Shown: one piece after another, positions 1-64,000 of the stretch
Numbering within the stretch: the first letter of the stretch is position 1
How the letters are laid out: every line of letters begins with the position of its first letter
Notes under the pieces: generated by a model
The model's input: only the letters and a program-made list of their open reading frames with translations
Databases searched by the model: none
Told to the model about the DNA's origin: nothing
Position numbers and translations under genes: made by a program
Assembly: GCA_029262115.1 (NCBI GenBank)
Contig: JAJCZZ010000085.1
Coordinates: forward strand, 1-64,000
Source of the DNA: Gemmatimonadota bacterium
GTDB lineage: Bacteria > Gemmatimonadota > Gemmatimonadetes > Longimicrobiales > Gaopeijiaceae
Direction: 5' to 3'
Length of the DNA stretch: 64,000 bases

Positions 1-57
1 CGTGATCATGTCCGTGACCCGGGCTCCGCCTGGAATCTCCGCCACCGTCCGTGCCAT
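1..57 (-). CDS. N-terminus of IS4-like transposase (partial, runs off window)
   Basis: Reading leftward from an ATG at 57, the 19 visible codons give MARTVAEIPGGARVTDMIT. From memory this resembles the conserved start of the IS4-family transposase N-terminal domain (typically M-A-R-T...P-G-G-x-R-x-T-D), a DDE transposase of insertion sequences. Only the first residues are in the window, so no catalytic residue can be seen and the family call rests on a short resemblance. If right, an insertion sequence lies just left of the window and its inverted repeat should fall within the next few hundred bases on the right. Confidence 0.4.
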   Translation of the reverse strand, partial: MARTVAEIPGGARVTDMIT

Positions 58-394
58 CGCTGCCCTCTCTGAAGAAGTTTACCCCTCCAGGGAAGGACAA
101 GGTACCGCAAAAAGACCTTAAGGCAAGAGTATTGGAGCTAGGACGCCCCTGGGCCGGAGACGAAACATGCCAAGCTGCCGGTCACGCCCGTAAGACGTCC
201 CAGCAGCTTGGCATGTAAACGCCACAACCCACGAGCGACCTTCTTGTGGTCGATGTCGCCGCCCTCGACCCGCTATCCGTTGGCGAACCGAACGCCGGCC
301 CGCACGAGAAGGTGGAGGTGCGGGGCGTTCAGGCGCTCTATGGGTCCTGCAACATCTCGGTCGGTCTCCCCGTTGCGAGCGCATCGCTAGAACT
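58..394. other. Gene-free stretch
   Basis: Between the partial transposase and the next gene I see no convincing reading frame on either strand. If the partial gene is an IS transposase, the IS end and the insertion scar should be here, but I could not pick out a terminal inverted repeat without the other end. Confidence 0.4.
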
Positions 395-1729
395 TCATCG
401 CTGGGCTTGGGCTCTATCGCGCGGCACTGGTCGCCCCACAGCACGCTGCATTGAGGATGTGACTAAGGATCGCGTAGGGTCTGTCGTGCGGTTCCAGACC
501 AGCTCAAGGGAGCCGTCGCGGTTCACTCTCATAGTTGGCGAGTCACCACGGCCCACCGTGTCGTCCAGAATCGTGTGGGGGGACGACCAACCGCCGTCCC
601 AGCACGCATACATCAGTCGCCTCTCCTCGGAAGGCCCTGTCGGCTCCGCCGCCCAAACCAGATGGACACGCCCGGCATCGTCGACGACGGCCGAGAACGG
701 GGAACCATATCTGGACTCAACAACAGAAGGCTCGGACCAACTTGCGCCGCCGTCGGTTGACTGGACCAACCGGACTGTGGCGCCAAAGGCCCCACCCGGA
801 GCGGCTTGGCCCCAAAGCAAGACGATCGAGCCATCCCTAAGGGACAGCGTCGCCAGGTCCAACGCTCGACCATGGGTGGAAAGCTGGAGGACTGAGGCAG
901 GGCCCCAAGACGCCCCGGAGTCCAGCGACCGATGCAGGAGGAGGCTGTTTCCGACGCTGCGCGGGATAGCATCGTCGGTTCTGCCGATCCCCACATACGC
1001 AAGAAGAGCGGTATCTGCGGAGTGACTGACTAAGGCCGAGTACAAGGGCACCAAGGCCGGGATGGTTACGCGCGACCATTCGCCCTCGGACCACCTGGCA
1101 ATCGTCAGGGATTTCAGGGTGGGCGCCACCACGACGGATATCCCATTCGGTACGCCTCGGCCGATCGCTCCCTCCCCAGGGCTCCAACGGAGGTTTCCAC
1201 CTGACACGACAATCGCTGGCTTCGACCAGTCTCCCAGCGGATCGCGGATCGAGTGCATGACACGGCCAATGCGTAGCGATGCCCAATGCGAATGCGCGGA
1301 CCCATCGGCCTCCGGTTCACCCCAAACCAAATGAAGCAGCCCCTGAGTGTCATAGAGCGCCCGAGGATATGCGAACCAGAAATCTCCCGGCGGCGGATCC
1401 AATTTCGTGCCGTCCGTCCATACGAGCCTGGCAGCTCCCCGGGGCAGCGCCCCTTCCCAGGATGGAACTTCCATGCCTATAAACAGGGTCCTCGTCTCGT
1501 CGCCACCACTAGCCACACCTTTAAACATGGCCATCGGGCCGATGGAACCGGGGGCGCGGATTTCAGGAGCCAGACTCCATGTCCGGGCAGTGCATTCGAC
1601 CGCCTCTTCGTCGGGCGCGGACCTCGCCACCTTCGGATCATAACCCGGACTCATGCACGCCGCCGCGGCACCCCAGACGAACAGCAGCATGGCCGTATGT
1701 TGAGCCGGCTGGTAGGGTATCGCGATCAT
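395..1729 (-). CDS. BNR/Asp-box (sialidase-like) beta-propeller, probable lipoprotein
   Basis: A 444-residue protein with a hydrophobic N-terminus ending in ...GAAAAC (Cys25), which could be a lipoprotein signal, though AAAC is an imperfect lipobox. Two clear Asp-box motifs, SLDSGASW and STDGGASW, and several W-rich repeats of about 50 residues (LVWTDG, LHLVWGE, VHLVWAAE, LELVW) mark a six-bladed BNR/sialidase-type propeller. Such proteins are surface or periplasmic; some cleave sialic acid, but many are binding proteins without catalysis. I do not see the Arg triad or FRIP motif clearly enough to call an enzyme. It stands alone, with no co-directional neighbour. An alternative start is Met14 (1690). 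Confidence 0.65.
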   Translation of the reverse strand: MIAIPYQPAQHTAMLLFVWGAAAACMSPGYDPKVARSAPDEEAVECTARTWSLAPEIRAPGSIGPMAMFKGVASGGDETRTLFIGMEVPSWEGALPRGAARLVWTDGTKLDPPPGDFWFAYPRALYDTQGLLHLVWGEPEADGSAHSHWASLRIGRVMHSIRDPLGDWSKPAIVVSGGNLRWSPGEGAIGRGVPNGISVVVAPTLKSLTIARWSEGEWSRVTIPALVPLYSALVSHSADTALLAYVGIGRTDDAIPRSVGNSLLLHRSLDSGASWGPASVLQLSTHGRALDLATLSLRDGSIVLLWGQAAPGGAFGATVRLVQSTDGGASWSEPSVVESRYGSPFSAVVDDAGRVHLVWAAEPTGPSEERRLMYACWDGGWSSPHTILDDTVGRGDSPTMRVNRDGSLELVWNRTTDPTRSLVTSSMQRAVGRPVPRDRAQAQR

Positions 1730-1991
1730 TCTCAGCTGAGCTTGCGAGTTATGCGTGTATGTAACGTCGCGCTGCTTGACATGTTCAGTTTATAGACAAT
1801 TCGTGGGACGGCAAGCCCGATATCGGAGGACACCTCATGGCATTTGCTCTTCCGAAGTCGTTACGGCCTAACACAGGCGACGGCATCCAAACCACCCAGT
1901 TGCGAGCATCGCAGGGAATCCGAACGACCGGGCGGCCGTCGGCCTGGCCACTGCATCCTTTCCAACTTCGATAGCGGCAACGGCATCCCAC

Positions 1992-2021
1992 TTGATATCA
2001 CCCCGTCTGCTATTCTATTTA
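1992..2021 (+). promoter_or_regulatory. Candidate promoter for the padR-permease pair
   Basis: TTGATA (1992-1997) and TATTTA (2016-2021) are separated by 18 bases, in an AT-rich patch unlike its GC-rich surroundings, about 37 bases upstream of the PadR start at 2058. This is a fair sigma-70-type match. The rest of the 1730-2057 intergenic stretch shows no gene. Confidence 0.45.
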
Positions 2022-2057
2022 TATGCCGAATGCCTCTAGTCTTTCTACAGAGATCTG

Positions 2058-2408
2058 ATGTTCGACTCCGATCCCACAGCCTTTCTTCCACTCAACCCTC
2101 GTGTCTTCGCGATCCTTCTGGCACTGCTGGAAGGGCCCGCCCACGGCTATCGGTTGAAGCAGGCGGTCGAGGAGCAGTCGAACGGAGTGGTGACGCTGGA
2201 CCCCGGATCGCTCTACCGGAGCATCGCCAAGCTGGCGGACGACGGCATCATCGACTCGGCGCCTCCGCCCATTTCGGAGGCTGGAAGCGACGCTCGCCGG
2301 CGCTACTACCGGCTGACCGAGTTGGGCCGGGCCGTGGTGGCCGCGGAGGCGACCCGACTCCGGGGGCTCCTGGCTCACGCGGATCGGGGGCGCCTGCTCC
2401 CGGGGTGA
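2058..2408 (+). CDS. PadR-family transcriptional regulator
   Basis: A 116-residue winged-helix regulator. The PadR core is plain: ILLALLEGPAHGYRLKQAVEE (about 18-38), then SLYRSIAKLADDGIIDS (recognition helix and wing, 51-67) and the RRYYRLTELGRAVV wing (80-93). PadR proteins are usually repressors of the adjacent efflux or permease gene. The permease starts 4 bases after this stop, so the two are co-transcribed and the regulator probably controls its own operon. The same regulator-permease arrangement occurs twice more in the window (12096-12425 and 59012-59347). Confidence 0.88.
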   Translation: MFDSDPTAFLPLNPRVFAILLALLEGPAHGYRLKQAVEEQSNGVVTLDPGSLYRSIAKLADDGIIDSAPPPISEAGSDARRRYYRLTELGRAVVAAEATRLRGLLAHADRGRLLPG

Positions 2409-2412
2409 GGGG

Positions 2413-5052
2413 ATGATGAAGCGCCAGGGTGCCGTGGTCCGGCGGCTCTACAGAATGGGGCTGCGTCTCTTCCCGTCGCGACTGCGTGAGAACCACGGCG
2501 GTGAGATGGAGGAGATGTTCGCCGATGCCTGGCGCGACGCGTCTCGGCTGGGATGGACCGCGCGGCTGCGGCTCGCCGCCCGCACGACTCGAGATCTGAC
2601 GTTCAACGGGGCCGCGGCGCGGCTTGAAGGAGGAGGGGGGATGGAGACGTGGCGGCAGGACATCAGATACGCGGTGAGAGGGCTCGTTCGTCGACCAGGC
2701 TTCGCCCTGGTTGCGACTTTCACGCTGGCCCTCGGCATTGGGGGGAATACGGCCATCTACAGCATCGTGGACGCGGCCTGGGTCGATGCCCTCCCGTTCC
2801 CGGACGACGACCGTCTGGTCGTTCCATACAACGTCCCCGCACCCGAGCGCGGAGGCGGCTTCGCGGCCTTCTCCGCACCGTTCTACGCCGCGCTCCGGGA
2901 CGCAGGCGCCTTTGCGTCACTCACGGACGTCGTGCCGGGATCGGCCAACGTCGGGGGGGAGGACCGTCCCGAACGCGTCTCGGCGGCGCGGGTGAACGCC
3001 TCCTTTTTCGACGTGGCCGGCATCGCGCCGGCGCACGGCCGGGCGTTCACCGAGGAGGAGGCCGTGCCCGGCGGTCCGGACGTGGTGGTCATCAGCCACG
3101 GCCTGTGGACACGGCGATTCGCGGCGGACCCGAACACCGTCGGTGGCCCGCTTGTCGTGGACGGCACGTCCGCGGTCGTCGTAGGCGTCATGCCGGCCGG
3201 CTTCGACCTGCTATTCCACGACGTGGACCTGTGGCGCCCGACACATGTCGACGAAGCGGCCTTCACGTCGAGCTCGGCGGTGAACAACAATCGGCGCCTG
3301 ATCGGGCGGCTGGACCCCGGCGTGAGCTCCGGCTCCGCCGATGCGCGCCTCACGGCGGCGGTCGATGCCATGCGCCAACGCTTTCCGGACGCGCTCACCC
3401 CATCCCATGACGTCCGCCTCGTGCCGCTACGAGAACATCTCTACGGGAGCGCCCGTGGTAGTCTCGCCGTGCTATCCGGCGCCGTTGCGTTCGTACTTCT
3501 GATCGCCTGCGCCAACCTCGCCAACCTGTTGCTCGTTCGCGGTGAGGCCCGACGCGGTGAACTCGCGGTTCGGGCCGCGTTGGGAGCAAGCCGAGGCCGA
3601 CTCGTCCGCTCGCTCATCACGGAGAGCCTCCTCCTCGCCGTGCTCGGCGGCGCCCTCGGACTGCTCCTGGCGACCGGCGTGCTCGAGGCCGTGCGACCTC
3701 TGGCTCCCGACAACATCCCGACACCCGACAGCGCACTCGACGGATCGGTTCTGGCCGTGACGGCACTGCTCACCCTCGCCACGGGCGTACTGTTCGGACT
3801 GGTGCCGGCCTGGGCCGTTGCCCGGAGCGATCTGCGGAGCGAGTTGATCAGCGGCGGGCAGAGCGGAACGGGAGCGGGACGGCCCGCCGCAGGTTCCGCT
3901 CTCGTCGTCACGGAAGTGGCGCTCACCGCCGTCCTCCTCGTCGGTTCGGGCCTGCTGCTGAACAGCATGTGGCGCCTCCAGAGCGTCGACCCCGGTTTCG
4001 AGACCGAGCACCGCACGCAGGTGCCAGTCGAGTTGGCGGCTGCCCGGTACCCCGACTCCGAGTCGGCTTTGGGATTCCACCGACGCCTCGTCCAACGGGT
4101 CGCCGCACTGCCCGGCGTGGTCGACGCCGGAATGGGTCAGTTCATCCCGATGGCCGGTGCTTCCAACTGGGGATACCAGGTGGAGGGGAAGGAGGAGAAC
4201 GGTGTATCGTTCGCGGATTACACGCTGATAACGCCAGGATATCTGGAAGTGATGGAACAGCGGATAACGCGGGGTCGTGCGCTCACCTGGCAGGACGCCG
4301 AGGTGTCCGCTTCTCCGGTCGTTCTGGTGAGTGAGGCGATGGCACGACGGCGGTGGCCCGGCAAGGACCCGATCGGCCGCCGAATCAACGTGAACCGGGG
4401 CGGCGCGATCTGGAGGGAGGTCGTGGGCGTCGTGTCCGACGTACGAAATCGGTCGCTCGGTGAGGAACCCGGAGATTTGCTGTATTTCCCAGCGATCGGA
4501 CTTCCGATGGCCTCTCCGCGCCAGATGACGCTCGTCGTGCATCACGCGAACGACCGAGCGCCGGTGGCCGAGATGAGGGCCATCCTTTCCTCACTCGACG
4601 CGACGCTGCCCATGTCGCGGATCCAGCCGCTCGAAGAAGTGGTTCGGGCCTCAGAGGGGCGCCGGTTCTTCCTGATGACGTTGCTCGGACTGTTCGCGGC
4701 CATCGCGCTCGCGCTCGCGGCGGTGGGACTCTACGGCGTGGTGTCCTACTCGGTAGCGCTGAGAAGCCGGGAAATCGGACTGCGCATGGCGGTAGGCGCC
4801 AGCCGGGGCTCGGTCGTCGGGATGGTGCTCCGGCAGAGCGCCACCCTGGTCGGTGTCGGGCTGGCGGTGGGTCTGGTGGCGGCCGTGGCGACGTCTCGCC
4901 TATTGGAGAGCGTTCTTTTCGGAGTCGGGGCGACGGACATCGGCACGTACGGGGCGGTCGCCCTCTTCCTCAGCCTCGTGGCCGGACTGGCGACCTGGCT
5001 TCCAGCTGCTCGAGCGACCCGCGTCGATCCGGCCTCGGTGCTCCGAAGGTGA
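2413..5052 (+). CDS. ADOP-type MacB/FtsX permease
   Basis: An 879-residue membrane protein of the 'duplicated orphan permease' type. An N-terminal region of about 80 residues with an amphipathic LRLFPSRLRE segment precedes a first transmembrane helix (RPGFALVATFTLALGIGGNTAIYSIV, about 95-120, split here by its RPGF start). Then come a periplasmic MacB core domain, a three-helix FtsX domain (about 345-470), a second MacB core, and a second FtsX domain ending LFGVGATD...ATRVDPASVLRR. The two halves duplicate the single MacB permease unit. No ATPase gene is nearby, as is typical ('orphan'). Such proteins are thought to work in efflux or lipoprotein/peptide export; the substrate is unknown. It follows padR by 4 bases. 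Confidence 0.85.
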   Translation: MMKRQGAVVRRLYRMGLRLFPSRLRENHGGEMEEMFADAWRDASRLGWTARLRLAARTTRDLTFNGAAARLEGGGGMETWRQDIRYAVRGLVRRPGFALVATFTLALGIGGNTAIYSIVDAAWVDALPFPDDDRLVVPYNVPAPERGGGFAAFSAPFYAALRDAGAFASLTDVVPGSANVGGEDRPERVSAARVNASFFDVAGIAPAHGRAFTEEEAVPGGPDVVVISHGLWTRRFAADPNTVGGPLVVDGTSAVVVGVMPAGFDLLFHDVDLWRPTHVDEAAFTSSSAVNNNRRLIGRLDPGVSSGSADARLTAAVDAMRQRFPDALTPSHDVRLVPLREHLYGSARGSLAVLSGAVAFVLLIACANLANLLLVRGEARRGELAVRAALGASRGRLVRSLITESLLLAVLGGALGLLLATGVLEAVRPLAPDNIPTPDSALDGSVLAVTALLTLATGVLFGLVPAWAVARSDLRSELISGGQSGTGAGRPAAGSALVVTEVALTAVLLVGSGLLLNSMWRLQSVDPGFETEHRTQVPVELAAARYPDSESALGFHRRLVQRVAALPGVVDAGMGQFIPMAGASNWGYQVEGKEENGVSFADYTLITPGYLEVMEQRITRGRALTWQDAEVSASPVVLVSEAMARRRWPGKDPIGRRINVNRGGAIWREVVGVVSDVRNRSLGEEPGDLLYFPAIGLPMASPRQMTLVVHHANDRAPVAEMRAILSSLDATLPMSRIQPLEEVVRASEGRRFFLMTLLGLFAAIALALAAVGLYGVVSYSVALRSREIGLRMAVGASRGSVVGMVLRQSATLVGVGLAVGLVAAVATSRLLESVLFGVGATDIGTYGAVALFLSLVAGLATWLPAARATRVDPASVLRR

Positions 5053-5092
5053 CGGCGCGAACTGCCAGTAGAAAGTTGACGCGAGCGAGCCG

Positions 5093-6265
5093 TCAGTAGA
5101 GCAGGCTGGGCCGGGCCTCGTCGGTGAAGCGGGCGACCTCCTCCGGCACGCCGCGAAGAATCGCTTCGACGGACGCCCCCCGTTCCAAGCATTCGCGCAG
5201 GGCGTCGGAGCCCCACAGAATATCGATCGGCGGGAGGTTTTCTTCGTACTCGTAAGGCGGTTCGGCCCAGGCAAAGTCCGAGGGAGCCAGCTCCCGCGCC
5301 GCCTTGAACATGGCCACGGCGAGCGTGACTGGACGAAACCGATCGACGTCCGTCGGGTGGATCTGCACACCCCCGCACACCTGGCCGGCGTGCTTCTGAA
5401 ACGTCGGCTGGAACGAACAGGGGCGGAGTTCGAACCCGTCCAGATCGAACTCCCTCAGACGCTGCGCGAATTCCCAGCCGTCCAGCCACGGTGCCCCTAC
5501 CAGTTCGAAGGGCCGTGTGGTACCGCGCCCCTCCGACAGGTTGGTGCCCTCCATCAAGACCATCCCCGGGTACACGACGCAGGAGTCCGGAGTTGGAAGA
5601 TTGGGACTGGGCATCACCCAGGGCAGACCGGTCTCCGCCCAGGTCATGTCGCGTCGCCAACCCTCCATGGCCACCACCTCGAGGTCGACCTCGATGCCAC
5701 GCTCGGCAACGAGCCAGCGGGCCAGTTCGCCGGCCGTCAGAGCGTGACGCAGCGGGACCGGGTGGAGGCCGACAAAGCTTTCGTAGCCCTCGCGCAGGAC
5801 CGGCCCTTCTCGAATGACGCCACCGACCGGGTTCGGGCGGTCGAGCACGACGAAGCGGACACCCGCCTCCGCGCACGCCTCCATGGCCAGCGCCATGGTC
5901 CAGACGAACGTGTACACCCGCACACCGACATCCTGGAGGTCGAAGAAGACCACGTCCAGCCCCTCGAGCATGTCGCGCGTCGGCTTGCGCGTCTCGCTGT
6001 AGAGCGAGTGGACGGGGAGACCGCTCCGCGCGTCCGTGTAGTGGTCGCTCTCGATCATGTTGTCCTGCTTCTCACCCCGGGCGCCGTGTTGCGGCCCGAA
6101 GAGCGTGCGCAGTCGGAAGCCCTCCGCGAGGAGGGCGTCCACAGAGAGCGTAAGGTCCGCCGTCACGGAGGCTGGGTGCAGAACCAGGCCGGCGGAGGCT
6201 TCGCGGAGATGGTCGGCTTGGCCCGCCAGCAGACGGTCGAGGCCAGTCTGTACGGTGGGAGTCAT
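5093..6265 (-). CDS. namZ: NamZ-like exo-beta-N-acetylmuramidase (DUF1343, GH171)
   Basis: A 390-residue protein matching the DUF1343 family, whose Bacillus member NamZ removes non-reducing terminal MurNAc from peptidoglycan fragments during wall recycling. Family motifs visible: FGPQHGARG (56-64), DLQDVGVRVYT (109-119), LDRPNPVGG (about 146-154) and EGTNLSEGRGTTRPFE (about 246-261). No signal peptide is apparent, whereas many relatives are exported; a cytoplasmic recycling role, or an export signal upstream of the chosen start, is possible. It is convergent with the permease at 2413-5052 (40-base gap) and stands alone. Confidence 0.82.
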   Translation of the reverse strand: MTPTVQTGLDRLLAGQADHLREASAGLVLHPASVTADLTLSVDALLAEGFRLRTLFGPQHGARGEKQDNMIESDHYTDARSGLPVHSLYSETRKPTRDMLEGLDVVFFDLQDVGVRVYTFVWTMALAMEACAEAGVRFVVLDRPNPVGGVIREGPVLREGYESFVGLHPVPLRHALTAGELARWLVAERGIEVDLEVVAMEGWRRDMTWAETGLPWVMPSPNLPTPDSCVVYPGMVLMEGTNLSEGRGTTRPFELVGAPWLDGWEFAQRLREFDLDGFELRPCSFQPTFQKHAGQVCGGVQIHPTDVDRFRPVTLAVAMFKAARELAPSDFAWAEPPYEYEENLPPIDILWGSDALRECLERGASVEAILRGVPEEVARFTDEARPSLLY

Positions 6266-6270
6266 ACCTC

Positions 6271-6276
6271 AGTATA
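6271..6276 (-). promoter_or_regulatory. Candidate -10 element of a leaderless promoter for namZ-like gene
   Basis: On the minus strand TATACT ends only 5 bases before the ATG at 6265, where no Shine-Dalgarno sequence is seen. That spacing would place the transcript start at or next to the start codon, as in leaderless mRNAs. No good -35 is visible. Confidence 0.3.
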
Positions 6277-6361
6277 GTAGGGCGCTGCTCTGACCGCTCG
6301 GTTTCGGAGCGAGAGGCTGGTTCGCATCCTGCGAAGCCCGCGAGACTCGCAAGGAGACACA

Positions 6362-6935
6362 ATGGGGTTACGCAGTTGGCTCCGGACGCCCGGCCCATTC
6401 GTCGGAATTCTGGCGTGCGCGGCAGCCGGGATTGCCGTGGCGACGCCCGCGCTGAGCATCGCGCTCGGCATACTGGCGCCGGGCCCCCTCTATCCGGTCA
6501 GCGATCGACTCGTGGAAGCGTGGACGACGGGCGTGTGGTGGGCCGACCGAGCGGCACAGTGTCCTCACGGGTTTGGCGCTCATCGGCATGGTGCTGGCCT
6601 CCGGCGGTGTGTTCGGCGTCACCAGCTACCTGCTGTCCCTCCGGCGGCATGAAACCGGCGTGCGCTTGGCCCTGGGTGCCTCACCCGGTGACATCCTTCG
6701 CAGTACTGTCGCAAAGGCCTTGTCCCCCGTTTCGCATGGGATAGCCGTGGGCATCGGCGTGGCACTCGTGGGGCTGAGGTTGGTGCAGACTCGGTTGCAC
6801 GGGCTGGACCTCGGCGGACTTCCCGAAGCCGGACTGGTCGCCCTTGGTGTTCTCGGAATCGCCTTTCTGGCGGCATTGTACCCCGCCCTCGAGGCTGCCG
6901 GCACGGACCCCGCGGTCCCCCTTCGATCCGAATAA
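6362..6935 (+). pseudogene. Remnant of an ADOP-type permease (internal deletion)
   Basis: Two fragments of one permease in different frames. From the ATG at 6362 the first about 60 codons resemble the N-terminal transmembrane helix and following loop of MacB-like permeases (RSWLRTPGPFVGILACAAAG ... VSDRLVEAW). The frame is then lost. Another frame from about 6540 to 6935 gives the last FtsX domain (GGVFGVTSYLLSLRRHETGV ... ALYPALEAAGTDPAVPLRSE). Everything between, some 650 residues in the intact paralogues, is missing. It starts after a reasonable ribosome site (AAGGAG). Most simply it is a decayed copy of the intact permeases nearby. Confidence 0.65.
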
Positions 6936-6943
6936 CCGCCCCC

Positions 6944-8164
6944 CTACCGGACTCCCAACTCCTCCTGCACGATCACAGCGAGACCATCCAGCATCGTCAG
7001 CGGCGAGGTCGACAGCACCCCCCGTGTCGACGTGTTGATCTGGAGGGCCAGCGCGAAGCCGCCTTCCTCGAACCAGTAGGCTTCGGTCCGGTAGCCCGGC
7101 ATGAACCCGGAATGGCCGCGGGCCCTCCCGGCGCCTGCCATGGTCATCATGATGACGCCGAGGCCGTACTCCGCCTGCGGTCCGAGCGGAGCAGGTACGC
7201 CATCGGTGAACGGAGCCATGAGCGACCGATCGAAGGCGTGCCCTTCCTGGATGAGCCATGTCCACCGTGCCAGATCCGACGCGGTCGAAGCGAAGCCGCC
7301 CCCACCCCACTCGAACTGCGGGTTGATGACCATGCGCCCAGCCTCGACCATCTCGTCGAAGCCTCCGAACGGGTTGGCCGGCCCCGCGTATCCCTGGGCA
7401 AGCCCCGGGATCTCCGGGCGATCGGAGGGCCGCGTGCCGTCGAAGCCATGTGCGTCGATGACGCGCTCGCGGATCTCAGCGTAGGCGGGGCGCCCCGTCA
7501 CCTCCTCGACGATCATCGCCAGGAGAATGAAATTCGTGTCCGAGTACTCCCATCCTTCACCCGCGGCGAACGGCGCATCCGTGTCGAAGAGGTACGACAG
7601 CCGCTCCTCGGGCGTGAACGACCGCATCGGTTCCGCAGTGAGGTCCTCCAAGAAGGCCGGGTTCAACTCGTAGCGCACGATCCCACTGGTGTGGCGCATC
7701 AGATCGCGCACGGTGGCGGTGCTCCCGTTCGGGATGCGGCCGAACCAGGGCTCATGGCCGAGGTAGGTCGAAACCGGCGCGTCAAGGTCGATCGTCCCCT
7801 CGCCGACGAGTTGCAGCGCGGTGGCGCCGAAGTACGTCTTACCTACGCTCCCTTGCAGCATGAGGTGGCCGGGGGTCATGCGGATGCCTAGAGTGGTATC
7901 CGCCATGCCGGCCGCCTGACCCCATCCGGTGTCGCGGTCGAGGGTGACACCCAGCGTGATGCCGGGGACGCCGACCGGAGCCGCGACGCTGTCGAGCCGC
8001 GCCTGCAGTCGGGTCCGCATCCGGGCAAGATCCTGGGCCTCGATCGGCTGGACGAGGGCCGCCAGGATGAGGGCCGCCAGGATGAGGCAGAGCGAGGCCG
8101 CCACGGCGCTTGCCCGAGCTACGGGCGAACCACGCGAGGCCATGGGCCCGGTCGATTTCTTCAT
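6944..8164 (-). CDS. Secreted serine hydrolase, beta-lactamase/class C-like (S12)
   Basis: About 406 residues from the ATG at 8164; I prefer this to an earlier start at 8269 because it puts the basic MKKSTG... and the hydrophobic stretch (ASLCLILAALILAALVQPIEAQ) where a signal peptide belongs. The active-site S-x-x-K is SVGK (Ser106, Lys109). The second motif reads YSD (Tyr207) where most relatives have Y-x-N. The third is GHSGF near 360. These enzymes cover esterases, D-amino-acid peptidases and beta-lactamases, and sequence alone does not tell which. It overlaps nothing and converges with the permease remnant 9 bases away. Confidence 0.75.
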   Translation of the reverse strand: MKKSTGPMASRGSPVARASAVAASLCLILAALILAALVQPIEAQDLARMRTRLQARLDSVAAPVGVPGITLGVTLDRDTGWGQAAGMADTTLGIRMTPGHLMLQGSVGKTYFGATALQLVGEGTIDLDAPVSTYLGHEPWFGRIPNGSTATVRDLMRHTSGIVRYELNPAFLEDLTAEPMRSFTPEERLSYLFDTDAPFAAGEGWEYSDTNFILLAMIVEEVTGRPAYAEIRERVIDAHGFDGTRPSDRPEIPGLAQGYAGPANPFGGFDEMVEAGRMVINPQFEWGGGGFASTASDLARWTWLIQEGHAFDRSLMAPFTDGVPAPLGPQAEYGLGVIMMTMAGAGRARGHSGFMPGYRTEAYWFEEGGFALALQINTSTRGVLSTSPLTMLDGLAVIVQEELGVR

Positions 8165-8371
8165 CTGAGGAAGATAGCGAGCGCGGCCGCGCGTAGGGGA
8201 TGAAGGGTTCTCATGTCGCGGATCAGAGGGATCAACCGCTGAATTCGCGGGATCGGGCGCATGGGGCATCTACCCCGTGTGCCCGCCAAGCGACCGGTAT
8301 GGCCGTCCACTCCGAGTGCCGGGGACGCTCGCCCAGGACCGTTCGAAACGCGTTCGGGTCCAGGATCGGTC

Positions 8372-9313
8372 TCACAACTGGAGTTCCCACATCTGGCTGG
8401 TCAGGTCGTGTCCGAAGTCGGTGTGGGGCTCCTCGTTCGTGAGCCGGTATCCCTCGGCCTCGTAGAGGCGACGCGCGCTCTCCAACACGCTCATCGTCCA
8501 CAGCACGACGGAGCGGTATCCAGCGCCGCGGGCGAACCGAGAACACTCGGAGACGAGCCGTCGACCGATTCCCAGGCCTCGTGCGGCGGGCTCGACGAGG
8601 AGGAGCCGTAGTTGAGCCACGTGTTCGGACTTCGACACGAGGAACACACTCCCGACCCTCTCCCCCTCGCGCTCGGCAATCCAGCAGCGCTCCCGGGCCG
8701 GATCGAAGTTGAGCGCAATCGTGCCGACGATCTCCGCGACGAGACCTTCAAAGGCCTGACCCCACTGGTATTCCGCGGCGTAGAGAACCCCGTGTCGCTG
8801 CACCACCCACCCGAGGTCACCTGGCTCGTGTGCACGGAGGCGGAACGACGGCGGCTCCGGTACATCGTCGCCGAGCAGCGAGCGCACCGTAGTCATGGCG
8901 TCCACCAACTGATGACGCTCGGACCTGCTCAGGCCGGCGAACACCCTGTCCACCTGGGCCGTGGATGCACGGTCCAGCACCTCGAACGCCTCGACGCCAT
9001 CAGCGGTGAGAGAAAGTAGTTTGACGCGGCCGTCCTCTGGGGAAGGAGACCGAGCGATGATCCGCGCCGCCTCGAGTCTCGACAACAGCCGGCTCAGATA
9101 TCCAGAGTCGAGGCCGAGCCGGGTTCCGAGCGCCCCGGAGTCCGAGACACCTCCTCTCGCCAACTCGTAGATGATTCGCGATTCGGTCGTACTGAACGGG
9201 CTATCGAGCAAGCCCTCGTTCAACACGCCCAGGAACGCCGTGTAGAAGCGACCAAACGCCCGAACGGCCTCGATCTCCTCCGCCCCCGCATCGCGGATCG
9301 GTGCAGGACTCAC
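8372..9313 (-). CDS. MarR-GNAT fusion: regulator joined to acetyltransferase
   Basis: 313 residues from a GTG at 9313 preceded by a G-rich ribosome site; an upstream start at 9403 would run through the probable promoter. Residues 1-150 form a MarR winged helix (TTESRIIYELARGGVSDSGALG, then GYLSRLLSRLEAARII and a wing with PEDGRVKLLSLT). Residues 165-313 form a GNAT N-acetyltransferase with the acetyl-CoA loop RLLLVEPAARGLGIGRRLV (Q/RxxGxG/A type) and a C-terminal GYRLTNEE. MarR-GNAT fusions are a known class; both the ligand sensed and the acetyl acceptor are unknown. A candidate operator lies just upstream. Confidence 0.82.
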   Translation of the reverse strand: MSPAPIRDAGAEEIEAVRAFGRFYTAFLGVLNEGLLDSPFSTTESRIIYELARGGVSDSGALGTRLGLDSGYLSRLLSRLEAARIIARSPSPEDGRVKLLSLTADGVEAFEVLDRASTAQVDRVFAGLSRSERHQLVDAMTTVRSLLGDDVPEPPSFRLRAHEPGDLGWVVQRHGVLYAAEYQWGQAFEGLVAEIVGTIALNFDPARERCWIAEREGERVGSVFLVSKSEHVAQLRLLLVEPAARGLGIGRRLVSECSRFARGAGYRSVVLWTMSVLESARRLYEAEGYRLTNEEPHTDFGHDLTSQMWELQL

Positions 9314-9332
9314 AGGACACCCCCTGCCTTGG

Positions 9333-9348
9333 GCAAGTAATTGATTGC
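9333..9348. promoter_or_regulatory. Candidate MarR operator
   Basis: GCAAGTAATTGATTGC is an inverted repeat (GCAA/TTGC with a symmetric AT-rich centre) in an AT-rich patch 20 bases upstream of the MarR-GNAT start. MarR proteins bind such short AT-rich palindromes over their own promoters, so autoregulation is likely. Confidence 0.4.
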
Positions 9349-9439
9349 TTAAGGCAGTAGATATGTTCCGGTGGTGTATGTCAAGCATGACTCCGCATCT
9401 CATGTCCCCGGCCCTGCACTACGCACTACGCATTACCCA

Positions 9440-12070
9440 TTACGCCCGAAACGCCTGGACCGGATCGACACGCGACGCCCGCCGTGCCGGCAACAGGCAG
9501 GCGACTGCGGCAACGACCGCAAGGAAGAGGCTCACAGTCAGGTAGGTGACGGGATCCGCTGGTTCAATACCGAACAGAAAGGCCTGCAGGAAGCGTCCGA
9601 CGAACAGCGACAGCGGGACGCCGACGACCAGGCCGGCCGCGACGAGCATCAGACCCCCGCGGACCACCGAGGCCGATACGTCCGCCACGCTCGCGCCCAG
9701 CGCCATCCGGACGCCAATCTCCCGGAGACGGCGGGTCACCTGATACGCCAACACGCCGTAGAGCCCGACCCCGGCGAGAAGGAGTGCAACTGCAGCGAAC
9801 ACGGCCACCAACGCCGCAAGCGCTCGCTCATCCGAGGCACTCGCATCCACGACGTCCTCCATCGGCAGGACTCGGTCGAGCGGCAGGTTCGGATCGAGAC
9901 TCGCCAGAGTGCTTCGTACCTGTGCAGCGACGCTGGCGCCCTGCCCTGAATGTCTCAAGGCGATGCGCATCAAGGCCGGCGTCCTACGGTGGTACGGGTA
10001 ATACATGCTCGGCCCCCTGCCGGAGCGCGGCCTGTCCGTGACCACGTCACCTACGACACCGACCACGATGTGCGCGTCGTCCTGGCCCTGGACGTCCACT
10101 AGACGACCGGTGGACGTCTCCTCACCGAACAGACGCTCGGCCGTGGACTCGGAAATCACGATCGCGCGGGGCTCTCCGTCGCGGTCGGACGGCTCGACGT
10201 CACGGCCGGCCAGCAGCGGGATGCCCATCGCCTCGAAGTACCCGGGGTAGACGACGCGCTGAAAGGCGAGGAAGCTCCGCCCCCGCGGGGTCGACAGCTC
10301 GCCCGGGAGCCCAATACCCCAGTTGTTGCCGGGATCTCGCACGGGAAGCATGCTCGACAGAGCCACCGCCCGGACATCGGGCAGGGCGCCGAGACGAGCG
10401 TTCAGGTCGTCGAAAAAGGCTACCCGCTCTTCGGGCGAGTACTCGAACGCCGGGAGATCCAACTCGGCGGTGAGCAGGTTCTCCGCGTTGAACCCGAGGT
10501 CCACTGCGGACAGTTCCTGGAGGCTGCGCATCAGTAGCCCTGACACCGAGAGCAACACCGCGGTCAGCGCCACCTGGGCCACCACCAGCCCGCCGCGCAA
10601 TCGGGATCCTCCGACGCCCCCGGCGACCTTCCCCGCCCCGCGTAGCGCGACGGAGGCGTCTGCTCCAGAGGTTCTCAAAGCCGGTATGGCGCCGAAGAAC
10701 AGCACCGTCCCGACGGAGAGCGTCAGCGCGAACATCACGGTGGACGGCGACAGGCCCGGCGCTACAGCTCCGATCCGGTCGACCGAGACGAACGCGAGCA
10801 CGGCGCGTTGGCCCAGCCACGCCACGGATAGCCCCAACGCCCCGCCCCCGAGCGCCAGCACGGTACTCTCCGTCAGCAGTTGCCGCGTGAGGCGCCCCCG
10901 ACGGGCTCCGATGGCCGAACGCAGAGCCATCTCCGAGATCCGTGCCTGTCCTCGCGCCAGCAGCAGCCCCGCCACATTCGCGCACGCCACGACGAGTAGC
11001 AGTCCGACCGCCGCCGCCAGCAGCGCCAGAGTCCCACGGTAGGACTCCGCCAGCATGTCCCGGGCGGGAGTGAGCACGATGCCCTTACCTGCGTTGCTGT
11101 CCGGGTACGCATCTTCGAGGCGGTCCGAGATCGCGTCGAGTTCGGACTGGGCGACGCCCGCGGACGCGTCGGCACGGAGTCGCGCGACCATCAGGAAGTT
11201 GTGGGCGCTCCGGCTCCGGGCCATCCCCTCGCCCCGTACCACGGGGATCCAAAGATCGGCGTCGACCATGAAGCGGGCCGTCCGCGGAAGAACTCCGACG
11301 ACCGTGCGGGCGTTACCGCTCACGACCAGCGTGGTGCCGACCACGCTCGCGTCTTCTCCGAGCCGATCGCGCCAGTACCCTTCCGAGATGAGCACTGCGG
11401 GCGAGGCGCCTGGCTCGCCCTCCTCCGCGACGAAGTCCCGCCCATGGAGCGGCGTCACCCCGAGCGTGGTGAAGAAACCCGGCGTTACGAACACGACGTC
11501 CGCCCGGGTCGGTTCTCCCGCCTGGGAAATGGTCGAACGTCTGGGAAACGGTGCGATGGCCCCTACAGCGCTGAAGGAGCGCGCCTGGTCGCGATAGTCG
11601 TAGAAGTCGTATGCCGAGAGCATCGGCCCGAGTCGAGCCCCATCGTTGAAGGTCGACCGTCCGGTCACGAGCCGGTCGGCCTCCGGGTACGGGAGCGCAG
11701 CGAACACGGTCGCGTCGAGCACAGCGTAGATCGCGACGCTGCCACCGATCCCCACCGCGAGCGTTGTGAGAACGGCCGCCAGGAACGCCGGCTGTTTGGT
11801 GAGGGATCGTACCGCCACCCTCACGTCCTGCATCAAGTCGTCCGCCACTCTCGCTCCCCTCACGTCTCTCACCTCCTCTTTATAGCGTTCCACACCCCCG
11901 AACGTGACCATGGCGCGCCTCCGGGCCTCGGCCGGCGACAACCCGGTCCGCTTGTGCTCCCGGACCTCCATCTCCAGATGGAAGCGGAGTTCATCGTCCA
12001 ACTCCGCCTCGACCCGCCGCTTGGCAAACAGCACTTCAGCTCGCCGCGCCACCCATCTCCACCACCCCAT
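9440..12070 (-). CDS. ADOP-type MacB/FtsX permease
   Basis: An 876-residue duplicated permease. The N-terminal 75 residues carry the helical ADOP prefix (ELDDELRFHLEMEVREHKRT), followed by the first membrane helix (AFLAAVLTTLAVGIGGSVAI), MacB core, FtsX domain (LLLVVACANVAGLLLARGQAR), second MacB core and final FtsX domain ending SRVDPVQAFRA. Its PadR regulator ends 25 bases upstream, so the pair forms an operon. No ATP-binding subunit is adjacent. Substrate unknown; export or efflux is the family expectation. Confidence 0.85.
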   Translation of the reverse strand: MGWWRWVARRAEVLFAKRRVEAELDDELRFHLEMEVREHKRTGLSPAEARRRAMVTFGGVERYKEEVRDVRGARVADDLMQDVRVAVRSLTKQPAFLAAVLTTLAVGIGGSVAIYAVLDATVFAALPYPEADRLVTGRSTFNDGARLGPMLSAYDFYDYRDQARSFSAVGAIAPFPRRSTISQAGEPTRADVVFVTPGFFTTLGVTPLHGRDFVAEEGEPGASPAVLISEGYWRDRLGEDASVVGTTLVVSGNARTVVGVLPRTARFMVDADLWIPVVRGEGMARSRSAHNFLMVARLRADASAGVAQSELDAISDRLEDAYPDSNAGKGIVLTPARDMLAESYRGTLALLAAAVGLLLVVACANVAGLLLARGQARISEMALRSAIGARRGRLTRQLLTESTVLALGGGALGLSVAWLGQRAVLAFVSVDRIGAVAPGLSPSTVMFALTLSVGTVLFFGAIPALRTSGADASVALRGAGKVAGGVGGSRLRGGLVVAQVALTAVLLSVSGLLMRSLQELSAVDLGFNAENLLTAELDLPAFEYSPEERVAFFDDLNARLGALPDVRAVALSSMLPVRDPGNNWGIGLPGELSTPRGRSFLAFQRVVYPGYFEAMGIPLLAGRDVEPSDRDGEPRAIVISESTAERLFGEETSTGRLVDVQGQDDAHIVVGVVGDVVTDRPRSGRGPSMYYPYHRRTPALMRIALRHSGQGASVAAQVRSTLASLDPNLPLDRVLPMEDVVDASASDERALAALVAVFAAVALLLAGVGLYGVLAYQVTRRLREIGVRMALGASVADVSASVVRGGLMLVAAGLVVGVPLSLFVGRFLQAFLFGIEPADPVTYLTVSLFLAVVAAVACLLPARRASRVDPVQAFRA

Positions 12071-12095
12071 GAGCCGCCTCCTCTTCGAGGTGTCG

Positions 12096-12425
12096 TTACG
12101 TCGCTGAGAGCACAGCGTCGACCGCGTCCGCGAAGAGACGCCAGCCCGCCCGCTCGCTCGCGAGTGTCTCCCGGCCCTTCCGCGTCAGGCGGTACGTCTT
12201 CACCCGGCGACCCTCGTCGGTATGCGCCCACTCCGATTCGATCAACCCGCGATCGCGCATGCGGTACAGCGCCGGATACAGCGATCCCTGATTGACCTCC
12301 AACACCCCGCTCGAAAGGAGTTGAATCCGCTTGGAGATGGCCCACCCATGTAGGGCTTCGAGGTCGAGCGTTTTCAGAATGAGGAGGTCGAGACTCCCCT
12401 GGAGCAGGTCCGCCTTCCGAGCCAT
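12096..12425 (-). CDS. PadR-family transcriptional regulator
   Basis: 109 residues from the ATG at 12425, where the family consensus begins (MARKADLLQGSLDLLILKTL). An earlier start at 12494 would add 23 residues and overlap the probable operator. The recognition region is VNQGSLYPALYRMRDRGLIE, followed by the wing RRVKTYRLTRKGRETL. This shorter form, which opens with the LLQGTLDLLIL-type segment, is the PadR subgroup that commonly precedes ADOP permeases. It precedes the permease at 12070 by 25 bases and probably represses the pair. Confidence 0.88.
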   Translation of the reverse strand: MARKADLLQGSLDLLILKTLDLEALHGWAISKRIQLLSSGVLEVNQGSLYPALYRMRDRGLIESEWAHTDEGRRVKTYRLTRKGRETLASERAGWRLFADAVDAVLSAT

Positions 12426-12468
12426 CGCCTTGAATCCGCCTCGTCGGTAATACGGGTCTATTGTCGAA

Positions 12469-12486
12469 TGACATGATACTATGACA
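12469..12486. promoter_or_regulatory. Candidate PadR operator
   Basis: TGACATGATACTATGACA is an imperfect palindrome (TG-CAT--TA--ATG-CA is symmetric) 43 bases upstream of the PadR start. PadR proteins typically bind ATG/CAT-bearing dyads over their own promoter, so this is a good autoregulatory site. Confidence 0.45.
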
Positions 12487-12644
12487 GACGACAACCAGAG
12501 GCCAATGGTTGGGAAGCGCCCCCCCAGGCCATTGCCACCATCCGTCGATGGTACGCATCATCGCTGGGGACGCTCGCGCCGAGAGCGGTGTCCCTGCTTC
12601 GTACCTGTGGCACGCGCCGTGGGATCGGTCGACTCCAGCCCCTG

Positions 12645-14855
12645 ATGACTGTCATGAACCGTTCTTCAGACGCCTTACGTGTTGGCTACTCCGGCGCCAC
12701 ACGCCAAAGCGCTTTGATGCTCTTGGGAGCCGGCGCCCTTGTCATGGCCGTCGCGGCATCGGCGGCCTCTCCACTGGCTGGCGCGCAGAACGTACCGTCG
12801 ACTTCGGAGTCCACACGACGAGCCGTCACGGTAGACGACGCGTTTCGGCTGAAGAGCGTCGGCGACCCACGCATCAGCCCCGACGGGGAGTGGGTCGCGT
12901 ATACGGTGACCACCACCGACGAGGAAGAGGAGCGCCGGCGCACCCGACTGTGGATGGTCCCGACCGGGGGAGGCGAGCCCATTCCAATGAGCCGCGAGGA
13001 TGCATCGATCTCCTCGGCCGAGTGGAGCCCAGATGGTCGCTGGCTCACGTTCACCGCGTCGTTTGGCGATGGCGATGGCGAGGACGACGATGCGGAGACC
13101 CAGGTGTGGGGTCTCGACCGTCGCGGAGGCGAGGCACAGGCGCTGACGGACCTCGAGCAAGGAGTGGCAGGCTACGCGTGGTCGCCGGACGGTTCGCAAT
13201 TACTCCTTTCCGTACGGGATCCTGAGCCCGACGACTCCACCTGGACGTCGGAGCGGCAGAAACCGTGGGTGGTCGATCGACTACAGACGAAGCGAGACCG
13301 GATCGGGTACCTGACGGACACACGACGGACGCACCTGTACGTGCTCGACATCGAGACGCAGGAGATGCGTCAGATCACCCGAGGCGACTACGACGAGTCC
13401 CAGCCGGCGTGGTCGCCGGATGGGCGCCGGATCGTGTTCTCCAGCAACCGGACGCCGGACCCCGACGCCAACTCGAACTCCGACCTGTGGGTCGTGTCCG
13501 CCGACGCCGGCGAGCCGGTGTCCGAGCCGCGCCGCCTGACCTCGTACGAAGGCGGCGACGGCCAGCCGGCCGTGTCACCGGACGGGCGGTGGGTCGCCTA
13601 CGTTACCGGAACCGATGACCCGCACTTCAGCGCGTTCGGCACGAGTCACCTCGCCATCGTTCCCATGACCGGTGGCGAACGTCGGATCCTCACCGCCGAG
13701 CTCGACCGTAACGTCGGGCGACCGACCTGGGAGAAGGACGGGCGCGGGGTCGTGTTCACGGTGCAGGACGAGGGAGAGTCCCACGTGGCGCGCCTCGACC
13801 TCGAGAGCGGGCGGATCGAACGGCTCGTGGGGGGAGAGCTCATGGCATCCGACTTCCATGTCGGCCCGAATGGACGCGTCGCCGCGGTCATAAGCCGACC
13901 CGACCTGCCGGGCGAGGTCTTCCTGACCGACCGACCGGTGGCGACCACGACGGCCGACCGACGTGCTTTGGTCGAAGGCGCCCGCAGCGGAGGCGCTGGC
14001 CTTGATCGGCTCACGAAGCTCACGGCGGTGAACGATTCCCTGGTCTCGACCCTCGCGCTCGCGAACGTGCGCAACATCCATGTTCCCTCGTCGAACGGGG
14101 CCGAGATCGAGGGATGGATTTACACGCCGCCGGATTGGGACGGCCGCAGCCGCCTGCCGACGTTGCTCCGGATCCACGGCGGGCCGAACGGCATGTACGG
14201 CGTCGGCTTCAACTTCGACGCCCAGCTCTTTGCCGCCAACGGATACGCCGTGGTGATGTCGAATCCGCGGGGGTCGAGTGGGTACGGAAACGCCCATGGG
14301 ATGGCCCTCTGGCAGAAGTGGGGCGAGCCCGACGTCGACGACGTCATGGCCGCCGTCTCCGAGGCCGTGGAGCTGGGGATCGCGGATGAGGATCGTCTGG
14401 GCGTCGGAGGCTGGTCGTACGGTGGGATCCTGACCAACTACCTGATCACCCGACGTCCCGACGTGTTCAAGGGGGCGGTGACCGGTGCGTCTATGGCGCT
14501 CCTCGTGGCCAATTTCGGCCACGATCACTACCAACTCGGCAACGAACGGGAGTGGGGACTCCCCTGGGAGAACCGGGAGATGTGGGAGCGCCTGTCTCCT
14601 TTCAATGATGTCGACAAGGTCGAAACACCCACGCTCGTCATGGGTGGAGAAAAGGATTGGAACGTCCCGATCCAGAACTCGGAGCAGCTTTATCAGGCGC
14701 TCCGACGACGCGGCGTGCCCACCGAATTGGTCGTGTACCCCGGGCAGCCCCACGGCATCGGTGTGCCCTCCTACCAGCGAGATCGCTGGGAGCGCTACCT
14801 GGCCTGGTACGACAAGTGGGTCAAGGGCGTCGGTACCGGCCGGCCGGTGACCTGA
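12645..14855 (+). CDS. Secreted S9-family peptidase (prolyl oligopeptidase/acylaminoacyl-peptidase type)
   Basis: 736 residues from the ATG at 12645; a GTG at 12588 would add 19 residues before the signal peptide (SALMLLGAGALVMAVAASAA). After the signal, residues to about 400 form a TolB-like seven-bladed propeller (repeats such as ISPDGEWVAY, WSPDGRWLTF, WSPDGSQLLL, VSPDGRWVAY). The C-terminal alpha/beta hydrolase domain has the nucleophile in GGWSYGG, the Asp in GGEKDWNVP and the His in GQPHGIG. It would cleave peptides in the periplasm or outside. The prophage is inserted 56 bases after its stop codon without damaging it. Confidence 0.87.
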   Translation: MTVMNRSSDALRVGYSGATRQSALMLLGAGALVMAVAASAASPLAGAQNVPSTSESTRRAVTVDDAFRLKSVGDPRISPDGEWVAYTVTTTDEEEERRRTRLWMVPTGGGEPIPMSREDASISSAEWSPDGRWLTFTASFGDGDGEDDDAETQVWGLDRRGGEAQALTDLEQGVAGYAWSPDGSQLLLSVRDPEPDDSTWTSERQKPWVVDRLQTKRDRIGYLTDTRRTHLYVLDIETQEMRQITRGDYDESQPAWSPDGRRIVFSSNRTPDPDANSNSDLWVVSADAGEPVSEPRRLTSYEGGDGQPAVSPDGRWVAYVTGTDDPHFSAFGTSHLAIVPMTGGERRILTAELDRNVGRPTWEKDGRGVVFTVQDEGESHVARLDLESGRIERLVGGELMASDFHVGPNGRVAAVISRPDLPGEVFLTDRPVATTTADRRALVEGARSGGAGLDRLTKLTAVNDSLVSTLALANVRNIHVPSSNGAEIEGWIYTPPDWDGRSRLPTLLRIHGGPNGMYGVGFNFDAQLFAANGYAVVMSNPRGSSGYGNAHGMALWQKWGEPDVDDVMAAVSEAVELGIADEDRLGVGGWSYGGILTNYLITRRPDVFKGAVTGASMALLVANFGHDHYQLGNEREWGLPWENREMWERLSPFNDVDKVETPTLVMGGEKDWNVPIQNSEQLYQALRRRGVPTELVVYPGQPHGIGVPSYQRDRWERYLAWYDKWVKGVGTGRPVT

Positions 14856-14889
14856 GGGGTATTTCCGGTTCGGCAGGTCCTGCCCGCCA

Positions 14890-14905
14890 AGCCGGCCCCC
14901 CGGCT
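14890..14905. terminator. Hairpin between convergent host genes
   Basis: AGCCGG-CCCC-CCGGCT is a perfect 6-bp stem with a 4-base loop. Before the prophage inserted, it lay between the S9 peptidase stop and the permease stop now at 56370, so it probably served as a shared terminator for convergent genes. There is no U tract on either side, so efficiency is uncertain. Confidence 0.4.
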
Positions 14906-14911
14906 CCTACT
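14906..14911. repeat. Left copy of 6-bp target-site duplication (CCTACT)
   Basis: CCTACT directly abuts the left prophage end and is repeated at 56369-56374 directly after the right end. A short duplication of this kind is the mark of transposition by a MuA-type DDE transposase. Mu itself makes 5 bp; here 6 bp match and 5 do not. Confidence 0.85.
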
Positions 14912-14962
14912 TGTCATGCAATGCGAAAACCCGGGGGGGGGTCAATGCGATAACGACCCCCG
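14912..14962. other. Prophage left end with transposase-binding sites
   Basis: Two related sites lie here: CAATGCGAAAA (14919-14929) and CAATGCGATAA (14943-14953). The second sits in the loop of an inverted repeat, GGGGGTC (14937-14943) with GACCCCC (14955-14961), formed by a run of nine G. The matching right-end site has the same distance from the end. These are the expected attL-type sites for the MuA-like protein. Confidence 0.75.
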
Positions 14963-14979
14963 GGTGGCGCGCTCACCCC

Positions 14980-14994
14980 GGACCAGAGTGGTCC
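14980..14994 (-). terminator. Hairpin at the end of the leftward early operon
   Basis: GGACCAGAGTGGTCC is a perfect 6-bp stem with a 3-base loop, 33 bases beyond the stop of the last early gene (15028). There is no U tract, so it may be a terminator, an mRNA-protecting structure, or a further transposase-related site near the left end. Confidence 0.35.
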
Positions 14995-15027
14995 AGAAAG
15001 GGGCCCAGAACGGACCGTACCCCCCCT

Positions 15028-15699
15028 CTACTCGACGCTCAGAGGGTCGTCCTGCGGCGCAGTCTCGGTAGGGAACAGCGGTAGGGTGTCGCGATCCTCT
15101 CCCGGCATGATCTGCCGCCCCAGATCAACGAGGCCTCGAGCATGCTGGAGAGAGCGCCCACGGGGAGCAGGAAGAAGTCGTTCAGCAACGCGCTCGAGTT
15201 GCTCGAGGACCGACCGCCGGTTGGCCCGTCCGCTGGCAGACGGCGTCAACCGGTAGATCCGCAAGCCCAGCGCCACGAACGGGTCGTTGGCCGCCATCAC
15301 ATGAGCAAACTCGATGAACGTCTGGCCTACCACGGTCTGAACGGCCCGAGGTTGATTCTTCGTGAAATCATCCCACAGGGCCTCACCCCCGTGCCGCACC
15401 CGGTCGTCGATCCGCTCGGCGAGCCAGATCACGTCACGGAGCTTCATGTCCCGGACGTTCTTAATGGCCACGTTCACGAGCCACATGCCGAACAGATACG
15501 TCGGCGAATCGACGGAGACCTCGCCCTTCACAGCCAGCAACTGGAGACGGTCGCGGAGCTTACGGAACCGAAACCCCATCCGCTCACACTCCAACTCTCT
15601 CCGCCGCCGGTGCAGGATGAGCAGGATTCCAGTGATGCCAATGACGGCGCCAACTAGTCCAGCCACCACACCCGCCATGAACCCGACGTCTTCAGTCAT
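15028..15699 (-). CDS. Membrane-anchored hypothetical protein, last gene of early operon
   Basis: 223 residues. One N-terminal membrane segment (GVVAGLVGAVIGITGILLIL, about 11-30) is followed directly by a basic RRRRELE stretch, so the bulk should lie in the cytoplasm, and then by a mainly helical region. I recognise no family. It starts inside the last codons of the gene at 15696-15956 (4-base overlap), so the two are translated together. Both have an N-terminal membrane helix and a cytoplasmic helical tail, suggesting a pair, perhaps involved in exclusion of other phages; that is a guess from location only. Confidence 0.55.
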   Translation of the reverse strand: MTEDVGFMAGVVAGLVGAVIGITGILLILHRRRRELECERMGFRFRKLRDRLQLLAVKGEVSVDSPTYLFGMWLVNVAIKNVRDMKLRDVIWLAERIDDRVRHGGEALWDDFTKNQPRAVQTVVGQTFIEFAHVMAANDPFVALGLRIYRLTPSASGRANRRSVLEQLERVAERLLPAPRGRSLQHARGLVDLGRQIMPGEDRDTLPLFPTETAPQDDPLSVE

Positions 15700-15956
15700 T
15701 CCAGAAACATATCTTGTTGAGGTGGGTCCTTCCGCCTCGGGAGCTCCGGGATATCAGGATCTTCTTCCGCCGGAACCTGGGGGCGATTGAGCAGGTGGCG
15801 CAACAGTTCCCGATTCTGTTCCTGGAGGTAGTCGCGTTCTCTCTGGTACGCGCCCTCTAGCTGCTTCAAGATCCGGTCCAGGGCCCGGGCCAGGAAGAAC
15901 AGAAGTATGAGCAGGATCCCGACGGTCGGTCCGAACGTCTCGACCAACTCGATCAT
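15696..15956 (-). CDS. Small membrane protein with coiled-coil tail
   Basis: 86 residues: membrane helix TVGILLILLFFLARAL (11-26), then an arginine/glutamate-rich coiled coil (LKQLEGAYQRERDYLQEQN) and a proline-rich acidic end. Family unknown. It overlaps the following membrane gene by 4 bases. The 126 bases upstream (15957-16082) hold no firm gene; a frame encoding GLPDAASYLYDPRRRLG and ending at 15968 looks coding-like but has no good start. Confidence 0.5.
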   Translation of the reverse strand: MIELVETFGPTVGILLILLFFLARALDRILKQLEGAYQRERDYLQEQNRELLRHLLNRPQVPAEEDPDIPELPRRKDPPQQDMFLE

Positions 15957-16082
15957 CTGTTCCAGGCTCAGATGTGCCCCCGGGTAGCGAGTGACCTGGG
16001 GCCTCCCGGGACGATTGTGCCGAGACGCCGACGGGGATCGTACAGGTAACTCGCTGCGTCTGGCAAGCCAGAATCGATTGCG

Positions 16083-17228
16083 TCATCGGTCCCTCCTACT
16101 CCGCTCCCGCACCAGATTGTTCCGGTAGGCCTCATCGAGCCAGCCCAGAACCCGCAGGCGCTCCCGGACCGACTTCTCCTTGATGCCCAGCTCCTCCGCG
16201 AGCTCATAGGTCGTCCGGCCAGCATCGAGCTGCTCGCGCCACCATGCTGGCGCGGAGTGGGGCGCATCCGGATCCACCTTCCGCTTACGGCCGAGGACCT
16301 TCCGCGCGTAGTGGGATACCAGCGTCGCGGCGCACCCCACCTCCTCGGCGGCGCTGGCGTAGTTGTCCCCGTGCCGGCGGAGGAGGTCCGTCAGGTACAT
16401 GGGGTCAGCCAGCTGGGGATACTTCAGGCCGCGGCCGCGCTTCCGGTTCCGCTCCGTGATCTTCGAGAGGCCGAAGCGGTTCACATAGTAGGTCGCGGCA
16501 TGCGGTTGGATGCCAGCGTCACGGGCCGCACGTAGTTTCGTCCAACCCCGGTGTCTCAGCCGCTCCACCCACCAAGCTTCCTCGAAGTAGTGGTGGCCCT
16601 TCTTTTGGTTGGCCAGTCCCTGGCGACGTAGCGATTCGCGAACTCTCTCGACGGTGGTGTCTAGTTCTCGGGCGATCGCTCCTGGTGCCTCTCCGTCGCG
16701 GTGCATCTGGCCGACGCGAGCGTCGAAGTTCTCGACCTCCTGCGTCCGGGGCATCGAGAGGCCGTGGACGTCCGCCCACCGCTTGATATTCGCATACGAA
16801 CATCCGAGCTGGTCTGCGATCGACTGGACGCTAGCGCCCCCTTCAAAGCGTCCTCTGAGCCAGTCCGGGTCCCGGAGTGCTTGCAGCTTCAGCCGCCCGT
16901 TCTGAGGCTGGGTGTACGGGGTCTTCCGGAGCTTCACGCACCGCGGGCACAGCTCTAGTTGCGCCGACGGCGGAGGGGCCTCGATGCCGTCCGGGGGCGC
17001 GGGCTGCTCGTGGAAGAGCCTGAGGGCGAGCAGCTCGTGGCGCTCGAACTCCTCGGGGGTCAGCGCTTGGCGTAGCGCCTCAGCGAAACGCTTCGGCGCC
17101 TCCTCCTCTGGCCCGACCCACGCCTGATGCACAGCCGCGGCAATGGCGGCGGCCAGCGGTGTGGCGGCGCCGGGCTCACACCACTTCGGCGATCCCACCC
17201 GTCCTCTCCCCCATGGGTACGAAGCCAC
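16083..17228 (-). CDS. Protein with five tandem helix-turn-helix repeats
   Basis: Up to 381 residues; the start is uncertain because the GTG at 17228 lies 53 bases inside the previous gene and another in-frame GTG occurs near 17129. After a CPRC pair (about 94-97) come five repeats of 40-50 residues, each with an HTH-like pattern: VQSIADQLGCSYANIKRWAD, PGAIARELDTTVERVRESLR, RAARDAGIQPHAATYYVNRF, ASAAEEVGCAATLVSHYARK and TYELAEELGIKEKSVRERLR. Several repeats end in a GL/LG turn as in homeodomain-like HTH arrays. Probably a sequence-specific DNA-binding protein; its target is unknown. A second HTH-array protein is encoded at 18421-19062. Confidence 0.6.
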   Translation of the reverse strand: MASYPWGRGRVGSPKWCEPGAATPLAAAIAAAVHQAWVGPEEEAPKRFAEALRQALTPEEFERHELLALRLFHEQPAPPDGIEAPPPSAQLELCPRCVKLRKTPYTQPQNGRLKLQALRDPDWLRGRFEGGASVQSIADQLGCSYANIKRWADVHGLSMPRTQEVENFDARVGQMHRDGEAPGAIARELDTTVERVRESLRRQGLANQKKGHHYFEEAWWVERLRHRGWTKLRAARDAGIQPHAATYYVNRFGLSKITERNRKRGRGLKYPQLADPMYLTDLLRRHGDNYASAAEEVGCAATLVSHYARKVLGRKRKVDPDAPHSAPAWWREQLDAGRTTYELAEELGIKEKSVRERLRVLGWLDEAYRNNLVRERSRRDR

Positions 17229-17469
17229 CGCTCAAGCCGTCCAAGAGCCGGAACTGCTTGGGGCCGACGCCGCTGGGCGACTCCAGGATAACGCAGGTCG
17301 GGGCATCCCTTTCCAACAGCGAAGCGTCCGCGTCCAGGCACTCCTGGCACAGCCTCTTCGATCTCTCTGCCCCCGCCTGGAAGACCAAGACCACCGGCGT
17401 GAGCGCGAGATCGCGAATGCGTCGACAGTGCCCGCACCGATAGCGCGTTCCGAGGGGGATCCTCTTCAT
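17176..17469 (-). CDS. Small zinc-ribbon-like protein
   Basis: 97 residues with paired cysteines CGHC (12-15) and CQEC (about 41-44), spaced as in a zinc ribbon, between basic segments. No family recognised. Start overlaps the end of the patatin gene by 4 bases and the end overlaps the next gene, so it belongs to the same translationally coupled series. It is one of at least seven small Cys-rich proteins in the early region. Confidence 0.55.
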   Translation of the reverse strand: MKRIPLGTRYRCGHCRRIRDLALTPVVLVFQAGAERSKRLCQECLDADASLLERDAPTCVILESPSGVGPKQFRLLDGLSGGFVPMGERTGGIAEVV

Positions 17470-18428
17470 GCCCCGATCCGTCCCATAGAGCTATCCCCAT
17501 CGACCGCACTCGAGGCCCATCCTGTGTCATGGGACTCATCTACTTTCCGCGGCTCGGCTATCCAGCAGGCCAGCCCAACTGCCAACCGAAGCCGCTCCGC
17601 CAGGCCGGCGACTTGGGCGTCCATGACCCGGAACGCATCCATCTGAGCATCATCCATCGCCAGGTCCAGTCGCTCGGGAGCGACCCGCCGGTAGGCGTCC
17701 CCCAGCTCCATGCGGAGGGCGTAGTCGACGGTGTCGGCCGCGGAGTCCATGAAGACGGGTGCGATGCGGCGGACCCACTGGAGCGCACCCCATCCCTGGG
17801 ACTTCCCAGGCTTGACGCCAAGCGGCTTGTCGCCGAACCCGATGCTGACCAGCTCGACCGGCCGGCCGGGCCAGAGCTTCCGGGCCTCGGTGAGGGCGAT
17901 CCAGCCGGGTGAGTTCGCGAACACGCCGCCGTCGACGAGCTCGAGCCCGCCGATCTGATGGGGCGGGAAGTAGGTCGGCGCGGCGGAGGTGGCCATCGCG
18001 GCGTCGACCATCGGAATGAGCGCCCGGTCCTCCTTCCACGACTTGATGAGGAAGGACTGGCCTCGGATCAGATCGTAGGTCGTGACCAGGACGTGCCGAC
18101 CCTCTCCGACGCTGCCCACTCTCCGATCTCCGAACACCTCCTCGAGCGCGGTCCGGAGGCCGGTTGCTCGGTACTTCGGCCTCCAGAGCTGGCGCACCAG
18201 GCCGAGCCACCGGGCGGTGAAAATGTCCTCACCGTGGTTTCGGTAGAGCTGCGCGATCTCCGCTGGCGGGATGCCCGCCCCCAGAGCGAGTGCGAGGATG
18301 CCTCCGGTGCTCGTGCCGACGACCAGGTCGAATGCCTCAACACGCACGTGCTCGAGGAGACGAGCAGCCAGATATCCTTTGATGCCGCCGCCGTCGATCG
18401 CGAGTACTCGCACACCGTCCTCAGCCAT
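17466..18428 (-). CDS. Patatin-like phospholipase (phage cargo)
   Basis: 320 residues from the ATG at 18428; this start gives an 8-base overlap with the upstream gene and places the oxyanion motif where patatins have it. Motifs: DGGGIKG (12-18, oxyanion hole), GTSTG (nucleophile Ser40) and DGG (Asp166), the complete Ser-Asp dyad. Patatins cleave acyl chains from phospholipids; bacterial members serve as toxins, storage lipases or defence effectors such as CapV in CBASS. It lies in the cargo end of the prophage early operon, behind a SANT-like HTH gene and a Pol-beta-superfamily nucleotidyltransferase. A membrane-damaging effector that protects or kills the lysogen is plausible; lysis support is another option. 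Confidence 0.8.
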   Translation of the reverse strand: MAEDGVRVLAIDGGGIKGYLAARLLEHVRVEAFDLVVGTSTGGILALALGAGIPPAEIAQLYRNHGEDIFTARWLGLVRQLWRPKYRATGLRTALEEVFGDRRVGSVGEGRHVLVTTYDLIRGQSFLIKSWKEDRALIPMVDAAMATSAAPTYFPPHQIGGLELVDGGVFANSPGWIALTEARKLWPGRPVELVSIGFGDKPLGVKPGKSQGWGALQWVRRIAPVFMDSAADTVDYALRMELGDAYRRVAPERLDLAMDDAQMDAFRVMDAQVAGLAERLRLAVGLACWIAEPRKVDESHDTGWASSAVDGDSSMGRIGA

Positions 18429-19062
18429 CGTGCCCTGTCTCCTCTTGGGTGGTTCCGGCAGGTCCATTCCCCGCCGGCCGTGCTGGACCACCGCGGCGCT
18501 CGAGCTCCTCGAGGTGCCGCTGGATGGCGCGCCGAGAGTGATCAAACATCTTGGCGACGTAGTCGATGACTCCCTCCTGGTCGCGCAGCTCCCACAGGAC
18601 GGCCTCGGCTTGTGGCGTGAGGCGGCCCCGCTTCCTCAGCCCGAGCCTCCTCACCTTGTTCTGCACCTGTAGCCGGGTGGCCCCGAGCTGGTCTGCGATC
18701 CACGCCGCCGACTGGACTGCGTAGTGAGCGAGGAGGAACGCCTCCATCGCAGGCGTCCAGGTCACGCGCGTCGCGGTCCCCTTCGCCAGTCCCATCGCGA
18801 GGGCCTCATGCTTCACGGCCTTCCGCGACCGGTCTAGCTCCCGCGCGAGGGTCTCATACGTGCGCCCTTCCGAGAGCCCGGCACGCAGTGCTCTCCGGTC
18901 CACCGCGGTCCACCGCGGCTGCTGGTGGATGCGGAGCTTGTGAGTCCGGGACTGGACGGCGGACAGAGTCCTCCCGAGCAGCTCGGCCATCGCCCGGGCG
19001 GACGACGTCGGGTATCGGTCGCGGAGGATCTGATCCTCCTCAGCGGTCCACGGCCGGCGCAT
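18421..19062 (-). CDS. SANT/Myb-like multi-HTH DNA-binding protein
   Basis: 213 residues composed of about four helix-turn-helix units. The first opens with RRPWTAEEDQILRDRYP, the W-T-x-E-E-D signature of SANT/Myb domains, followed by SARAMAELLGRTLSAVQSRT; then RTYETLARELDRSRKAVKHE, SAAWIADQLGATRLQVQNKV and IDYVAKMFDHSRRAIQRHLE. The C-terminal tail is Gly/Pro-rich. Likely a DNA-binding regulator. It overlaps its neighbours by 1 base (upstream) and 8 bases (patatin downstream), so its level is tied to both. Confidence 0.65.
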   Translation of the reverse strand: MRRPWTAEEDQILRDRYPTSSARAMAELLGRTLSAVQSRTHKLRIHQQPRWTAVDRRALRAGLSEGRTYETLARELDRSRKAVKHEALAMGLAKGTATRVTWTPAMEAFLLAHYAVQSAAWIADQLGATRLQVQNKVRRLGLRKRGRLTPQAEAVLWELRDQEGVIDYVAKMFDHSRRAIQRHLEELERRGGPARPAGNGPAGTTQEETGHDG

Positions 19063-19691
19063 CAGCCCATCCCCTTGATACGGACGCCCACGGCCTGCTT
19101 CTGCTCTTTCCGCTGTTGCTGCTGGGCCTCAAGCTCCGCGAGCAGTGCGGCGGCCTGGGCGTCGCGCTGTGCGGGCGGCACCATCTCGAGGCCTGCGGCG
19201 GCGAAGAAGTCGGCCTCCGTCGGGGTCGGCAGGACCGCGCGGGATGTGCTGTCGTGGACGAACCCGTTCTTGTGCTTCAGACCGCGGGCGATCATCCGAC
19301 CCATCGCGATCTTGCCCAACTCCCACGGCCCGGTGCGGATGGCCAGGATCGAGCCCCACTGGGCTGGAGGGTGGACGAGGTACAGTTCGCAGCTGAAGCC
19401 GACGACGCCCTTCACGTCCGCCACCTTGATCTGACGCTCCCCCGACTTCTCGACACGGCCCCACGTCCGGGCGGTGAAGAGGATCCGATTGACGTCCGGA
19501 GCCATGCGCTGGAAGAGGTCGGCCGCGTACATCTCCGGCTCGACGACGATCTCGATGTCGCCCACGTCCGGACGCCGGCGGCGGAGAGAGCCGGCTACCT
19601 TCAGCCGTCGGACCACAGGGCGCAGTTCCTCAACCAGCTGGCCGGCGAGCCGGTACGCCTGATTCCACGGCATCCGCGTCCCCGAACTCAC
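19062..19691 (-). CDS. DNA polymerase X-like nucleotidyltransferase (palm and thumb only)
   Basis: 209 residues. AGSLRRRRPDVGDIEIVV (33-50) matches the Pol X/Pol beta palm motif GS-x-RR...GD-I-D-x-x. The downstream CELYLVHPPAQWGSILAIRTG (split: CELYLV at 101-106, TG at 120-121) and GRMIARGLKHKNG match the Pol X thumb pattern. The metal ligands would be Asp45, Glu47 and Glu102, that is D/E/E instead of the usual three Asp. The N-terminal lyase/HhH and any PHP domain are absent. It might fill gaps after transposition, or act as a stand-alone nucleotidyltransferase. A CD-NTase-like signalling role with the patatin two genes on is a more speculative option. Confidence 0.7.
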   Translation of the reverse strand: MSSGTRMPWNQAYRLAGQLVEELRPVVRRLKVAGSLRRRRPDVGDIEIVVEPEMYAADLFQRMAPDVNRILFTARTWGRVEKSGERQIKVADVKGVVGFSCELYLVHPPAQWGSILAIRTGPWELGKIAMGRMIARGLKHKNGFVHDSTSRAVLPTPTEADFFAAAGLEMVPPAQRDAQAAALLAELEAQQQQRKEQKQAVGVRIKGMG

Positions 19692-19963
19692 GACCCGGCC
19701 GACTCCCGCGCGGCGCGGACCTCCCGCGCGCGAATGAGGAGGGCGTGGTTCCGCACACGCTCATCGGCCCGCCAACGTGCGGGCAGTTCGTCCGGCCGCT
19801 CCTTCCGCTCTCGCCGGCGCCGGAGCCAGTCCTGCGCGGTCACCTTCAGTGGGTAGTTCACCGCGTGGTGGAAGATGTGGATTGAGGCGACGATCCCGAT
19901 CGCGATCAGCGTCACCCAGAGTGCCCCGAGCGGATCCATGTGGCGCGGTGCTTGGAAGAACAT
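19688..19963 (-). CDS. Small membrane protein
   Basis: 91 residues with one membrane helix (LGALWVTLIAIGIVASIHIF, about 12-31) and a strongly basic cytoplasmic tail (RRRRERKERPDELPARWRAD). No family recognised. Four-base overlap with the nucleotidyltransferase downstream and one base with the Cys-rich gene upstream. Confidence 0.5.
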   Translation of the reverse strand: MFFQAPRHMDPLGALWVTLIAIGIVASIHIFHHAVNYPLKVTAQDWLRRRRERKERPDELPARWRADERVRNHALLIRAREVRAARESAGS

Positions 19964-20241
19964 CAGACCTCCTCCTCGTCGTCGTCAGCGTCCCAATCGG
20001 TGGGATCGTAGGATCGAGAGAAATCCGGCTCGTCATCGTCCAGATCGTCGTCTTCCCAGTCACAATCGATGCAGCCAGGACACGCCACTACGCCGTGATT
20101 GTGGCAAGCGCAGAAGTCGCCGCCGCACTCGCAGTCGATGTATCCGTCGCCTCCGCAGCAGCGGCCCGAGACCTCGTTCATCATCGCCGTGAAATCCGAC
20201 TCGTTGAGGACGGCCCCGCACCAGCACGAGTAGTCAGCCAT
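19963..20241 (-). CDS. Cys-rich protein with highly acidic tail
   Basis: 92 residues. Twelve cysteines and two histidines fall within the first 60 residues (CWC, RCCGG, CECGGDFCACHNH, CPGCIDC), enough for two or more zinc sites. The last 30 residues are almost all Asp/Glu (DWEDDDLDDDEPDF ... DADDDEEEV). Acidic tails of this type occur in DNA-mimic inhibitors and in proteins that bind basic partners. Function unknown. Confidence 0.55.
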   Translation of the reverse strand: MADYSCWCGAVLNESDFTAMMNEVSGRCCGGDGYIDCECGGDFCACHNHGVVACPGCIDCDWEDDDLDDDEPDFSRSYDPTDWDADDDEEEV

Positions 20242-20656
20242 GAGTCCCTCTCCTGGTCGACCAGGGGCCGACCTCGTGGGGAGCGTCCGACCGTGCTAGG
20301 GGCGTGTAGGAGCGCCGCAGATCGGACCGCTCCTGCCGGCCCTCTCGCTCGCGGCGGCACAACGTGGCGGGCGTGCCCTCTCCGCAGGTATCGCAGACGC
20401 GCAGGTAGTTGAGCGCGCTCACATCACAGAGCCTGCGACACCCCGCGCAGGGTGCGTGCGTGACCTCTCCGGACCGGCGCATCACGAACCCGCGACGGCG
20501 GAGGAAATCTCGGAGGCCGACCCACGGCAGGCCGATCCTCGCGACCCACGTCGCACGGCCCCAGGTCCTCCGCCGCCAGATCGTGTCATCGTCCGGCGGG
20601 TGCGTGTTGAACTGCTCGATCCGGATCCGCTTCATCTCTCCGACCACCACGCTCAC
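20234..20656 (-). CDS. Zinc-finger hypothetical protein
   Basis: 140 residues from a GTG at 20656, chosen because GGAGG lies 6-7 bases upstream; an ATG at 20635 is the alternative. The middle holds CAGC-x3-C and CDTC (about 87-92 and 106-109), a likely zinc-binding fold, within a very basic protein. The first half (WRRRTWGRATWVARIG) is Arg/Trp-rich. Probably a nucleic-acid-binding early protein. Overlaps the Cys-rich gene downstream by 8 bases. Confidence 0.5.
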   Translation of the reverse strand: MSVVVGEMKRIRIEQFNTHPPDDDTIWRRRTWGRATWVARIGLPWVGLRDFLRRRGFVMRRSGEVTHAPCAGCRRLCDVSALNYLRVCDTCGEGTPATLCRREREGRQERSDLRRSYTPLARSDAPHEVGPWSTRRGTHG

Positions 20657-20657
20657 G

Positions 20658-20903
20658 TCACACCTCCACGTAGGGCGGATACCGCCCGGGTTGGGTCCTG
20701 CGGACCAAGAATTCGATGAGAGCCTCACGAGGTACTCGCGCCTCGTAGCGCTCCTCCTCCGTGCTGCCGAGCGCGAACAGACGGCCACTCGCGATCCACC
20801 GCTGGACGTGCCGCTGCGTGACCTCGCAGATCCGCGCGACGTCGGCCGTGCGAAACGATGCCGACTCGCCGACGCTGGCCTCCCAGTATTCGCGTCTCGT
20901 CAT
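20658..20903 (-). CDS. Excisionase/MerR-like small HTH protein
   Basis: 81 residues from the ATG at 20903 (4-base overlap with gemA). FRTADVARICEVTQRHVQRW (18-37), followed by IASGRLFALGS...VPREALIEFLV, is the usual pattern of the small excisionase-type winged HTH (HTH_17). In transposable phages such proteins may act as DNA-bending accessory or regulatory factors. Longer versions of this frame that start upstream would run over gemA and are not used. Confidence 0.65.
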   Translation of the reverse strand: MTRREYWEASVGESASFRTADVARICEVTQRHVQRWIASGRLFALGSTEEERYEARVPREALIEFLVRRTQPGRYPPYVEV

Positions 20904-21334
20904 CCGTCCCGTGCGCGCCCCTCCTCGTAGGCGATGCGCTTCTTCAGCATCTCCACCACGCGGGAGCCCTCGGCTGCCGTCCGAGGATGCTCCTGCTTGA
21001 TTTGCCGCTTGCACGCGCCGGCGAAGTACTCGTCCCTCATCCACTTCTCGCCGAGCTGGCTGCGGAGCTCCGAGATCAGCGCTCGCATCGGGCCAGAGAT
21101 CAGTTTGATCTCGCCCTTTGCCGCTCTGCGCCCGGATGGCCGCCGGCGTCCCGTACCGGCTCGCGCGCCCATGGCCACCAGCGAGTCGATGACCTCGCCG
21201 GCCTGGGCGAAGCTCAGCGCCGAGATCGAGGTTGAGCCGGATACCCGCTCGACGAGCGCCCTCAGGTCCGTCTCCTCGAGGCCGATCTCCCGGGCGGCGC
21301 CCCAGATCTTCCGCAGCTGCGCGGCGCTGGCCAT
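20900..21334 (-). CDS. gemA: GemA-like (Mu gp16 family) early regulatory protein
   Basis: 144 residues from the ATG at 21334: MASAAQLRKIWGAAREIG...LRALVERVSGSTSISALSFA is the hallmark N-terminal half of the Mu GemA/gp16 family (DUF1018), with the Q-x-x-x-I-W/H and S-I-x-x-L-x-x-x-Q/A patterns. The C-terminal half continues with WMRDEYFAGACKRQIK. GemA of Mu is an early protein that alters host gene expression and DNA gyrase-related functions. Its presence supports the Mu-like assignment independently of the transposase. Confidence 0.78.
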   Translation of the reverse strand: MASAAQLRKIWGAAREIGLEETDLRALVERVSGSTSISALSFAQAGEVIDSLVAMGARAGTGRRRPSGRRAAKGEIKLISGPMRALISELRSQLGEKWMRDEYFAGACKRQIKQEHPRTAAEGSRVVEMLKKRIAYEEGRARDG

Positions 21335-21663
21335 CAGCCGACACCGAACAGGTCCGGCTGCTGCTTCGCCACGCGCGCCATCGAGAGCGTCCGGTCCAGC
21401 GCGCACTCCTCTTCGTGCCCGTGGATCTGCCGGATCCCGCACCACGGGCAGACGTCGACGAGCTGGAGGACGGTGCCTCCCGTCCCCGACCACTCCAGCT
21501 TCTCGAGCTCGGGCACCAGCATTGCCAGGACGGACAACGGAACCGGACACGTCCGGTCTTCTGCCCCTGCAGTCAGCGGGTACGGTCGACGGGCGAGCAC
21601 TCGCGTCGCGTCCACCAGACCGTCCCGATACGCCTCGCGTCGGACCTGCGACAGGCTGCTCAT
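21334..21663 (-). CDS. Small zinc-binding hypothetical protein
   Basis: 109 residues from the ATG at 21663 (4-base overlap with the gene upstream). VDVCPWCGIRQIHGHEEEC looks like a C-x2-C...H-x-H/C metal site. A very similar VDVCPxC phrase occurs in the protein at 24154-24636, and both have a preceding LVL/VLQL strand, so the two may be distant paralogues. No function recognised. Confidence 0.5.
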   Translation of the reverse strand: MSSLSQVRREAYRDGLVDATRVLARRPYPLTAGAEDRTCPVPLSVLAMLVPELEKLEWSGTGGTVLQLVDVCPWCGIRQIHGHEEECALDRTLSMARVAKQQPDLFGVG

Positions 21664-22070
21664 TTCGATGCTCCCTCGTAGTAGAGATCGAGGTTGTGCT
21701 GGACGTGGTTCAGCCACGCGCGCAGCGCGGTGCGGCGCAGGCGGCTCGCCCGCGCCAGGCCGTGGAGGCTGCGCGTCGTGAGGAGCCGCACGGTGGCGTC
21801 CAGATCCTCACCGCTGACGATCAGGTAGTTGCCCGCCGGCGCGCTCATCGCGGATCCGATGGGCACGCTGTGATCGAAGACCAGGTGGTCCATCACGTGC
21901 TGAGCCCTGCGCGTCGTCAGGCCGCAGCGCTTCGCGAGTTCCGGCGTCGGGATCGCAGCCTCCCGGCCTCGGTGCTGCCGGAGCTCCGCAAGCACCGCCT
22001 CTTCCTCGGGAGTGCAGAGCTCCTGCTCATCGAGGCCGAGGCTCAGGCCGGGCAGCGTCGCGGCGCTCAT
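21660..22070 (-). CDS. Winged-helix hypothetical protein
   Basis: 136 residues. EEEAVLAELRQHRGREAAIP followed by TPELAKRCGLTTRRAQHVMD is a helix-turn-helix with the spacing of a winged helix; the next segment (GSAMSAPAGNYLIVSGEDLD) would be the wing. The tail is helical (LARASRLRRTALRAWLNHVQ). Many Mu-like phages carry a DNA-binding protein in this position; exact role unknown. Confidence 0.5.
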   Translation of the reverse strand: MSAATLPGLSLGLDEQELCTPEEEAVLAELRQHRGREAAIPTPELAKRCGLTTRRAQHVMDHLVFDHSVPIGSAMSAPAGNYLIVSGEDLDATVRLLTTRSLHGLARASRLRRTALRAWLNHVQHNLDLYYEGASK

Positions 22071-22345
22071 CCGATCGCCTGGACGATGGGGGCCATGTCG
22101 GGAATGATGCGGATGTCCACGCCAAAGCCCCGAGGCGTGCTGTTGTCCGAGCTGGCAACGACCCGCACCTGGCGGGCATCGGTCAGCAGGCCCAGGACAT
22201 CCTCGAGGTAGTCAACCAGGAGGTGAGGCACATGCGCCTCCGCCCCGTCGAGGTCAGAGCCCAACTGCTCGACGTCGGCACGTAGCTCCGCCAGGACCGT
22301 CGACGGATCGCCCATACGGCACAGTGTCCACGTTCTCCAGCTCAC
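22067..22345 (-). CDS. Hypothetical early protein
   Basis: 92 residues from a GTG at 22345 preceded by GGAGG and overlapping the upstream stop as GTGA. Predicted helical first half (LAELRADVEQLGSDLDGAEA), then a short beta-rich end. No motif recognised. Confidence 0.45.
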   Translation of the reverse strand: MSWRTWTLCRMGDPSTVLAELRADVEQLGSDLDGAEAHVPHLLVDYLEDVLGLLTDARQVRVVASSDNSTPRGFGVDIRIIPDMAPIVQAIG

Positions 22346-22749
22346 GTCCCCCCTCCATTCATGGGTTCGTCCGAACTCTCGATGCCGCGGTAGAAGTCGC
22401 AGTCCATCCGGGAGGCCACCGCCCGGTCGATGACCCGCTGCCGTGGCTCGTGGCACACGCCCTGATGCGGGCATCCCCGGCACACTCCCTCCGCCTCCCA
22501 CGCCGTCACTTCCACGGCCGTCCCGCACAGCGAGCACTGGCCCGGGCGCAGGAAGTGGAAGCCAACCAGCCGTCCCGCCTCGTCCAGGCGGAGGAGCTGG
22601 TAGCCGGCACGCGACAGCGCTCGCATCACGTCGATCGCCGCCGCGAACGAGTCCGAGTCGGGAGGACCCTGCAGCGGAATCGCGGTGGCGATGACTTGGC
22701 GGATGCGACGGATCTCAGGGATCCGGCTAGAGGGAGCGGTCTGGGTCAC
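22342..22749 (-). CDS. Cys-rich hypothetical early protein
   Basis: 135 residues from a GTG at 22749 that overlaps the ATPase stop as GTGA. Cysteines cluster at CSLC and CRGCPHQGVC, consistent with one zinc site. The end, DFYRGIESSDEP, resembles the DEPVFYRGFE tail of the protein at 24154-24636. Function unknown; position directly after the transposition ATPase. Confidence 0.5.
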   Translation of the reverse strand: MTQTAPSSRIPEIRRIRQVIATAIPLQGPPDSDSFAAAIDVMRALSRAGYQLLRLDEAGRLVGFHFLRPGQCSLCGTAVEVTAWEAEGVCRGCPHQGVCHEPRQRVIDRAVASRMDCDFYRGIESSDEPMNGGGT

Positions 22750-23891
22750 AGCGCGTAGCCCTGGAGCTGCTCGGGAGTGGCGGCCCACACCGCGTCGACC
22801 TCCTCCTCCGTGACGCGCTCGACGCCCCGCCGCGCTCCGATGTTCATCGCGGCGGCCGCCGCGTTGTGGATCAGGACCGGATACTGTTGGTCGTGTTGGT
22901 TCAGCCGCTTCTCGAGGGCGATCAGCGCCGGCTCCTCCCACGTGTCCAGCACATCACGCCCTACCCACTCGAAACGGCGGGCGATGTACTCGGGCACGTG
23001 GCCAGCCATCGGCTCCAGGGTGATGAGCTGGCAGCGGATGATGGCTTCGCGGAGCCGCGAATTCCGCTCCGCGTCGAACCGGGCCCGAAGCTCCGACTGT
23101 CCGATCAGGATGATGGCCACCAGCTGCGCGTAGCCGTGCCGCAGCTCGTGGTAGCGCTTCAGATCCTTGATGGTGTTGTGCGGCAGCTCATGCGCCTCGT
23201 CGATGACCAGCACCACCCTCTGACCCTGCTCGTAGCGCGTGGCCAGGACCTGCTGAGCCACCGCGTCCCGTACGTTCGCCACACGCGGGATCGTCTCCTC
23301 GGAGAGCTGCCGGATGATCTCGCTCGCGATGTGCGCGGCCGTGAGCTTGCGCCGCTCGATGTTCGCCGGCTGAACGACGACCAGCTTGTCACCGTCGTCC
23401 GCACGCGCCAGGGCGTCGGCCAGGAGTGTCGACTTGCCCGAGCCGGGCTCTCCCGAGACCGCGACGAAGCCCGCCGTCAGAGCGGCCTGCCGCAGACGCT
23501 CCCGCACGAAGAGGTGGCCGGGCGGGAGATAGAGCTCCCTCAGCCCGTCCGGCTGACCAGGGCGGCGCAGGATGCGCGCCTCGCCGTGGAAGGGGTCGGA
23601 GAAGAGCTTGAAATGGGTGCGAGCCGTCTGGCTCAGATGCTGTCCCTGCATGATGGCCTCCGGCGGCTCATGGCCGCCTGCCGATTCTGGGGTGAGTAGA
23701 TCGGGCGTCAGTGCCAGGCCGCGCTCGTCCAGAAGCTCCTGGAGGCATGCGCCCGCATCGATGCCCTTGATGTCCCGTCCCTCGCTGAGGAAGCGGGACC
23801 ACGTCGACTTATCGCAGCCGAACCGATCAGCCAGCGCCGTCGGCCCGACGCCCAGGCCCTCGAGCACGCGCTTCACACGCAGCGCGCTCAT
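22746..23891 (-). CDS. AAA+ transposition ATPase (MuB/TniB/ExeA type)
   Basis: 381 residues. An N-terminal HTH (PTALADRFGCDKSTWSRFL, 17-35) precedes the AAA+ core: Walker A GEPGSGKST (147-155), Walker B VVLVIDEAHEL (227-237), sensor region AIILIGQSELR, and a C-terminal arginine-rich helical lid. The N-terminal HTH plus AAA+ order is that of MuB; the core sequence looks close to the TniB/ExeA group. Such ATPases coat target DNA, choose the insertion site and stimulate the transposase. It lies two genes downstream of the transposase. Confidence 0.85.
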   Translation of the reverse strand: MSALRVKRVLEGLGVGPTALADRFGCDKSTWSRFLSEGRDIKGIDAGACLQELLDERGLALTPDLLTPESAGGHEPPEAIMQGQHLSQTARTHFKLFSDPFHGEARILRRPGQPDGLRELYLPPGHLFVRERLRQAALTAGFVAVSGEPGSGKSTLLADALARADDGDKLVVVQPANIERRKLTAAHIASEIIRQLSEETIPRVANVRDAVAQQVLATRYEQGQRVVLVIDEAHELPHNTIKDLKRYHELRHGYAQLVAIILIGQSELRARFDAERNSRLREAIIRCQLITLEPMAGHVPEYIARRFEWVGRDVLDTWEEPALIALEKRLNQHDQQYPVLIHNAAAAAMNIGARRGVERVTEEEVDAVWAATPEQLQGYAL

Positions 23892-24157
23892 AGCGTCCTC
23901 GGGCGCGAAGCCGTCACGGCGGCCGTCATGCTGAGCGCGCCGAACGGGCCAGCCGACAGCTCGAGATGCACATCGAGCTGCATGCCCGCCGGGCTCCGAG
24001 AGATGAGCTTATTCGCCGCGCTTACCAGAGCGTCGAGACACTCCCGCTGCTCTGGGGTGAGCTGGTCCTCGCATCCCTCCAGGCGCTCGCGTACCGCCTC
24101 GCCTACTCGACGGTAGGCTGCGCCTTTCAGGGCCGAGGTGCGAACCACCAGACTCAT
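23888..24157 (-). CDS. Hypothetical early protein between transposase and ATPase genes
   Basis: 89 residues, helical in the first half (VGEAVRERLEGCEDQLTPEQ), beta-rich in the second. Four-base overlaps at both ends with its neighbours. No family recognised. Confidence 0.45.
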   Translation of the reverse strand: MSLVVRTSALKGAAYRRVGEAVRERLEGCEDQLTPEQRECLDALVSAANKLISRSPAGMQLDVHLELSAGPFGALSMTAAVTASRPRTL

Positions 24158-24636
24158 TCGAATCCGCGGTAGAACACGGGCTCGTCGGCGCCGCCGCGGA
24201 CGTCGCGCACCATCTGGTGCAGCTGCGAGTGGACCTCACGCTGATGCTTCAGCATCGCTTCCTTCAGACTCCGGAGGAGCCGCGAGGTCGTGTCGTAGCA
24301 GACCGGGCACACGTCCACCGCCTTCAGCACGAGATGCGGCTGCGAGTCCTTCGGCCGAGTCAGCGCGCCGCACACGTCGCACGAGACCCGCGGATCCTCC
24401 TCTGCCTGAGGCTCCTCCTCCGCTCTCACGACCGTGAAGCCCTGAGCACCCAGGAGCTCGGCCAGCACGTAGACCGGCATCGTCACGACCTCAAGCTTGG
24501 CGACTCCGCTGCGGTCCTCAGCCAGCTCCTTGCCCAACTCTGCGAGCGCACGGCTTAGGCCCTCCTCCGCGTCCGCGTGAATCCGCCCGGGCTCGCCCGC
24601 AGCCTGTCGCTCCTGTTCCGTCACATCCGTCGTCAT
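24154..24636 (-). CDS. Zinc-ribbon hypothetical early protein
   Basis: 160 residues from the ATG at 24636, preceded by GAGGGGG. CDVCG (about 87-91) and CPVCY (about 112-116) make a four-Cys zinc ribbon with 20-odd residues between the knuckles. The N-terminus is acidic and helical. It starts 37 bases after the transposase stop, the only sizeable gap in this part of the operon. Possible paralogue of 21334-21663. Confidence 0.5.
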   Translation of the reverse strand: MTTDVTEQERQAAGEPGRIHADAEEGLSRALAELGKELAEDRSGVAKLEVVTMPVYVLAELLGAQGFTVVRAEEEPQAEEDPRVSCDVCGALTRPKDSQPHLVLKAVDVCPVCYDTTSRLLRSLKEAMLKHQREVHSQLHQMVRDVRGGADEPVFYRGFE

Positions 24637-24673
24637 CTGCCCCCTCTCTTTCCTTGTGGTGGTGGTGATCGGA

Positions 24674-26320
24674 TCAGGCCCCGTGGACCTGCCGTACATG
24701 CCCAGGCCCGCCGCCCCGTCGCGCATTCATCCACGCGACCAGCTCGGGCTCGGGGATTTCTTTCCGCCCGCCGAACAGGGCGGACAGCGCAGCCCGCTCC
24801 TCGGCGGTGGGCGGTGCGGCCATCAGTCCAGCAGCCTGGGCGCGGTCCGTCGCTTTGCCGCGCCGGATCAGGACCGGGGCCATCTCGCGGCCTGCGGCGA
24901 TCTCGATTAGCTCCGGCCGGTACGCGTAGGTCCGCGTATCTCGATCGACTCGGTAGTCGTGCACGATCAGAGGGTCGATGTGCGTCAGGTCGCGCTTCTG
25001 CAGCTCGCGCTTCTTCGCGACCGCCGCGGGCGTGTCCGCCTTCTTCCATTCGCCCGCCTCGTCGGGCACTGCCTCGACAACGCCGACCTCGTGCTCCTCG
25101 CCATCGAGCATCACCGAGATCGTCGACAGGTCCGCCTCGTGGTAGAACACCGAGACGGTCTTCTTCACGTAATCGACGAACGGCTTGCGGCGGGGCAGCT
25201 GGTACGCCTTCCCCTCCAGCCGGATCGAGAGGTCCGCAGAGATGCGACGGGTGACCTCGCGGCGCAGCACTCGCGCCATGACCTCCTCGGGCGGGAGCAC
25301 GCGCAACGTCCGGGCTGACAGCCACCGCTCGAACGGCGCGACGCCGGTCTCCGAGTGTGGACGGTTGTTCGTCCAGATGAGATACCGCAGCAGGAGACGG
25401 TTCAGCTCCTTTAGCGACGAGACCCTCTTAGCGCGGAGTGTCTTCTCGAAGCCGGTCATGATGACGCCCAGCGAGCGCTCGACCTTCCCCTTCGCCTGTG
25501 CGTTCGTCTCGGCCTCGGTCGAGTGCTGCGCGAGCATGCGCTCGATATTCAGTAGGTCCAGCGTCCGCGTCATCACCCGCGCCTTCATCGCCGAGTCCTG
25601 ATCCGAGTACAGGCGTTCGGGGATGCCGCGGGCTGGCCACGTGGACGTGTCGGGCACGACGCCTCGCATCACCCGGATCAGCATGTCGCGCCACGCTAGC
25701 GCGGAGTTCGCCGTGTAGAAGCGGGCCCACCTCACCCTGCTGTGGTCGTCGATCACCCCGAGCAGCCAGATCCGGGGCTTCTCGTTGCCCGCCTTGGTCT
25801 TGTTGAGAGCGACCGGCGCCTCGTATCCGACGGTGTCATCGGTGTCGATCCACCACGACGCCGCGACGGTCGAGTCCATCTGGTAGAGGTAGCCAGGATG
25901 GGGCGCCTCGAAGCGGCGATGCACCCTCAGATCCTGCGCGTTGTCTCTCCGACTCACGCCCATCCCTCTCAGGATCCGGCGCAGAGTCTCGGGGTGGGCG
26001 TCGAACGCCTCTTCGCCCTCGCGAGCCCGGTTCGCGTTGACCGTGTCCAGCGCGAGCTCGGCGTCGTAGTCGTGCTGCACGACCAGGGCGGCGAGGTCGT
26101 CCAGACCCTGCTCGTCGAACGCCTTCACCGTACCCGCGTCCGAGCGCCGTTTGCGGTTCGGCAGTTCGTCGCGGATCGTGCGGTAGACCGTCGACCAATG
26201 GCAGCCCAGTAGCTCTGCATGGCACTCGCAGAACGGACGCGCGGAGGCGCTCCCCAACGCCCTCGCTTCGAGGCGTAGGGCCTCGCGTTCCGCGTCGGTC
26301 AGTTGTCGTCCTCGGGCCAT
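24674..26320 (-). CDS. MuA-type DDE transposase
   Basis: 548 residues from the ATG at 26320 (5 bases after the previous stop; an in-frame ATG at 26356 is less likely). The N-terminal 130 residues carry HTH segments for end binding. The rve/DDE core shows YQMDSTV (Asp149), LYSDQDSAM (Asp240) and NAQAKGKVERSLG (Glu281), followed by a MuA-C-like beta barrel (LSIRLEGKAYQLP) and a basic tail. It would cut and join the prophage ends at 14912 and 56368. At 548 residues it is shorter than MuA (663), as in the B3-like transposable phages. Confidence 0.88.
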   Translation of the reverse strand: MARGRQLTDAEREALRLEARALGSASARPFCECHAELLGCHWSTVYRTIRDELPNRKRRSDAGTVKAFDEQGLDDLAALVVQHDYDAELALDTVNANRAREGEEAFDAHPETLRRILRGMGVSRRDNAQDLRVHRRFEAPHPGYLYQMDSTVAASWWIDTDDTVGYEAPVALNKTKAGNEKPRIWLLGVIDDHSRVRWARFYTANSALAWRDMLIRVMRGVVPDTSTWPARGIPERLYSDQDSAMKARVMTRTLDLLNIERMLAQHSTEAETNAQAKGKVERSLGVIMTGFEKTLRAKRVSSLKELNRLLLRYLIWTNNRPHSETGVAPFERWLSARTLRVLPPEEVMARVLRREVTRRISADLSIRLEGKAYQLPRRKPFVDYVKKTVSVFYHEADLSTISVMLDGEEHEVGVVEAVPDEAGEWKKADTPAAVAKKRELQKRDLTHIDPLIVHDYRVDRDTRTYAYRPELIEIAAGREMAPVLIRRGKATDRAQAAGLMAAPPTAEERAALSALFGGRKEIPEPELVAWMNARRGGGPGHVRQVHGA

Positions 26321-26325
26321 CGTCT

Positions 26326-26526
26326 CTATCGCTCCAGCCGGACCACAGCACGCCACGTTCTGGGCGTGCGCTCAATGGATTCGGCCCCCGCCGGCTCCGC
26401 TGCTCGGGCACGCAGCGCGACGATCCGCGCGATGCCGTTCCGGATCCGACCCACTGCGATCACCACCACCGACTCCGGCGGATGCGCGGCATAGAAGCGC
26501 GCAGCGCGGAGGTCCTCAGGTGTCAC
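26326..26526 (-). CDS. Small hypothetical early protein
   Basis: 66 residues from a GTG at 26526 that overlaps the upstream stop as GTGA. Contains a single hydrophobic beta-alpha segment (ESVVVIAVGRIRNGIARIV). No family recognised; lies just before the transposase. Confidence 0.4.
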   Translation of the reverse strand: MTPEDLRAARFYAAHPPESVVVIAVGRIRNGIARIVALRARAAEPAGAESIERTPRTWRAVVRLER

Positions 26527-27149
26527 CACGTCCGGACCACCCGCGTCATCTGCTGGCCGCCTTCCCACAGCAGGAGGGCAAGCGCGATCCGCCAGTCGAC
26601 CAGCCCGGCGACGAAGACGCCCGGGAGGAGGAACAGGATGGCCAGCACGACGAGGCGTGCCGCCTCGGAGCGGGCGAGCCAGGCCTCAGCCTCGGCTGCG
26701 GAGTCGGCGCTCTCCGCCTCCCGGCGCGGCGGGAGGCCGTAGATGCCGCGGACCATCCGCTGGATCTCTTCGGCCGTCAGGTCCAGGCTCGGGATCGGGC
26801 CGAGGTTGGCGTCAACGTCCGGGCCGTCGACAGCTCGCCGAAGCTCGGGATCGACCGCATCACACTCGTGCGTGGTCGACGCGGCCAGATGGCTGAGAGT
26901 CACCATCAGGTGGACGGAGCCTGAACCCACGGCAGCCACAAGGCGGGCCGCGATCCCGTGTCGCGAGCGGAGCGTTGCGACTCGGGCTTCGAGATCGGCC
27001 GCTGCCCACTCGACACTGGCGATGGCAGCGCCATACCAAAGCCTGCCATTCATGCGCACTGTGGGGACGATGGCAGTTCGGCCGCAGGGGCACGGAATCT
27101 CCCGTTCCGTGACCTCAGGGACCAAACGTGCAGCGACCAGCGCGCTCAT
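26523..27149 (-). CDS. Hypothetical protein with CPCG motif and C-terminal membrane segments
   Basis: 208 residues. An N-terminal CPCG (20-23) might hold part of a metal site. The centre is a mixed region; the C-terminus holds two hydrophobic helices (LVVLAILFLLPGVFVAGL and IALALLLWEGG). Four-base overlap with the gene upstream. Function unknown. Confidence 0.45.
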   Translation of the reverse strand: MSALVAARLVPEVTEREIPCPCGRTAIVPTVRMNGRLWYGAAIASVEWAAADLEARVATLRSRHGIAARLVAAVGSGSVHLMVTLSHLAASTTHECDAVDPELRRAVDGPDVDANLGPIPSLDLTAEEIQRMVRGIYGLPPRREAESADSAAEAEAWLARSEAARLVVLAILFLLPGVFVAGLVDWRIALALLLWEGGQQMTRVVRTW

Positions 27150-28054
27150 AGCAGCGTGTCCTCGTCGTCCCAGGTCTCGACCTCGGGGATCCCCTCCAAC
27201 GGGTCGACCTCTTCGTCGACGAGCTCAGGACCATCCGCTGCGGCGGGCTCAGCCTCAGCGGCTTCCTCCCGCGCGAGCATGTGATCGCGCAGCGCGTCCG
27301 CGTCCGTCATCCACTCCGGCGCGACGTACTGACCGCCGTAGTGGACCAACTCCGACATCGTTGGCTGCGACGCCCGGACGAACGTTAGGACCTCGGTCGG
27401 GTCCGGCCGCTGCTTCGCGTCGTCATGGCTCAGCAAGTCCGCCGCCTTCCGCAGAAGCCGGATCGCGCGGATCATCGTGATCGCGAACGGGCTGCTCACC
27501 TGCCCTTCCCTCGCCGCCTCGATCGCACGCAGCTCCGTCTCCAATTCTCCGACGCGGTCGTCACGCTCCTGGAGCTGCCGTTCGCCTGCGTCCAGCCGGG
27601 CCTTCATCCGCTCCTGCTGGGTGACCAGCCCGTCGATCAGTTCGAGGACGGCGTCCTTGTCGGCCAGCGCAACCCGCTCCTCGCCGATCACGATCTCGTT
27701 CTCCTCGGCGCGCGGGAGGAGGTCGGTCGGCATCGCCGATAGGGCGCGCAGTTGGCGTCGGCCGAGCTGAAGGGAGTCAGCCGCGAGCATGAACTCCTCT
27801 CCCAGCCGATCAAGGAAGCGGATGTCTTCGTCGACGGTCCGCCGCGCCCACGGGAGCTGCTCCTTGCAGAACGCCTCCCATGTGGGGCTCACCTGCTTGT
27901 ACGACCCAGAGTCTTTGATCTGCCGCAGCAGGTGCGTCCGAGCAACGAGGCCCATCGACGAGGAGATGGTAAAGGCCTCAATCGCTCCCATTGATCTGAA
28001 GAGCTGAAGCAGTTCGGACGGCACCTGAGCCGGGCCCGTCAGGGAAGAAGTCAT
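27146..28054 (-). CDS. Early protein with helical/coiled-coil middle
   Basis: 302 residues from the ATG at 28054; the frame stays open upstream to 28186 but that would cross the hairpin at 28080-28101 and the previous gene. The first 100 residues (GSYKQVSPTWEAFCKEQLPW, ARRTVDEDIRFLDRLGEEF) resemble a DNA-binding helical domain found in phage and plasmid proteins; residues about 150-185 form a coiled coil (QQERMKARLDAGERQLQERD); the tail is very acidic. Position at the head of the main early operon suggests a replication or transposition accessory role, which is inference. Confidence 0.5.
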   Translation of the reverse strand: MTSSLTGPAQVPSELLQLFRSMGAIEAFTISSSMGLVARTHLLRQIKDSGSYKQVSPTWEAFCKEQLPWARRTVDEDIRFLDRLGEEFMLAADSLQLGRRQLRALSAMPTDLLPRAEENEIVIGEERVALADKDAVLELIDGLVTQQERMKARLDAGERQLQERDDRVGELETELRAIEAAREGQVSSPFAITMIRAIRLLRKAADLLSHDDAKQRPDPTEVLTFVRASQPTMSELVHYGGQYVAPEWMTDADALRDHMLAREEAAEAEPAAADGPELVDEEVDPLEGIPEVETWDDEDTLL

Positions 28055-28079
28055 TGATTGACGCCATTGTTGGGATGTG

Positions 28080-28101
28080 GAAGTGGCACCGGGGCCACTT
28101 C
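28080..28101. promoter_or_regulatory. Perfect inverted repeat ahead of the main early operon
   Basis: GAAGTGGC-ACCGGG-GCCACTTC: an 8-bp perfect stem with a 6-base loop, in the 52-base gap between the CII-like gene (stop at 28107) and the start at 28054. No U tract follows, so an operator, attenuator or RNA-processing site is more likely than a simple terminator. Confidence 0.45.
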
Positions 28102-28106
28102 TGGAC

Positions 28107-28604
28107 TCATGCTGGCTGCTGCTGGTCGTGATGGATCGCGGCCTCCAGCATGGCCTGGGCGCGCTGAAGTTCGTGGATGGCCTCATCCACTTCGGTCTTC
28201 ACCGCGGCGAGCTCGGGTCCTTGGCCCAGGCACAGCCGCCGAAGAGCGGCGGTGAGGGCGTGAAGTGCCTCGGTGGTCTCCGCCTCGACGGCTGGCTGGA
28301 TATCCGTGAGGAGATCCACAGGGGCGCGGCCGAGCGCCTTGCCGCCTACCGCGCGCGCGTTCCCTGACATGATCCGTGCGCCGATAGCGAACGCCGCCGC
28401 AGGGTGGTAGAGCCGTGCGTGATCCAGGATCAGCTCTAGCTGATCGAGCGGATTCGGGCGGCCGGAGCCGTCGGGGTCCTCGCACCACTTGTAGGTGGAT
28501 GACTCTGACTTGTAGCCAAACGCCCGGGCGATCCGGCTCTTCTCCGACCGGGTGGGCATGCAGGCCTGCATCATCTCGTGCGTCGGCTGTGTCGATGGGA
28601 CCAT
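28107..28604 (-). CDS. Putative regulatory protein (CII/Cp76-like helix-turn-helix)
   Basis: 165 residues from the ATG at 28604, which follows a run of seven A shared with the start codon. The first third holds RSEKSRIARAFGYKSESSTY, reminiscent of CII-family phage regulators in which an HTH discriminates by 'sequence type' and is followed by a long helical domain (ALTAALRRLCLGQGPELAAV). It is the first gene after the terminator that follows the ner-like gene, a position occupied by early activators or antiterminators. The family call is tentative. Confidence 0.45.
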   Translation of the reverse strand: MVPSTQPTHEMMQACMPTRSEKSRIARAFGYKSESSTYKWCEDPDGSGRPNPLDQLELILDHARLYHPAAAFAIGARIMSGNARAVGGKALGRAPVDLLTDIQPAVEAETTEALHALTAALRRLCLGQGPELAAVKTEVDEAIHELQRAQAMLEAAIHHDQQQPA

Positions 28605-28659
28605 TTTTTTCCGGGCTCCGGTAACGGGGGTGGGTTGCTTGGACAGCCGCGGTCGCGGC

Positions 28660-28703
28660 AAAAAAAAGAGGACGGCGCGGCCCCCTCAGGCCGCAGCGTC
28701 CTC
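28660..28703 (-). terminator. Strong intrinsic terminator after the ner-like gene
   Basis: On the minus strand GAGGAC (28703-28698) pairs with GTCCTC (28673-28668), with inner pairing of GCTGCGGCC and GGCCGCGCC around a short TGAGG loop, and eight T follow immediately (28667-28660). It overlaps the last codons of the ner-like gene. This is the best rho-independent terminator in the window and stands between the early promoter region and the rest of the early genes. Confidence 0.75.
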
Positions 28704-28904
28704 CCAGAAACTCGGGAGAGTGATTCCCAGAACGACGGCCCGGTCGCAGAGCACCTGCTTGATCCGAGCGCGGGTGTTGGCTGCGCTGAGATTCCCCCGG
28801 AAGTAGAGCGTGACCGCCCACTGACTCACCCCTACCGAGTGCGCCACATCCACGAGGCTCAGGTCCAGATCAATGAGCAGCTTCTTGAAGGCTTTCTCGT
28901 CCAT
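28686..28904 (-). CDS. Ner/Cro-like small HTH regulator
   Basis: 72 residues from the ATG at 28904, with AGGA 6-9 bases upstream; the frame continues upstream but would enter the control region. LSLVDVAHSVGVSQWAVTLY (15-34) is a clear helix-turn-helix. As the first leftward gene, divergent from the repressor, it has the place of Mu Ner, which shuts down early and repressor transcription. The terminator directly at its end would make it a mostly monocistronic message. Confidence 0.65.
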   Translation of the reverse strand: MDEKAFKKLLIDLDLSLVDVAHSVGVSQWAVTLYFRGNLSAANTRARIKQVLCDRAVVLGITLPSFWEDAAA

Positions 28905-28950
28905 CCGTATCCTGTCGCAGCTAGAGAACTCAACCACCCCGACACAATTG

Positions 28951-28972
28951 CACCGCAAATGCATCACCGCAA
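28951..28972. promoter_or_regulatory. Candidate lysis-lysogeny operator (direct repeat)
   Basis: CACCGCAA occurs twice (28951-28958 and 28965-28972) with ATGCAT between, in the 77-base divergent gap between the ner-like gene and the repressor. The 14-base start-to-start spacing and the position over both promoters make it a good site for the repressor or Ner. Confidence 0.5.
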
Positions 28973-28981
28973 GCCCTCATC

Positions 28982-29488
28982 GTGGCGACCCCTGTGAGCG
29001 ACCCATGGGTGGAGGTAGTGGCTGTGGCGAACCGACTCCTAGCGTTACGACGGATTTCAGCCCGAGAAGCCGCTCAAGAGATGTCCCTCAATCCGACAAC
29101 GCTGACAAGGATTTTGAACGGGGAGACCGCTCGCCCACACCCGAATACTCGGAACACGATTTGTGAATGGACGGCGGCGGCGGCGGCAGAACTTGCTATT
29201 GAGATGTCCCGCCGTGAAAGCACTGCATTAGCACCGTTCTTGGGCCGTACAGACCGTCTGCCTGACCGCCGCGACGAAGAGGCACTGGCGGAAAGCGTGA
29301 TCGCCGATCCAAACACTCTCCGTCGGGCGTTGGGCGTTATTCAGCCCGACGACTACCTCACCCGGATCGCGATCATGAGGGAGTTTGAGGACATGTACAT
29401 TGAGGCCGGCTACGGTCCGAGCCGCTGGCCGCAGTGGTTCAACGACCTTCGAGAGGAAGTCATGAAGAAGGCAGCTGAACGTGGCTGA
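28982..29488 (+). CDS. HTH repressor of the prophage (ImmR-like)
   Basis: 168 residues from a GTG at 28982 (another GTG at 28994 and an ATG at 29005 are possible). ISAREAAQEMSLNPTTLTRI (25-44) is an XRE-type helix-turn-helix followed by LNGETARPHPNTRNTI. The C-terminal part is helical with no protease-like Ser/Lys autocleavage motif, so release would need another protein; an ImmA-type metalloprotease is encoded next with an 8-base overlap. It diverges from the ner-like gene and is the probable lysogeny repressor. Confidence 0.72.
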   Translation: MATPVSDPWVEVVAVANRLLALRRISAREAAQEMSLNPTTLTRILNGETARPHPNTRNTICEWTAAAAAELAIEMSRRESTALAPFLGRTDRLPDRRDEEALAESVIADPNTLRRALGVIQPDDYLTRIAIMREFEDMYIEAGYGPSRWPQWFNDLREEVMKKAAERG

Positions 29489-30032
29489 CGACGGTGCTGT
29501 GATCCGGGCGGCTGCGGCGTGCCGTCGCGCTCGGCGGGTGGTGCCCGCGTTCGCGTCGGGGTATGGCCCCACAAGTCAGGCGGATATTTCGGCTCTCCGT
29601 CGCGCCTTGGGCCTTCGCGTCCGTGCGTGCCCTCTGGGCGTGCCCACCGTGTTGCTCCCGGCCATACTAAACGGGCGGTATCGGCTCATCGTGGATCTTC
29701 GGGTTCATCGAGCCACGCGGGACGGGTACCTGATGAGGCACGAGCTCGGTCATATTCTGGCCGGTGACGCTCGCGAACTGACAACTTTCTCTTTTCAGTA
29801 CCCGCTGCCGGAGGCTGAGATGGTGGCGGACCTCTTCGCGTTCGCCGATCTGATTCCGGCGGCGGTTGTGTCACAGGGCGCCTCCGCGGTCGGACGGTGT
29901 ATCCGCAGTGTAGTGGCGCTAGAAGCCCCTACGTGGTATCTAAGGATCGAGCGAGTGGCCATTCTCCTCCCCCATCTCGCCGAGATGCTCGGCTGGGACG
30001 CTGCCACATCTCATACGGCCAGCCTACGCTGA
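29481..30032 (+). CDS. ImmA/IrrE-type zinc metallopeptidase
   Basis: 183 residues from a GTG at 29481 inside the repressor end. RHELGHILAGD (about 86-96) holds the HExxH zinc motif of the ImmA/IrrE (M78) family, with a downstream Glu in PLPEAEMVADLFAF as the likely third ligand (E-x-x-A-D/N-x-F-A). In ICEBs1 and many phages ImmA cleaves its partner repressor ImmR to start induction. Here it is translationally coupled to the repressor, so the same logic is expected. Confidence 0.82.
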   Translation: MADDGAVIRAAAACRRARRVVPAFASGYGPTSQADISALRRALGLRVRACPLGVPTVLLPAILNGRYRLIVDLRVHRATRDGYLMRHELGHILAGDARELTTFSFQYPLPEAEMVADLFAFADLIPAAVVSQGASAVGRCIRSVVALEAPTWYLRIERVAILLPHLAEMLGWDAATSHTASLR

Positions 30033-30065
30033 CCTGGCTGAATACCATCGCCGCGCTGAGGACGA

Positions 30066-30758
30066 ATGAAAAAACTCGGGCTGGGTGTAGCTGGATTTTT
30101 CGCCTTTACTCTTGTGGCCGCGCTTGTCGGAGTCATCCTCGAAGGCCGCCGACCAGACCCAGCTGAGGTGGGTTTGGACCGCCTTCGTTCCGAGGTTGAG
30201 CGAGACCTCTCTGGTGTCCTCAGTAAGGCCCGAGTGATCGCGGCTGAGCGGGGGCCAGACGCAGCCGTCAAGTCACTGCAGGTCTACGCCTCAGTATCGT
30301 CCGCCTCGGAGCTCCTTCATCTCCGTGATTCTTTGGCAGCCCTGGTCCCCATCGCGCCAGCTGCTTCCGAACCAAGTGAGGTGTGCTGGCACGAGAAGGG
30401 TGGGGTGGAACCTTCAGCGTTCGGATCCTCCGAGCAACTGCTCGAACTTAAGGCGCTTGACACTGCGGCGTGCGCCCTAACAACGATTGCCTGGACCCTC
30501 CCAGCGATTCGTCGGACCAGCCTTTTGATGTGGGACCATTCAACTGAAACCCTCCACCGCATCCACCGGGACAGGTCTGGTCAGGTGACCTGGGAGGCTT
30601 GGGAGAGGGTGTCCCGTGGAGCTGTCGCCCAAGACTTGCCCGAAGACGGATTCGATCTACCGGGCTACCGCAACGGTCGCGGGCGTTCGCCCCTGACCCC
30701 ACGCATCGCAGCAGAGCTACGAGAACGGGGTGGCTACGACTTTGTTTTCACGCGATAG
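30066..30758 (+). CDS. Membrane-anchored hypothetical protein in the lysogeny operon
   Basis: 230 residues with an N-terminal signal-anchor (LGLGVAGFFAFTLVAALVGV, 4-23) and a soluble remainder with helical and beta-rich parts. GAGG lies a few bases upstream. It is co-directional with the repressor and would be expressed in the lysogen, so a lysogenic-conversion role such as superinfection exclusion is possible. No family recognised. Confidence 0.5.
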   Translation: MKKLGLGVAGFFAFTLVAALVGVILEGRRPDPAEVGLDRLRSEVERDLSGVLSKARVIAAERGPDAAVKSLQVYASVSSASELLHLRDSLAALVPIAPAASEPSEVCWHEKGGVEPSAFGSSEQLLELKALDTAACALTTIAWTLPAIRRTSLLMWDHSTETLHRIHRDRSGQVTWEAWERVSRGAVAQDLPEDGFDLPGYRNGRGRSPLTPRIAAELRERGGYDFVFTR

Positions 30759-30774
30759 GCGAAGGAGGTCTCTG

Positions 30775-31020
30775 ATGGCGCGAAAAGTGTGGGCGTGCAA
30801 GACGTGTGGATCAGTTGGGCAGACGGGCAGCGCGGCCTCAGGGTCCTGTCTGATCGAGCTCGTGCTATGGATGTGCGCAATCGTCCCGGGGGTCATCTAC
30901 TCGCTGTGGCGGATCTCCAGCAGAAAGTCCAAGTGCAAGGTGTGCGGAAGTAAGGAGCTGGTACCGTTGGACTCGCCGGAGGGGCGCCGTATCCGCGACA
31001 CGGTGCCGCCACCGCCGTGA
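30775..31020 (+). CDS. Small double-zinc-knuckle membrane protein
   Basis: 81 residues from the ATG at 30775, which has a perfect GGAGG at 30765-30769. CKTCGS (8-13) and CKVCGS (about 53-58) flank a membrane-associated hairpin (SCLIELVLWMCAIVPGVIYS). CxxCG - hydrophobic EhhLW...PGhIYSxWR - CxxCG is a widespread small family similar in layout to LITAF-like domains, which sit on the inner face of membranes. Expressed with the repressor; candidate lysogen-conversion gene. Confidence 0.6.
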   Translation: MARKVWACKTCGSVGQTGSAASGSCLIELVLWMCAIVPGVIYSLWRISSRKSKCKVCGSKELVPLDSPEGRRIRDTVPPPP

Positions 31021-31037
31021 GCCGCGCTGAAAAATCA

Positions 31038-31064
31038 GAGCGACATGAGCGACATGAGCGACAT
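31038..31064. repeat. Three tandem copies of GAGCGACAT
   Basis: The 9-mer GAGCGACAT is repeated exactly three times without spacer. A near match (GTGAGCGACGT) forms the start of the endolysin gene at 31144, so the array may have arisen by local slippage of a start-codon region. It might also be a binding site for a late activator. Confidence 0.6.
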
Positions 31065-31090
31065 TTAGAGGTGGTCTGACCGGGTAAGAT

Positions 31091-31126
31091 GGGGGCGACA
31101 CGATGGACTGTGTTCGCCCCCTTCTT
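31091..31126 (+). terminator. Probable terminator between lysogeny and late operons
   Basis: GGGGGCGACAC (31091-31101) pairs with GTGTTCGCCCCC (31110-31121) with one bulge around an 8-base loop, followed by TTCTTC. It would end the repressor transcript and sits 23 bases before the first late gene, so the late promoter probably overlaps or precedes it, or late transcription reads through. Confidence 0.55.
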
Positions 31127-31143
31127 CGTGCCCAGGGTCAGAT

Positions 31144-31644
31144 GTGAGCGACGTCACCAAGCCGGACCGGGATCTCACCAAGGTCCACCCGCTGCTGCAG
31201 CTGCGGCTTCTGTCCTTCTTCCAGGAGTGCGGACGGCGGAAGGTCAGCGTGTTCATCACCGAGGGCTACCGCTCAGGTGAGCGTCAGGACTGGCTGTACG
31301 CCCGGGGCCGGACGCGCGACACGTCACGCCCCGTGCTCACCTACGCGAAGGCGGGCCAGTCGTACCACAACCTCCTGATCATGGATCAGCCCTGCTCCGC
31401 CGCGGTGGACGTGGCGGTCTGGGACGAGGACACGCCCTGGTCGAAGAGCCTGGAGTGGTCGGGGTCCGCGAAGGAGTGGGAGAAGGTACACGCTGCGGCC
31501 GAGGCCGCTGGCCTTCAGACGCTCAACTTCGAGAAGCCGCACATCCAGCTCCCCTACGCCCTGGATGACCTGCGCGCGGGCGCCCACTGGATCGACCTCG
31601 GTCCGATGACGCCGCTGCTTCGGCCTCGGGATCCAGAGGCATGA
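31144..31644 (+). CDS. Endolysin, M15-type L-Ala-D-Glu/D-Ala peptidase
   Basis: 166 residues from a GTG. FFQECGRRKVSVFITEGYRS (25-44) followed by SYHN...AVDVAVWD and EKPHIQ matches the M15 VanY/endolysin peptidase pattern, with zinc ligands His (SYH), Asp (AVD) and His (PHIQ). An insertion lengthens the segment between the first two ligands. It would cut peptidoglycan stem peptides at lysis. It heads the late operon, next to small coiled-coil and membrane proteins likely to be the rest of the lysis cassette. Confidence 0.78.
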   Translation: MSDVTKPDRDLTKVHPLLQLRLLSFFQECGRRKVSVFITEGYRSGERQDWLYARGRTRDTSRPVLTYAKAGQSYHNLLIMDQPCSAAVDVAVWDEDTPWSKSLEWSGSAKEWEKVHAAAEAAGLQTLNFEKPHIQLPYALDDLRAGAHWIDLGPMTPLLRPRDPEA

Positions 31645-32057
31645 CCGAGCCCAACGTGAAGAAGGTTTGGCTGGACAAGCTGGCGAGGTATGAGGGCGGG
31701 CTGACCGGTCTGATCAAGGAGATCTACCAGTACATCCCCGCCATCGGCCGCGACGAGGTGAAGCTCGCGCTCGCGAAGCTGGATCTGGCGATCGCCGCCA
31801 TCGAAGACATGCTGCGCGCCACCGAGCTCGGCGAGGAAGAGCGTGCGATGCGCGGCGTCCAGTCGGCGGCCGACCACATCATCCTCCTACGTGCCGAGAT
31901 GGAGCGACGCCGCACGGACCTGCTGCGGGACGAGCAGGACCTGGAGCGTCGGTTCGAACTGGACAAGAAGCGCCGCGTGCGTCGTGACTTGGACAGCGCG
32001 CTCGGCCTGAACGACGGCGGGCCCGTGGCGGGCCACGGCCTCGGCGGGGAGGAGTGA
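31641..32057 (+). CDS. Coiled-coil hypothetical protein in lysis cassette
   Basis: 138 residues, nearly all helical, with long charged coiled coils (ILLRAEMERRRTDLLRDEQD). Four-base overlaps with the endolysin before and the membrane protein after. No signal or membrane segment; role unknown. Confidence 0.5.
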   Translation: MTEPNVKKVWLDKLARYEGGLTGLIKEIYQYIPAIGRDEVKLALAKLDLAIAAIEDMLRATELGEEERAMRGVQSAADHIILLRAEMERRRTDLLRDEQDLERRFELDKKRRVRRDLDSALGLNDGGPVAGHGLGGEE

Positions 32058-32443
32058 ATGTGGGCGCCGATCAGCTTCAGACGTGGGAGGTCGTACTCCG
32101 CAGCCCGGTCGCTGTCAGCCTGCTCCTCCTGGGCGCCGTGCTCGCTCTGGGCGCGATGCACCTCGCGTGGGTCCGAGGGATCCAGCGTGAGAACCGGGAG
32201 CTCAATGGGTGGATCCGCGAGCACCTCGAGGGTGAGGCCGGTATCGCGCGTGTCCTGTCCGACCTCCGTCCTCTGCTGGACCTGATCCATGCGAGCGCTG
32301 ATCCGTCGCGTGCGAAGGTGGGTGATCGAGGCCCGGCTGGCCTACCTGGACTGGCGGGCGCGTCGGCTGTTGCCCGACCTCCGAGTCGCTCTGCTGCAGC
32401 AAGAGACACGCGCGCAGCGCAGGTGGGTGACGTCGATGCGTGA
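32054..32443 (+). CDS. Single-span membrane protein, possible holin or spanin
   Basis: 129 residues (a GTG at 32060 has better spacing from GGAGG than that at 32054). One N-terminal membrane helix (VAVSLLLLGAVLALGAMHLA, about 19-38) precedes a helical region (QRENRELNGWIREHL). Its place between endolysin and terminase fits a lysis protein of holin or inner-spanin type. The last 50 residues are low-complexity and overlap another reading frame that looks more coding-like. Confidence 0.5.
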   Translation: MNVGADQLQTWEVVLRSPVAVSLLLLGAVLALGAMHLAWVRGIQRENRELNGWIREHLEGEAGIARVLSDLRPLLDLIHASADPSRAKVGDRGPAGLPGLAGASAVARPPSRSAAARDTRAAQVGDVDA

Positions 32444-32462
32444 CCTGGGCGTGGGGAGCTGA
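32289..32462 (+). CDS. Overlapping small basic protein
   Basis: 57 residues in another frame over the end of the previous gene: MRALIRRVRRWVIEARLAYL then DWRARRLLPDLR and LLQQETRAQRRWV. It is amphipathic, Arg/Trp-rich and reads more like a protein than the low-complexity tail it overlaps. No clear ribosome site. Nested small genes in lysis cassettes are common (outer spanins), but no lipobox is present here. Confidence 0.4.
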   Translation: MRALIRRVRRWVIEARLAYLDWRARRLLPDLRVALLQQETRAQRRWVTSMRDLGVGS

Positions 32463-32470
32463 CCGGGTGC

Positions 32471-32929
32471 ATGGCGTATCCCCCGGACGTCCGGCGTCAA
32501 GCCCGCGACCTCTACGTGCGTTCCGGCCGATCCTTCCGACACATCGCGGAGCGCGTGGGTGTCGGCAAGACGACGCTCTTGCGATGGGCCCGCCGCGAGG
32601 ACTGGGAGGCACTGCGGGAGCAGGAGCGTGCCATCGAGCTCGGCTCGAGGAAGCTACTGCTCCGGATGGTGGGCGCTGCGGCCGAGCAGCAGGACGCGCA
32701 GCTCACCTATGCTGCGGTGAAGGCCGCCCGCCTCGCCGGCGTTTCGCTGGGCGACGGGGGCCCGCCAGTACCGAGGCCGAAGGAGGTCGCGGTCGTGCTC
32801 CTGGACGTCCTCGGCGGACACCCGGACATCGGCCCGGTCGTGCGGCGGTTCCGCAACGAGGCCATCCGGCTGGTGCTCCACGAGGTCAAGCGCATGGAAG
32901 CGGCGTCTCCCTCGGGGGCGTCGTCGTGA
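32471..32929 (+). CDS. Terminase small subunit
   Basis: 152 residues. The N-terminal HTH (FRHIAERVGVGKTTLLRWAR, about 22-41) opening with MAYPPDVRRQARDLYVRSGR is typical of Mu-like phage small terminases, followed by a helical oligomerisation region. It would recognise phage DNA for packaging with the large subunit encoded 124 bases downstream. Confidence 0.72.
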   Translation: MAYPPDVRRQARDLYVRSGRSFRHIAERVGVGKTTLLRWARREDWEALREQERAIELGSRKLLLRMVGAAAEQQDAQLTYAAVKAARLAGVSLGDGGPPVPRPKEVAVVLLDVLGGHPDIGPVVRRFRNEAIRLVLHEVKRMEAASPSGASS

Positions 32930-33051
32930 TCCGAGCCCGCCGGTCCGGAATCGCCGCAAACCGGTTGCGCAACGGGGTAGAGCGCACGAGGACGTGCGTG
33001 CCCGACTCTCGGGTCGGCTGCGTCCCCCTCGCGGCTCAGGGGCGATTCTAG
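32926..33051 (+). CDS. Possible 41-residue peptide between terminase genes
   Basis: A frame from a GTG overlapping the small terminase stop (GTGA) to a TAG one base before the large terminase start. It is Arg-rich (VIRARRSGIAANRLRNGVER). The overlap and the exact fit to the gap argue for translation; the lack of any recognisable feature argues for a spacer. Confidence 0.25.
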   Translation: MIRARRSGIAANRLRNGVERTRTCVPDSRVGCVPLAAQGRF

Positions 33052-33052
33052 C

Positions 33053-34846
33053 GTGTCGGTCCAAGACTTCGAGCGCGAGCTCGCCGGAGCACTGCCCGAG
33101 CCGGACGTCGACGAGTCGGACGAACTGGAGGCGGAGCGCCAGGAGATCCTGGCGGAGGCGCGTCACTACCTCGGCCTCCCTGAGTCGGCCGGAGTCGACG
33201 TGATCCGTAGCGCGTTCAGCACGTCGATGTGGGACTTCTGGATCTTCTTCTTCCCCGAGTACCGCATGGGCGAAGACGGCACAGAGATCCAAGGAGGGGA
33301 CTTCCACCGCGAACTCGTCGACGAGCTGCAGCGGATCTACATCGATGGCCGCCCCGGCGAGGAGCTCTCCCGCGCCTATCCACGGGAGCACGCCAAGTCT
33401 GTCTTCGCGTCGTTCGTCGGGCAGTTGTTCGCCCTGGCTCACGGGCACCGGCGCTTCGCGGTCCTGTTCAGCGACACGAGCACCCAAGCCGAGGAGTTCG
33501 TCGACGACACCCGGGTGGAGGTCGAGACGAACGAGCGGCTGCAGGCGGTCTACGCGGAGTTCTGCGAGTGGGATCGGCCCCCTAAAGCCAACCGGCTGGC
33601 ATTCGGTACAGGCGTCTGGCTGGTGTGTGCTGGGTCGGGGAAGTCCGTCCGCGGCATGAGGAAGGGCCGGCAGCGGCCCGACCTCGTGACCTGCGACGAC
33701 ATCGAGAACGACGAAGAGGTTGAAAACCCCAAGAGGAGGAAGAAGAAGATGCGGTGGTACAACCGAGTGCCTCGAAAGCTTGGGCGCGCAGCGGTGTTCG
33801 TCATTGTCGGGACGATCCTGCACGCGTCGAGTTTCCTGGCGGAGCGGGTCAAGGCAGACGAGCACATCCACGCCGCCCTCCCATCTGAGCCCGTCAACCA
33901 GGAGCTGTGGTCGGAGTGGGAGCGAATGTTCCTGGACCGGGGGCTCCCCGATGCGGAGGCCGTGGCGCTCCAGTTCTACGAGGCCCGCCGCGCGGAAATG
34001 GATGCCGGGGCCGAGGTGCTCTGGCCTGCCCAGTTTTCGATCTACGGTCTCATGGTCGAACGCGCAGAGGATTTGGCGTCGTTCCTGTCGGAGCGCCAGA
34101 ACAAGCCGTTCGATCCATCAGCGAGTTGGTTCCCTGAGGACCGCATCACGTTCCGCACGCTGCACCCCAAAGACACTGACGTCGACGAACTCCCATCCGA
34201 CGAGGAGATCGTGTTGTCGGTCGGGTTCTGGGACCCAGCACGCGGGACGTCGAAGGGAGACACCAGCTCGCTCGTCCGGTTGGACTGCTATCGCGACGGC
34301 TCTCGCCACGTTCGAGAATCGGAGACGGATAGGATCCCGCCCGAGAACGTGATGGAGGCGGGGATCGGCATGCACAAGCGGCGTCGCTTCGATGTGTGGG
34401 GCGTCGAGAAGGTGGGCCTCAGTTCATACGATGAGACGCTGCAGACCCTCGGCGACCACAACGGCCTCCAGCTGCCTGTCGAGCCCTGCACCCCCACCGG
34501 CTCGAAGGACATTCGTATTCGGTCTCTGCGCCCGAGCATCGTATCTGCGGGTCTGACGTTCGACTCCAGCCTGCCTTTGGAGGCCCAGCGTCAACTCAAG
34601 TTCTACCCGTCGCATCCGAACGACGACTTCCCCGACGCAGTCCAGTCGGCCATGACCCTGGCCGACGAGTACCTCACTGACGTGGAACCCGCCAGCTCGA
34701 GCAGGGACGCGACGGAGGAGGAGCTGCGGCCTGATCGCGACGCGGACCTCCGTCGCGCCATCCCCCGCGAGGACGAGCCGGAAGGATTGGGCGCGTTCTC
34801 TGGCCGCTTCGCCCCCGGCGGCCTCTTCGACCGCCTGTTCGGCTGA
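33053..34846 (+). CDS. Terminase large subunit (packaging ATPase-nuclease)
   Basis: 597 residues from a GTG. The ATPase part shows a variant Walker A, PREHAKS (110-116), preceded by FHRELVDELQ, and Walker B LVTCDDIEN (211-219). A second domain shows the RNase H-like nuclease: VGFWDPARG near 413 and NDDFPDAVQSAM near 550. It pumps DNA into the prohead and, in Mu-like phages, cuts after a headful that includes host DNA. Order small terminase, large terminase, portal, gpF-like is the standard one. Confidence 0.85.
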   Translation: MSVQDFERELAGALPEPDVDESDELEAERQEILAEARHYLGLPESAGVDVIRSAFSTSMWDFWIFFFPEYRMGEDGTEIQGGDFHRELVDELQRIYIDGRPGEELSRAYPREHAKSVFASFVGQLFALAHGHRRFAVLFSDTSTQAEEFVDDTRVEVETNERLQAVYAEFCEWDRPPKANRLAFGTGVWLVCAGSGKSVRGMRKGRQRPDLVTCDDIENDEEVENPKRRKKKMRWYNRVPRKLGRAAVFVIVGTILHASSFLAERVKADEHIHAALPSEPVNQELWSEWERMFLDRGLPDAEAVALQFYEARRAEMDAGAEVLWPAQFSIYGLMVERAEDLASFLSERQNKPFDPSASWFPEDRITFRTLHPKDTDVDELPSDEEIVLSVGFWDPARGTSKGDTSSLVRLDCYRDGSRHVRESETDRIPPENVMEAGIGMHKRRRFDVWGVEKVGLSSYDETLQTLGDHNGLQLPVEPCTPTGSKDIRIRSLRPSIVSAGLTFDSSLPLEAQRQLKFYPSHPNDDFPDAVQSAMTLADEYLTDVEPASSSRDATEEELRPDRDADLRRAIPREDEPEGLGAFSGRFAPGGLFDRLFG

Positions 34847-34864
34847 CTGGCGGCGGAGCCCTCT

Positions 34865-36292
34865 ATGAATCTGCGTGACCGCATCTTCGACCGCTTCTTC
34901 GCGGACATCCACGACCGACGGCTCGCCGCGGCTGTGGACGACCTGCGCGAGGGGTCAAGCCGTGCGCGTCAGATGGAGGGCTTCCGCCGCCTCACCGAGG
35001 ACGGCAACCGCGACCTGAACCGCGTCACGCTCGACAAACAGCGCGAGATCGCGGTCTACCTGTACACCTACAACATGCTCGCCCGGCGCATCCTCGAGAC
35101 GATGCGCGAGTGGATCCTGGGCGAGGGCGTGACGGTCACGGCGGAGGATCCCACGACCGAGGCGTTCCTGCAGCAGTTCTGGAACGACCGGACGAATCGC
35201 TGGGACATTCGCCTGTGGGAGCAGACGCTCGAGCTGTACCTGATGGGTGAGCGCTTCTGGCCCGTCTTCACCAATGAGTACTCGGGGCTGATGCGCTTCG
35301 GCGTGCTGGACCCGTCCCGCGTGAAGAAGGTCATCACCAACCCGGACAACGTCGAGCAGCCGCTCGGCATCGTGCTGAAGTCGACGCGCGGCGAGCCCGA
35401 GCGACGGATGCGCACGGTGCTCTCGACCGTCGAGCTCGACATGCTGACTCCCTACGCCCTGGCGGAGTGGGAGGGCATGAACGACGGCGAGCTGATGCAG
35501 TTCGCCGTGAACAAGCTGAGCACGCAGAGTCGCGGTGTGAGCGAACTCTTTGCGGCTGCCGACTGGCTCGACGGCTACGAGAGCCTGCTGTTCAGCATCC
35601 TGCAGCGCGAGAAGGCGAACTCGATGGTGATGTGGGATGTCACCCTCGAGGGCGCCGACGACGAGGCCGTCGAGAAGTTCCTGAAGAAGCAGACGTACCC
35701 GAAGCCGCTGTCGATGCGGGCCCACAACGAAAAGGTCAAGTGGGAGCTGCAAGGCCCGGCGTTCGGAAGCTCGAACAACAACGTCGAGCACAGCCGGCTG
35801 TTTCGGAATCACGTGTTGTCGGGGCAGAGTCTGCCGGAGCACTGGTTCGGCGGTGGCGGCGACGTGAATCGCGCGACGGGCGAGTCCATGCACGCGCCCA
35901 CAGAGAAGTCGCTGACCGCCAAGCAGCGCCACGTGAAGCACATCCTCACCGATGTGATCGCGACCCAGATCGACCGCGGTGTGCGGTCGGGGAACCTGGC
36001 TGACTCTGAATCGGCGCGGGCGTTCACGATCCAGTTTCCCGAGCTTTCGACGCGGGATCTGACGAAGATCTCGTCGTCGATCCAGGGCGTGGCCACCGCG
36101 TTCACTCTGCTCGGTCAGCAGGGGTGGCTCGATGACGAGACGCCGGTCCGCGTGCTGTCCAGCTTGCTCCAGCAGATGGGCGTCGATCGTGATCCTGAGG
36201 AGATGCTGGCAGGCGCACGTGAGCAGCGGGGGCGCACGGCCGCCGATGAAATGACGGCCGCCATGGACCGCCGCATGAAGGTCGTGAACTGA
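34865..36292 (+). CDS. Portal protein
   Basis: 475 residues. Position between terminase and gpF-like gene, the length, and segments such as RILETMREWILGEGVTVTAE, FGVLDPSRVKKV, and SLPEHWFGGGGDVNRATG (near 325) are typical of phage portal proteins. It forms the dodecameric ring through which DNA enters. One-base overlap with the gene downstream. Confidence 0.8.
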   Translation: MNLRDRIFDRFFADIHDRRLAAAVDDLREGSSRARQMEGFRRLTEDGNRDLNRVTLDKQREIAVYLYTYNMLARRILETMREWILGEGVTVTAEDPTTEAFLQQFWNDRTNRWDIRLWEQTLELYLMGERFWPVFTNEYSGLMRFGVLDPSRVKKVITNPDNVEQPLGIVLKSTRGEPERRMRTVLSTVELDMLTPYALAEWEGMNDGELMQFAVNKLSTQSRGVSELFAAADWLDGYESLLFSILQREKANSMVMWDVTLEGADDEAVEKFLKKQTYPKPLSMRAHNEKVKWELQGPAFGSSNNNVEHSRLFRNHVLSGQSLPEHWFGGGGDVNRATGESMHAPTEKSLTAKQRHVKHILTDVIATQIDRGVRSGNLADSESARAFTIQFPELSTRDLTKISSSIQGVATAFTLLGQQGWLDDETPVRVLSSLLQQMGVDRDPEEMLAGAREQRGRTAADEMTAAMDRRMKVVN

Positions 36293-37101
36293 TGGGCCCG
36301 CGAGAGCGGCGGCGCCGTGCGGTGCGGGCCATCCGTGCTGCCCGCCAGCGCCGCGGCCTCCAGCGTGACGAGCATGTCGAGCGCGTCGTCGGCTCGCTCG
36401 CGGAGCTGCAGGAGAGCTTGCGCCTCCAACTCCAGGCCCAGCCGAGCGAGTTCGAGCAGATCCATCTACGCCAGCTCCTGGGCGAGGTCGACGAGCAGAT
36501 CACGCTCTGGCAGACTCGCGCCCGCGGACTCGTGAAGGACGGGTTCGAGGCCGCATGGGAGTTGGCTCCCGCGCTGATCGATGCGCCGTTCGCCGCGGTC
36601 GGGTCGCCACTCCCTCGCCTGATCCTTCCCTCATCCCTGCTCGACGAGATGATGGCGGAGGGCGTGAGTCTGATGGACGGCGTCGGCGAAGTCGCCCGCA
36701 CGCGGATCCACCAGTACCTCGAGGCCGGCCTTCTCGGCGGGCGGACGCCCGGCGAGGTCATGCTGGACATCTCGGGCCAGCTCAGGAAGGCCGGTCCGTT
36801 CAAGCTGATCAGCTACCGCGCCGAGGCCGTGACCCGTACCGAGATGGGGCGCGTCCATTCCAAGGCCGGCCAGGCCCGCATGGACGCCGCCCTCGATCAC
36901 GTGCCCTCGCTGGGCAAGCAGTGGATCTGGAGCGGCAAGGGACGCGTCGCCCACCAGGCAGCGAACAACCAAGTGCGCGCCGTGCGGGAGCCCTTCGATG
37001 TCGGAGGCGAGCAGCTCCAGCACCCCCGCGATCCGGCCGGCTCGGCCGCGAACACCATCATGTGCGGATGCGATTCCGTCCCGCACATGGATCACTGGTA
37101 G
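36292..37101 (+). CDS. Minor head protein (Mu gpF-like)
   Basis: 269 residues. The C-terminal domain has the gpF pattern: EAVTRTEMGRVHSKAGQARM (about 180-199), then a W-I-W-S-G-K turn and the terminal ANTIMCGCDSVP, equivalent to the usual N-C-R-C. GpF-like proteins are a few copies per head, attached to the portal, and help prohead assembly. The start overlaps the portal stop by one base. Confidence 0.8.
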   Translation: MGPRERRRRAVRAIRAARQRRGLQRDEHVERVVGSLAELQESLRLQLQAQPSEFEQIHLRQLLGEVDEQITLWQTRARGLVKDGFEAAWELAPALIDAPFAAVGSPLPRLILPSSLLDEMMAEGVSLMDGVGEVARTRIHQYLEAGLLGGRTPGEVMLDISGQLRKAGPFKLISYRAEAVTRTEMGRVHSKAGQARMDAALDHVPSLGKQWIWSGKGRVAHQAANNQVRAVREPFDVGGEQLQHPRDPAGSAANTIMCGCDSVPHMDHW

Positions 37102-37130
37102 GACCCCCAACCCCTGATGGAGAGAAAGAC

Positions 37131-37493
37131 ATGAGCACGAGTGTCGGAGGAAGCCTGGTCCTGGCCGTCTTGGGCGCGAGCCTGCTGGCGTCGGTCGAGG
37201 TGCAGGACACGACCCGCGCGGGCAAGCCGCTGTTCAAGAAGAGCAAGGCCGGCGTTGATGAGCCGGTCATGCGCTCCGTGGCTCTGGCCGAGGTGGCAGC
37301 CCACCGCATCGACCTGGCCTCCCACACGCTCACCGTCGTGACCGTCCAGGGTCGGAAGGTCTCCGGGCCACTGCCCAAGGGCTGGAAGCCTCCGGTCGAA
37401 GTCGATGCTGGCGCCGAGGAAGAGAAGGGCCCGGGCACCGAGGAAGAGAAGGGCCCGGGCACCGGCGGAGAGAAGGCCGGAGCGAAGGAGTAA
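37131..37493 (+). CDS. Small repeat-bearing hypothetical protein
   Basis: 120 residues from the ATG at 37131 with AGAGAA just upstream. N-terminal hydrophobic segment (GGSLVLAVLGASLLASVEV), basic middle, and a C-terminal tail of acidic repeats EEEKGPGT twice. It lies 3 bases before the capsid polyprotein. Role unknown; perhaps a head-associated or assembly protein. Confidence 0.5.
   Translation: MSTSVGGSLVLAVLGASLLASVEVQDTTRAGKPLFKKSKAGVDEPVMRSVALAEVAAHRIDLASHTLTVVTVQGRKVSGPLPKGWKPPVEVDAGAEEEKGPGTEEEKGPGTGGEKAGAKE
37416..37463 (+). repeat. 24-bp tandem duplication in coding sequence
   Basis: Two exact adjacent 24-bp copies (37416-37439 and 37440-37463), each encoding EEEKGPGT, in the tail of the gene at 37131-37493. 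In-frame unit length means copy-number changes would leave the frame intact. Confidence 0.8.
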
Positions 37494-37496
37494 CCC

Positions 37497-39830
37497 ATGC
37501 CTCGCCGCCTCCAGGAGCAGAGCCTCGAAGCCACGGTCGACGCGGTCTACCGCTCGATCTGGTCGTACAACGATGCGCTCGAGTCGGATGACCCGGGCCG
37601 GTGGAACGTGCTCGATATCCACGACGACTTCGTCGTGGTGCGTCGCGGTCGCGACATGCTGCGCGTGCCATACTCGTTCGACGACAACGGCATTGCGGTG
37701 TTCGGCGAGCCGGAGGAAGTCGAGATGGAGCTGGAGCCCGTGGCCGAAGCCGCGGTCCAGACGCTCCGGGTCGGCGCGCTCCTGGAGGCGGCGAAGAAGG
37801 ACGGATGGACCTGGGACGTCGTGGTCATCCAGCCCGGCTGGTCAAAGAACGGGCGCTACTACCCGCGTGACGTGCTGGCTGCGGCCGTCGAGAACCAACT
37901 GTTCGAGGGCGTGAAGGTCTGCGTGTTCCCGGAGATCGACCTGGGCCACCACCGCAACGCGCTGAAGAAGAACTGGGACCGCCAGATCGGATGGTTGGAG
38001 GCGGTACGCGTGGGTGAGTCGGGCGAGATCCGCGCGACGCTGCAGTTCCTACATGCCCCGCTCGCCGACCGTCTCCGAGCGTACATGCTCGAGCAGTGGA
38101 CCCAGCACAAGAAGGACCTGGGATTGTCGATCGACGCCCGCGGAACGGTCGCGGAAGTCGACACCCCGGACGGCCCGCGCACGGTCGTCCTCAGCCTCAC
38201 CGAGGCGCTGAGCCTCGATGTGGTCGTACACCCCGCCGCCGGCGGGCAATTCACTCAACTGGTGGCCGCAATGGCCGCCGTTCCCGAGGAGGATCAGATG
38301 GATCCGCAGCTGAAGCGACTGTGGGATCTCCTCCAGGCCCGCCGGCCCGAAGCCCTGACTGGCCTGGATGAGAAGACCGTGACCTTGGCGCAGCTCACTG
38401 AGCAGCTGACCGATGACGAGCTGAGCCGAGCGCTCACCGAGGAGGAGGAGGCGCCGACCGAGGAGCCCCCGGCCACCGATGGACTGCAGGAGGCCGCGCC
38501 GTCGAACGACGACGTGCGTCGTGACCTGACGAAATTCCGGGTCGATCACCTCCTCGAGGCGTCGAAGCTGCCCGAGCTGGCCCGGAAGAAGCTGCGTGCC
38601 CGCTTCGAGGGGCGGATCGCCACCGAGGATCAGATCCGGGAAGCGATCAGCGACGAGCGTGACTACCTGGCAGAGATGGCGCCCGCTCGTGTGGCGGGCC
38701 TCGGAGGCACACGCGACGGAGCCGGGCTCCGTGTCGGTGCGGGCAAGGCCGAGAAGCTGCAGGCTGGCTTCGACCGCGCGTTCGGCTTGGTGCCGGAGAA
38801 CGCGGATCTGGCCGACGTCGCGCCCCTTGGTCTCCGTCGGCTGTACGACGAGATCACGATGGGCCACGACTCCGGCGTGACGGGCATCCTGTCCGAGCAG
38901 GCCGAGTCCGACATGCTCCAGGAGGCGTTCACGAACGCCACCCTGCCGCGCGTGGTGCTGAACACCATGCACCGCCGGCTCTTGCAGGACTACCGCGCGA
39001 TCGACTACCGCGAGCGGGATCTGATCAGCGTGACTCAGGCCGCGGACTTCAAGACCCGCGAGGTCATCCGGCTGGGCGGGTTCGGCGACATTCCCACCGT
39101 CGATCCTGAGGCCGCCGACTACGCCGAGCTCGCCGCGTTCGGTGACCAATACGAGCAGTACAGCGTCGGCCAGAAGGGCGCGATCGTCACCATCACCCGC
39201 AAGCACATCGTGAACGACGACGTCGGCGCGTTCTCGCGGGTGAGCACCAAGCTCGGCCGGGCGTCGCGCAGGACGTTTGCCAAGTTCGTGTACGGGTTCT
39301 TCAGCTCGAATCCGAACATGCAGGACGGGAACGCGTGGTTCAGCGTGGCGCATGCCAACCTCGGCACAACGGCCTTCAGCGCGGCGCAGCTCGATGCCGC
39401 GCGCCTGGCCATGTACAACCAGACCGAGCCGGACTCGGCTGAGAAGCTCGGCTTCGCGCCGCACTACCTCCTCTTGCCGATTGACCTGGAGAAGTCGGCG
39501 GAGGACATCAACCAGACCGACAGGGTGGTTGGCTCGGCCAACAACGACGCGAACCGCTGGTACCACAAGTTCGGAAAGGAGAACGAGCGCATCATCGTCG
39601 TGCCGTTCTTCGCCGACGCGAACGACTGGGTCGTGACCGCGGATCCCTCGATGGTCGACATCATCGAGGTCGCCTTCCTCAACGGACAGGAAGAGCCGGA
39701 GATGTTCATCGCCGACGCTCCGACCGTCGGGCAGATGTTCGTCGCGGACAAGGTGCAGCTCAAGATCCGGCACGAGTACGGCGGCGCGCCCGTCGACCAT
39801 CGCGGCGTCTGGAAGGCGGTGGTCGTCTGA
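37497..39830 (+). CDS. Fused prohead protease-scaffold-major capsid protein
   Basis: 777 residues. Residues about 80-260 look like a capsid maturation protease (KDGWTWDVVVIQPGWSKNGR, later LSIDARGTV and LSLDVVVHPAAGG). Residues about 268-430 are charged and helical as in scaffolds (QLTEQLTDDELSRALTEEEE). Residues about 440-777 have major-capsid features (RRLLQDYRAIDYRERDLISV, VTITRKHIVNDDVGAFSRV, ANLGTTAFSAAQLDAAR) like the Mu gpT-type coat. No stop or frame break separates the parts. A strong internal start (see 38286-38300) could give scaffold-capsid without protease. Cleavage near 430 would release mature coat. Confidence 0.8.
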   Translation: MPRRLQEQSLEATVDAVYRSIWSYNDALESDDPGRWNVLDIHDDFVVVRRGRDMLRVPYSFDDNGIAVFGEPEEVEMELEPVAEAAVQTLRVGALLEAAKKDGWTWDVVVIQPGWSKNGRYYPRDVLAAAVENQLFEGVKVCVFPEIDLGHHRNALKKNWDRQIGWLEAVRVGESGEIRATLQFLHAPLADRLRAYMLEQWTQHKKDLGLSIDARGTVAEVDTPDGPRTVVLSLTEALSLDVVVHPAAGGQFTQLVAAMAAVPEEDQMDPQLKRLWDLLQARRPEALTGLDEKTVTLAQLTEQLTDDELSRALTEEEEAPTEEPPATDGLQEAAPSNDDVRRDLTKFRVDHLLEASKLPELARKKLRARFEGRIATEDQIREAISDERDYLAEMAPARVAGLGGTRDGAGLRVGAGKAEKLQAGFDRAFGLVPENADLADVAPLGLRRLYDEITMGHDSGVTGILSEQAESDMLQEAFTNATLPRVVLNTMHRRLLQDYRAIDYRERDLISVTQAADFKTREVIRLGGFGDIPTVDPEAADYAELAAFGDQYEQYSVGQKGAIVTITRKHIVNDDVGAFSRVSTKLGRASRRTFAKFVYGFFSSNPNMQDGNAWFSVAHANLGTTAFSAAQLDAARLAMYNQTEPDSAEKLGFAPHYLLLPIDLEKSAEDINQTDRVVGSANNDANRWYHKFGKENERIIVVPFFADANDWVVTADPSMVDIIEVAFLNGQEEPEMFIADAPTVGQMFVADKVQLKIRHEYGGAPVDHRGVWKAVVV
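38286..38300 (+). promoter_or_regulatory. Internal ribosome site and in-frame start in capsid gene
   Basis: GAGGAGG (38286-38292), a 5-base spacer and ATG (38298-38300) in frame with the capsid gene. Translation here would begin at Met268, exactly at the boundary between protease-like and scaffold-like parts, giving a 510-residue scaffold-capsid product. It copies the nested protease/scaffold logic of lambda C/Nu3 and Mu I/Z. Confidence 0.6.
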
Positions 39831-39851
39831 TCCACGCGTAGCACGGGCAAC

Positions 39852-39905
39852 GTGGGAGGCCCTGGGGGTGCCGCGGCAGGACCGGCGCGGCGCCCCGACT
39901 CCCAC
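39852..39905 (+). ncRNA. Long two-part RNA hairpin after the capsid gene
   Basis: Outer stem GTGGGAG (39852-39858) with CTCCCAC (39899-39905); inner 11-bp stem GGGGTGCCGCG (39865-39875) with CGCGGCGCCCC (39886-39896, one G-U pair), loop of 10. It begins 21 bases after the capsid stop. No U tract follows, so it is more likely an mRNA-stabilising or processing structure than a terminator. Confidence 0.5.
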
Positions 39906-39911
39906 CACCCT

Positions 39912-40006
39912 GGCGGGTGATGAGGATGGTGATTCGATGGAGGCGCCCCCCCTCCGTCCCCTGGGCCCTCGGACGACCCAGGCCGGTTCGATTCCGGCTC
40001 CCGCCA
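39912..40006 (+). ncRNA. tRNA-like element with long variable arm
   Basis: The 3' part is a textbook T arm: GCCGG-TTCGATT-CCGGC (39982-39998), containing the full B-box GGTTCGATTCC, followed by TCCCGCC and a discriminator A. GGCGGG (39912-39917) pairs with CCCGCC (40000-40005) as an acceptor stem. GGAGG-CGCCCCC-CCTCC (39939-39955) has the 5-7-5 shape of an anticodon arm, with CCC in the anticodon place, and CTGGG/CCCAG (39961-39981) would be a type II variable arm. Against a working tRNA: no U33, no clear D stem, and a mismatch at 7-66. It may be a degenerate tRNA or a tRNA-mimic. Confidence 0.35.
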
Positions 40007-40036
40007 TTTGAACACCACACCGTTGAGACGAGATCG

Positions 40037-40714
40037 ATGCCGCTAAACAACAGCGCTGACTACCGCACCGCCATCCAGGCCCTGGTCAGGGACGGCGGCA
40101 GCGTGCTCGTCGATCCCGATGACTACGACCGAATGCTCGAGGACGCGCTGAAGCGGCTGGCCAAAGCGGAGCCGCGGCGGGTCGTCGTCGACGTCGACGG
40201 CGACGGCGGGTTCGACTACGTCCTCCCCGCTCCCTTCGACGCCGCGTTCAGCCGTGTCCTGGAGGTCGAGTATCCGGCCGGGCAGCGGCAGCGCTGCATG
40301 GTCGATCGACTGGATTGGGAGCTGTACGAGGCGCCCGCAGGCCCCGCCCTGCGCTTCCTCGTCGACACGCCCGCCGTCGGCGAGACCATCCGCGTCATGC
40401 ACACCGCGCTGCACGTCGTCGACGCGGGAAGCTCTACGGTGCCGTCCGCTCGCGAGGATGCAGTGAAGCTCCTCGCGGCCGCGCTCTGCTGCGAGGCGCT
40501 CTCGGCGCACTACAGCAACTCGGGCGACGCGCTGATTGGAGCGGACTCGGTCGACCACAAGTCGAAGGCATCCGAGTACGCAGCCCGGGCGAAGCGGTTC
40601 ATGAAGCTGGCCGAAGACCTCCTTCCGGTGGAGGAGCTCGGCGAGGCAGCAGCGGCCAGTGGGTTCGGCGCGATCGGCGTCGACCAAGACTTCCTCACGC
40701 ACCCGAACCGCTGA
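40037..40714 (+). CDS. Head-tail connector/completion protein (putative)
   Basis: 225 residues from the ATG at 40037; longer frames upstream would run through the structured RNA. Helical N-terminus (YRTAIQALVRDGGSVLVDPD), beta-rich middle and a C-terminal helical end (YAARAKRFMKLAEDLLPVEE). Placement directly after the capsid gene and before the gp10-like gene is that of head-tail adaptors (gp6/gp15-like). No decisive motif. Confidence 0.55.
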   Translation: MPLNNSADYRTAIQALVRDGGSVLVDPDDYDRMLEDALKRLAKAEPRRVVVDVDGDGGFDYVLPAPFDAAFSRVLEVEYPAGQRQRCMVDRLDWELYEAPAGPALRFLVDTPAVGETIRVMHTALHVVDAGSSTVPSAREDAVKLLAAALCCEALSAHYSNSGDALIGADSVDHKSKASEYAARAKRFMKLAEDLLPVEELGEAAAASGFGAIGVDQDFLTHPNR

Positions 40715-41229
40715 TGGGCGTCCTGATCGAAGGCCGCCTCGAGGGCGCCGACATGCCGGATCCGACGGGAGTCCTCCCGCCGGCGCTGATGCGTGCCGTG
40801 ACCGAGAGCGCGCTGCTGCTCGAGCGGCGCGTCAAGCTGAATACGCCCATCGGCGTGACCGGTGTCGCGCGCCACAGCGTGGGTCACCGAATCGAGCGGG
40901 GCGGCAGCGTCCAGCGCGGCGTCCACATCCGTGCCGAGCTCGGCTCCCCCGCCCGTCACGTCGGCGTGCTCGAGCGTGGCCGCCGCCGTGGCGCTCGCCG
41001 TCCGCCAGCCGACGCCCTGGAGCTGTGGGTGCGCAGGAAGCTGGGCATCACCGACCGCAAGGAAGCACGGGGGGTGGCCTTCGTGATCGCGCGTGCGATC
41101 GGCAAGCGCGGAATGGACGCCATCGAGATGTTCGAGCAGGCCGCCGACGATAGCGAGCGGGAGATCCAAGCGATCTTCGACCGCGCTGGGCTGGCCATCC
41201 AGGTGCGCATGACACGAGGGCGTGCCTGA
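40714..41229 (+). CDS. HK97 gp10-like head-tail joining/neck protein
   Basis: 171 residues from the ATG at 40714 (TGATG overlap with the previous stop). ESALLLERRVKLNTPIGVTG and GVHIRAELGSPARHVGVLER are typical of the gp10-like family, which shapes the neck or tail-joining interface. Ends with an amphipathic helix (DSEREIQAIFDRAGLAIQVR). Overlaps the next gene by one base. Confidence 0.65.
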   Translation: MGVLIEGRLEGADMPDPTGVLPPALMRAVTESALLLERRVKLNTPIGVTGVARHSVGHRIERGGSVQRGVHIRAELGSPARHVGVLERGRRRGARRPPADALELWVRRKLGITDRKEARGVAFVIARAIGKRGMDAIEMFEQAADDSEREIQAIFDRAGLAIQVRMTRGRA

Positions 41230-41687
41230 TGCCTCCCGTACTCTACGCCACCCGGGCCGCCGACTTGAAGGCCCGCCTCGAAGGCGTGGGCGGAGCGGGG
41301 ATCGTTCACACGCGCCAGCGATTCACGGCGCAGTGGAGTCAGTTCCTCGCCCTGTTCAAAGATGCGGACGGCCGCGTCCGAGGATGGGAGGTGTCCGCCG
41401 GACCCCGCTCCCCCGAGCAAGCGCCCGACTGGATCGAGACATGGGAGCTCGCCCACTACCTCGGGCTCAACGATGCCGAGGCCACCGAGCTGGACTTCCA
41501 GGCGCATCTCGAGGCCGTGGCTCGGAGCCTCCGGGACGGGCCCTATCTGCCCGACGAGGCCGCGCCGTGGGGCGTGGTCACACAAGGGATGTCCATCGAC
41601 GTAGCCGAGACCCGGTCGTTCGGCGGCGTCCTCTGCCACTACGGCCAATGCACGCTCAGCGTGCGCCGCCACTACGACGAGTTGTAA
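41229..41687 (+). CDS. Tail completion/terminator-like protein (putative)
   Basis: 152 residues. Length, position between gp10-like and tail tube genes, and a beta-rich C-terminus (TQGMSIDVAETRSFGGVLCH, then YGQCTLSVRRHY) fit the tail-terminator (gpU/gp17-like) family, which caps the tail tube and binds the neck. No direct sequence match recognised. Confidence 0.5.
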   Translation: MPPVLYATRAADLKARLEGVGGAGIVHTRQRFTAQWSQFLALFKDADGRVRGWEVSAGPRSPEQAPDWIETWELAHYLGLNDAEATELDFQAHLEAVARSLRDGPYLPDEAAPWGVVTQGMSIDVAETRSFGGVLCHYGQCTLSVRRHYDEL

Positions 41688-41696
41688 GGAGAAGCC

Positions 41697-41858
41697 ATGA
41701 CCCCGAGAAAGAAGAGGGCCGCACCGCCGGAGTTCCTGCCCGAGCGCGCCCAAGTGCGGCGCGCCGGCGTCCACGTCGATGGCCAGGCGGTGGATCTGCC
41801 TGAGCCGACGTCGGTCGCCGAAACCACCCCGACCACCCCTGATGAGGTGTCCGACTGA
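41697..41858 (+). CDS. Small 53-residue protein before tail tube gene
   Basis: 53 residues from an ATG with AAGGAG 5 bases upstream: basic start (MTPRKKRAAPPEF), Thr/Pro-rich end (AETTPTTPDEVSD). Its stop overlaps the tail tube start by one base (TGATG). Short proline-rich genes occur at this place in several Mu-like phages; function unknown. Confidence 0.5.
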   Translation: MTPRKKRAAPPEFLPERAQVRRAGVHVDGQAVDLPEPTSVAETTPTTPDEVSD

Positions 41859-42835
41859 TGGCCGTCCACGATCCGATTGAGAGGGCCTACGCGTTCGCCG
41901 CGAAGGTGCAGGCCGCGCGAGGCGCAGCGTCCGCTCCGACGATGGCCGATGATGCCATCCGGCTGGCCCAGAGCTTCGAGGTCGCGACGGGCTGGGTGAG
42001 CGAGAACAAGATGGAGGGCGAGCAAGTCGGCGGGAAAGGTACCCACCCAAGCGGCACGCGGGCCGGGCGGATCTTCTCGACGACCGTCCGCCGCCGCATG
42101 CGTGGCCCGGGCAGCGCCATCGCCGCGGCGAATCTGCCCGCCGAGGATGCGCTCCTCATGGCTGTGCTCGGCACGCTCAACGTCGACACCAGCGTCGGCG
42201 CCGAGAAGGCGGAGTACTCCGGCACCGACGACCAGGAGCCGCTGCTCAGCATTCTGGCGCAGACGATGAAGCAAGAGTTCACGGCCCAAGACGTTGTGGC
42301 CAAGTCGGCCTCGATCGAGTGGGAGGCGGCCAAGTTCATGGACCTCGTCGTCGAGCTGTCCGGGGTCGGAGCTGCGCCGACGCAGCAGGCACTCGAGTCC
42401 GCAGGCCTCGACGTGCATCCCAGCGTCATCTACCGCGGCGGCGTCTTCACTTTGGACGCCGTGCCGCTGAAGCCCATCAAGGGCACCCTGGACTTCGGCC
42501 TGACGGTCTCCGATGCGCTGCTCGACGGCACAGCGTCCGACGCGTGGTCTGGCTACAAGATCACCGACCGCAACCCGACGGGAACGATGGAGATCCGGCC
42601 CGTCGATCTGGTTGACTTCGACCCGTGGGCCCTGATGGCTGCGGCCACGCAGATCCCGTGGGTCATGCGGATGGGCGGAGCCCAGTACCGGGACATCCAG
42701 ATCGAGGCGGACCGCCTCGAGATCACCGGCGTGGGCGAGGTCAACCGCGGCGGCTCGAAGGCGTGGTCACTCTCCTTCATGATCAACCGGGCGGTCGCGC
42801 CCTCCGTGAAGGACCCGCTCATCACCTACCTCTGA
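41858..42835 (+). CDS. Major tail tube protein
   Basis: 325 residues. The size, the location before the frameshifted chaperone pair, and the beta-sandwich features (KGTLDFGLTVSDALLDGTAS, RDIQIEADRLEITGVGEVNR) are those of a siphovirus tail tube subunit. Its presence without any sheath gene supports a non-contractile tail. Confidence 0.7.
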   Translation: MAVHDPIERAYAFAAKVQAARGAASAPTMADDAIRLAQSFEVATGWVSENKMEGEQVGGKGTHPSGTRAGRIFSTTVRRRMRGPGSAIAAANLPAEDALLMAVLGTLNVDTSVGAEKAEYSGTDDQEPLLSILAQTMKQEFTAQDVVAKSASIEWEAAKFMDLVVELSGVGAAPTQQALESAGLDVHPSVIYRGGVFTLDAVPLKPIKGTLDFGLTVSDALLDGTASDAWSGYKITDRNPTGTMEIRPVDLVDFDPWALMAAATQIPWVMRMGGAQYRDIQIEADRLEITGVGEVNRGGSKAWSLSFMINRAVAPSVKDPLITYL

Positions 42836-42866
42836 TCCATCGCAAACCACCCTGGGGGCCCGCACT

Positions 42867-43391
42867 ATGAAAATCCCGAAGCGTCCGTCCGAGTTCAGGT
42901 ACACCCTCCGCCATCACGCTGAGCGCGACGACGCGCCCACGTTTGTGTTCCGCCTGCCCGATGCCGAGGAGGAGGTGGAGCTCCAGAAGTCGGCGGTCGA
43001 TGCGGTTCTGCGTAACCCTGAGGTCCGCGCCGAGATCGCCGCGTCCGAGGACCCCGATGAGCGGGCGGGAATGATTGAGCGCCGCCTCCTGGCCGGCGAG
43101 ATCGAGGGCATCTCGTGGGCCGGCCAGATCTGCGGCCTCTTCGACGCGTGCCTCCTGCGCATCGACGGGCTCTGGATCGACGACGAGGCGTATGACCATG
43201 CGAAGCATCGCGGCGACATCCCCGGGACGTGGAAGGCGGAGGTAGGCCACCACATTCGGGAGCGCCAGCAGCGCCATCTGACCGAGGTGGAAGAGGGAAA
43301 CTTCTCCTCGCCGTCGAGCTCGGCCGACGAGGGGCCGACGGTGATCACAACGACCACGCCCGCTGCGGCCGCGAGCGATGCATCGCAGTAG
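42867..43391 (+). CDS. Tail assembly chaperone, short form (gpG-like)
   Basis: 174 residues when read without shifting. Acidic-helical chaperone-type sequence (DAVLRNPEVRAEIAASEDPD). The tail after residue 145 is Ser/Thr/Ala-rich and low-complexity, as expected for the unshifted product. At 43295-43301 the ribosome can slip -1 to make the long form. Lies between tail tube and tape measure genes, the invariant place of gpG/gpGT. Confidence 0.78.
   Translation: MKIPKRPSEFRYTLRHHAERDDAPTFVFRLPDAEEEVELQKSAVDAVLRNPEVRAEIAASEDPDERAGMIERRLLAGEIEGISWAGQICGLFDACLLRIDGLWIDDEAYDHAKHRGDIPGTWKAEVGHHIRERQQRHLTEVEEGNFSSPSSSADEGPTVITTTTPAAAASDASQ
43295..43301 (+). promoter_or_regulatory. -1 ribosomal frameshift site GGGAAAC
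   Basis: G GGA AAC in the zero frame is a canonical X-XXY-YYZ slippery heptamer. Slippage by -1 gives a frame that stays open to 43714 and holds a well-formed protein segment. Confidence 0.8.
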
Positions 43392-43714
43392 GATCGCCCA
43401 TCGATCTCGGGTGGCCGCTGCACGTCGCCGTCGAGCCGCACCTGTCCCGGCTGCTCCGGGCCGTCGGCGCGAAGGTCACGGGCGATACCGCGTGGTTCGC
43501 GCGGTGTCCTGCCTCCTATGTCACTGCGTTCACCGAGCACATGCTCCAGCTCTATCTGTGGCTGGACGAGTGGGGCAAGTCTCCGGTCGACTTGGGCGCG
43601 GGCTTCGACGACATCGACCCCCGGTATTGGCCTGCCATGGAGGCCCTGAAACGCGAGCTCCTGCGTATCGAGCGCGAGGAGATCGAGCGCATCCGGTCCC
43701 AGTCCGACAAGTAG
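43301..43714 (+). CDS. Frameshift extension of tail assembly chaperone (T part of gpGT-like)
   Basis: 137 residues in the -1 frame, joined to residues 1-145 of the short chaperone to give a protein of about 282 residues. The coding-like part (PLHVAVEPHLSRLLRAVGAK ... YWPAMEALKRELLRIEREEI) has no good start of its own. The T domain recruits tail tube subunits onto the tape measure protein. Ends 10 bases before the tape measure gene. Confidence 0.72.
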   Translation, partial: LLLAVELGRRGADGDHNDHARCGRERCIAVGSPIDLGWPLHVAVEPHLSRLLRAVGAKVTGDTAWFARCPASYVTAFTEHMLQLYLWLDEWGKSPVDLGAGFDDIDPRYWPAMEALKRELLRIEREEIERIRSQSDK

Positions 43715-43724
43715 GAGGTCGACG

Positions 43725-45644
43725 ATGAGCGTTCGGAGCATCCAGCTCATCCTCGAGGCGCGCGATCGCGGCGCGACCAAGGGTATCCAGAATGTCCGAG
43801 GCGAGACCCAAGGCCTCGGCACGGACCTGAAGTCGATGTCGTCCATCGCGGCGCGGGCGGTCGGTGTCCTCGGCGTCGCGTTCGGCGCCCGGGAAATCAG
43901 CGCGTTCTTCCTGGAGACCAACCGCGAGACCCAGCGTCTGAAGGCTCAGCTCAACACCTTCGACGGTGACCGCGCCACGGCCGTCTTTGAGGACATCGAG
44001 CAACTCGCCTCGAAGACGCCGTTCCAGATCGGCAACCTCACCGAGTCCTACGTCAAGCTGCGGGCGATCGGCATCAACCCAACGGAGCAGATGATGATGT
44101 CCTTCGGCGACATCGCCGCGGGCATGAGCAAGGATATCGTGCAGTGGGCCGAGGCCGTCGCCGACGCGTCGACGGGCGAGTTCGAGCGTCTGAAAGAGTT
44201 CGGCATCAAGGCCTCGAGCCAGGGCGACCAGGTCGTCCTCAACTTCCGCGGCCAGAGCATCGCGGTGCGGAAGGAGTCGCAGGCCATCGTGGCCGCCCTC
44301 CAGGGCATCGGAGAGAGCGGGTTCGCCGGCGCGATGGAAGACCAGATGGACACCATCGACGGCGCGATCTCCAACACCTTCGACAACTTCGGAACGTTGG
44401 CGCGGCTGATCGGCGAGGGTGGCGGGGTCAACGATGGGATCAAGGACATGATCGGCGGCGTCCGCGATTTCACGGGCGAGCTGATCGCCAACGGTGACCG
44501 GATCCAGGCGTGGGCGCGTTTCGCGCTGTCGTCCCTCGACTTCGTGAAGGAGGCCATCCTCCTGATCCCCCGGACGCTTAAGAACGAGGTGGAGGTCTGG
44601 GGCGCCTACTTGAACATCCCGTTCAACGCCATCGCCCAGATGGTCAACTTCGCCGCTGACAAGCTCAACGGGTTCATCGAGCAGGCGAACACGCTCCCGT
44701 TCATCGACATCGACTTCCGTTTCGGCTCAGTGCCATTCGTCGAGTGGGAGCACCTGATGCCCGCCGTGGCCGACACGATCAAGGGCGAACTGGCTGACAT
44801 CCGGGAGGGTGTGGGGGCGACCACGTCCGCCTTCGATGTGATGGTCGCTCGGTCTCTGGACGCTCACAACACCGCAGCCGGTCGATCCGCCAAGGGCTCC
44901 GGGAAGACAGGTCTCGGCGGAGGGACGACCCCGATCGCCGGGATGGGGATCGCTGGCGTGGCGGGCGGTGGAGCGCTGAGCGCTGCCAACCTCGGTCGAG
45001 GCTCGTTCATCCCCGAGAACGTGGTGACGAGCGGGATCGCTCCGGGCATGGCCGCAGTGATCGCGCAGACGCGGACCTATGAGGAATCGATGGCGCGGAT
45101 GGCGGCGGCGACGGAGGCCATGGCTTCTTCGGTATCGCAGTCGATCGACTCCGGCGTGGTCACCGTCTTTCAGTCGCTGGGACCTGCGATCCTCGCCGGG
45201 CTCTCGGACTTCCAGGGGGGGGTGGGTCAGATCGGTGGCGCGCTGTCTGGAGTACTCGGCGACATGATGATCAACGCCGGCACGACGATCGTCATGACGA
45301 GCCAGGCCTTTGCGGCGTTCAAGGCGAGCCTGATCAGCCTGGTGCCGGGCGGCGGGATCGCGGCCGGTGTAGCGCTCATTGCCGCCGGTGGTCTGATGAA
45401 GTCGGCCACCAGCTCGTTTCTTTCCAGCCCGACCGGTGGCTCCGGCTTCTCCTCAGGCGGCTCCCTCAGTGGTGGCGGCTTCCGTGACCTGACCCGCCGG
45501 CAGGAGAGCCAGGGCACGCTCGAGGTGCACTTCCCTGCAGGCCCTCAGCTGTATGACGCGTCGGACCTGCAGCAGCGCGAGGCCATCGTGCGGATGCTGA
45601 AGAGCATCGCTGGCGGTCGCGAGCTGAAGGTGGTAGTGGGCTGA
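43725..45644 (+). CDS. Tape measure protein
   Basis: 639 residues. The N-terminal block (ELFLETNRETQRLKAQLNTF-like, residues about 55-110, then EDIEQLASKTPFQIGNLTES) is the usual tape-measure start (TMP family, PFxxxxLxExxxxLxxxGI). The rest is long helix, hydrophobic stretches (LVPGGGIAAGVALIAAGGLM) and Gly-rich linkers. At about 1.5 angstroms per residue this predicts a tail near 95-100 nm. Very short compared with most siphovirus tape measures. Confidence 0.82.
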   Translation: MSVRSIQLILEARDRGATKGIQNVRGETQGLGTDLKSMSSIAARAVGVLGVAFGAREISAFFLETNRETQRLKAQLNTFDGDRATAVFEDIEQLASKTPFQIGNLTESYVKLRAIGINPTEQMMMSFGDIAAGMSKDIVQWAEAVADASTGEFERLKEFGIKASSQGDQVVLNFRGQSIAVRKESQAIVAALQGIGESGFAGAMEDQMDTIDGAISNTFDNFGTLARLIGEGGGVNDGIKDMIGGVRDFTGELIANGDRIQAWARFALSSLDFVKEAILLIPRTLKNEVEVWGAYLNIPFNAIAQMVNFAADKLNGFIEQANTLPFIDIDFRFGSVPFVEWEHLMPAVADTIKGELADIREGVGATTSAFDVMVARSLDAHNTAAGRSAKGSGKTGLGGGTTPIAGMGIAGVAGGGALSAANLGRGSFIPENVVTSGIAPGMAAVIAQTRTYEESMARMAAATEAMASSVSQSIDSGVVTVFQSLGPAILAGLSDFQGGVGQIGGALSGVLGDMMINAGTTIVMTSQAFAAFKASLISLVPGGGIAAGVALIAAGGLMKSATSSFLSSPTGGSGFSSGGSLSGGGFRDLTRRQESQGTLEVHFPAGPQLYDASDLQQREAIVRMLKSIAGGRELKVVVG

Positions 45645-46069
45645 TGCGCCTCCAGTCGATCAGCTGGCCGTCCGGCACGTGGGCGAACACGGCGCTCTTC
45701 GAGTTTCCGATGAACGCTCCGAACCCTCGACCGACCTGGGTGGGTGAGCGCGCGACCGCGTCGTCGGGCGTGATCGACACCTGGGAGGAGGGCAGCTACG
45801 AGGACCTGGAGGGTGAGTTCCTGCACATCCCCGCCCAGGACCAGGCGGGGATCGCGACGGGGTACCACGGCGCCGCAGGGCTGAAGGCGTTCTACCTCTA
45901 CGCGATGGGCGGCGGCCAATTCCGCTTCCGTGTGGATGCGGACGATGCGGGCACTGAGCATCTCTGCCAGCTCGTCGAGGGCACGCTCGAGCGCGAGGGT
46001 CGCAAGCAGCAGAGCTACCGACTTCGGTTCCACCTCCGCGACGTCGATGGCACGGAGTTCGTGATCTGA
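45644..46069 (+). CDS. Distal tail/tail-tip adaptor protein (putative)
   Basis: 141 residues, beta-rich (FLHIPAQDQAGIATGYHGAA; GQFRFRVDADDAGTEHLCQL; QQSYRLRFHLRDVDGTEFVI). Position between tape measure and the giant tail-tip protein suits a distal tail (Dit/gpM-like) protein. One-base overlaps on both sides. Confidence 0.5.
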   Translation: MRLQSISWPSGTWANTALFEFPMNAPNPRPTWVGERATASSGVIDTWEEGSYEDLEGEFLHIPAQDQAGIATGYHGAAGLKAFYLYAMGGGQFRFRVDADDAGTEHLCQLVEGTLEREGRKQQSYRLRFHLRDVDGTEFVI

Positions 46070-49000
46070 TGTCGGCGATCGCTGAGACACGCCGGTACGA
46101 GCTGAGGCTCTACGCGCCGAAGAGCGTCGACGCGACCGAGACCCAAGTACTCGCTCAGCTCGAGGACGCGGGCGAGACGTTCGTCGTCACAACCGACCCG
46201 AGCGACGCGCGGCCGTACCTCGAGCGCCCCACCCTGGTCGGTGGCCAGATCCAAGAGCCGGAGCGGCGGGTGGAGGTGGGCTCGAGCACGGTCCGGATCC
46301 TGGATGCGCGCGTCGCGGGCAACCTCGACCGGTGGGTCACACGCTTCCTCGGCGCCGGCGCTGGCACGAACCAGCTCCTGGGCCTGAAGGCGCAGCTGCG
46401 CGAGTGGGACGGGGCGGCGTGGTCGACCGTCTACACCCGTCGGGTGAGTGGTGCACGGATGCAGGGCACGAAGCTGTGGCTGGAGCTGGAGCTCCGGGAC
46501 ATGGTCGACGATTTGGACGTCGCAGTCTTCACCGGCCGGCCACACGCATCGATCGACTACGCCGCGCGCGGCTCCCTGCTCCCGGCTGGCCTGGTAGACT
46601 CGTGGTCGGATCTCCCGACGGTCGCCCCGCTCCGTGGCACGGTGAAGGGGAGCCAGGTCCGGATCGACCGCGGCCTCGTCGACGAGGGTCGCGATGTGGT
46701 GATCCAGGCGCTGCGCGATGCGACTGCCGATACCGCGGTACTCGATGACGGCTTCCTCGTGCTCTTCCGGCCGGAGTACTGCCCGGGAGCGCGCGTCGTG
46801 ATGACGATCGTCGCGAGCCCGGCCGCGCCGGGCCGCGTCGGCGAGACCGGCGAGTTCTGGGTGGCCCGCACGATCGGCGTTCCGGGCGCGTTCACGACCC
46901 CCGGCCTCGACTCGATCCGCTCGGCGTACACGGTGGAGGTCGACGAGAAAAAGCGGCAGCGCGTGACGGCGCTCGGCTTCACGTCCGTGCCCGCTGCCGA
47001 CCCCGCCTACCTCGCGCCCCCGGCGGACGATGACGTGGTCGACGTCCATGTGGTCGGTACGGGCCCCGCGACGGAGATCGACCCGCTGCTGATCGGTCCG
47101 GTGCATCCGGCTCGCCTCACGGAGGATTTGGTGGCGGGTCGGTTCGGGTCGCTCATCGTGGACCCGGTGGATGGGACGGTCGGCGATCCCATTGCCTCGT
47201 TCGGCGCGGATACCGCGGCGTTCACCGCGCTCAAGGGCGATGCCTCGTTCGGTGATCTGTACATCGTGGCCACGTCGACCGAGGAGCTCCGCGAGCTGGT
47301 CGAAAAGCGCGTCAACCTGGCGCACGGCCTGGCGTACCGGATCGATGAACTCGCGCAGTACGTCCCGCTCGACTATCGCCTGACTTCCGCTGCGGTGGCC
47401 GGCCTGCAGGAGATCACCGACACCGATGTTGTCGCCGACGATACGGCCGCGCTGGAGTGGGACGATCAGGAGGACGGCGCGATCACTCGCGTGGTGATCA
47501 AGCACCGGACGAACGTGATGCACGCGGCGCTCGGCTACTTCCTCGACGAGATCGAGGGCGTGCCGGAGTGGCCCGCCGTGCGCTTCTTCGAGACGGAGCA
47601 TGAGCGTGTTGAGGTGCTGCGCCGCTTCGGCCAGCTCTCGGACAACTCGATCGAGGTCGACGCCATCGGCATCCGCGATGTCGCGCCCGGTGTCCGGCCC
47701 GAGGCATCGGCGCGGGTGCAGGGTCAGCTCAATCGCATTGTCGGACAGTTCCGCAGCCCCTTCGGCTCCGGACGTCGGCACATCACGCTGAAGTGCCGGC
47801 GGACGGCCGTAGTGGAGAGCTGCCGCGAGGGCGACCTGCGGAAGATCACGTACTCTGCGGTGCCCGATCCCGCCACGAACCGCCGCGGTGGGCCGCGCCT
47901 CGGGCGCTGCGTGCAGCGCACGCCGATGGGTCAGCACATCCGCCTGCGCTTCCTGGATCTCGGCTCCGACGTCGTGGCGAACCCGCCGGCCGTTGGGGTG
48001 GTGGCCATCAACGCCACAGACGGCGAGCACGCCATCGATGTGCCGATCACGCTGAACGCGGCCGACGAGCCGGCGGTGGCCGAGTACATCGTCACCGACA
48101 CCACCGTGGGCGTGCGGCCCGACGCGGATGACCCGGGCTGGGTGCGGGCGGGCCGCCTCACCGCGGACGGCACGGCCGTCGTCCGACCTGCGCCGGCGGG
48201 GAAGCGGATCTGGCCGCGGGCGTGGACGGAGCCCGACGAGACCAGCACGCCAAAGATCGCGTCGGGCTACGTCTACCCCGCGGCCGAGTACATCGACACC
48301 ACGGCCATCCCCGCGCCCACGGCCCTGACCCTGACGGCCGTCGGCCGGACGATCGTGGCTACGTGGACGGCGGCGCGCGCCGACCTGGGCGTCATGCCGA
48401 TCCTGGGCCCCGACCCTGGCCCGGCCATCGACTTCCGCCGCGAGGCGCTGCCGGGCGGGACGACCCGGTTCGTGTTCGACGATCTGCCCGCGGGCACGTT
48501 CGTGGCCGGGGTGAAGCACGTGGACGGCCACGGCGGCGAGTCGACCGACCTGACGGCCTCGGTGGCCACCGGCGCGGCCGACCAGCTGGTGGCGCCGCGC
48601 CGGCTCCAGATCCGACAGGGCGGCACGTCGCTGATCCGCGAGCAGAGCGTCCCGGGCGAGAAGGCCATCGGCTACGGGCTGTGGGTCTCGTTCCACCCGG
48701 CCGAGCCGCTCGCCCGCCACCGGGTCCAGATCTCCAAGGAATCGGACTTCAGCACCCTCGAGAACGAGCGCCTGCTCGACCCCGGCGTGGCGCGCACGCC
48801 GATGATGGTTGAGCGGGACGCCGTCCGGGATCTCCGCTACGTCCGGATCCGGGCCGAGCGGCGAGGCTTCGTCGACAGCGCGTATAGCGACGTCGTCTCG
48901 GCGCTCCCGGTGGAGCTGCTCGCCACGCCCGGGCCCGACCTGTTTCCTGGGGGCTATGCCGAGCTCGTGCGCCGTCGGGACTTGGGGGTGGAGCTCCACA

Positions 49001-51849
49001 TGGGTGACGGCGGGGACGGCGACACCGACCGAATCTACTACGCCTATGAGCTGGATCCGGCGGACGAGAGCGTGTGGCCGGCGGTGGACGAGAATTCGGA
49101 CTACGTCGAAGCCGGGGACTTCCCGTACATAGAGGTCCTGACCGACGGCGCCGGCGACCCGGTCCAGCTGGGCACCTCGGAGGTCGGCCTGCTGCGCGCC
49201 CGGTGCTGGAACCGCGTGGCGGGCTTCGGCCAGGAGATCCTCGACAAGCTCCCGGCCGTGTTCGCCGAGGTGGCCATCGGCGTCGAGCTGCAGCCACTCG
49301 AGTGGGACGACACGACGGCGCGCTGGAAGATTGTCTGGGGCCCGGCAGTCACCCACATCGAGTTCTGGAACCGCCTCTACGTGGTCGACACCCTGCCGGC
49401 GAGCGGGGCTGCCCGGGCTCGCTTCACCGAGCCGGCCGACGACGCGGTGGACTTCGACCAGGTCATCTTCCCTGGGGACAACAACGACATCTTGGAGGTG
49501 TCGATCCCCACCGGGAAGCGGCTCCGGTTCCTCACGCTGCGGCCCCGGCTCTCGACCGGCGCGAAGGGCTCCGGCTTCCACTTCCCGCTCTACCCGACGC
49601 AGTCGGCTGCCGACGCCATCCACTCGGCCGAGGCAAAGGTCGTCGGGCACTCCGGCGCGGTGCACATCCCCGTGACGGCCGACCCGCGCGTGCGTTCGAT
49701 CGCCTGCGCGTACAACGTCGGTCCGGAGGACTCGGTGGAGGCGCCGGACCCCGCGGCCGCGGAGCTGCGGAATGGGGCGGGCGTGACGGGCGTCTTCGTC
49801 CAGCCCATCAGCGGCTCGGACACCTTCGTGCTGCCCGCCGGGACGGTGCCCGACGGCCAGGCGGTGGCCGGCGTGGTCATCGGCTATCTGGCCGTCGGCG
49901 GCGTGGGCGAAGCGGGCCACCGCGACGACCACGGCGAGCCTCTCACGTTCGGGCCGGCGGCGCGGGAGAAGCCGCTGGTGAAGTGGACGGCGCCGGACCA
50001 CAGCGACAGCGACCCCGAGACCGGCATCATCTCGGCCGTGCTGAGCGATCCAGGTGGATATATCACCGAGGTCGTGGGCTTCACGAAGACGGGCGAGGGC
50101 CCATGGGGCGCCGAGGAGCCCATCTCCGTCGCTCCGGTCAGCGGCCAGCGCTACTACCACGAGGTCACGAAGCAGCGGAACCACCAGTCGAGCGGGAACC
50201 TCCTGGCTCGTGGGACCGGTCCGGGCGGAGAGCCGATCGAGGTCCCGCTGATCGTGGGCGGCTTCGACTCTGGGCTCGAGCCTAACGCCAAGTTCTTCCA
50301 CTTCTTCGATGAGGACGCCGCCACCATGACCGGCGTCTTCCTATGCGACCCCGACTGCTTCGGCGGTGGGGTGAAGTTCATCGCCCGGAAGAACGCGGCG
50401 ATCCTCGAGGCCGAGGTCGACGCCGTGGCCACCACCTCGCCGGCGGCCGGCCTCCACCTGGTCCCTACGGACCTAGGCACGATGGAGTCGGGCCTCCAGC
50501 CTGGGGATCTGGTGAACGTCGCCTGGAAGGGCGCGGCAGAGGACGGGACCCTCCAGGCAGAGATGGGCTACGTGACCATCCCGTTCAGCACCATTCAGGC
50601 GATGCTGTACCTCGATTCCGTCGACGAGGATCGGTCGGCCGGTACGGTCACGCTCGGCTGGATCACCAAGGACGATGGGGGCCAGGCGGACGACCTGTAC
50701 CTGCGCGGCCGTGAAGGGGCTGCTGGCTTCCCGGTCACCTGGGGAGCCGCGGTCGCCTCGCCGCCCCTCGCCGGCGTCGCCTACCTCCAGGAGCTGGACC
50801 TGCTCGCGAGCCAGTGGGGCTCCCAGGGCGAGGCGCTGCTCGAGCAGACCCACCGCGGCCGTCTTCGCGAGCAGACCCTGGCGAGCCCGATCTTCCACGT
50901 CGGCGATCAACCGCGGGTGTACGGAGCGCGCTTGATTCTGGATCGTGAAAGCGGGGAGCTGACCGCGCAGGGGTCGGTGTTCTTTGGCACGGCCTACGTG
51001 AAGCTGCTGGTCACCACCAATGGCGTGGCGCCGACGCTGGCGAACTGCCGCCTGGAGGATCCGGTCGACATCCCCAGCACCTCCGCGCAGTTCACCCCGG
51101 CCGACCTCCTGGCGGATCTGGGGTCCGCCGTGCTGGCCACCGCGACGCCGGGGCAGCTCGCCCAGCTCCTCGTGCTCCCCTTTGACGTCGACGACAACGA
51201 GGGCCCCCCGTTCCGTGACGAGCAAGTCTTCGAGGCTCCTGCGCAGCTCGACGTCGACGTATCGCAGAACACGACGAACTACTCCATCACCGCCACCCTG
51301 ACCCGCGACGGCGTGGGCATCGGACACATCGAGTACAAGGATAAGGGTGACGTCGGCTGGAGCTCGGACTTCGACGCAGACGCGGCCGACGAGTCCACGG
51401 AGTCGGCTACCCGTGCGCGGCCGGCAGCTGGAGCCGAGCCGACCTGGATCGAGTTCCGCGGTGTCGAGAACGGCGAGGTCGTCGCGGGCGTCGAGCGCGT
51501 CGACATCCCGAGTCAGCTGGCGCAGCAGCCTGTGTCGCTCCAGGGATTCTCGGCCGTGATCGATGACGACGGCACGGACGTCACGTTCGACTGGGAGTGG
51601 CAGCCGGGCCCGGGCGTGGTCGATTCCGAGCACAAGCTCGAGGCCGTCCTCCGGGAAGACGATGGCACAGTGATCACGACGCAGACCGAGGGAAGCCCCG
51701 CGTCCACCACCACCGACAGTTACACCGACACCGGCGCAGGCGACGGAATCGCGAATCGGTACATGGTGGAAGCGCGCCTGAAAGACGACGTCAGCGGCGG
51801 CGTGCTCGACATGCGGACCGTCGAGGTCTGGAGCTCGGGGAGCATCTGA
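46069..51849 (+). CDS. Giant tail-tip/central fibre protein (gpJ-like)
   Basis: 1926 residues, the largest gene in the window. The N-terminal 350 residues look like a tail-hub domain (tail-tip beta-barrels), with a long series of fibronectin III-like domains beyond (e.g. PTALTLTAVGRTIVATWTAA near 745; IRRERSVPGEKAIGYGLWVS-like blocks near 860). The C-terminal third continues with beta-sandwich repeats (SLQGFSAVIDDDGTDVTFDW). It combines hub and receptor-binding fibre, as in lambda gpJ. A 1428-residue open frame on the opposite strand is a GC-skew shadow. Confidence 0.7.
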   Translation: MSAIAETRRYELRLYAPKSVDATETQVLAQLEDAGETFVVTTDPSDARPYLERPTLVGGQIQEPERRVEVGSSTVRILDARVAGNLDRWVTRFLGAGAGTNQLLGLKAQLREWDGAAWSTVYTRRVSGARMQGTKLWLELELRDMVDDLDVAVFTGRPHASIDYAARGSLLPAGLVDSWSDLPTVAPLRGTVKGSQVRIDRGLVDEGRDVVIQALRDATADTAVLDDGFLVLFRPEYCPGARVVMTIVASPAAPGRVGETGEFWVARTIGVPGAFTTPGLDSIRSAYTVEVDEKKRQRVTALGFTSVPAADPAYLAPPADDDVVDVHVVGTGPATEIDPLLIGPVHPARLTEDLVAGRFGSLIVDPVDGTVGDPIASFGADTAAFTALKGDASFGDLYIVATSTEELRELVEKRVNLAHGLAYRIDELAQYVPLDYRLTSAAVAGLQEITDTDVVADDTAALEWDDQEDGAITRVVIKHRTNVMHAALGYFLDEIEGVPEWPAVRFFETEHERVEVLRRFGQLSDNSIEVDAIGIRDVAPGVRPEASARVQGQLNRIVGQFRSPFGSGRRHITLKCRRTAVVESCREGDLRKITYSAVPDPATNRRGGPRLGRCVQRTPMGQHIRLRFLDLGSDVVANPPAVGVVAINATDGEHAIDVPITLNAADEPAVAEYIVTDTTVGVRPDADDPGWVRAGRLTADGTAVVRPAPAGKRIWPRAWTEPDETSTPKIASGYVYPAAEYIDTTAIPAPTALTLTAVGRTIVATWTAARADLGVMPILGPDPGPAIDFRREALPGGTTRFVFDDLPAGTFVAGVKHVDGHGGESTDLTASVATGAADQLVAPRRLQIRQGGTSLIREQSVPGEKAIGYGLWVSFHPAEPLARHRVQISKESDFSTLENERLLDPGVARTPMMVERDAVRDLRYVRIRAERRGFVDSAYSDVVSALPVELLATPGPDLFPGGYAELVRRRDLGVELHMGDGGDGDTDRIYYAYELDPADESVWPAVDENSDYVEAGDFPYIEVLTDGAGDPVQLGTSEVGLLRARCWNRVAGFGQEILDKLPAVFAEVAIGVELQPLEWDDTTARWKIVWGPAVTHIEFWNRLYVVDTLPASGAARARFTEPADDAVDFDQVIFPGDNNDILEVSIPTGKRLRFLTLRPRLSTGAKGSGFHFPLYPTQSAADAIHSAEAKVVGHSGAVHIPVTADPRVRSIACAYNVGPEDSVEAPDPAAAELRNGAGVTGVFVQPISGSDTFVLPAGTVPDGQAVAGVVIGYLAVGGVGEAGHRDDHGEPLTFGPAAREKPLVKWTAPDHSDSDPETGIISAVLSDPGGYITEVVGFTKTGEGPWGAEEPISVAPVSGQRYYHEVTKQRNHQSSGNLLARGTGPGGEPIEVPLIVGGFDSGLEPNAKFFHFFDEDAATMTGVFLCDPDCFGGGVKFIARKNAAILEAEVDAVATTSPAAGLHLVPTDLGTMESGLQPGDLVNVAWKGAAEDGTLQAEMGYVTIPFSTIQAMLYLDSVDEDRSAGTVTLGWITKDDGGQADDLYLRGREGAAGFPVTWGAAVASPPLAGVAYLQELDLLASQWGSQGEALLEQTHRGRLREQTLASPIFHVGDQPRVYGARLILDRESGELTAQGSVFFGTAYVKLLVTTNGVAPTLANCRLEDPVDIPSTSAQFTPADLLADLGSAVLATATPGQLAQLLVLPFDVDDNEGPPFRDEQVFEAPAQLDVDVSQNTTNYSITATLTRDGVGIGHIEYKDKGDVGWSSDFDADAADESTESATRARPAAGAEPTWIEFRGVENGEVVAGVERVDIPSQLAQQPVSLQGFSAVIDDDGTDVTFDWEWQPGPGVVDSEHKLEAVLREDDGTVITTQTEGSPASTTTDSYTDTGAGDGIANRYMVEARLKDDVSGGVLDMRTVEVWSSGSI

Positions 51850-52415
51850 TGAAGCCACGCGGACAGACCGGACAGATTGAGCAGCCGTGCGCGCTCGGGT
51901 GCGGGATGGTGCACATCGCCGACCGACCCGAGAAGCCTCACCGCTGGACGGACCTGGGGTTCGACGAGTCAGGTGAGCATCTGGGCTTCGCGTGCCCGCG
52001 CCACGACATCCGGAAGCGGTGGGAGGTCTGGGACTCGTCGCGGAACCCCGCCCTCGAGGCGGCCGGGTACGAGGAGGCGCAACGTCTCGAGGCCGTCGCG
52101 GTGCGTGCCATGCGCTCCGAGGAGCGGGATCGGCTGGCGCGGGAGCGGCTGGAAGCCCGAGCGGTGAAGCGGGAGAAGATGCGGGCCAAGCTCGAGGCGC
52201 AGCGGGAGCGTGGGCGGGAGGCGGCCGAGAAGCACGGTCTGGAGCTGGACGCGGCGGCCGAGCGCGCTCGCCTGGCGGTCCGGATCCGGCAGCGGTTCGC
52301 CGGAGCCGTGGCGAAGTCGGGGGTCGTCACATTCGTCGCGGAGCGCTGGCCGGACAAGTCGGTGGCCGAGCAGCAGGCGCTGGTCGTTGAGGTGCTGTCG
52401 GGAGGTGGGTCGTGA
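51849..52415 (+). CDS. Zinc-site and coiled-coil hypothetical protein
   Basis: 188 residues from the ATG at 51849 (TGATG overlap). CALGC (15-19) and CPRH (near 47) could bind zinc; the middle is a long Arg/Glu coiled coil (RLARERLEARAVKREKMRAK). Lies between the tail-tip gene and the tailspike cluster. Unknown role; perhaps a tail fibre assembly factor. Confidence 0.5.
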   Translation: MKPRGQTGQIEQPCALGCGMVHIADRPEKPHRWTDLGFDESGEHLGFACPRHDIRKRWEVWDSSRNPALEAAGYEEAQRLEAVAVRAMRSEERDRLARERLEARAVKREKMRAKLEAQRERGREAAEKHGLELDAAAERARLAVRIRQRFAGAVAKSGVVTFVAERWPDKSVAEQQALVVEVLSGGGS

Positions 52416-52819
52416 GCCGGACACACGCCGCGCCCGTGTTCGTCTCGCCCGCCGGCCAGGAGGGCGTTGGGGTTCGTTCAGTAGGCCTCTCAGATGCCTA
52501 TTTCGTCGACCTCGACGGTGTCCTCCACGTCACAACGGATCCCAACGAGGCCACGCACTCTCTCGTGGAGAGCCCCGCCGGTCACTACGAGATCGCGCCC
52601 TACCGATCGGACAGCACAATGATCCTCGGCGCGGGCCAGTCGCAGCTCGCGCCAGTACGCGTTCCGCCGGATCTCTTTCTGCAGTTTTGGCATCCCGGAC
52701 TGGTGGGCGTCGTGAAGCTCACCCGGTCTACTCCGGCGGGATTCATCGACGCGGACGGCCACCTCGCGACCGCCCCAGCCAACGCCGCTCGGCGGCACTT
52801 CTACGAGGACGGGAACTAG
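52412..52819 (+). CDS. Hypothetical tail-associated protein
   Basis: 135 residues from a GTG in a 4-base overlap. Contains PPDLFLQFWHPGLVGVVKLT and ends ...RRHFYEDGN. A similar ending (SHYHEDGS) occurs in the protein at 53109-53360 two genes later, so the two are probably related. Base use looks less GC-rich than in the head genes. Confidence 0.5.
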   Translation: MSRTHAAPVFVSPAGQEGVGVRSVGLSDAYFVDLDGVLHVTTDPNEATHSLVESPAGHYEIAPYRSDSTMILGAGQSQLAPVRVPPDLFLQFWHPGLVGVVKLTRSTPAGFIDADGHLATAPANAARRHFYEDGN

Positions 52820-53112
52820 TGCTCACCGTACCCTTCGCGACGACCTGCACCCTCGATATCGCGCTACGAGACCTAGCCGGCGACCCCGTGGCCGGTGCCG
52901 TTGTCACCCTCACGATCTCCGTCTGGGGCGGAGTTGACGTCATCGTCGACGCAGCGATGACCGACCTTGGGGCGGGGAACTACACCTACACCATCGAGAG
53001 CGGCCTTCTGGCGCTCCGGAGTTCCCACTACCGAGCGGCCGTGACCGCGCAGGCGGGAGCCCACGACGCGTATGCCGAGATCAAGCTGTTCACGGAGGTC
53101 GATGCAACATGA
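52819..53112 (+). CDS. Ig-like domain protein
   Basis: 97 residues from a GTG. DIALRDLAGDPVAGAVVTLT (15-34), then ...TDLGAGNYTYTIESGLLALR is the pattern of a single bacterial immunoglobulin-like domain. Such domains decorate tails and bind cell-surface sugars. Overlaps neighbours at both ends. Confidence 0.55.
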   Translation: MLTVPFATTCTLDIALRDLAGDPVAGAVVTLTISVWGGVDVIVDAAMTDLGAGNYTYTIESGLLALRSSHYRAAVTAQAGAHDAYAEIKLFTEVDAT

Positions 53113-53360
53113 CGTCGTTTCAGCCCACCCGTGGAGTGCTAGAGCTCACCGCTTCCGTGGGGGTGCCCCTCACGATCTCCGCGACCATAAACGCCGACAA
53201 TCCGGATGCCTACATGTTCGTCCTGTACCCGCACCTCCAGTCGGGAGACTTGGTTCACACTCGCGGCACCCCCGCGGCCTACGTCGACTCTGAAGGCCAG
53301 ATTCAGATGGAGGGTGCAGATGCTCCGCGTGCCTCACACTACCACGAGGATGGATCATGA
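53109..53360 (+). CDS. Small beta-rich tail-associated protein
   Basis: 83 residues with predicted beta strands (GVLELTASVGVPLTISATIN) and a terminal ASHYHEDGS similar to the end of the protein at 52412-52819. Four-base overlaps with both neighbours. Unknown. Confidence 0.5.
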   Translation: MTSFQPTRGVLELTASVGVPLTISATINADNPDAYMFVLYPHLQSGDLVHTRGTPAAYVDSEGQIQMEGADAPRASHYHEDGS

Positions 53361-54421
53361 GCTTGATCGGGCCGGGGCTGCTGCTGGAGGGAGGCAAGAC
53401 GAATCTCGTCAGTACCGACGACCTGACGGCCTGGTCTCTGAACAACACGCCGGTCATCACGCCAGGGCTGGCGGACCCTGCTGGGGGCGCTGCCGCATAT
53501 ACGATCGGCGACGACGATGTCGCGTCCACCGAGCAGGTGTACCTCGGGGTGGCGTTCGCGTCGGATGGGAGCAAGGCGCTTACTGTCACCTACCGTGAGA
53601 GCGCGCTGGCAACGTTCATGGTGTCCGTGTATGACGTACCGACTGCCGTGTTTCGGACGCGCTTTGCGATCACGTTTACGGGAGGGACTCCGACTCCTTC
53701 AGTGTTCACGGGGTCCGGGGCCGTGTTGGGCACGCTGGCCCTCGCCGGGGGGTGGTTCGTGACCCACTTTCGGGCGGATGGCATCGTAGCCGCGAACGCG
53801 AATCGTGTGTACTTGTCGCCGCACGACTTTACATCCGCCACCACGGGGGACGTGGGGATCTATCGAATCAACGTGTTCGATTCGCCGGTCCCACTGGGAG
53901 TCCCTGTCGCTGCGGGTACGGCTCAGGCCGGTGACGTCGCCTATCTCCCGTTCCCTTCGCCTCCCCAAGCGATGCAGGTCTACGTCCGCTTTATCGAACT
54001 CGGGACGCTGCTGAGTGACCCATTCGGTCGGGTCTTCCACATTGGTGACGGGACCACAGGTGGGAGTCCGCGCCTGTTCGTCTACGCGGACGGGGGAAAG
54101 TTCATAGCCACGCATGATAACGGTGTATCGTCGGGGGCTGACGTCGGGCTCGCGACTGGGCCGGCCTACGGCGACGTCTGTGAGCTCCTCCTCGACTTGT
54201 TCGCGGACGGGTCAGTCCAACTGCACCAGTCCATCGGGCAGGGAGCGGTCAGCAGCGGGGTCCGTTCCGCCGGGATCTCACTGCAGGGCGCATGGGCGGG
54301 TCCGCGCCTCTACATCGGAGGGGATGGATCGGGCACCCGCCCGGGCAACATGAGCCTCCTCGGGATCGCTGTCCACGCCGGAAACGACCTCGATATTCCG
54401 TACTTCAGGAGCCTGTACTGA
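53357..54421 (+). CDS. Tail protein with carbohydrate-binding-like/LamG-like domains
   Basis: 354 residues. MSLIGPGLLLEGGKTNLVST at the start is the common opening of phage fibre proteins (LLLE-x-x-x-TN). A first beta-sandwich (about 20-180) is followed by a concanavalin/LamG-like domain (VYVRFIELGTLLSDPFGRVF, about 205-350). Probably sugar-binding, next to the tailspike. Confidence 0.6.
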   Translation: MSLIGPGLLLEGGKTNLVSTDDLTAWSLNNTPVITPGLADPAGGAAAYTIGDDDVASTEQVYLGVAFASDGSKALTVTYRESALATFMVSVYDVPTAVFRTRFAITFTGGTPTPSVFTGSGAVLGTLALAGGWFVTHFRADGIVAANANRVYLSPHDFTSATTGDVGIYRINVFDSPVPLGVPVAAGTAQAGDVAYLPFPSPPQAMQVYVRFIELGTLLSDPFGRVFHIGDGTTGGSPRLFVYADGGKFIATHDNGVSSGADVGLATGPAYGDVCELLLDLFADGSVQLHQSIGQGAVSSGVRSAGISLQGAWAGPRLYIGGDGSGTRPGNMSLLGIAVHAGNDLDIPYFRSLY

Positions 54422-56304
54422 TGGCCGACGCCCAGAAGAAGACCGCGCTCGATCCGATCCCCTACGGCGCTGGGACGGGCTGGCGGAGTGCGATCCACCC
54501 GCAAGCGGGGTCCGGTGGGAAGCTCGTGCTCGACGGCGAAATAGACGACGGGCCAGCGCTAGCAGGTTTGGCTGCTGGGGTCGGGTTCGACCTGCCGGCG
54601 GGGGTCTGCCGAGTAGCGGCGTCCACAACCGTCGTCGGAATCCCGCGGATCGCGCCCGGCTTCCAACTGCGGCCCGAGTTGGGTGTAACGGTGAGGTTCG
54701 AGGGCTATGTGCCCGATCCCGGTGATCTGCACTGGATCGACTGGTCTCTTGGCGGCAAGGTAGAGTTTGGAGCGGGGTCTGGGGGCATCATTCGCCCGAC
54801 TTGGTGGGGGGCGATCGGTGACAACTCCACGATGAATGACGATGCTCTGGAGGCGTTCACGGCCGCTGCAAAGGTGCTGGCCGCTGAGAACCTGGAGCCG
54901 ATAGCGATCGTGGCGGCGGGCACGTATCGCCTGAACTACTGGGACCTCGTCGGCGCCAACCGTCTCAGGATTGTCGCGCTCGGAAACGTGATCTTCCTCG
55001 GCATGGACCCGACTGGGACGACCGTGATCGACCTCGATGGCGGTACCGAGACCAGCGGCCGTCAGGTCAGGACCGGAGATATCCACTGGCCGCGCGGGTG
55101 CTCCATTCAGTTGGGGCCGGGGGCCGCCTACGAGTATGGACTGAAGTGTTCATATGTGATCGATAGCGAGCTAAACGTCCAAATCTCCGGGTCCTACTCG
55201 GTTGCTGGGATGGACTTCGATTTTTCGTGGGAAAACTGGGGCGTGCTGAAGATCCGCAACACGTACAGTGCGGGCCCCGCCCACGTCTTTAGGTGCGGGA
55301 ACAACAGCGTCAACGTCAACAGATTCAAATATCGGTTCGACGGCAGTGGCCACGTCTACGACGGTGCGGGGAATGTCACCTCGTACTCGCAGTCGATCGG
55401 CCTCCGCGCGCAGGGCCGGAAGAACGTGTGGGACGGGGATGTGAGCGGGTGCGGCGACGCAATCGACATCAGTGGCGCCACCGGCAACAGCTTCTTCGGC
55501 TACACGGAAAATTGCTTGCGCAGCGTGGTCACGTCCGACGTGGCGGCGCTCGCGGACGGCAACACATTCAATTCGCCGTTTTTTGAGGTAGTCGATGGGG
55601 GGACAGCTATGGCGATCGGCGAGGGCGCAGGGAGCCAAGGCACCACGGTTATCTCCCCGGTCTTTGAGGGCTTGGCCGGCGGGAGCGACCGGACGGCCAT
55701 CGACCGAGGGACGCAGTGCTACTACCTCACCGTTCTGTCGCCCATCTTCAACGACATCGATACCACGTACACCGGCGCAGAGTACGGGGCGGAGGGGGGC
55801 GCTGCGGGTCACGGAGTCGCCCCGATCCAAGCGCTGTATTTCCCGGCCGACCAGATCGCGAGCGCAAACGCCTATGCCCTCGACGACTACGACGAGGGGG
55901 CGGAGTGGACGCCGGTGGTCGGCTTTGCGAGCGCTGGCGACGAATCATGGGTCATGGCGGTCGCGACTGGCCGATACACGAAGATCGGTGACACCGTCCA
56001 CGCGTGGTGCTCGATCGAGGCGGCGGTCACGCACACCACAGCTTCGGGCAAGCTGCAGCTGACAGGACTGCCGGTCATCCAGGCGAACCTCAGTGGCCTC
56101 GGGGCCGTGTGTTCACCGTCGTTCGAGGGCATCACCAAGGCCGGGTATCAGGTGGTGCATGGTCGGATCCCCACAGCGAGCCAATTCATGGAGTTCGACG
56201 CTAGTGCGCTGGGCTCTGCGATCTCGGCCATTACGGCCGACGATGTGCCCACGGGCGGGGTGGTGAAGTTGCGGCTCGCGGTCACTTACAAAGCGCCGAC
56301 CTAA
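54421..56304 (+). CDS. Tailspike with pectate-lyase-like beta-helix
   Basis: 627 residues from the ATG at 54421. RPTWWGAIGDNSTMNDDALE (near 130-150) is the WWGA-x-GD...ND-x-x-A/AF motif that starts phage right-handed beta-helix spikes; then about 300 residues of beta-helix rungs. The C-terminus has LDDYDEGAEWTPVVGFAS and a terminal beta domain common in spikes. It would recognise and perhaps degrade a surface polysaccharide, setting host range. Last gene before the right end, as tail-fibre genes are in Mu. Base composition is clearly less GC-rich than upstream, a sign of frequent exchange. Confidence 0.78.
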   Translation: MADAQKKTALDPIPYGAGTGWRSAIHPQAGSGGKLVLDGEIDDGPALAGLAAGVGFDLPAGVCRVAASTTVVGIPRIAPGFQLRPELGVTVRFEGYVPDPGDLHWIDWSLGGKVEFGAGSGGIIRPTWWGAIGDNSTMNDDALEAFTAAAKVLAAENLEPIAIVAAGTYRLNYWDLVGANRLRIVALGNVIFLGMDPTGTTVIDLDGGTETSGRQVRTGDIHWPRGCSIQLGPGAAYEYGLKCSYVIDSELNVQISGSYSVAGMDFDFSWENWGVLKIRNTYSAGPAHVFRCGNNSVNVNRFKYRFDGSGHVYDGAGNVTSYSQSIGLRAQGRKNVWDGDVSGCGDAIDISGATGNSFFGYTENCLRSVVTSDVAALADGNTFNSPFFEVVDGGTAMAIGEGAGSQGTTVISPVFEGLAGGSDRTAIDRGTQCYYLTVLSPIFNDIDTTYTGAEYGAEGGAAGHGVAPIQALYFPADQIASANAYALDDYDEGAEWTPVVGFASAGDESWVMAVATGRYTKIGDTVHAWCSIEAAVTHTTASGKLQLTGLPVIQANLSGLGAVCSPSFEGITKAGYQVVHGRIPTASQFMEFDASALGSAISAITADDVPTGGVVKLRLAVTYKAPT

Positions 56305-56324
56305 CCCCAATGCAACGCTGGCCC

Positions 56325-56368
56325 CATTATCGCATTGGTTCGCGGCAACATTTTCGCGCGCGGCAACA
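56325..56368. other. Prophage right end with transposase-binding sites
   Basis: Read inward from 56368: TGTTGCCGCGCGCGAAAATG, then CAATGCGATAA at positions 32-42 from the end. These repeat the left-end sites at the same distances. TGTTGCCGCG occurs twice within the end (56368-56359 and 56350-56341). Confidence 0.75.
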
Positions 56369-56374
56369 CCTACT
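56369..56374. repeat. Right copy of 6-bp target-site duplication (CCTACT)
   Basis: Matches 14906-14911. It contains the stop codon (TAG on the minus strand, 56370-56372) of the permease at 56370-59015, so the phage inserted at the very end of that gene without shortening it. Confidence 0.85.
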
Positions 56375-59015
56375 CCTCGCGCAGGACAACCACCGGGTCG
56401 ACACGCGTCGCACGGCGCGCCGGAACCCAGCAGGCGAGCACGGCCACCAACGCCAGTAGGCTCGGTCCTACGAGGAACGAAACCGGATCTCGGGCGTCGA
56501 TACCGAAGAGAAGGGAGTCGAGGATGCCCGTCAGCGCCCATGCCCCAGCGACGCCCAGCACGAGGCCGACGGCCGCAACCCGCAGGCCCTCGGCCATGAC
56601 CATTCGCTTGACGGAGCTCGCCTGCGCGCCGATGGCCATGCGGATGCCGAGCTCGCGCCCACGCTGCGAGACGGTGTAGGTCATCACACCGTAGGTGCCC
56701 ACCGCCGCGAGGAGGAGCGCCAGGCCGGCAAACCCAGCGAGGAGGGTAGTGAGGAATCGCTGTCGGGAGGTGGCTGCTCCCATCACCTCTGTCATCGTCC
56801 GAAGCCCGGAGATGGGAAGCGATCCGTCTCGATCCCAAACCGCGCGTCGCACCACGGGCGCGAGGGCCGTTGGGTCCCCGCCCTCTGTCGCCACGATGAA
56901 ATTCACGGTCCGTGGCGCACCCCAGAGCAGTGCGGTCTGCGGGTAGTGGAAGTAGAGTTCCGTGCCGACCGGGGCGTCGAGACCTGCCTGCTTCACGTCT
57001 TCGACCACGCCGACGATCTCGAGGAACGGCACATCGTCGCTGAATCCAGGACGGAGGCGACGGCCGATGGCACTCTCGCCCGGGAAATACCGGTTCGCCA
57101 GTGTCTCATTGACCAGAGCGACTGGGATGCCTCCCATATCGTCGGTCTGCTCGAAGCCTCGACCCTCGACGATGTCGATCTCCATCGTCGCAAGGTAATC
57201 GTGCGTGATCGACTGATAGAAGTCGACGTTCTGCGGCGGTGAATCCTGTGTCGTCACGAAGCCTTCGAACTGCGTGTCGTTCGCGTTCAGCGAGCGGACC
57301 GGGGGCAAGCCCGACATGGCCGCGACACGACGTACGCCCGGCTCCGCGGACAGGCTCTCGATGACGAGTCGCTGAAAGTCGAGTTGGTCCTCCGTGTCCG
57401 GGTACGTCGCGGGCGGTAGGTACAGCTGAAAGGTCAGGAGGCCTTCAGGCTCGAAGCCCGGCTCCACGGAGTTGAGCACGCCGAAGCTGCGGATCATGAG
57501 CCCGGCGCCCACGGCCAGAATGAGCGCGAGCGCCGTCTCTGAGATCACGAGTAGCGAACGCAGCCGCCGTTGACCGGACGAGGAGGTCGAGCGGGTCCCA
57601 CCGTCCCGCAGCGTCTTGGCCAGGTCGGCGGGCCCCGCGTACCTGGCTGGGGCGAGCCCGAAGAGGACGCCTGTGGCGATCGCCACCGCCGTCGTGAAGA
57701 GGAGTACCGTCCCGTCGAGGTCGACCTCCGTGATCCGTGGAAGGTCGCCGGGACTCACCGCTCGGAGGACGTTGAGGGAGAGCACCGCGAGCACGGTCCC
57801 GAGTATCCCCCCAGCGAGTGCGAGGACGACTCCCTCCGTGAGGAACTGTCGCAAGAGTCGCCCCCGCCCGGCGCCCATCGCCGCCCGGACCGCCACTTCC
57901 TTCTGCCGATCCTGTGCACGCGCCATCAGAAGATTGGCCACGTTCGCGCATGCGATCAGAAGTACGAATCCGACCGCGCCAAGCAGGACCAGGAGCGCGG
58001 GCCGGACGTCGCCCACGACCTCTTCCTGGAGGGAGATGAGGCTGAGGGGATGGTTGTCCGCCGAGATGTGCCCCGTCCCGACGACGTCCGTCCATCCGCG
58101 GACGAGCGTATCCAACTCCCGCGCGGCCGTAGCGACGGACGTTCCCTGGCGAAGCCGACCGACGAGGTACAGGTAGTGCGACCCGAAGTTATTGCGATTC
58201 GTCCAATCCAGCCCCAGGGGCACCCAGATGTCGGCGGCCGCCTCGTCGATGTCGAAGTGGGCGGGCATGACACCGACCACCGTGGTGGCTTCGCCGTCGA
58301 CGTCGATCGTCCGACCTACGATTCCGGGATCACCGCCGAACGACCGGCGCCAGAGCTCGTGGGACAGCACCGCCACGGGGGCGGCACCGGGAACGTCTTC
58401 CTCTTCGGCGAAATACCGCCCCAACCCGGGCGCCACTCCCAGCGTTTCGAAGAGCTGCCATGACACGGCGGCGGCGGCCACACGCTCCGGTTGCTCGTCC
58501 CCCCCGATGCTGGCCTCCGATGTCGAGAACGCCCCGACCGACTCGAAAGACCGCATCTGTTCGCTCACCTGCATGTACTCCGGCGGAGACACCCAGAAGT
58601 GGTCGAAGCCCATGCCCGTGAAGGACGTCGTGAGGAGTACGAGTTCTTCCGACTCCGGGTACGGCAGCGGCTCCAGCACGACGCCGTTGACCACCGAAAA
58701 GATCGCGGTGTTCGCGCCGATTCCGAGGCCGAGTGTCCCAACCGCAACGAGCGCAAAGGCCGGACGACGGAGGAGGCCGCGTACGGCGTGCACCAGTTCC
58801 TTCATCCACCCATCCATCGTCATTCCCCCGAATCGAAAGTGCAATGCGGCGCCGGCCAGGCCGATCATCAGCGCGAGCAGTTCTCCAAACGAAGCCCCGG
58901 ACGCGTGGACATCCTCGATGTCGGCGTGCCACTCGTCCCGCCAGCGGGAGCGCTCCCCCGCCGGCACAACGGCGCTGACGAGGTGCAGCCAGGCACGGAA
59001 GAGTGCCTGAGTCAC
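56370..59015 (-). CDS. ADOP-type MacB/FtsX permease
   Basis: 881 residues from a GTG at 59015 that overlaps the PadR stop as GTGA; a longer frame to 59186 would lie inside padR. Prefix domain (about 1-60), first membrane helix (RPAFALVAVGTLGLGIGANT), MacB core, FtsX (VLLIACANVANLLMARAQDR), second MacB core and last FtsX ending ATRVDPVVVLREE. Translationally coupled to its regulator. The prophage right end begins 2 bases after the gene. Confidence 0.85.
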   Translation of the reverse strand: MTQALFRAWLHLVSAVVPAGERSRWRDEWHADIEDVHASGASFGELLALMIGLAGAALHFRFGGMTMDGWMKELVHAVRGLLRRPAFALVAVGTLGLGIGANTAIFSVVNGVVLEPLPYPESEELVLLTTSFTGMGFDHFWVSPPEYMQVSEQMRSFESVGAFSTSEASIGGDEQPERVAAAAVSWQLFETLGVAPGLGRYFAEEEDVPGAAPVAVLSHELWRRSFGGDPGIVGRTIDVDGEATTVVGVMPAHFDIDEAAADIWVPLGLDWTNRNNFGSHYLYLVGRLRQGTSVATAARELDTLVRGWTDVVGTGHISADNHPLSLISLQEEVVGDVRPALLVLLGAVGFVLLIACANVANLLMARAQDRQKEVAVRAAMGAGRGRLLRQFLTEGVVLALAGGILGTVLAVLSLNVLRAVSPGDLPRITEVDLDGTVLLFTTAVAIATGVLFGLAPARYAGPADLAKTLRDGGTRSTSSSGQRRLRSLLVISETALALILAVGAGLMIRSFGVLNSVEPGFEPEGLLTFQLYLPPATYPDTEDQLDFQRLVIESLSAEPGVRRVAAMSGLPPVRSLNANDTQFEGFVTTQDSPPQNVDFYQSITHDYLATMEIDIVEGRGFEQTDDMGGIPVALVNETLANRYFPGESAIGRRLRPGFSDDVPFLEIVGVVEDVKQAGLDAPVGTELYFHYPQTALLWGAPRTVNFIVATEGGDPTALAPVVRRAVWDRDGSLPISGLRTMTEVMGAATSRQRFLTTLLAGFAGLALLLAAVGTYGVMTYTVSQRGRELGIRMAIGAQASSVKRMVMAEGLRVAAVGLVLGVAGAWALTGILDSLLFGIDARDPVSFLVGPSLLALVAVLACWVPARRATRVDPVVVLREE

Positions 59016-59347
59016 GCTCCGCCCATTCCCGGCCCGGCGGTCCCGAGCGCGCCGTCGGACAGGAGCTTCCGCGTGTTCGCGAGTCGCTGGCGCGCGCGCT
59101 CCGCTAGTAGCTGTCCCGACGTCGTGAGGCGGTAGGTACGCCGCTGTCGCCGACCGGCCGCGCTTGCCGATTCCGCGTCTTCCCACTCCGATTCCACGGC
59201 GGTTTCGCGCTCCAGGCGTCGAAGCACCGGATAGACGGTCCCACTCGGAAGGCCGGTCACCTCCATGATCTGAAAGCCGTGGCGGTGGTCCGTCGCCAGC
59301 GCCTGAAGGATCAGGGCGGTGGCGTGTGTCATTCGAATGGGTGACAT
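59012..59347 (-). CDS. PadR-family transcriptional regulator
   Basis: 111 residues (a second ATG at 59332 is possible). LILQALATDHRHGFQIMEVT, GLPSGTVYPVLRRLERETAV and the wing RRQRRTYRLTTSGQLLAERA are the PadR core. Coupled to the permease by a GTGA overlap. A 10-base direct repeat upstream may be its operator. Confidence 0.87.
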   Translation of the reverse strand: MSPIRMTHATALILQALATDHRHGFQIMEVTGLPSGTVYPVLRRLERETAVESEWEDAESASAAGRRQRRTYRLTTSGQLLAERARQRLANTRKLLSDGALGTAGPGMGGA

Positions 59348-59370
59348 GGGTCGCCGGAAAAGAAGTCTTA

Positions 59371-59394
59371 CTCTACATATCGTTCTCTACATAT
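59371..59394. promoter_or_regulatory. Direct repeat, candidate PadR operator
   Basis: CTCTACATAT occurs at 59371-59380 and 59385-59394 (14-base period) in an AT-rich patch 24 bases upstream of the PadR start. Likely promoter/operator region of the padR-permease operon. Confidence 0.45.
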
Positions 59395-59496
59395 TGGTAG
59401 ACGCCGCCGAGACACCAATTGTTTCAGCACCCTGCGCTCGTGGGTCTGGCGAAGGCGGAGCCGTACCCCGGTGCCGCCGTGCAACGGGCGCCCGGA

Positions 59497-60006
59497 TTAC
59501 TCGAGCAGGTGGGGGCCCGAATCCCGCTCCGGAGGGTGTACGTCACTCCGGGCGTTTACGATCCGAGCGCACGTGTTCCACCGAAGAATCGCATCTTCGT
59601 TGCCGGCGCCCCGAAGGCCCTCTGCCGCTTCGTAGTGCTCCATGGCATCGATGAACCACTCGTATGCCGTGACGCCCGCGCCGGGCCCTCCACGGTCCAG
59701 AATGGCCTGCGCTCGCCGTTCGCATACCAATCCAGAATAGTACGCGCGGTCATAATCGTCGGTGAGCTCGGGAATCAGCGCCATGATACTCGGAACGGAG
59801 CACGCCCCGTCTGATCCGAACTGATCGCACAGCGAGAGGATCAGCGTAATCCGCGCGTCCTGATGGCGTTCGTCCGAGGCCAAGACGTCCCGGCAGATGC
59901 TTTCAGCCAGCCGCGGCTGGTTGAGAAGCCTGTAGTGGAGGGCGCGCTCGTGTGCGTTTTCGAGTGCTTCGGCGGAAAGGGGCTTGAGTTCGAATGTGTC
60001 GCTCAT
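59497..60006 (-). CDS. TPR-like hypothetical protein linked to succinate dehydrogenase
   Basis: 169 residues, all helical with TPR-like repeats (EALENAHERALHYRLLNQPR, LAESICRDVLASDERHQDAR, AYEWFIDAMEHYEAAEGL). Four-base overlap (ATGA) with sdhB, so it is the last gene of the sdh operon. Perhaps an assembly or regulatory partner of the complex; this is inferred from location only. Confidence 0.55.
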   Translation of the reverse strand: MSDTFELKPLSAEALENAHERALHYRLLNQPRLAESICRDVLASDERHQDARITLILSLCDQFGSDGACSVPSIMALIPELTDDYDRAYYSGLVCERRAQAILDRGGPGAGVTAYEWFIDAMEHYEAAEGLRGAGNEDAILRWNTCARIVNARSDVHPPERDSGPHLLE

Positions 60007-60746
60007 TTTCCACGCACCAGTTGAACGAGTTTGGCCAGCGGATCATACGCCCGATCCACCACCCGCTCCTTCAGTGGGATGATGGCGTTGTCCGTGATGG
60101 TGATGCCTTCGGGGCACACCTTCGTGCAGCACTTCGTGATGTTGCAGTACCCGATGCCGTGCTCCTGCCTCAGGTCGTCGCGGCGGTCCTCTTCATCCAG
60201 CGGATGCATCTCGAGCGCCGCGGCGTAGACGAAGAAGCGGGGCCCGATGAAGTCCTCATGCTTGTGATGGTCCCGGAGCACATGGCAAACGTCCTGACAA
60301 AGGAAGCACTCGATACACTTCCGGAACTCCATGACCCGGTCGACGTCCTCCTGGTGCATCTCCCAGGTGCCGTCCTCGTGATCCGGCGCCCGTGGCTTGA
60401 AGGGCTTGATGCGCTTCTTCACCTCGTAGTTCCACGATACGTCCGTGACCAGGTCGCGAACGATCGGGAACGCTTTCAGGGGCTCCACCGTGATCGGCTG
60501 GTCTTCCGGAAGGTCATGAAGCTTGGTCATGCACATGAGCCGGGGCATTCCGTTGACCTCGGCCGAACACGACCCGCAACGCCCCGCCTTGCAGTTCCAG
60601 CGGACGGCCATGTCGTGAGCTTCGTCCGCCTGGATCTTCCGGACAGCGTCGAGCACCACGTAGCCGGGCTTCACGTCGACCTGGAAGTCCTGGAAGGCCC
60701 CGCCCGACGCGTCACCGCGCCAGATCTTGAACGCCGCCGTCTTCAT
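60003..60746 (-). CDS. sdhB: Succinate dehydrogenase iron-sulfur subunit
   Basis: 247 residues. N-terminal ferredoxin domain with CKAGRCGSCS (2Fe-2S ligands, about 52-61, and Cys about 73); C-terminal CIECFLCQDVC and CNITKCCTKVCPEGI for the 4Fe-4S and 3Fe-4S centres. Carries electrons from FAD in SdhA to the quinone site. Overlaps sdhA by one base; order sdhC-sdhA-sdhB is that of the actinobacterial Sdh1 type. Confidence 0.92.
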   Translation of the reverse strand: MKTAAFKIWRGDASGGAFQDFQVDVKPGYVVLDAVRKIQADEAHDMAVRWNCKAGRCGSCSAEVNGMPRLMCMTKLHDLPEDQPITVEPLKAFPIVRDLVTDVSWNYEVKKRIKPFKPRAPDHEDGTWEMHQEDVDRVMEFRKCIECFLCQDVCHVLRDHHKHEDFIGPRFFVYAAALEMHPLDEEDRRDDLRQEHGIGYCNITKCCTKVCPEGITITDNAIIPLKERVVDRAYDPLAKLVQLVRGK

Positions 60747-62566
60747 CAGCCCTGCTCCTGGATGATGTCCGCGAGTTCCTGACGCATCTCAGGAACGGCC
60801 TCCCGACGGAGGTCCATCTCGCCGCCTTCCCCCTTCCGCAGGACCAGATTCACGGTCCCCCAGTCGGGGTCCTTGCCGTCGTAGTCGGTCCGTGAGTGGG
60901 CCCCGCGGCTTTCCTTCCGCTCCCGGGCGGCACGCACGACGGCCTCGGCCACCGTGAGGATGTTCTTGAGGTCGAGCGCGGTGTGCCAGCCCGGATTGAA
61001 GTCCCGATTTCCGTTCACGGCCACGCCGGCGGCTTTACGCGCAATGTCACGAAGCCCGTCGAGCGCCTCGCGCAGGCCGTCCTCCTCTCTGATGATGCCC
61101 GCCTTCGCCTGCATCAGTTCCTGCACCGACTGCATGATGTAGTACGGACCACCGTCATTCGCGTCGCCCGCGCGTTCGAGAGGGGCCAGCGCCTCGCGAA
61201 CGGCCGTCTCCACCTGCCCGGCATCGACCGTCCCCCGTCCATGCGACGACGCGAACTCCGCCGCGTGCAGGCCTGCCCGGCGCCCGAAGACCAGGAGGTC
61301 CGAGAGGGAATTTCCGCCCAGGCGATTGGCCCCGTGGAGTCCGGCCGCACACTCGCCCGCAGCGAACAAGCCGGGGAGTGACGACATCTGGGTGTCGGCG
61401 TCCACCCGGATACCACCCATCGCGTAGTGGGTCGTCGGTCCGACCTCCATCGGCTCCTTGGTGATGTCGATGCCCGCCAGCTCCTTGAACTGATGGTACA
61501 TCCCCGGGAGCTTGCGCTTGATATGCGCCGGGCCGTCGGAGACTTTCTCGTCGATCCAGGCGATGTCGAGGAAGACTCCACCGTGCGGGCTTCCCCTCCC
61601 CTCGCGCACCTCCCGCAGAATGCAGCGGGCCACGTGGTCACGGGTGAGCAATTCCGGGGGTCTGCGGGCCTCCTTGTCGCCCGTGACGTAGCGCCACCCC
61701 TCCTCCGGCGTATCGGCCGTCTGGTCTTTGTACAGGGGCGGAATGTCGTCGAACATGAAGCGTCGGCCCTCGCTGTTCTTGAGCACGCCGCCTTCGCCGC
61801 GCACGCCCTCCGTCACCAGGATTCCCTGGACGGACGGGGGCCACACCATGCCCGTGGGGTGGAACTGCACGAACTCCATGTCCACCAGTTCGGCACCGGC
61901 GTGGTAGGCCAGCGCGTGGCCGTCGCCCGTGTACTCCCACGAGTTGCTGGTGATGAGGAACGCCTTGCCGATCCCACCCGTGGCCATGACCACTGCACCG
62001 GCGCGGAAGACGCGGAACCGCCCACGCTCACGGTCGTAGCCGACGGCGCCCACGACGCGGTCGCCGTCGGTGAGCAGTGACACGATCGTCACTTCCATGT
62101 GGACGTCGATGCCCTTGTGGATGCCGTGGTCCTGGAGCGTCCGGATCATCTCCAGGCCGGTCCGGTCTCCGACGTGGGCCAAGCGCGGGTACGCGTGGCC
62201 GCCGAAGTTGCGCTGGAGGATCCGCCCGTCGGGCGTCCGATCCATCAGCGCACCCCAGGCCTCCAACTCCCGTACCCGGTCGGGGGCCTCCTTGGCGTGC
62301 AGCTCCGCCATGCGCCAGTTGTTGAGGTAGCCGCCGCCGCGCATGGTATCCGCGAAGTGCACCTCCCAGCTGTCGCGTCCGTCGACGTTGCCCAGCGCCG
62401 CCGCTACGCCCCCCTCTGCCATAACGGTGTGGGCCTTTCCGAGAAGCGACTTGCAGACCAGACCCACCGACACCCCCTGAGCGGCCGCCTCGATCGAGGC
62501 ACGAAGCCCCGCCCCTCCTGCACCGATGACCAGAACGTCGTGTTCGACCGTCGAGTACTCGCTCAT
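60746..62566 (-). CDS. sdhA: Succinate dehydrogenase flavoprotein subunit
   Basis: 606 residues from the ATG at 62566 (one-base overlap with sdhC); a longer frame would enter sdhC. FAD-binding VLVIGAGGAGLRASIEAA at the start; the FAD-attachment His lies in SLLGKAHTVMAEGGVAAALG (about 45). Catalytic region HPTGMV...EGVRGEGG and the C-terminal RTDY-type segment are present. Oxidises succinate to fumarate; member of the TCA cycle and respiratory chain at the inner membrane. Confidence 0.93.
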   Translation of the reverse strand: MSEYSTVEHDVLVIGAGGAGLRASIEAAAQGVSVGLVCKSLLGKAHTVMAEGGVAAALGNVDGRDSWEVHFADTMRGGGYLNNWRMAELHAKEAPDRVRELEAWGALMDRTPDGRILQRNFGGHAYPRLAHVGDRTGLEMIRTLQDHGIHKGIDVHMEVTIVSLLTDGDRVVGAVGYDRERGRFRVFRAGAVVMATGGIGKAFLITSNSWEYTGDGHALAYHAGAELVDMEFVQFHPTGMVWPPSVQGILVTEGVRGEGGVLKNSEGRRFMFDDIPPLYKDQTADTPEEGWRYVTGDKEARRPPELLTRDHVARCILREVREGRGSPHGGVFLDIAWIDEKVSDGPAHIKRKLPGMYHQFKELAGIDITKEPMEVGPTTHYAMGGIRVDADTQMSSLPGLFAAGECAAGLHGANRLGGNSLSDLLVFGRRAGLHAAEFASSHGRGTVDAGQVETAVREALAPLERAGDANDGGPYYIMQSVQELMQAKAGIIREEDGLREALDGLRDIARKAAGVAVNGNRDFNPGWHTALDLKNILTVAEAVVRAARERKESRGAHSRTDYDGKDPDWGTVNLVLRKGEGGEMDLRREAVPEMRQELADIIQEQG

Positions 62567-63372
62567 CAGAAGAGCCTCCAGTCCGTCCAGACGCCCATCG
62601 ACACGAGCCGCACATAGACGTCGGAGAAGCCGACCCAGAACAGGCTCATCCACGCGAACATCATGTGCCTCTTGTTGAGGCAGGTCACACAGGAGTACGC
62701 GCTCTTCTGCACCGGCTTCCGGGAGAGCTGATTCAAGCGCCCTCCCACAAGGTGGCGCAGCGAATGGCAGCCCAGGGTATAGCTGCCGAGCAGCACGACG
62801 TTCATGGCAAGGACGAGCGTACCCACGCCGAGGCCCAGGACCTCCTCACCCGTATTCGGGTCGACGAACCAGAGCGCCCGCCACACGTCGTAGCTGAGGA
62901 TGAGCAGGAAGATCAGTGCGAAGTACAGGAAGAAGCGGTGAACATTCTGGAGGATCAGCGGAAAGTGGCGCTCACCCAGATAGCTCTTCCGCGGCTCGCC
63001 GACGGCGCACGACGGCGGATCGGCCCAGAACGCCTTGTAGTACGCACCCCGGTAGTAGTAGCACGTGAGCCGAAAGCCCCCGGGCGCCCACAGGATCAGG
63101 AAGGCCGGCGACCACGGGAGCCAGGAGAACCACCACGACGGCTTGGGTCCGAGCAACGCGTGCCCGGAGTCCCCGAACAGCTCGGGCGAATAGAACGGAG
63201 ACAGGTAGTTCCCGAACGTGTAGTGCTCGCCCTGGAACGCGGCCCAGGTGGAGTACACGATGAACGCGGACAGGCCCAGGAAGACCACGGCCGGTTGAAG
63301 CCACCATGCATCCCGTCGCATGGTCTCGCCGAAACTCCGCCGTACGGGCAGAGCCGTTGGTGCAGAAGCCAT
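62566..63372 (-). CDS. sdhC: Succinate dehydrogenase membrane subunit (Sdh1-type)
   Basis: 268 residues from the ATG at 63372 with AAGGA 10 bases upstream. Five hydrophobic helices (for example FLGLSAFIVYSTWAAF, FFLYFALIFLLILSYDVW, LGVGTLVLAMNVVLLGSYTL) and conserved His (NVHRFFLY, GCHSLRHLVGG). A single large subunit of this kind replaces the SdhC/SdhD pair in Mycobacterium Sdh1 (Rv0249c). First gene of the operon. Confidence 0.85.
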   Translation of the reverse strand: MASAPTALPVRRSFGETMRRDAWWLQPAVVFLGLSAFIVYSTWAAFQGEHYTFGNYLSPFYSPELFGDSGHALLGPKPSWWFSWLPWSPAFLILWAPGGFRLTCYYYRGAYYKAFWADPPSCAVGEPRKSYLGERHFPLILQNVHRFFLYFALIFLLILSYDVWRALWFVDPNTGEEVLGLGVGTLVLAMNVVLLGSYTLGCHSLRHLVGGRLNQLSRKPVQKSAYSCVTCLNKRHMMFAWMSLFWVGFSDVYVRLVSMGVWTDWRLF

Positions 63373-63446
63373 CCCACCATCCTTTACCGAGGAGCCCGTC
63401 GCGCTGCGCCGACATGATAGGCGGCGGGCTTCGGTGGCGGCAAACG

Positions 63447-64000
63447 TCAGTCGCCGCGGAGGGCCACCATCGGGCTCACGCGCAATGCCCTGAGAGTCGG
63501 GAGGTAGGCGGCCACCAGAGAGAGACGACGAGCAACCCCGACGTGGCAACCAGCGTCAGCGGATCGATTGGAGAGACGCCGAAGAGAAGGCTTTCCACGA
63601 ACCGTGTAACCGCAAGTGAGGAGAGGAGGCCCAGGGCGAGACCGAGCGCCGTGAGCGTCGCGCCGTGCCGGACGAAGAGCCTGACCGTGTCGGCGGACCC
63701 GGCGCCAAGCGCAGAACGCAGACCGACTTCGCGACGGCGCGCGCTCACCGACTGAGAGAGCACACCGTAGATCCCCAGTGCCGCGAGGAAGAGAGAGACG
63801 GCACCGAAGAGACCCATGAGCACGGCCACGAAGCGTGATGTCACCAGTTCCCGGTCCACTGCCGCCCGTAACGTCTCTACGGAGAAGATCGGCACCACCT
63901 GGGTCGACTGCCTTGACGGCGGCTGCCTGGGGGCGCTAGACGTCGTCGTGGCGTTGGGCGTGACCTACAGATGGTCGATGGCCACGAGAACGCCGACGTC
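63447..64000 (-). pseudogene. Broken ADOP-type permease (runs off window)
   Basis: The C-terminal FtsX domain is readable from about 63898 (FAVLMGLFGAVSLFLAALGI-type; LFVRHGATLTALGLALGLLS). A TAG interrupts the frame near 63966 (DVGVLVAIDHL then stop). The end is also frame-shifted: the reading frame ends at 63476 as LWWPPTSRLSGHCA, while the family ending LRVSPMVALRGD lies in another frame and stops at 63447. The shift falls in a TCTCTCTCT run. Two lesions point to a decaying gene. Confidence 0.6.

Follow-up and report, generated by a model that had tools for sequence, protein, structure and literature searches.

A non-canonical tRNA-like element downstream of the capsid gene in the head cluster of a predicted Mu-like prophage

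In the head gene cluster of a predicted prophage of a Gemmatimonadota bacterium, what occupies the 206 nt between the end of the capsid ORF (39830) and the next homology-supported start codon (ATG 40037)? The locus lies in a 64,000-nt stretch of DNA (contig JAJCZZ010000085.1, positions 1 to 64,000), hereafter called the window. Based on gene order, we infer that the stretch from the capsid gene to the gene at 40037 is one co-transcribed operon. The ORF 39917-40714, which would code through the tRNA-like element described below, was rejected since the homologue in a related phage (L069) begins at an ATG equivalent to 40037, although the reading frame of the downstream gene is open across the element. 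A PHROG search with gene 40037..40714 gave no match.

The gap behind the capsid gene

The locus was composed of two genes and two structured segments:

37497..39830, plus strand: protease / major capsid fusion gene (PHROG 4523/133, head maturation protease - major head protein, E 2.5e-58)
39852..39905, plus strand: stem-loop in two parts, of 7 bp and 11 bp, lacking a U-run and ending 5 nt 5' of the tRNA-like element (MFE fold)
39911..40006, plus strand: tRNA-like element, whole (cloverleaf MFE fold; syntenic and covarying in seven phages)
40037..40714, plus strand: head-cluster gene 3' of the element, function not assigned, starting 30 nt past it (59% identical to the L069 homologue, with matching ATG)

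The hairpin had an MFE of -40.1 kcal/mol (z -2.58), which was equalled by 2 of 200 shuffles. The MFE fold of the isolated segment 39911-40006 was a cloverleaf with the following parts:

39912..39919, plus strand: acceptor stem 5' strand GGCGGGTG, pairing with 39998-40005 with one U-U mismatch
39920..39935, plus strand: degenerate D region by sequence, GG kept in the loop, stem not clear
39936..39958, plus strand: anticodon-arm equivalent GATGGAGG-CGCCCCC-CCTCCGTC, 8 bp, without U33 (five inner pairs covary)
39959..39982, plus strand: long variable-arm-like stem CTGGG/CCCAG (MFE fold; L069 has an equivalent but different arm, CCGGTG/CACCGG)
39983..39997, plus strand: T-arm CCGG-TTCGATT-CCGG with a 4-bp core (conservation); a fifth pair is possible via G39982-C39998
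39998..40006, plus strand: acceptor stem 3' strand CTCCCGCC and a discriminator-like A, by sequence; CCA is not encoded

The acceptor contained six G/C pairs and an outer U39911-A40006 pair, with the U-U mismatch inside. With its outer pair, the T-arm reads GCCGG-TTCGATT-CCGGC (39982-39998), and its UUCRANN-type loop (TTCGATT, 39987-39993) was conserved in all seven phages. The coaxial stack measured 11-12 bp with the 4-bp T-stem core, compared with the regular 7+5. The anticodon-equivalent loop CGCCCCC carried G at position 33, so that the canonical U33 and an anticodon were missing. GG was present in the D region, the stem of which was weak in the fold; a clear D arm was seen in L133 and a possible one in L136. 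CCA was not encoded in most host tRNA genes either. A sequence-only reading of this DNA had described 206 bases after the capsid gene with an 18-bp two-part hairpin, a perfect T-arm, a 6-bp acceptor-like stem, a 5-7-5 arm and a long variable-arm-like stem, but neither a proper D arm nor U33. Our analysis agrees with this description and extends it with the outer acceptor pair, the internal mismatch and the lengthening of the 5-7-5 arm to 8 bp (GATGGAGG/CCTCCGTC).

The sequence-only reading had also proposed a check with tRNAscan-SE or Infernal and type II models. ARAGORN called no tRNA in the window, and the general tRNA model RF00005, searched over the whole genome at E up to 10, did not match in it; nothing was found with RF00005 in five clade records searched. 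The best Rfam match of the window was the selenocysteine tRNA (tRNA-Sec, RF01852), at 25.7 bits where the gathering score is 47; its E value was 0.91 in a search of the entire window with all families. RF01852 was the best Rfam match for the window, L112, L133 and L136 (22.7-26.2 bits). An 8-bp acceptor and a long variable arm in the window and L069 resemble this tRNA, but the element stays below the cut-off, lacks the UCA anticodon and does not fit in the D arm. Its fold energy was ordinary for its composition (z -0.24 against shuffles, window alone), and a descriptor of T-arm plus acceptor occurred 0.45 times per 64 kb in shuffles, or about every 140 kb by chance. Judged from the window sequence alone, the element is close to chance and the case for it is weak. 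Its significance comes from relatives: each of the six members found of one capsid clade carries it in the same place, and its stems covary.

The element in related phages

Queries with the downstream gene and capsid alignments revealed closer relatives, and a tree was constructed from 43 capsid C-termini. The window formed one capsid clade with L069, L112, L133, L214 and L136 (support 99/96); L136 sat on a long branch and its exact placement is less sure. In these five relatives the tRNA-like element was located downstream of the capsid gene and upstream of the gene 40037 homologue; in several it was flanked by a small extra gene on one or both sides. The element was thus found in 6/6 found members of the clade (window included). 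In a seventh phage (L215), placed next to the element-free L232, ARAGORN called a tRNA-Met(CAT) at the same locus, scoring 49.2 bits with RF00005. The distance from the element's 3' end to the next start codon was 20-53 nt in six of the seven phages. A strong hairpin preceded the element in five of them (window, L069, L112, L133 and L136) and directly adjoined it in the window, L069 and L136.

At this site most capsid relatives of 33-38% identity had just a hairpin or a short gap. The element was not found in distant capsid relatives (L042-L067 and Microcystis phage Mae-JY22), and host-related genomes searched for prophage relatives contained no full-length capsid relative. DNA-level similarity in phage records was limited to short matches at chance level. 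Scanning viral contigs with the downstream gene gave no further clade member, and a DNA pattern scan of viral contigs gave mostly true tRNA-Met genes, with L214 as the only new clade member.

Structured DNA was also seen behind other capsid genes. Many distant relatives, among them L043 and L044 (about 7205-7290) and L059 (7379-7436), had a stable hairpin right behind the capsid gene, without the tRNA-like element. The post-capsid gap of Mae-JY22 (L004, 8345-8494) was strongly structured (z -3.6, no shuffle as good) with a terminator-like hairpin at its end; neither a tRNA-like fold nor an Rfam family was found in it. L056 had a structured 199-nt gap after the capsid gene (5973-6171) with a possible pseudoknot (GGGG/CCCC and CCAGC/GCTGG).

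Covariation was assessed on 16 pairs from the acceptor, the anticodon-arm stem and the T-arm, aligned as a gap-free core in seven phages. Standard pairs filled 98.2% of the 112 pair cells, and changes on both sides occurred in 11 of the 16 pairs, compared with a shuffled mean of 3.4 and none of 500 shuffles as high, in a count for which the segmentation was made by hand and leans in favour of structure. The signal was destroyed when partner columns were slid by 1-3. All five inner pairs of the anticodon-arm equivalent covaried across the seven phages. With single-sequence shuffles given the same freedom, support per stem was modest (p 0.06 to 0.65), and the log10 product over the set was -9.5. 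The 15-nt T-arm was 80-100% identical among the seven phages, against 40-59% pairwise identity at capsid four-fold sites, which is near saturation. The sequence-only reading had named a lack of covariation together with a T-arm not conserved in relatives as grounds for abandoning it; the T-arm identity and the covarying pairs instead favour it.

The anticodon loops, in contrast to the T-arm, were variable in sequence and ranged from 7 to 11 nt: CGCCCCC (window), AACGCCCTTG, CCGTCCA, CCGGGAATCAT, CTCATGC (L136), CCACCCATCAA and GACATCC. U33 with CAT in a 7-nt loop was found only in L136, one of the six clade members. The conserved T-arm next to such differing loops indicates that the phages retained the body of the tRNA but not its decoding part. 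Judged by this comparison, the element is a tRNA-derived, apparently non-decoding RNA under selection.

Origin and possible role

Derivation of the element from a tRNA is well supported, because L215 carries an ARAGORN-detectable tRNA-Met at the same place. Of the host tRNAs, the initiator-type tRNA-Met was the best alignment partner of L215, with 57 identical positions, and also of L214. By alignment, initiator tRNA-Met descent looks clear for L215 and likely for L214, and the tRNA-Met of L215 is likely the ancestor type of the element. Matches of the family T-arm/acceptor pattern in viral contigs were mainly phage tRNA-Met genes. For the window, L069, L133 and L136 the nearest host tRNA was ambiguous, with tRNA-Gly(gcc) or type II tRNAs (Ser) scoring equally, and therefore we do not claim an fMet origin for every element. 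Among the readings offered from the sequence alone (degenerate tRNA, mimic, processing signal), derivation from a tRNA was strengthened by L215; nothing supported recruitment of a synthetase or raised capsid mRNA levels.

The acceptor and T-arm are the parts of a tRNA that RNase P and RNase Z read. The host encodes both enzymes (RNase P RNA, 273.9 bits; RNase Z, 321.8 bits), and RNase P processing of the element is plausible. We tentatively favour, at a confidence just short of even, that the element is a punctuation mark in the late head transcript, derived from a tRNA that has lost decoding. In this reading, RNase P of the host would cleave at the 5' boundary of the element and RNase Z behind the discriminator base. 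The products would include a capsid mRNA protected at its 3' end by the neighbouring hairpin, and an mRNA for the head gene downstream whose leader would be about 30 nt long. The cleavages and the effect on mRNA levels are what we infer; the conserved body, the hairpin upstream in 5/7 phages and the start codon 20-53 nt downstream in 6/7 form the layout to be expected of tRNA punctuation. The lack of an encoded CCA in the element as in most host tRNA genes, and the tRNA-Met genes of a second set of phages (see below), also count in favour. Against it stand the irregular coaxial stack with its 4-bp T-stem core, the missing RF00005 matches, and the more distant capsid relatives that manage without the element. 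A more detailed version, which we consider possible but hold with less confidence, is that a captured tRNA, probably an initiator tRNA-Met, was domesticated as an anticodon-free RNase P/RNase Z mark between the capsid and downstream head genes, which would be the bacterial, virus-borne equivalent of tRNA punctuation in mitochondria, and that a second phage group with a similar capsid protein may use tRNA-Met likewise between terminase and portal.

The conserved parts of the element are also read by many tRNA-binding proteins, and its position upstream of a start codon in most of the phages would suit a 5' leader regulating the downstream gene. It might act, either within the transcript or after excision, as a tethered tRNA mimic or decoy that binds a tRNA-handling protein such as EF-Tu, the CCA-adding enzyme, formyltransferase or a tRNA-attacking toxin. 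Counter-defence has been proposed for phage tRNAs with altered anticodon loops (PMC10264068). The target of anticodon nucleases, however, is the anticodon arm, which the element has not conserved; no link to defence was seen, and the location within the operon is better explained by processing. We regard a mimic, decoy or leader as rather unlikely.

Decoding itself could have been retained, in which case the element would be a divergent, initiator-like phage tRNA that adds to or replaces the host tRNA pool. The tRNA-Met(CAT) of L215, the CTCATGC loop kept in L136 and the intact tRNA-Met genes with similar 3' sequence in many phages are consistent with this. In the window, L069, L112, L133 and L214, however, U33 and an anticodon in a 7-nt loop were missing and RF00005 found no match, which makes a functional tRNA improbable. 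There is similarly little likelihood that the element is a pseudogene, a phage tRNA gene in functionless decay. Erosion of the anticodon and D arm and the nearly intact tRNA gene at the locus in L215 would suit this, but the T-arm is far more conserved than the capsid four-fold sites, stem changes are compensatory and the element was retained in every clade member found. A chance fold in GC-rich DNA, to which the shuffle results for the window alone would point, or a tRNA fragment of an attachment site is very improbable in view of synteny and covariation in seven phages on the one hand, and of Mu-like transposition genes and the lack of a host tRNA match on the other.

These transposition genes lie on the minus strand of the window (22749-26356) and comprise a transposase with an rve core (PHROG 310, E 9.9e-37) and a transposition ATPase (PHROG 296, E 1.1e-37); the window is thus predicted to hold a Mu-like transposable prophage. 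No tRNA with the element's 3' end was found in the host genome, in which the element was single-copy except for an imperfect site with 3 mismatches. A tRNA attachment site was therefore rejected. An endolysin-like gene was located in the window at 31144-31644.

Comparison with known systems and other phages

In t-elements and mitochondrial tRNA punctuation, a tRNA or tRNA-like structure sits between coding regions and its excision makes mRNA ends. The window element is likewise a non-decoding tRNA-like fold between coding regions of an apparent operon; it differs in being in the late operon of a bacterial virus and in having a strong hairpin in front, and its cleavage is a prediction. Phage tRNA-Met/tRNA-fMet genes, for instance those of phiLM21-like prophages (PMC12429752), share the acceptor and T-arm with the element and most of their sequence with L215 and L214, L215 itself being such a gene at the same locus. 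In the window clade, however, the anticodon loop has been modified or is missing, and tRNA finders usually miss the element. Theta (HDV-like) ribozymes by phage tRNAs (PMC10879173) are also structured RNAs beside a tRNA-like unit, but these ribozymes are joined to the 3' end of the tRNA and have their cleavage site beside it, whereas the window has a plain hairpin on the 5' side. The Rfam search of the window matched no ribozyme family, although the theta subgroup may be absent from Rfam.

The reason why single tRNA genes occur in phages remains a matter of debate (PMC10264068). This phage lineage appears to have kept the tRNA body over a long evolutionary distance after losing the anticodon, and such a separation of body from decoding makes a non-translational role of a phage tRNA testable. 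If RNase P and RNase Z cut the element, tRNA maturation in the host would determine the dosage of capsid mRNA, and lone tRNA genes in other phage head operons would merit the same question.

In a second set of phages, whose protease-capsid gene is similar at about 25% identity, tRNA-Met genes were present in the TerL-portal gap (L307 3071-3142; L318 5167-5235; L341 197-268; L358 about 3536-3605; L326 about 927-1000). These come just after a hairpin resembling an intrinsic terminator, and a start codon often follows at a distance of 10-14 nt. The CAT anticodon loop was kept in most; the anticodon arms of L318, L326 and L358 were eroded. These examples, which are not a systematic count, suggest that anticodon loss with retention of the body may have happened more than once.

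The host bin (G000) contained two tRNA clusters (C96 77623-78698 and C109 8737-11187) with overlapping sets of Ser, Pro, Gln, Thr, Ala, Val and Arg tRNAs; one of them may be a mobile tRNA array or a strain duplicate.
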